A DNA stretch of 16,177 bases from positions 1 through 16,177 of the forward strand of contig JAHFDC010000002.1 in assembly GCA_023249205.1 (NCBI GenBank). The letters run 5' to 3'. Source of the stretch: Candidatus Methylomirabilota bacterium (GTDB taxonomy: Bacteria > Methylomirabilota > Methylomirabilia > Methylomirabilales > JACPAU01). A program made the translations under genes and the position numbers. The notes under the pieces were generated by a model, which ran no database searches, had not been told where the DNA came from, and saw only the letters and a program-made list of their open reading frames with translations. Shown here piece after piece: positions 1 to 16,177 of this stretch. Positions within the stretch are counted from its first letter, which is position 1. Every line of letters begins with the position of its first letter.

Positions 1-26
1 GGCATCCTGGGCCGGCCTCCCACGTC

Positions 27-629
27 CTACCAGTACCGCTCCTCCCGCCACGGGTCCGCGCTATTGTTGTAGCCCCGGACCTCCCAGAATCCGCGCCGAT
101 CCTCGGCGGTCATCTCCATGCCCCAGACCCACTTGGCGCTTTTCCAGAAGTAGCGCTTCGGAACCACCAGACGGAGAGGGTAGCCATGCTCCGGCACGAG
201 CGGCTTGCCGTCGTGGGTATCGGCGAAGAGGACGTCCTCGTCGAGCAGGGCCTCCAGGGGGAGGTTGGCGGTGTAGCCCTGCTCGGCATGGACAATGACG
301 AAGCGCGCCTCCGGCCGCGGAGCCGCCCGGCGGAGCACCTCCCGGGCAGCAACCCCCTCCCACCGGTTGTCGAAGCGACTCCAGGTGGTCACGCAGTGAA
401 TGTCCGAGACGACCTGGACGCGGGGAAGCGCCTGGAACTCCCGCCAGGTGAAGCGGAGCGGGTGCTCGACCAGGCCGAAGACCCGGAAGTCCCAGGCCGC
501 CTCGGAGAAGCGGGGGATGGTCCCGGCGTGCAGCACGGGCCAGTCGCGCGTGACCCGCTGGCCCCGGGGAAGCCGGTCCGTCCCCGGAGTCACGACCTCC
601 TTCCGCTTTGCACCCGGCCAGAAGGACAT
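27..629 (-). CDS. Sulfite oxidase-like molybdopterin oxidoreductase (YuiH-type)
   Basis: A 200-residue protein made almost entirely of the oxidoreductase molybdopterin-binding fold. The key visible motif is DIHCVTTWS, in which Cys79 is the expected thiolate ligand of molybdenum. Other family-like stretches are the opening 'VFGLVEHPLRFTW' block (about 50-62), 'DEDVLFADTHDGKPLVPEHGYPLRLV' split over about 129-155 and 'KSAKWVWGMEM' (about 162-172). There is no N-terminal signal peptide and no heme or dimerisation domain, so it resembles the short cytoplasmic COG2041 proteins rather than true sulfite oxidase; the substrate cannot be told from sequence. It is read away from the TPR gene at 871. 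The ATG start has a G-rich stretch directly upstream but no clean Shine-Dalgarno. The family call is firm; the reaction is unknown. Confidence 0.88.
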   Translation of the reverse strand: MSFWPGAKRKEVVTPGTDRLPRGQRVTRDWPVLHAGTIPRFSEAAWDFRVFGLVEHPLRFTWREFQALPRVQVVSDIHCVTTWSRFDNRWEGVAAREVLRRAAPRPEARFVIVHAEQGYTANLPLEALLDEDVLFADTHDGKPLVPEHGYPLRLVVPKRYFWKSAKWVWGMEMTAEDRRGFWEVRGYNNSADPWREERYW

Positions 630-660
630 CTCCGCCCCCGTGATCTCTTCTCCGACATCC

Positions 661-681
661 GGCCGCGCGACAGACGCGGCC
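661..681. repeat. 7-bp perfect inverted repeat in the divergent intergenic region
   Basis: Arms GGCCGCG and CGCGGCC separated by seven bases. It lies 32-52 bases upstream of the start of the oxidoreductase gene and about 190 bases upstream of the TPR gene. It could be an operator or a hairpin in the 5' leader of the minus-strand gene. GC-rich background makes chance formation possible. Confidence 0.35.
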
Positions 682-796
682 CTATCCTCTCACGGCCGAT
701 GCGGAAAGGGAAGTCCCAGGCCCGCGCCCGGACCGTTGCCGGCGTCTCCCCGTGCCTGCCGTCATCGCCCGCCCCTTTGCTCCCCGCCGTCCGGCC

Positions 797-824
797 TTGA
801 CTCGCCGCCCCGCGGGCGTATCCT
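797..824 (+). promoter_or_regulatory. Predicted sigma-70 promoter of the TPR gene
   Basis: TTGACT (797-802), 16-base spacer, TATCCT (819-824). Five of six -35 bases and four of six -10 bases match consensus. Transcription would start near 831, giving a leader of about 40 bases before the ATG at 871. The rest of the 630-870 gap shows no gene. Confidence 0.5.
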
Positions 825-870
825 AGGAGACAAGTGCTGCCACCGAACGGCTCCAGTCGAGGGACGAGCC

Positions 871-1176
871 ATGGACCGGGTCGCAATCCTGGAAGGCATG
901 CGGGCCAAGAGACCCGACGACGCCATGGTCCACTTCATGCTGGGCAACGAGTACTTCAAGGCCGGCCGCTACGCCGACGCCATCGCGGCACTCACCGGCT
1001 ACCTCGCCCGGCAGGAAGACGAGGGGTCCGCCTACCGGCTCCTCGCCCAGGCCCACGAGCGCCTCGGCGAGCGGGAGGCGGCCCGGGCCGCCTACCGGCA
1101 GGGGATCGCGCAGGCGACGAAATTCCACCACGCTAGCATGGTGGACGAATTCACCGACTGCCTGAACACCCTCTGA
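871..1176 (+). CDS. Small tetratricopeptide-repeat (TPR) protein
   Basis: A 101-residue cytoplasmic protein with two TPR units. The first spans about residues 18-51 ('MVHFMLGNEYFKAGRYADAI') and the second about 52-85 ('SAYRLLAQAHERLGEREAAR'); both carry the expected W/L-G-Y-A-type spacing of small and large residues. A short helix precedes them and an acidic tail follows. There is no signal peptide or membrane segment. The ATG at 871 is chosen because it begins the repeat helix and has GAGG eight bases upstream, and because the predicted promoter at 797-824 would exclude the in-frame starts further upstream. TPR proteins of this size are usually protein-protein adaptors; no partner can be named. 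It is one of only two protein genes on the plus strand here. Confidence 0.8.
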   Translation: MDRVAILEGMRAKRPDDAMVHFMLGNEYFKAGRYADAIAALTGYLARQEDEGSAYRLLAQAHERLGEREAARAAYRQGIAQATKFHHASMVDEFTDCLNTL

Positions 1177-1183
1177 ATTCGCC

Positions 1184-1198
1184 TGCGCCCCTGGCGCA
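1184..1198 (+). terminator. Hairpin after the TPR gene, terminator-like without U-tract
   Basis: TGCGCC and GGCGCA pair perfectly around a three-base loop, eight bases after the TPR stop codon. The following bases are C-rich, so it is not a classical intrinsic terminator. It may only protect or mark the mRNA 3' end. The remaining 1199-1398 stretch lies between two convergent genes and shows nothing I can identify. Confidence 0.25.
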
Positions 1199-1398
1199 CC
1201 CGCCCCCACGCGGCCCCGACCACCCGCTTCGCCCTGCCACTCCCCCGCCCTCACGGCTCTCCACGCAGCGTTGGGGTCGCGCGCCCGCGAGTCCCTCACT
1301 GAAGCGCAGCCCCCCGCATCCCGAACGCGCGGCAAACTTGAGGCGAACCTCGCCACCAGGAGGCACGGGCGCTGGGGGTCGTGGGGGCGGGGGCGCCG

Positions 1399-1545
1399 TC
1401 AGGGGTCCGAGCAGTCTCGGGTAAAGCCGCAGCGGGGACACTGGAGCTTGCAGTGATGCTCCACCATCGCCGTCCCGCAGCGGTCGCAGCGGACAGCCGT
1501 GCCGTGCGGGGAGCCCGGAGGGGGCACCGGGTCCTGGCGGAGCAT
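1399..1545 (-). CDS. 48-residue zinc-ribbon protein
   Basis: A 48-residue protein with CDRC (Cys20, Cys23) and CPRC (Cys36, Cys39), which together form a zinc ribbon, plus a C-terminal 'FTRDCSDP' tail with Cys45 and an HHC cluster at 30-32. The open frame runs further upstream, but there it overlaps the RAM-domain gene out of frame and carries no domain, so the ATG at 1545 is preferred. A good promoter ends nine bases before this ATG, which implies a leaderless or nearly leaderless message. Short zinc ribbons of this kind may bind nucleic acid or protein partners; no function is assigned. It converges on the TPR gene. Confidence 0.66.
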   Translation of the reverse strand: MLRQDPVPPPGSPHGTAVRCDRCGTAMVEHHCKLQCPRCGFTRDCSDP

Positions 1546-1554
1546 GGTCGCGCT

Positions 1555-1582
1555 ATTATACCGGGCTCCATCGTCAGGGCAA
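1555..1582 (-). promoter_or_regulatory. Predicted promoter of the 48-residue zinc-ribbon gene
   Basis: On the minus strand TTGCCC (1577-1582), 16-base spacer, then a perfect TATAAT (1555-1560). The ATG at 1545 follows the -10 box by only nine bases, so the predicted transcription start falls within a few bases of the start codon and there is no room for a Shine-Dalgarno. A/T-rich hexamers like this are rare in such GC-rich DNA, which supports a real promoter. Confidence 0.6.
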
Positions 1583-1685
1583 GGGTCTCGCCGCGCTCCC
1601 TCAGCCCATCCCGGATGGCGCACGCGATCCGCCGCGCCCGCGCGGCCGGCCCCACGCGCCCGGAGGATGAGCAGGCCATACCGGG

Positions 1686-1919
1686 CTAGAGCTCTGCCTG
1701 GACCAAGGTCTCGGTCGCCTGCACCCCCTGAACCCCCCGGATCTGACTCACCACGAGGCGGGAGAGAGCGTGCAGCGTGTTGGATTCGACTCGCACCAGG
1801 GCGTCCCATCGGCCGAACACCAGGATGATGTCGCCGACCCCCGGGATGACGCTGATCTGGTTGATGACGTTGGCCTCGAATCCCGGCACCAGACGGACCA
1901 GCACGTACCCCCGGACCAT
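1686..1919 (-). CDS. Stand-alone Lrp/AsnC ligand-binding (RAM) domain protein
   Basis: A 77-residue protein consisting only of the alpha/beta RAM domain that forms the C-terminal, ligand-binding half of Lrp/AsnC regulators. It opens with 'RGYVLVRLVPGFEANVINQI' and continues through 'VGDIILVFGRWDALVRVES' and a final helix-strand pair. The DNA-binding helix-turn-helix half is absent. The start at 1919 is chosen because AAAGGAGG sits about six bases before this ATG; two in-frame ATGs further upstream (1925, 1943) lack that spacing. Proteins of this type multimerise and may bind amino acids or modulate full-length Lrp proteins; that role is inferred. It lies downstream of the metallopeptidase gene and upstream of the small zinc-ribbon gene. 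Confidence 0.82.
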   Translation of the reverse strand: MVRGYVLVRLVPGFEANVINQISVIPGVGDIILVFGRWDALVRVESNTLHALSRLVVSQIRGVQGVQATETLVQAEL

Positions 1920-2002
1920 CCCCATCCCTCCTTTCGGGTACATCGCTGCCGCGCCCCTGCGCTAGGCCGAGCACGGCTCGCGGGTGGCGGGGCGCCTCTC
2001 CA

Positions 2003-2371
2003 TCAGGCCCAGCCCAGCTCGGTCAGGCGATCCTCTTCGATGCCGAAGTGGTGGGCGATCTCGTGGATCACGGTGGTCCTAACCTCCTCCCGGATCTCGG
2101 CCTCGCTCTCGCACCACTCCTCCAGTGGACCCTGGAAGATGGTGATCCTATCCGGGAAGAGGGGGGGGGCCTCTATCCCCCGCTCGGGGAGGGGGGTCCC
2201 CTGGTACAGGCCGAAGAGGGTATCCTCAGGGCTCAGGCCGGCCTCCTCCAGGTCCTCCGGGGTGGGCCAGTCGGCGATGACCACCTCCACGTTGGTGATC
2301 CTCGCCCGGAACTCTTCGGGGAGGCTCTCTAGGACCTCGGTCGCCAGTCGGGCAAATCGCTTCCGGTTCAT
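2003..2371 (-). CDS. Zincin-type metallopeptidase family protein
   Basis: A 122-residue cytoplasmic protein of the minimal zincin family (formerly DUF1025, Pfam zincin_1). The active-site signature HEIAHHFGIEEDRL starts at His103: His103 and His107 are expected zinc ligands, Glu104 the general base, with Gly110 and the following acidic residues completing the family pattern. The N-terminal part 'ITNVEVVIADWPTPEDL' (about 25-41) is also typical. The length is normal for the family. No signal peptide. Its substrate is unknown. There is no strong Shine-Dalgarno before the ATG at 2371. The coding strand carries a run of nine C (2161-2169) at codons 68-71, a possible slippage site. Confidence 0.88.
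   Translation of the reverse strand: MNRKRFARLATEVLESLPEEFRARITNVEVVIADWPTPEDLEEAGLSPEDTLFGLYQGTPLPERGIEAPPLFPDRITIFQGPLEEWCESEAEIREEVRTTVIHEIAHHFGIEEDRLTELGWA
2161..2169. repeat. Nine-base G/C homopolymer inside the metallopeptidase gene
   Basis: Nine consecutive G on the plus strand, read as C9 in the coding strand at the 'APPL' codons. A second G6 run follows at 2191-2196. Tracts of this length are known slippage sites in other genomes and are also sequencing-error hot spots. Confidence 0.75.
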
Positions 2372-2671
2372 GGATGTGCGGACGGAAGGCGTCGCGCGCG
2401 CATCACAGCACCGCCTCTCCGGCCCTCCTTAAGGAGGGGCCCGCTCCGGTCCCGGAAGGGCCGGTGGGCTCGGATGCCGACCGCTCCCCGGTGGGGAGCC
2501 GCCCCCGAACCCGGCGATGGTCGGCCGGGTCGAGGATGTTGCGGATTCCTTGCGGGAGATCGGGACCTGCGGGGACACGGCGGCCCTGAGAAGAGGGGCC
2601 CGACCTGCCCGGGGGGCGGGGGGACAGCCGAAACCGGAGCCGAGAGCCGGCCCGGTCCGCCGCGGCCCGGC
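2372..2671. other. Intergenic region between the metallopeptidase and M48 protease genes
   Basis: This 300-base stretch has no convincing gene on either strand. Open frames crossing it are low-complexity, rich in Arg, Gly and Pro, with no domain. The only ordered structure I see is the palindrome near 2423-2438. The G/C runs close to 2610-2650 fold easily but show no U-tract in either direction. Confidence 0.6.
2423..2438. repeat. 16-bp perfect palindrome built on AAGGAGG
   Basis: CCCTCCTT followed directly by AAGGAGGG. The symmetry continues as GGCC on both sides (2421-2442) if one G is bulged out. It lies 52-67 bases upstream of the metallopeptidase start and well after the M48 stop. Each strand presents a Shine-Dalgarno-like AAGGAGG with no start codon nearby, so a protein-binding palindrome is the more likely reading. 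Confidence 0.5.
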
Positions 2672-3760
2672 CTAGCGGACCGCCTCGGGCACCCCGGGCT
2701 CCAGACGGAGGCTCCTGCCGGGTCCTCCGTCCACGACGAGCTTCAGCCGCTGGCCCGGGGTGAGGAGTGCATCCTCGCTCCGCAGCCCGTTCAGCAGGGC
2801 CACCTCGTAGGCGCGGGCCTCGCTGCCGTACACGTGCCGCACGATGGCGGGGAGCGTCTCCCCCGCCACGACCACGTGGATCCGGAGTCGCTTGCCAGCT
2901 CCCCTCTGCCCATAGGGGAGGTCCTCCAGGCGGGCCTTGTAGTCGTCCGCCGCAACGCGCAACTCGGCGCCCCCCCCGGGCCCGAGTACCCCACCGAGAA
3001 CCCGGGCCCGGTCAATCCGCTCGATGGTGTCGGGGTGCGTGGCGTCGAAGGCGTGGTAGCCCACCCCGGCGAGACGCGCCTTGAGCTGGAGGACCCGGAA
3101 GAACTTCACCATCTCCCGCGCGTCGTAGCCGGCCCGGAAGGCGTACCGGATCCCCTTTTCGTCCGACTCGAGTTCGGCCTCCCTGCCGTAGCCCAGCAGG
3201 ATGCGACGGAAGAGCTCGCCGGAGAGCGTGGCCCAGTTGCCCGCGTGCTCCCGGCCGCCCGGGCTCAAGGCGATCAGACCCAGGGTGAGGAACTGCAGGC
3301 CGAAGGCCCGGGTCAGTTGCTTGGCGGCGTGGTGGGAGGTGACGTGGCCGATCTCGTGGCCGACGACGGTCGCCAGTTCCGCTTCGCTGTTGGCCTCGGC
3401 CAGGAGCCCGCGGGTGACGTAGATGAACCCGCCGGGAAGGGCAAAGGCGTTCACCTCGGGGGCGTCCAGGGCAGTGAACCGGTACTCGAAGCCGGTGTAC
3501 TCGGCCTCCTCGATCAGGCGCTGACCCACCCGGGCGACGAAGGCCTGGAGGCTGGGAATGTCCAGGACGCCGAAGCGTTGGAGGATCTCCGCGTGGGCAT
3601 TCCGGCCGATCGCCTCCTCCTGGGAGGGGCTGAGCACGATGAAGGCCCGGGCGGGGCGGGGCAAGAGGAGCGCGGCGACGGCGCCCCCGAGGGCGCGGAG
3701 CGCCTGCCGCCGGGTGAGGCGGGGGCTGCTGCAGGTCATGCACCAGCGGAACGGCTGCAT
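2672..3760 (-). CDS. Exported M48 family metalloprotease with LysM-like C-terminal domain
   Basis: A 362-residue zinc protease. Residues 14-39 form an export signal with a twin-arginine pair (Arg17-Arg18), a hydrophobic core and an A-R-A cleavage site near 39, so Tat or Sec export to the periplasm is likely. The M48 catalytic domain covers about 45-255: HEIGH at 135-139 provides two histidine ligands and the catalytic Glu136, and 'EAELESD' provides the third ligand Glu196 with Asp200. The 'HPDTIERIDR' block (242-251) is typical of the BepA/YfgC-like branch. Residues about 294-343 ('VVVAGETLPAIVRHVYG', ending in 'LTPGQRLKLV') look like a LysM-type module that may bind peptidoglycan. TPR repeats found in BepA are absent. 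An AGGAGG lies about six bases before the ATG. It follows the bactofilin gene by 49 bases. Confidence 0.9.
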   Translation of the reverse strand: MQPFRWCMTCSSPRLTRRQALRALGGAVAALLLPRPARAFIVLSPSQEEAIGRNAHAEILQRFGVLDIPSLQAFVARVGQRLIEEAEYTGFEYRFTALDAPEVNAFALPGGFIYVTRGLLAEANSEAELATVVGHEIGHVTSHHAAKQLTRAFGLQFLTLGLIALSPGGREHAGNWATLSGELFRRILLGYGREAELESDEKGIRYAFRAGYDAREMVKFFRVLQLKARLAGVGYHAFDATHPDTIERIDRARVLGGVLGPGGGAELRVAADDYKARLEDLPYGQRGAGKRLRIHVVVAGETLPAIVRHVYGSEARAYEVALLNGLRSEDALLTPGQRLKLVVDGGPGRSLRLEPGVPEAVR

Positions 3761-3809
3761 CGGGCCCTCCTGCGGGAGAAGGGGACGCGACGGGCAGGTC
3801 GCGCGAGGC

Positions 3810-4190
3810 TCACCGGAGCGGGGTGCGGGCCTCGTCGCGACGGACCAGCTCCGCCGTCCCCTCGTCGGCGCTGACCGGTTCGGGGGGGGGCCCGGCGTTC
3901 ACCTTGCCGTTGAGCAGGGCCCCTTCGCGCACCACGAGGCTCCGCGCGCGACAGCTCCCCTGGATACGGCCGCTGGCCAGCAACTCGATGCGCGCCGATG
4001 CCATGAGGTTCCCCCGCACCTGGCCCCCGACCACGATGGCGGTGGCAGCCACGTCGGCCTCCACCTCAGCCCCATCCTCAACCACCAGGGTGCCGGAGAG
4101 GTTCACCTTCCCCTCCATCCGGCCGGCCACATGCAGGTCCCCGGTCCCGGTGATCTCCCCCCGCACCGTGATCCCTTTCCCGATCAGCAT
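3810..4190 (-). CDS. Bactofilin (polymer-forming cytoskeletal protein)
   Basis: About 126 residues forming the right-handed beta-helix of the bactofilin family. After 'LIGKGITVRGEITGTGDLHVAG' (the opening half of the domain) come regular rungs such as 'EGKVNLSGTLVVEDGAEVEADV' and 'GQVRGNLMASARIELLASG', ending near 'GALLNGKV' before a polar tail. Such proteins polymerise without nucleotide and scaffold cell-wall enzymes or polar structures at the inner membrane. The ATG at 4190 is preferred because GGAGG lies eight bases upstream; a GTG five codons earlier (4205) has no Shine-Dalgarno. The coding strand has a nine-C run (3882-3890) in the tail, where a slip would change only the last 27 or so residues. 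It sits between ntrX-like and M48 protease genes. Confidence 0.9.
   Translation of the reverse strand: MLIGKGITVRGEITGTGDLHVAGRMEGKVNLSGTLVVEDGAEVEADVAATAIVVGGQVRGNLMASARIELLASGRIQGSCRARSLVVREGALLNGKVNAGPPPEPVSADEGTAELVRRDEARTPLR
3882..3890. repeat. Nine-base G/C homopolymer inside the bactofilin gene
   Basis: Nine consecutive G on the plus strand, read as C9 at the Pro-Pro-Pro codons in the bactofilin tail, after the beta-helix domain. A one-base slip would leave the core domain intact and replace only the tail. Confidence 0.75.
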
Positions 4191-4329
4191 TCCGCTCGCC
4201 TCCACGGCATCGCCGGGCGGCGTACCTGCGCCGCCCTGCGCTCAGCCCCCCCTCGTGTGGCAAGGCGCCCCCCCCGGAGGAGCCCGCCGCGGCGGCTCGC
4301 CCCGCGGCCCGGGACCCCGACACTGCGCG

Positions 4330-5724
<1,395 letters not shown>

Positions 5725-5727
5725 AGG

Positions 5728-7977
5728 TCACCTCGGTAGCGGCGGCGCGGCCGTGGCGGAGACCGGGAGGGCCGGGAAGGCCATGACCATCCGGGTCCCG
5801 CTCGGTTCGTTCGCCTCCACCCGGATGGTCCCCCCGTGCTCCGTGACGATCCGGTAGACGATCGCCAGCCCGAGCCCCGTCCCCGACTTCTTGGTGGAGA
5901 AGTAGGGGAGGAAGAGGCGCTCGCGGTCATCCGGGGGGATCCCCACCCCGCTGTCCGCCACCTCCACCTCCACCCTCCCCTCGCCGGGAAGGGAGCGGGT
6001 CCGCAGGGTCACCCCCCCGGCGTTCCCCACCGCGGCCACCGCGTTATCCACCAGGTTGATCAGCGCCCGCTTCATCTGGTCCGGGTCCACCATGATGGGC
6101 GGCAGATGGGGATCCAGGTCGGTCTCGAGGGCGATCCCCCGGCCCAGGCCGGAGTAGAGGCGGACCACGCTGGCGATGACCGGGTGGAGGTCGCCGGGGC
6201 GCGGGTCCGAGGCGGGCATCCGGGCGTAGCGGGAGAACTCGTCCACCAGCCCCTGGAGCCCGTCCACCTCCTGGATGATGGTCCGGGTGCACTCGTCGAA
6301 GACCCGCTCGTAGTCAGGAGCCCGCTCGCTGAACTTCTTCCGGAGCCGCTGCGTGGATAGTTTAATGGGCGTGAGCGGGTTCTTGATCTCGTGCGCGATC
6401 CGCCGGGCCACCTCCCCCCAGGCCATCGCCTGCTGCGCCCGGAGGAGCTGCGTGATGTCATCCACCACCACCAGCATCCCCTGGTAGGTCCCGGTCTTGT
6501 CGGTGAGGTTACGGATGTTCACGACGAGCGTCACCACCTGCCCGTTGCGGGGGAGGGCCACCTGCTCATCCATGCTCCCCCGCCCTTCCAGGGCCATGCG
6601 CTCGATGAGGTGCCGGATCGGGGCCGCCTCCGCCCCGGGAAAAGAGTCCGTATAGGGGCGCCCCAGCACGCCGGACGGCTCCAGGCCAAGGATCCGGCCG
6701 GCGGCGGGGTTCATGGTGTTGACGACCCCCGCCTTATCCAGGGAGAGGATGCCCGCGGCCAGGCTCTCCAGCACCCGTTCCATGTAGGCCCGCCGCTGCT
6801 CCAACTCCACGTTGCTCCGCTGCAGGCCCAGGTTGGCCTCCGTCAGCTCCGACTCGCCCCGCCGCAGGTCCTCCGTCATGCGGTTGAACGAGTCCACGAG
6901 AATGCCGATTTCGTCGTCCGCCTCCACCCGGACCCGGTAGTCCAGGTTCCCGGCGGCCACCGCCCGCGTCCCCTCGGCGAGCTCCTGGATGGGGGCGGTG
7001 ATCCCCCGGGCCAGGTGGACGGCCGTCCAGATGGCCGCGAAGAAGATCACCAGGGTCACCATCAGGAAGAGCATGATGTAGGTGCCCTTGATGGGAGTCT
7101 TCAGCATCCGGAGGTGGCGGTACTCCTTGATCCCGGTGGCGATGTCCGCCGCCTTGTCCGCCAGCCCGGACGGAATGGTGGCGCTCACCGCCACCGCCCC
7201 CAGCACCTGCCCGCCCGGCCCGCGACCCACGATCGGCACGACTCCCGCGATCAGTTCCCCCGCCTCCAGCCTTCGGGTGAGGGACTGGCTCTTCCCCTGG
7301 AGCGCCTCCTGCACCAGCCGGGAGGCGGCGGCCAGGCTCGAGGGGTCGGGACCGCCCGGCTCCGCCACCCGTGTGAGCTCCCGCCCCCGGCGGTCGAAGA
7401 CCTGGAGGCTGCTCAGCCGGTGCTCCACCAGTTTCTCGCGGGCGAGCCGCGTGAGCGCCTCGCGGTTCTCCTCCCCGAGGAGCTCGGCCGCCACCGCCCC
7501 CTGCCCGAACTGCTGCCCGGCGTCCAGCACCCGCTCCTGGGTGATTCGGTAGTAGGCCTGGGCCACCTCCAGCGCGTTCTGGAGGGAACCCTCCACCTGG
7601 ATGTTGAACCAGGAGTCCACACTGGTGGTGATGAGATTGCTGGCCACCAGGAAGAGCAGGAGGGCGGGCAGCAACGAGAGAGACAGGAAGGCCACCACCA
7701 GCTTGGTCCGGAACCGGGCGCCGACGAGGTTGTTCCGGCGCTCCATGTACACCTTGAAGAGGCTCCGGCAGACCAGCAGGACCAGAACCACCAGGAGGAG
7801 GAGGTTGACGTTGACCAGGGCGAAGACCAGGATGTTGGAGGCGATGGGGCTCTCAGCAGAGAGCTGCTGAATGAAGACCTGGACGGCGGTCAGGACCGTC
7901 ACCGCCGTCAGGGCGGCGACGATAATCAGTCGGGTCCGCCGCCGGCGCTTCTCCTGGAGGGCTACCTGGGGGTCCAC
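5728..7977 (-). CDS. ntrY: NtrY-like membrane sensor histidine kinase
   Basis: A 749-residue kinase. Membrane segments lie at about 16-38, 46-70, 92-116 and 299-322, leaving a periplasmic sensing region of about 180 residues (117-298). A HAMP domain follows (about 323-376), then a coiled coil, a PAS domain (about 395-512), and a HisKA dimerisation domain with 'RRIAHEIKNPLTPIKL', phospho-acceptor His529. The ATPase domain has the N box 'LINLVDNAVAA' (Asn641, Asn645), 'DSGVGI' (675-680) and 'STKKSGTGLGLAI' (694-706). This order of four membrane helices, HAMP and PAS is characteristic of NtrY. Starts at GTG with GAGGAGG upstream that overlaps the stop codon of the DUF4390 gene, so the two are coupled. 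Partner of the downstream NtrX-like regulator. Confidence 0.93.
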   Translation of the reverse strand: MDPQVALQEKRRRRTRLIIVAALTAVTVLTAVQVFIQQLSAESPIASNILVFALVNVNLLLLVVLVLLVCRSLFKVYMERRNNLVGARFRTKLVVAFLSLSLLPALLLFLVASNLITTSVDSWFNIQVEGSLQNALEVAQAYYRITQERVLDAGQQFGQGAVAAELLGEENREALTRLAREKLVEHRLSSLQVFDRRGRELTRVAEPGGPDPSSLAAASRLVQEALQGKSQSLTRRLEAGELIAGVVPIVGRGPGGQVLGAVAVSATIPSGLADKAADIATGIKEYRHLRMLKTPIKGTYIMLFLMVTLVIFFAAIWTAVHLARGITAPIQELAEGTRAVAAGNLDYRVRVEADDEIGILVDSFNRMTEDLRRGESELTEANLGLQRSNVELEQRRAYMERVLESLAAGILSLDKAGVVNTMNPAAGRILGLEPSGVLGRPYTDSFPGAEAAPIRHLIERMALEGRGSMDEQVALPRNGQVVTLVVNIRNLTDKTGTYQGMLVVVDDITQLLRAQQAMAWGEVARRIAHEIKNPLTPIKLSTQRLRKKFSERAPDYERVFDECTRTIIQEVDGLQGLVDEFSRYARMPASDPRPGDLHPVIASVVRLYSGLGRGIALETDLDPHLPPIMVDPDQMKRALINLVDNAVAAVGNAGGVTLRTRSLPGEGRVEVEVADSGVGIPPDDRERLFLPYFSTKKSGTGLGLAIVYRIVTEHGGTIRVEANEPSGTRMVMAFPALPVSATAAPPLPR

Positions 7978-7987
7978 CCGGTCCTCC

Positions 7988-8659
7988 TCAGCGACTCACC
8001 CGGAAGAGGGAAGAGTCCGCCCAGGGGGTGTCAAAGTTAAAGAAGGAGACAAAGAAGAGGAGGTAGTTGAGCGGGAAGATGAGGCTCACCGACCGGATCT
8101 CCGCCTTCACCCGGACGTAGTAGCGCTCCTCCGGCTCGAGGAGGCGCCGGGAGGCGAGCGTCACCCCGGCCAGCTCCGCCATCCACCGCTTCAGTTCGCC
8201 GTATGACTTGGTCACCCGGGTGCTGTTCCGCCGGCTATCGTCCCGCACGAACTGGAACTCGTCCTTCAGGAGGTCGTAGGCGACGCTCTGCCGCACCGTG
8301 AGCGTCGCCACTTCCGCGTCCGGGAAAAGGGCCCGCTCCCGCATGAGGCGCACCTGGTAGGTGAAGGTCGTCGGTACGCCGTTGACGATGCTCTCCTCGA
8401 TCTCCGAAGTGAAGGCCTCCTCGAGGGTGGCGAAGACCACCAGGGACTCGCCGGCCGGGGTGACGATGATGTCGGTGATGCGCGCACCGGCCGCCGCTGC
8501 CGACGGCCGGGGAGCAAGGAGGGCGAGGAGGTAGCAGCAAAGGAGGACTGTGGCGACGTGGAGCCGCACCCGCCTGCGCCTTCTCCGAAGGGGGCTGTCC
8601 GGACGCGGGCCGGGCCGCCCGGGTCCCCCCGGCGTGCCGCGCGGCGGCCCGGGGCACAC
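7988..8659 (-). CDS. DUF4390 exported protein
   Basis: Up to 223 residues. A basic stretch and hydrophobic core (about 25-55, 'LHVATVLLCCYLLALLAP' then Ala-rich) make a signal peptide; the rest matches the DUF4390 pattern, with 'ITDIIVTPAGESLVVFATLEE', 'PTTFTYQVRLMRERALFPD' and the ending 'LIFPLNYLLFFVSFFNFDTPW'. DUF4390 genes are regularly found in front of ntrYX in related genomes as known from published gene neighbourhoods; the molecular role is undefined. The residues before the signal peptide are Gly/Pro/Arg-rich and unusual. A GTG at 8569 would give a compact signal peptide and has GGAGAAGG upstream, so it is a real alternative start. The promoter at 8670-8698 fits either start. Confidence 0.82.
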   Translation of the reverse strand: MCPGPPRGTPGGPGRPGPRPDSPLRRRRRRVRLHVATVLLCCYLLALLAPRPSAAAAGARITDIIVTPAGESLVVFATLEEAFTSEIEESIVNGVPTTFTYQVRLMRERALFPDAEVATLTVRQSVAYDLLKDEFQFVRDDSRRNSTRVTKSYGELKRWMAELAGVTLASRRLLEPEERYYVRVKAEIRSVSLIFPLNYLLFFVSFFNFDTPWADSSLFRVSR

Positions 8660-8669
8660 CGCGACCTAG

Positions 8670-8698
8670 ACTATAGCCAAAGGGGGCGAAGTTCGCAA
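8670..8698 (-). promoter_or_regulatory. Predicted sigma-70 promoter of the DUF4390-ntrY-ntrX unit
   Basis: TTGCGA (8693-8698), 17-base spacer, TATAGT (8670-8675), all on the minus strand. It begins only ten bases after the lpxC stop codon, which separates lpxC from the two-component system as a transcription unit. The predicted start near 8663 leaves almost no leader for the GTG at 8659, but about 94 bases for the GTG at 8569. Confidence 0.6.
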
Positions 8699-8707
8699 GG
8701 TAAGGGA

Positions 8708-9622
8708 TTACAGGGCTGCGGGGGAGACGGGCTCGGGCGTGAGGAAGGGGAGCTCCCAGGCCGGCTCGGGGGCGGTCGCCGCCGCCTCGGCCGCCCGGTG
8801 CTGCCGGAGGATCTCGCGGGCGAGGTGCGCGTGCAGGGCGTGACCGGCCCCGTGGGCCGTGACCTTTGCCTTGAGCGGCCGCCCCAGGAGGTACAGGTCC
8901 CCGATGAGGTCCAGGACCTTGTGGCGGATCATCTCATCCTCGAAGCGGAGGGTCTCGTTGAGGACGCCCTCCTCGCCGATCACCACCGCGTTCTCCAGCG
9001 AGCCCCCCAGGGCCAGCCCCTGGCTCCAGAGCGCCTGGACATCCCGGAGGAACCCGAAGGTCCGGGAGGGCGCCACCTCCCGGATGAAGGTCTCCCGGTT
9101 GAGCGTGAGGACGATCCGCTGGGCCGGGAACTTCGCATGGCCGAAGGTCATGGCGTAGTCTACTACCAGGCGGCCAGCCGGCTCGGCGCTGATCCACCGG
9201 TCGCCGGCCCGAACAGTAATCGGGCGCCGCACCCAGATCGGCGTCTTGGGGAGGAGGTAGCGGCGGATCCCGGCTGTCTTCAGGAGGCTCACGAAGGGGG
9301 CGGCGCTCCCGTCCAGGATCGGGACTTCGGGGCCGGTGAGGCGGACGCGGAGGTTATCCACGCCGAGGCCTGAGAGGGCGGCCAGGAGGTGCTCAACCGT
9401 CCTGACCTGGACATCGCCTGCGGCGAGCGTGGTGGCGTAGTGCACATCCACCACGTGCTCCGGCCGGGCGGGGATGAGGGGGGCACCGGGAAGGTCCGCG
9501 CGCTCGAAGACGATGCCGCTTCCGGGAGGCGCGGGGAGGAGCGTGAGTTCTGCCTCCCTGCCTGTGTGGAGCCCGATGCCCGCACACCTGACAGGGCAGA
9601 GGATCGTTTTCTGGTGGCTCAC
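8708..9622 (-). CDS. lpxC: UDP-3-O-acyl-N-acetylglucosamine deacetylase LpxC
   Basis: A 304-residue cytoplasmic zinc enzyme that removes the N-acetyl group in the first committed step of lipid A synthesis. The family motifs are all present: 'TVEHLLAAL' with Glu77 and zinc ligand His78, 'ILDGSAAPFV' (102-111), 'SRTFGF' (186-191), 'RHKVLDLIGDL' with zinc ligands His234 and Asp238, and 'GAGHALHAHL' with catalytic His261. The length is normal, with a short Ala/Pro-rich C-terminal tail. It starts at GTG with GGAGG seven bases upstream. It is followed by the promoter of the DUF4390 gene and preceded by 234 bases without a gene. Its presence shows an outer membrane with lipopolysaccharide. Confidence 0.97.
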   Translation of the reverse strand: MSHQKTILCPVRCAGIGLHTGREAELTLLPAPPGSGIVFERADLPGAPLIPARPEHVVDVHYATTLAAGDVQVRTVEHLLAALSGLGVDNLRVRLTGPEVPILDGSAAPFVSLLKTAGIRRYLLPKTPIWVRRPITVRAGDRWISAEPAGRLVVDYAMTFGHAKFPAQRIVLTLNRETFIREVAPSRTFGFLRDVQALWSQGLALGGSLENAVVIGEEGVLNETLRFEDEMIRHKVLDLIGDLYLLGRPLKAKVTAHGAGHALHAHLAREILRQHRAAEAAATAPEPAWELPFLTPEPVSPAAL

Positions 9623-9782
9623 AGAGCCCCTCCGTCTCTCAGCGCCCTCGAACGTTCAGGCCGGGGCCGGAAGAATACGTCCGGGAAAGTGCAAGGGGAG
9701 GGCCAGGGAGGCCCGGCCCACCGTGACGACTCTGGAATTCGCAACTTAGACTTTCCCACCCCCACGCTCGCGTCTCCCTTGT

Positions 9783-9852
9783 GTGGCGAGTCCGCCACGG
9801 CCGGTGTGGCCCTCTTGCAACCGCGGCGCTTCTGTGTGGCCGGGCGGCCACA
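9783..9852. repeat. Cluster of three GTGGC/GCCAC hairpins between the DciA-like gene and lpxC
   Basis: Three hairpins lie in 70 bases: GTGGCG-AGTC-CGCCAC (9783-9798), a short GGCC...GGCC stem near 9799-9811, and TGTGGCC-GGGC-GGCCACA (9835-9852). The motif GTGTGGC occurs three times. The rightmost hairpin starts five bases after the DciA-like stop codon, so it may end that transcript, but no U-tract follows. The remaining 9623-9782 stretch contains no gene and no convincing lpxC promoter. Confidence 0.45.
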
Positions 9853-9856
9853 GACG

Positions 9857-10309
9857 TCAGCGGGCCAGGGCGCGCCGGAGGATCCTCGCGAGAACGGACT
9901 CGCAGGGAAGTCCCTCTACGGGGGAAAGGTAGGCGTCGAGAACCACCTGGGGAGGAGGCTCGGCCGGGGGAGAGGGCGGGGCCTCGGGGGGAGGGGGGAC
10001 CGGAGCGAACGTCTCGACCCGGAAGAAGAGGTCCTGAACAAGGGGCTCACCGAGGCGCCGGTTCAGCGCCTCGATGAGGCGGGGCTTCAGCATCGTCAAC
10101 TGCTGGAGCCATATGCTGTCCGTGACCAGGACGGTCAGCCGACCCCGGGAAAGGGAGCCGGGGCGCGTCCGCATCCCGATCTCCCGACCGACCACTTCGG
10201 GCCAGAGTCCCTCCAGGCTGGCCGCCTTCACGGGGCGTTCCAGCCCCAGCGCTCGCAGGGTCTCGAGCACGAGGACCCGGAGGGGCGTGGGGGCCCGCAG
10301 GCGGCTCAC
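9857..10309 (-). CDS. DUF721 / DciA-like protein
   Basis: A 150-residue protein of the DUF721 family, to which the replicative helicase loader DciA belongs. The core runs from 'LEGLWPEVVGREIGMRTRP' (about 32-50, conserved Trp-Pro and Val-Gly) through 'GRLTVLVTDSIWLQQLTMLKPRLIEALNRRLG' split over about 56-86, ending 'VQDLFFRV' near 98. A proline-rich linker (about 103-118) leads to a short C-terminal helix rich in Arg and Leu. Starts with GTG whose last two bases and the next A form the stop codon of the RNase HI gene, a four-base overlap that implies coupled translation. DciA loads DnaB in bacteria without DnaC; here that role is inferred from family only, and many DUF721 members are uncharacterised. 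Confidence 0.82.
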   Translation of the reverse strand: MSRLRAPTPLRVLVLETLRALGLERPVKAASLEGLWPEVVGREIGMRTRPGSLSRGRLTVLVTDSIWLQQLTMLKPRLIEALNRRLGEPLVQDLFFRVETFAPVPPPPEAPPSPPAEPPPQVVLDAYLSPVEGLPCESVLARILRRALAR

Positions 10310-10737
10310 CGCCCGCTCCCCCTCGCCAAGGCCCGATCAATGGCCAGGTTCGCCAGGCGATCCGCCTCGGCGTTGCCGCTCCGGTTCACGTGGGTAAAGC
10401 GGACCTGCTCGAAGCCCGCCAGGAGCCGCCGGACCGCGGCGTGGCGGGCGAGCAGTCCCGGGTGCTTGACCCGGTACTCCCCCGTCATCTGCCGGACGAG
10501 GAGTTCCGAGTCGGAGCGGACCTCCACCTGCCGGTACCCCCGCAGGGCCGCGCGCCTGAGGCCGAGCAGGAGCGCCTCGTACTCGGCCGCGTTGTTCGTC
10601 GCCCGCCCCAGGTAGCGGCTCGTCTCCTCGCGCCCGCCGTCGGTGTCCTCCAGGACGACCCCGCAGCCGGCCGGCCCCGGATTCCCGCGAGAGGCCCCGT
10701 CAATCCGGAGGATCGCGGCTGCCGCGCGCCCCCCCAT
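10306..10737 (-). CDS. Ribonuclease HI family protein
   Basis: A 143-residue RNase H-fold nuclease that cleaves RNA in RNA-DNA hybrids. All four acidic catalytic residues are visible: Asp13 in 'RIDGASRGNPGPAG', Glu52 in 'TNNAAEYEALLLGL', Asp76 in 'VRSDSELLVRQM' and Asp126 in 'GNAEADRLAN'. The basic handle region of E. coli RNase HI is not obvious, so this is the shorter RnhA-like group often called 'ribonuclease HI family'. It has AAGGGG five bases before the ATG. One base separates it from the zinc-ribbon gene upstream and it overlaps the DUF721 gene downstream by four bases, so the three genes are one transcription unit. A function in removing primers or R-loops is inferred. Confidence 0.93.
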   Translation of the reverse strand: MGGRAAAAILRIDGASRGNPGPAGCGVVLEDTDGGREETSRYLGRATNNAAEYEALLLGLRRAALRGYRQVEVRSDSELLVRQMTGEYRVKHPGLLARHAAVRRLLAGFEQVRFTHVNRSGNAEADRLANLAIDRALARGSGR

Positions 10738-10738
10738 C

Positions 10739-11446
10739 TCACCCCTTCCAGTAGAGGATGCGCTGGCAGTTGGCGCAGGTCAGGAGGGCCTCCCCCTTCC
10801 GGACCTCGGCGTGGGCCTGGGGGGTGATGGCCACGAAGCAGCCGCCACAGGAGCTGTCCTTGACCGGGACCACGGCGAGGCCGCCCCGGCTTTTCACGAG
10901 GCGGGTGTAACTCTGGAGGAGACCGGCCTCGATCCGCCGCGCCCGGCCGGCCCGCTCCTTGGTGGAGGCCGCCACCTCCTCCTGCAGCCTGGCAAGCTCC
11001 GCTTCCTTGGCCGTCCGGAGACGGGCGAACTCCGCATCCCGCTCCTTCAGCTCCCCCTCCCGCGTTGCCACCGTCCGGCTGGCCTCCTCGATCTGGTCAA
11101 AGAGGAGCAGAATCTCCTCCTCCAGGGCGGACCGCTTGGCCTTCAGCAGCTCGATCTCCTTCAGGACGGCGCTGTACTCCTCGTTCTTCTTGATCTCCCA
11201 GAGGCGGGCCTGCTTCCCCTTGACCTGCTCCTCGACCTGCTTGAGTTCGCCCTCCTTGAGGCGGCGGGTCTTCTCAAGCCCACCGTGCGCCCCCCGGGCC
11301 GCCTCCCGAGCGTCCCGCGCGCTCTGGAGCCGGCTCTCCAATCCCCGGACCAGGGGCGGGATGGCCCGTGCAGCGGCCTCCTGGGTGGCGATCCGCTGAT
11401 CCAGTTCCTGGAGAGCGATCAACTCCTCGACCTCTGGCAGGGCCAC
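10739..11446 (-). CDS. C4-type zinc ribbon coiled-coil protein
   Basis: A 235-residue protein. Residues about 5-175 are a long charged helical region predicted to be an antiparallel coiled coil, with the conserved 'KNEEYSAVLKEIELLK' hinge at 87-102. The C-terminal zinc ribbon has Cys200/Cys203 ('CGGC') and Cys224/Cys227 ('CANC'), ending 'RILYWKG'. This architecture matches the COG1579 / zf-RING_7 family, whose members are proposed nucleic-acid-binding proteins. Starts with GTG, GGAGG four bases upstream. First gene of the unit with RNase HI and DUF721; this neighbourhood supports a link to RNA-DNA hybrid or replication metabolism, but the exact role is unknown. Confidence 0.92.
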   Translation of the reverse strand: MALPEVEELIALQELDQRIATQEAAARAIPPLVRGLESRLQSARDAREAARGAHGGLEKTRRLKEGELKQVEEQVKGKQARLWEIKKNEEYSAVLKEIELLKAKRSALEEEILLLFDQIEEASRTVATREGELKERDAEFARLRTAKEAELARLQEEVAASTKERAGRARRIEAGLLQSYTRLVKSRGGLAVVPVKDSSCGGCFVAITPQAHAEVRKGEALLTCANCQRILYWKG

Positions 11447-11559
11447 GCTGCCTCCGTGCCGGCCGGAGGCGGCCTCAGCCCCGCGTGCCGGGGCGGCCGC
11501 GATTCACGGCGCAATCGGTGGCGGGGATGAGCGCGATCCTCCGAGCCGGGCCGGGCAGG

Positions 11560-11588
11560 ATATTCGCACAACCGGGAGGGGTGGTCAA
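11560..11588 (-). promoter_or_regulatory. Predicted promoter of the zinc-ribbon / RNase HI / DUF721 unit
   Basis: TTGACC (11583-11588) matches five of six -35 bases; 17 bases later GAATAT (11560-11565) is a poor -10 match (three of six). The gene start is about 114 bases downstream. The good -35 and the correct spacing make it a reasonable but unproven call. Confidence 0.4.
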
Positions 11589-11589
11589 C

Positions 11590-11634
11590 GCCGCTCGCCC
11601 CGACCCTCGCCTTCGGGCAACGGGGCACGGCGGC
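11590..11634. repeat. Nested inverted repeat with UUCG-type loop
   Basis: Three stems nest symmetrically: GCCGC/GCGGC (11590-11594 with 11630-11634), GCCCCG/CGGGGC (11597-11602 with 11621-11626) and GCC-TTCG-GGC (11609-11618). It sits one base upstream of the -35 box of the minus promoter. It could be an operator, a terminator-like barrier between divergent units, or part of a small RNA. Confidence 0.45.
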
Positions 11635-11709
11635 CTCGTGCGGCTGACCCCCCGGTTGAGCGGCTAGAATCCCCTAGACGAGCGAACCCGGAATCCAAGG
11701 TCCCGCCCC

Positions 11710-11737
11710 TTGACAGGGGGTCAGGGAGAACTAGATT
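11710..11737 (+). promoter_or_regulatory. Predicted promoter of the 54-residue zinc-ribbon gene
   Basis: A perfect TTGACA (11710-11715), 16-base spacer and TAGATT (11732-11737). A second perfect TTGACA overlaps the -10 box (11736-11741). The first 11 bases of the two copies (11710 and 11736) differ at one position, forming a short direct repeat 26 bases apart. Transcription from near 11744 would give a leader of about 155 bases. Confidence 0.5.
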
Positions 11738-11884
11738 GACAGGTGGCAAGCGTTTCGGGTTCTCCCCGTGGAATGACGTCGGCGTCCTTCGGCTACTCGC
11801 TCCGCGAGCATGACCCAACAGACGGACACCCGCAGAGGACCTTCGATCCCTGGAGTTCACCCCTTCAATGGGACCGGGCCCCCG

Positions 11885-11894
11885 AAGGAGGTGA
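11885..11894 (+). promoter_or_regulatory. Perfect Shine-Dalgarno in a hairpin loop
   Basis: AAGGAGGTGA is complementary to ten bases at the 16S rRNA 3' end and lies five bases before the ATG at 11900. It decides the start of the 54-residue protein over an in-frame ATG at 11810. Flanking C5 (11879-11883) and G5 (11895-11899) can pair, which would display the site in an 11-base loop. Confidence 0.75.
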
Positions 11895-11899
11895 GGGGG

Positions 11900-12064
11900 A
11901 TGCAGCACGCAAAGGCCCCTACCTGTTTCGCATGCGGCGCGATCCTCATGGGCCCTCGGAAGGACGAGTCGGGATTTCTCGTCTACTTCTGCCCAACCTG
12001 TGAAGCCGCACCGGAGGTTTCCAAGACACGGGGCGCAGTGGAGGTGTTGGAGGAGGCTGCCTGA
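11900..12064 (+). CDS. 54-residue zinc-ribbon protein
   Basis: A 54-residue protein with Cys9-Cys12 ('CFAC') and Cys31-Cys34 ('CPTC') forming a single zinc ribbon, with 'MGPRKDESGFLVYF' between the knuckles and an acidic C-terminal tail ('VEVLEEAA'). The start is fixed by a perfect Shine-Dalgarno. A terminator follows 64 bases after the stop and a TTGACA promoter lies about 160 bases upstream, so it is an independent plus-strand unit between two minus-strand blocks. I do not recognise a named family. The size and single ribbon would fit a regulatory adaptor or nucleic-acid-binding protein, but nothing in the sequence shows which. Confidence 0.75.
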   Translation: MQHAKAPTCFACGAILMGPRKDESGFLVYFCPTCEAAPEVSKTRGAVEVLEEAA

Positions 12065-12127
12065 GAGGACGAAGAAGGCGTGACGTTCGCCTGGGGCCCG
12101 GTCCTTCTTGCCTGATCCCGCCGACCA

Positions 12128-12157
12128 GGGTCGCTCCTCGGAGCGGCCCTTCTTGTT
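12128..12157 (+). terminator. Intrinsic terminator of the 54-residue zinc-ribbon gene
   Basis: GGGTCGCTC and GAGCGGCCC pair over nine positions (one G-T pair) around a CTCG tetraloop, followed by TTCTTGTT. No U-tract exists in the other direction, so it works for the plus strand only. Upstream, AAGAAGG (12073-12079) could pair with CCTTCTT at 12103-12109 or with the copy in the terminator tail at 12148-12154. Confidence 0.7.
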
Positions 12158-12249
12158 GAAGTGCAAATACGGCCAAACCCGGTGAGTCCCCCGCCGCAGC
12201 CACTCTTTCCCAGTCGTCCCCTCGCCATCCAGCACGCGAGAATGGCAAC

Positions 12250-12276
12250 GCCCGCGCAGCCGTTGGGCTGGCGGGC
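12250..12276 (-). terminator. Hairpin downstream of the tRNA, candidate end of the rpoD-tRNA transcript
   Basis: GCCCGC plus CAGCC pair with GGCTG plus GCGGGC around a four-base loop, with one bulged base, 20 bases after the tRNA CCA end. On the minus strand it is followed by TTGCCATTCTC, a weak U-rich stretch. Strong stem, imperfect tail. Confidence 0.45.
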
Positions 12277-12295
12277 GAGGGGCGCCGGTTCCCCG

Positions 12296-12371
12296 TGGTG
12301 GGCCCACCTGGGTTCGAACCAGGGCCTGGCCGGTTATGAGCCGGTCGCTCTACCCGTTAAGCTATGGGCCC
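12296..12371 (-). tRNA. tRNA with CAU anticodon (Ile2 or elongator Met)
   Basis: A complete 76-base cloverleaf with encoded CCA. Acceptor stem GGGCCCA/TGGGCCC pairs perfectly, T arm CCTGG-TTCGAAC-CCAGG is perfect, and the D arm is GCTT/GAGC with an eight-base loop. The anticodon loop is CTCATAA, giving CAU. G1-C72 pairing rules out initiator tRNA. The CCGG-CTCATAA-CCGG arm resembles Ile2 tRNAs (lysidine-modified by TilS), but elongator Met is possible. The anticodon stem has an A27-C43 mismatch at its top. Its first ten bases are the last codons and stop codon of rpoD. Confidence 0.92.
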
Positions 12372-14203
12372 CCCGCCGGGGAGGAGGGATCAGAGCCATC
12401 GGCTTGGGCGTCCCCCTCCTCGGCCCCTGCCGACTCCTTTCCAGCCTCCACGAACGATTTGAGCTTCTTGCTGCGGGTCGGATGGCGCAGTTTGCGAAGG
12501 GCCTTGGCCTCGATCTGCCGGATCCGCTCGCGCGTGACGTCGAAGCGCTGGCCGACCTCTTCCAGGGTGTGGTCGCAGCCATCGCCGATGCCGAACCGGA
12601 GGCGGAGGACCTTCTCCTCCCTCGGGGTCAGGCTCTGGAGGACCTCGCGGGTCTGGTCGCCCAGGTTCATCCCGATGACCGCTTCGAGCGGGGAGACGAC
12701 CCCCTTGTCCTCGATGAAGTCGCCCAGGTGGGAGTCCTCCTCCTCCCCGATCGGGGTCTCCAGGGAGATCGGCTCCTGGGCGATCTTCAGCACCTTCCGG
12801 ACCTTGTCCACGGGCAGGTCAATCTTGAGGGCGATCTCCTCCGGGGCGGGCTCCCGCCCCATCTCCTGCACGAGGTGCCGGGAGGCCCGGATGAGCTTGT
12901 TGATGGTCTCGATCATGTGGACCGGGATCCGGATGGTCCGGGCCTGGTCGGCGATGGCCCGGGTGATGGCCTGGCGGATCCACCACGTGGCGTAGGTGGA
13001 GAACTTGTACCCCCGCTGGTACTCGAACTTGTCCACGGCCCGCATGAGCCCGATGTTCCCCTCCTGGATCAGGTCCAGGAACTGGAGGCCCCGGTTCGTG
13101 TACTTCTTGGCGATGCTGATGACCAGGCGGAGATTCGCCTCCACCATCTCCCGCTTCGCCTCGAGCGCCTTCCGCTCCCCGCGCCGGATCGCTTCCAGCA
13201 CCTCTTTGATCTCGGCTGAAGACGCCTCCGCCTCCTGCTCCACCTTCTCGATCTTCTTGGCGGCGGCCTGGATCATCCGCTCGTACTCCTGGAGGCGCTC
13301 CTTGGAGAGCCGGGACCGGCGCATCACGGAGCGCAGGGCGGTGCCGTTGCGGTCCCCCGCCGCGATGAAGGCCGCCATATCGGCCCGGGAAAACTTGCCG
13401 GCCCGCTGGAATTCGCGGACCTCCCGCTCCGCCTTCTCCACCCGCTCCAGGAGGTTCCGCATCCGCGCGACGATCCGGTCAATCACCCGCTGGTGGAGGT
13501 TCAGTTTGCGGAGGAGCGAAGCCTGGGCGTCCCGGCAGACCTTCAGCTCCGTCCTCAGGCGTTCCGCCCGCTTCGCGTTGCCCCGGCTGAGGGCCCGGGC
13601 CCGGAGGACCGCCAGGCTCCCCATCTTGTCGTGCTGCCGCTTGAGGGCCCGAAGGGTGGGGGCCAGATCCTTGACGAGCTCCCGCTCCTTCTGCTCCGAG
13701 GGTTCGTCGAACTCATTCAGGACGACGAGTTCGCCCGCATGCAGCTTTCCCTGGAGGAGCCGCTCGGCGAGGAAGAGCACCTCGCGGACCGCGACCCCGG
13801 ACCGGCAGACCGCCTCCGTCACCTCCTGGCGCCCCTCCTCGATCCGCTTGGCGATGCGGATCTCCCCCTCCCGGGTGAGCAGCGGCGTCTTCCCCATCTC
13901 GCGCAGGTACATCCGGACCGGATCGTCGGTCCGCCCCACGGGGGCGGGAGAGAGGTCGAGTTCCGTCTCCGGGGGCGACTCCGCCCCGGCAGGAGCCTCG
14001 GGGCTCCGCAGCTTCGCCTTCTCGGGAGCGTCCACCACCTCGATGTCCATCTCGTCGAAGAGACCCAGGATCTTGTCAATCTGCTCCGGGGAGGTCACGT
14101 CTTCCGGCAGGTGGGTGTTCATCTCCTCGTAGGTAAGGTAGCCCTTCTTCTTCCCGAGCAGGATAAGTGTCTTCAACTCCTCCGTGCGGCCTGTCTCCTT
14201 CAT
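12362..14203 (-). CDS. rpoD: RNA polymerase primary sigma factor RpoD
   Basis: A 613-residue housekeeping sigma factor. Region 1.1 is at about 6-55 ('[20 protein letters not shown]'), region 1.2 at about 92-125 ('[21 protein letters not shown]'), a long charged non-conserved region at about 126-345, regions 2.1-2.4 at about 345-425 ('[18 protein letters not shown]', '[20 protein letters not shown]'), region 3 at about 429-505 and region 4 at about 518-585 with the -35 reading helix '[20 protein letters not shown]'. After the usual end near 'RSKKLKSF' comes an extra tail of about 29 acidic/Gly/Pro residues. GGAGGAG lies nine bases before the ATG. It follows dnaG, a classic macromolecular-synthesis arrangement. 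The stop codon lies within the downstream tRNA gene. Confidence 0.97.
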
Positions 14204-14294
14204 CTACCCCGCTCCTCCATTCCCGTACCGGCCTCCGCCAGCAATCAGCCGCTCTGCCCGTCATCTGACGGGAAGGCTCGCTGCCCAAAAACAT

Positions 14295-14323
14295 AATATA
14301 GGCCAGCGGCTAAGAACTAGCCA
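14295..14323 (-). promoter_or_regulatory. Possible rpoD promoter at the end of dnaG
   Basis: TGGCTA (14318-14323), 17-base spacer, TATATT (14295-14300), the only clearly A/T-rich block in the 113-base dnaG-rpoD gap. The -10 matches five of six bases, the -35 only three. It would give rpoD its own promoter beside read-through from dnaG. Confidence 0.35.
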
Positions 14324-16059
14324 CCGCGCCTGGCACGTTCCTGGTACTCCGCGAGAAGGCGGGATTCCGCCTCCCGGTCGCCGCGCCGGCCAGCCTCGGC
14401 GATCCGTTGCTGTAACTCCTTGAGTCGAGGCCGCTCGCTCCGTTGCCGGAGCCGACCCAGGCAGTCCTGGAGCATCCTCCCCGGCTCGGGGAAACCCTCC
14501 GGATCCGCCACCAGGAGTTCCGAGGCAAGCCGCTGAACCTCCTCCCGGGGATGATGCGCCAGGGCCCGGGCGAGCCGAGCCTCTTCCCTCCCCTCCGGGC
14601 CGGCCAGCACGTCCAGGAACGCGCGGGTGACTTCCCCAACCGCGGGCCCGGCCTCCCGAACGTGCTCGCGCAGGACCGGGAAGAGGAGGAGCAGTTGCAG
14701 GAGGAGCCTCTCCTCCGGCGGCACGGACGGGCCCAGCGGAGGTTCGGGGGAGGCCTCCGCCCGGGGCTGCCGGGTCTGGCTGAGCCGCTTGATGTCGGCC
14801 AGCACCGCCTGCTCTGACACCCCCAGCCGCTCAGCCAGCTTCTGGACGTACCGGGTCTTGCGGATCCCCTCCGGCAGGCGGGCCACGACCGCGAGGATCC
14901 GGTCGGCCGCCCGGGCTGCCTCCTCCACCCCCTCGCGCGGCGTTCCCTGCCCGAGAACGAAGTCCACCAGATCCTGCGCGTGGTGCAGGAGCGCCCGGAA
15001 GGCCTCCGCCCCCTCCTTCCGGATGAAGGTGTCCGGGTCGGTCCCCTCGGGGAGAACCACCACGGAGGCATCCAGTCCCACTTCCAGTACCAGGTCGAGC
15101 GCCCGCCACGCCGCCTCACGTCCCGCCCGATCCGGATCGAAGACCAGGGTCACCTGCTCCGCGTAGCGGCGGAGGAGCAGCACCTGCTCGCGGGTCAGCG
15201 CGGTCCCAAGCACGGCCACCGCCTCGGCGACCCCCCCCTGGTGCAGCGCAATGCAGTCGAAGTACCCCTCCACGACGATCGCGCGGCGCCTCTCCCTCAG
15301 GCTCGGCGCCGCCACCGGAAGCCCGAAGAGCTGGTGGCCCTTCCGGTAGATCGGAGTCTCGGGGGAGTTCATGTACTTCGGCTCCTGGTCCCCGAGCGCC
15401 CTCCCTCCGAAGCCCAGCACCTTCCCCGCGGGATCCTGGATGGGGATCATCAGGCGGTCCCGGAACCGGTCGTAGTGCCCCTTTCGCTCCTGCCGCTCGA
15501 CGACCAGGCCCCCCGCCTCCATGAGGCGGGGGGGGAAGCCGCGCTGCGTGAGAAACCGGACGAGACCCTCCCAGGCGCCGGGCGCGTAGCCGAGCAGAAA
15601 CCGCTCTACCGTTTCGGAGAGGATCCCCCGGGCAGCCAGAGCGGCCCGCGCCCCCTCCCCTTCCGTCCCCCGGAGGCTCTGCCGGAAGTACTCACAGGCG
15701 GCCCGCTGGATGTCGTACAGGCGCAGGCGGCCCTCCCCCTCCTCCCGCCCCCCGCCGCGCCGCCGCGGGAGCGGGATCCCCGCCCGCTGTGCCAGGAACT
15801 CGATCGCCTCCGGGAAAGCGAAGCCCTCCTTCAGCATCAGGAAGGACGCGGCATCGCCTCCCTTGTGGCACCCGAAGCAGTGGAAGATCTGGCGGTCGGG
15901 GTTGACCGTGAAGGACGGGGTCTTCTCGTTGTGGAAGGGGCAGAGAGCCTTGAAGGAGCGGCCCGCCTTGCGCAGCGGGAGGTAGCCCCCAATGAGGTCC
16001 ACGATGTCGGTGCTGCTCAGGACGGACGCGACCACCTCGCCCGGGATCAGACCGGCCAT
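14317..16059 (-). CDS. dnaG: DNA primase DnaG
   Basis: A 580-residue primase that makes RNA primers at the replication fork. The CHC2 zinc domain is at about 1-100, with Cys40, His43, Cys61 and Cys64 in 'CPFHNEKTPSF' and 'FHCFGCHKGGD'. The catalytic core follows ('YDRFRDRLMIPIQD', 'GFGGRAL', 'PKYMNSPETPIYRKG'), and the Toprim motifs are Glu264 in 'VVEGYFDCI' and Asp308/Asp310 in 'VFDPDRAGREA'. The C-terminal part (about 445-580) is a helical helicase-interaction region of low conservation. The length is normal. It starts 30 bases after the mutS2 stop and precedes rpoD, consistent with one operon. Confidence 0.97.
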   Translation of the reverse strand: MAGLIPGEVVASVLSSTDIVDLIGGYLPLRKAGRSFKALCPFHNEKTPSFTVNPDRQIFHCFGCHKGGDAASFLMLKEGFAFPEAIEFLAQRAGIPLPRRRGGGREEGEGRLRLYDIQRAACEYFRQSLRGTEGEGARAALAARGILSETVERFLLGYAPGAWEGLVRFLTQRGFPPRLMEAGGLVVERQERKGHYDRFRDRLMIPIQDPAGKVLGFGGRALGDQEPKYMNSPETPIYRKGHQLFGLPVAAPSLRERRRAIVVEGYFDCIALHQGGVAEAVAVLGTALTREQVLLLRRYAEQVTLVFDPDRAGREAAWRALDLVLEVGLDASVVVLPEGTDPDTFIRKEGAEAFRALLHHAQDLVDFVLGQGTPREGVEEAARAADRILAVVARLPEGIRKTRYVQKLAERLGVSEQAVLADIKRLSQTRQPRAEASPEPPLGPSVPPEERLLLQLLLLFPVLREHVREAGPAVGEVTRAFLDVLAGPEGREEARLARALAHHPREEVQRLASELLVADPEGFPEPGRMLQDCLGRLRQRSERPRLKELQQRIAEAGRRGDREAESRLLAEYQERARRGG

Positions 16060-16089
16060 GCTCTTCCCTGCTCTCCCGCCGCCACACCC

Positions 16090-16177
16090 CTAGCGCCGCT
16101 GCAACTCCACCACTGTCGCCCCGCTCCCCCCCTCGTTCGCCTCCGCCAGGCAGAAGCGCTCCACCAGCGGGTGCGCC
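16090..16177 (-). CDS. mutS2: C-terminal end of MutS2 (partial, Smr domain)
   Basis: The last 28 residues of a gene running out of the window. They include 'HPLVERFCLAEANEGGSG' and end 'TVVELQRR', the final strand and helix of the Smr domain that closes MutS2 (endonuclease MutS2). The Gly-Gly-x-Gly turn followed by a T-x-V-x-L strand is the recognisable signature. Only this tail is visible, so the MutS ATPase part cannot be confirmed; another Smr-domain protein remains possible. The gene lies 30 bases upstream of dnaG in the same direction. Confidence 0.75.
   Translation of the reverse strand, partial: AHPLVERFCLAEANEGGSGATVVELQRR

Follow-up and report, generated by a model that had tools for sequence, protein, structure and literature searches.

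In a Candidatus Methylomirabilota bacterium the gene for the primary sigma factor, rpoD, extends into a tRNA gene on the same strand, with the result that ten bases belong to both genes and the rpoD stop codon is located inside the tRNA. The gene pair lies in a 16,177-nucleotide stretch of DNA, referred to here as the window, on a contig (C261) of a genome (G000) that comprises 278 contigs and is 64% complete. We propose, with confidence only a little better than even, that an old rpoD/tRNA-Ile2 pair has drifted into an overlap that the cell tolerates, the tRNA being cut from shared transcripts, and that this represents an accident and not an evolved switch.

Anatomy and identity of the overlapping genes

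The features of the window are listed in Table 1. Both the RpoD equivalog score and the C-terminal domain identify the window RpoD as a full-length primary sigma factor; the ORF scored 733.2 bits against the NCBIfam RpoD profile PRK05658, for which the cut-off is 555, and was also above the cut-off for TIGR02393 (398.3 bits). The tRNA was delimited, and its CAU anticodon assigned, by ARAGORN, and Rfam RF00005 matched positions 12299-12371 with 64.5 bits. The last codons of rpoD are CCG GCG GGG GGC CCA TAG, in which the third base of GGG, at 12371, is G1 of the tRNA, and the TAG stop is T8-A9-G10; the window rpoD is, then, a same-strand ORF whose stop lies inside an intact downstream tRNA. The original prediction had reported these ten shared bases and their positions, with the tRNA 5' end on the third base of the Gly codon that precedes the final Gly-Pro-stop, and this anatomy was borne out by the ORF, by ARAGORN and by base-by-base reading. 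A chance ORF or a misplaced tRNA end was dropped as an explanation on the strength of the RpoD profile score and of the tRNA ends given by ARAGORN and Rfam. It should be stressed that a TAG is present at about bases 8-10 in all 106 of the rpoD-linked tRNAs compared (see below), and thus any frame entering such a tRNA in the right phase will stop there anyway, so that the position of the stop is no coincidence. The unusual feature is that rpoD reaches the TAG of the tRNA, not the TAG itself.

Table 1. Positions of the overlapping genes and of neighbouring features in the window
Feature	Position	Strand	Basis
rpoD, encoding the primary sigma factor (613 aa; C-terminal tail extended)	12362..14203	-	ORF; NCBIfam RpoD, 733.2 bits
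tRNA with anticodon CAU and an encoded CCA end, interpreted as tRNA-Ile2 (lysidine)	12296..12371	-	ARAGORN; Rfam; comparison with ileX
Ten bases shared by both genes: the last base of GGG plus GGC CCA TAG, equal to tRNA bases 1-10	12362..12371	-	
18-nt segment, coding in the window but spacer in the genus relatives	12372..12389	-	Same-genus comparison
Remnant of the relatives' TGA stop, out of frame in the window; one C missing just upstream	12390..12392	-	Alignment with three same-genus species
dnaG, upstream neighbour (order dnaG-rpoD-tRNA)	14317..16059	-	NCBIfam TIGR01391
GC-rich hairpin downstream of the tRNA, where transcripts may end	12250..12276	-	RNA fold; without a T run; at the edge of the folded stretch

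The most fitting identity for the tRNA is tRNA-Ile2, in which lysidine at position 34 would permit the decoding of AUA. This reading is based on its closeness to Escherichia coli ileX (55 identical bases, against 49 with both metT and metU), on its linkage to rpoD, as in E. coli, and on the presence of TilS, which scored above the cut-off in all ten genomes tested, that of the window included. Similarly, among the 106 rpoD-linked tRNAs 103 are closer to ileX, two to metT and one is tied. An initiator tRNA was rejected, that being another gene (L019), and an elongator tRNA-Met was rejected because the window tRNA is closer to ileX than to metT or metU; the E. coli genes served in this comparison, no elongator tRNA-Met of the window's own genome being found among the 30 tRNAs read of 31 matches. 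The window tRNA has one match in its own genome and in each of three genomes of the same genus (G015, G016 and G017). Little tRNA-Ile2 should be needed, as AUA accounts for three of the 4076 codons in the 12 window ORFs taken as genes.

Two further features were noted in this genome. A small ORF at 11810-12064 of the window (+ strand; 84 aa) displays a zinc-ribbon-like pattern, CFACG...CPTC, had no NCBIfam match and is followed by a terminator-like hairpin. On contig C38 (L014), a tRNA-Trp gene begins 9 nt downstream of a TAG which, by eye, seems to end a short ORF, perhaps representing a tight mRNA-tRNA pair.

Transcription of the tRNA

Co-transcription of rpoD and the tRNA in the genus of the window (f1) is plausible and appears, from the sequences upstream of the tRNA, to be the likeliest route by which the tRNA is made. 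In the 200 nt that precede the tRNA in the four species of this genus, a scan that recognizes sigma-70-like boxes only found no hexamer with four of six matches to TATAAT (A2 and T6 among them). The absence of a -10-like box is weak evidence, as 21 of the 30 tRNA genes read from the window's genome, the rpoD-linked tRNA included, likewise lack a TANNNT in the 60 nt upstream, although some of these lie behind other tRNAs; the motif is present in the remaining nine.

It may be argued, instead, that there is no conflict between the two genes, the tRNA being expressed from its own promoter inside rpoD such that RNase P rarely meets the rpoD message. We consider this rather unlikely for the window, but it is what the data suggest for a large sister family, f7, which we take to be Rokubacteriales. 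In that family a TATGAT-type hexamer starts 12-16 nt before the tRNA in 25 of 44 loci, against 0.17 expected from dinucleotide shuffles, a count that is descriptive because the test was set after the motif had been seen by eye, the loci were allotted to families by hand and the genomes are related. In 13 of the 25 loci the box is preceded, one base before, by TG, as in extended -10 promoters, and in some it adjoins the rpoD stop codon or shares its TG (TGATATGAT). Examples with a TATGAT or TATCAT box close to the rpoD stop are L177, L148 and L176 (the family spans L147-L190). It is as if the f7 tRNA had its own promoter abutting the end of rpoD, and this promoter-like box beside a stop codon is directly testable. 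An own promoter for the window tRNA would also be in keeping with the many tRNA genes of its genome that have no obvious box, and with the promoter described for E. coli ileX (PMC7876045). Against it stand the lack of any four-of-six hexamer in the 200 nt scanned in the window genus, and the f7-type box, which is found at the same place in none of the four members of that genus. At that position the box was also absent from f2 (0/6), f3 (0/6), f6 (0/14), f8 (0/1), f10 (0/1) and L062 (0/1), and occurred in three of 29 other loci, where 0.62 were expected.

In families other than f7, comparison of the spacer promoter scan with shuffled sequences gave values of 0.02 or less only for L042, L043 and L046 (f2) and L145 (f8), and none below 0.05 among six f3 loci, 14 f6 loci and ten short-gap loci of other phyla. 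L042, L043 and L046 carry a TATACT box 40 nt upstream of the tRNA, and downstream of this box their leader contains a GC-rich inverted repeat. The rpoD-tRNA spacers of L037, L038, L040, L045, L048-L050 and L191 contain numerous short repeats of the type GTTCACGGTTCAC / GAACCATGAACC.

Age of the gene pair and origin of the overlap

The pairing of rpoD with a CAU tRNA is old, is widespread across several phyla and is often tightly spaced. A search of the phylum, which took in 95 genomes, showed that in 28 of 30 loci rpoD is followed, within 300 nt and on the same strand, by a CAU tRNA, the exceptions being L039, in which no tRNA was found, and L041, which was short of sequence. The same arrangement was evident in 30 of 80 loci from named genomes among the matches listed, which include Nitrospirae, Acidobacteria, Myxococcota and delta- and gammaproteobacteria; some of these loci end at contig ends, and L047 and L062 apparently represent one contig. 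Another 50 stretches were selected because a window-type tRNA had matched there, and 48 of them gave a usable pair. Over the resulting 106 pairs the gap between the genes is 0 nt or less in two, 1-20 nt in 37, 21-60 nt in 24 and more than 60 nt in 43. The two gapless pairs are that of the window (-10) and one in a deltaproteobacterial metagenome-assembled genome (L076, MGSU01000036.1; -1), a lineage unrelated to that of the window, in which the G of the rpoD stop TAG is base 1 of the tRNA.

The overlap itself, in contrast with the pairing, appears not to be conserved and, from these comparisons, seems to be a recent accident of a single lineage. In all three genomes of the same genus rpoD ends in a TGA, and 18 nt separate this stop from the same tRNA. 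The original prediction named relatives with this tRNA far from rpoD, and without overlap, as the outcome that would speak against it; the overlap is indeed missing from the relatives, yet their tRNA is close to rpoD, not far away. Alignment with the three genomes shows that a single C is absent from the window just before the old stop, CTCCTGA in the relatives being CT-CTGA here. The loss of one base places the old TGA out of frame and adds nine further rpoD codons, which lead to T8-A9-G10 of the tRNA. This suggests that the overlap arose through the absence of a single base, T8-A9-G10 of the tRNA serving as a catch stop, and the window would therewith illustrate how such an overlap originates. 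On a contig binned in a class-level relative (L188; G081:C241), a TGA, by eye, likewise lies 18 nt before the tRNA, while the end motif of rpoD is off the contig; that tRNA is 96% identical to the window's and its 18-nt spacer is of the genus type, and the contig is perhaps misbinned.

The RpoD proteins nearest to that of the window bear the names candidate division NC10 and Candidatus Methylomirabilis. Twelve of them were read, of which ten have an acidic tail of the genus type and only one, the metagenomic protein P0001 (JGI data), has a tail of the window type. P0001 is 97% identical to the window RpoD, also comprises 613 aa and ends in GSDPSSRSAGP. The terminal GP is what GGC CCA TAG of the tRNA would give, and an overlap with the tRNA is thus implied in P0001 from the length and tail of a sequence compared as protein. 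The last residues of the two proteins differ. The overlap seems to have outlived some divergence between the window and P0001, so that a benefit is conceivable, which tells against a mere accident. The remaining protein, P0010, is 90% identical and has a C-terminal end unlike the genus type; its contig is perhaps chimeric.

If RNase P cuts before 12371, the rpoD mRNA would break off after the first two bases of a Gly codon. The claim of the original prediction that cleavage strips rpoD of its stop codon is right in that no stop would be left after the cut, but it applies only if rpoD and the tRNA share a transcript. In the reading that we favour, the tRNA of the window lineage would have no promoter of its own, and RNase P would release it from transcripts shared with rpoD. 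On those transcripts that remain uncut, ribosomes would complete RpoD; the cut transcripts would provide the tRNA together with a non-stop rpoD fragment, the ribosomes on which would be rescued by tmRNA/SmpB. The overlap would be tolerated, the added RpoD tail being probably dispensable and little tRNA-Ile2 being needed. Both tmRNA and SmpB were above the cut-off in G016 and G017, which are 95% and 96% complete, and in six other near-complete genomes, while tmRNA (above cut-off) and SmpB were not found in the window's genome or in G015, which are only 64% and 63% complete. Where the gap is 1-20 nt, as in 37 pairs, such a cut would leave the stop plus a short tail, and the window thus represents the extreme of a common tight arrangement. 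The minimum-energy fold of a 181-nt precursor, in which the acceptor and T arms are kept but the full cloverleaf is not, was given no weight.

The original prediction went further, and proposed that sigma-factor output could be coupled to tRNA maturation. In such a scheme a single transcript would serve either for the synthesis of RpoD or for the maturation of tRNA-Ile2, and the output of the sigma factor would be set by the activity of RNase P or by ribosome traffic. The geometry of the overlap does force this alternative on any shared transcript, and the lack of a visible tRNA promoter in the window genus, the one match to the tRNA in each genus genome, the overlap implied in P0001 and the -1 overlap in the unrelated L076 can all be cited in favour of regulation. 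The overlap is absent, however, from the three same-genus genomes and from 104 of the 106 pairs, and the window type of tail is seen in one of the 12 near proteins read. The apparent own promoter of the f7 tRNA likewise speaks against a regulatory meaning. No sign of selection on the overlap was apparent: one missing base accounts for it, it is rare in the 106-pair sample, and the tail differs in its last residues between the window and P0001. We therefore regard regulatory coupling as improbable. Similarly doubtful is the broader proposal that in at least two unrelated lineages, those of the window and L076, the stop of rpoD has shifted onto or into the tRNA and each shared transcript gives either a complete rpoD message or the tRNA, with RpoD made from cut messages being tagged by tmRNA and destroyed; if true, it would tie the supply of the sigma factor to RNase P and ribosome traffic. 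Finally, the missing C may be unreal, an assembly or sequencing error in a fragmented, incomplete genome where a single base decides the frame, in which case rpoD would, as in the relatives, stop at a distance of 18 nt from the tRNA, but this is very improbable because P0001, a different sequence albeit seen as protein only, matches the window RpoD in length and has a similar tail that ends in GP.

Comparison with known systems

A close counterpart is found in E. coli K-12, in which the tRNA-Ile(CAU) gene ileX is likewise downstream of rpoD on the same strand. The order there is, however, dnaG, rpoD, mug (on the other strand) and ileX, such that mug intervenes. Maturation of a tRNA out of a combined mRNA-tRNA transcript has a parallel in the mixed transcripts, secG-leuU among them, that Mohanty and Kushner reportedly described in 2008; to our knowledge secG-leuU involves no overlap between stop codon and tRNA, unlike the window. 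Among the matches listed from the open-licence literature, no title or abstract described an overlap between rpoD and a tRNA.

The window carries an ORF/tRNA overlap of the type described by Mukai 2021 (PMC8124441), with another gene pair. In that paper, genes for tRNA-Sec (selC) are nested in, or partly overlapped by, selB, the stop codon lying inside the tRNA in Dyella/Luteibacter (gammaproteobacteria) and in a Nitrospirae lineage, and it is hypothesized that processing of the tRNA produces a non-stop selB mRNA, which makes the two products alternative. The systems are alike in that the ORF, there of a translation factor, runs into a same-strand tRNA and in that close relatives have the stop before the tRNA. 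They differ in that the selB overlap often covers the whole tRNA and occurs in diverse Alphaproteobacteria, whereas the overlap described here comprises ten bases, in one lineage. A primary sigma factor and a tRNA-Ile2 gene thereby join the few bacterial ORF/tRNA overlaps found in print.
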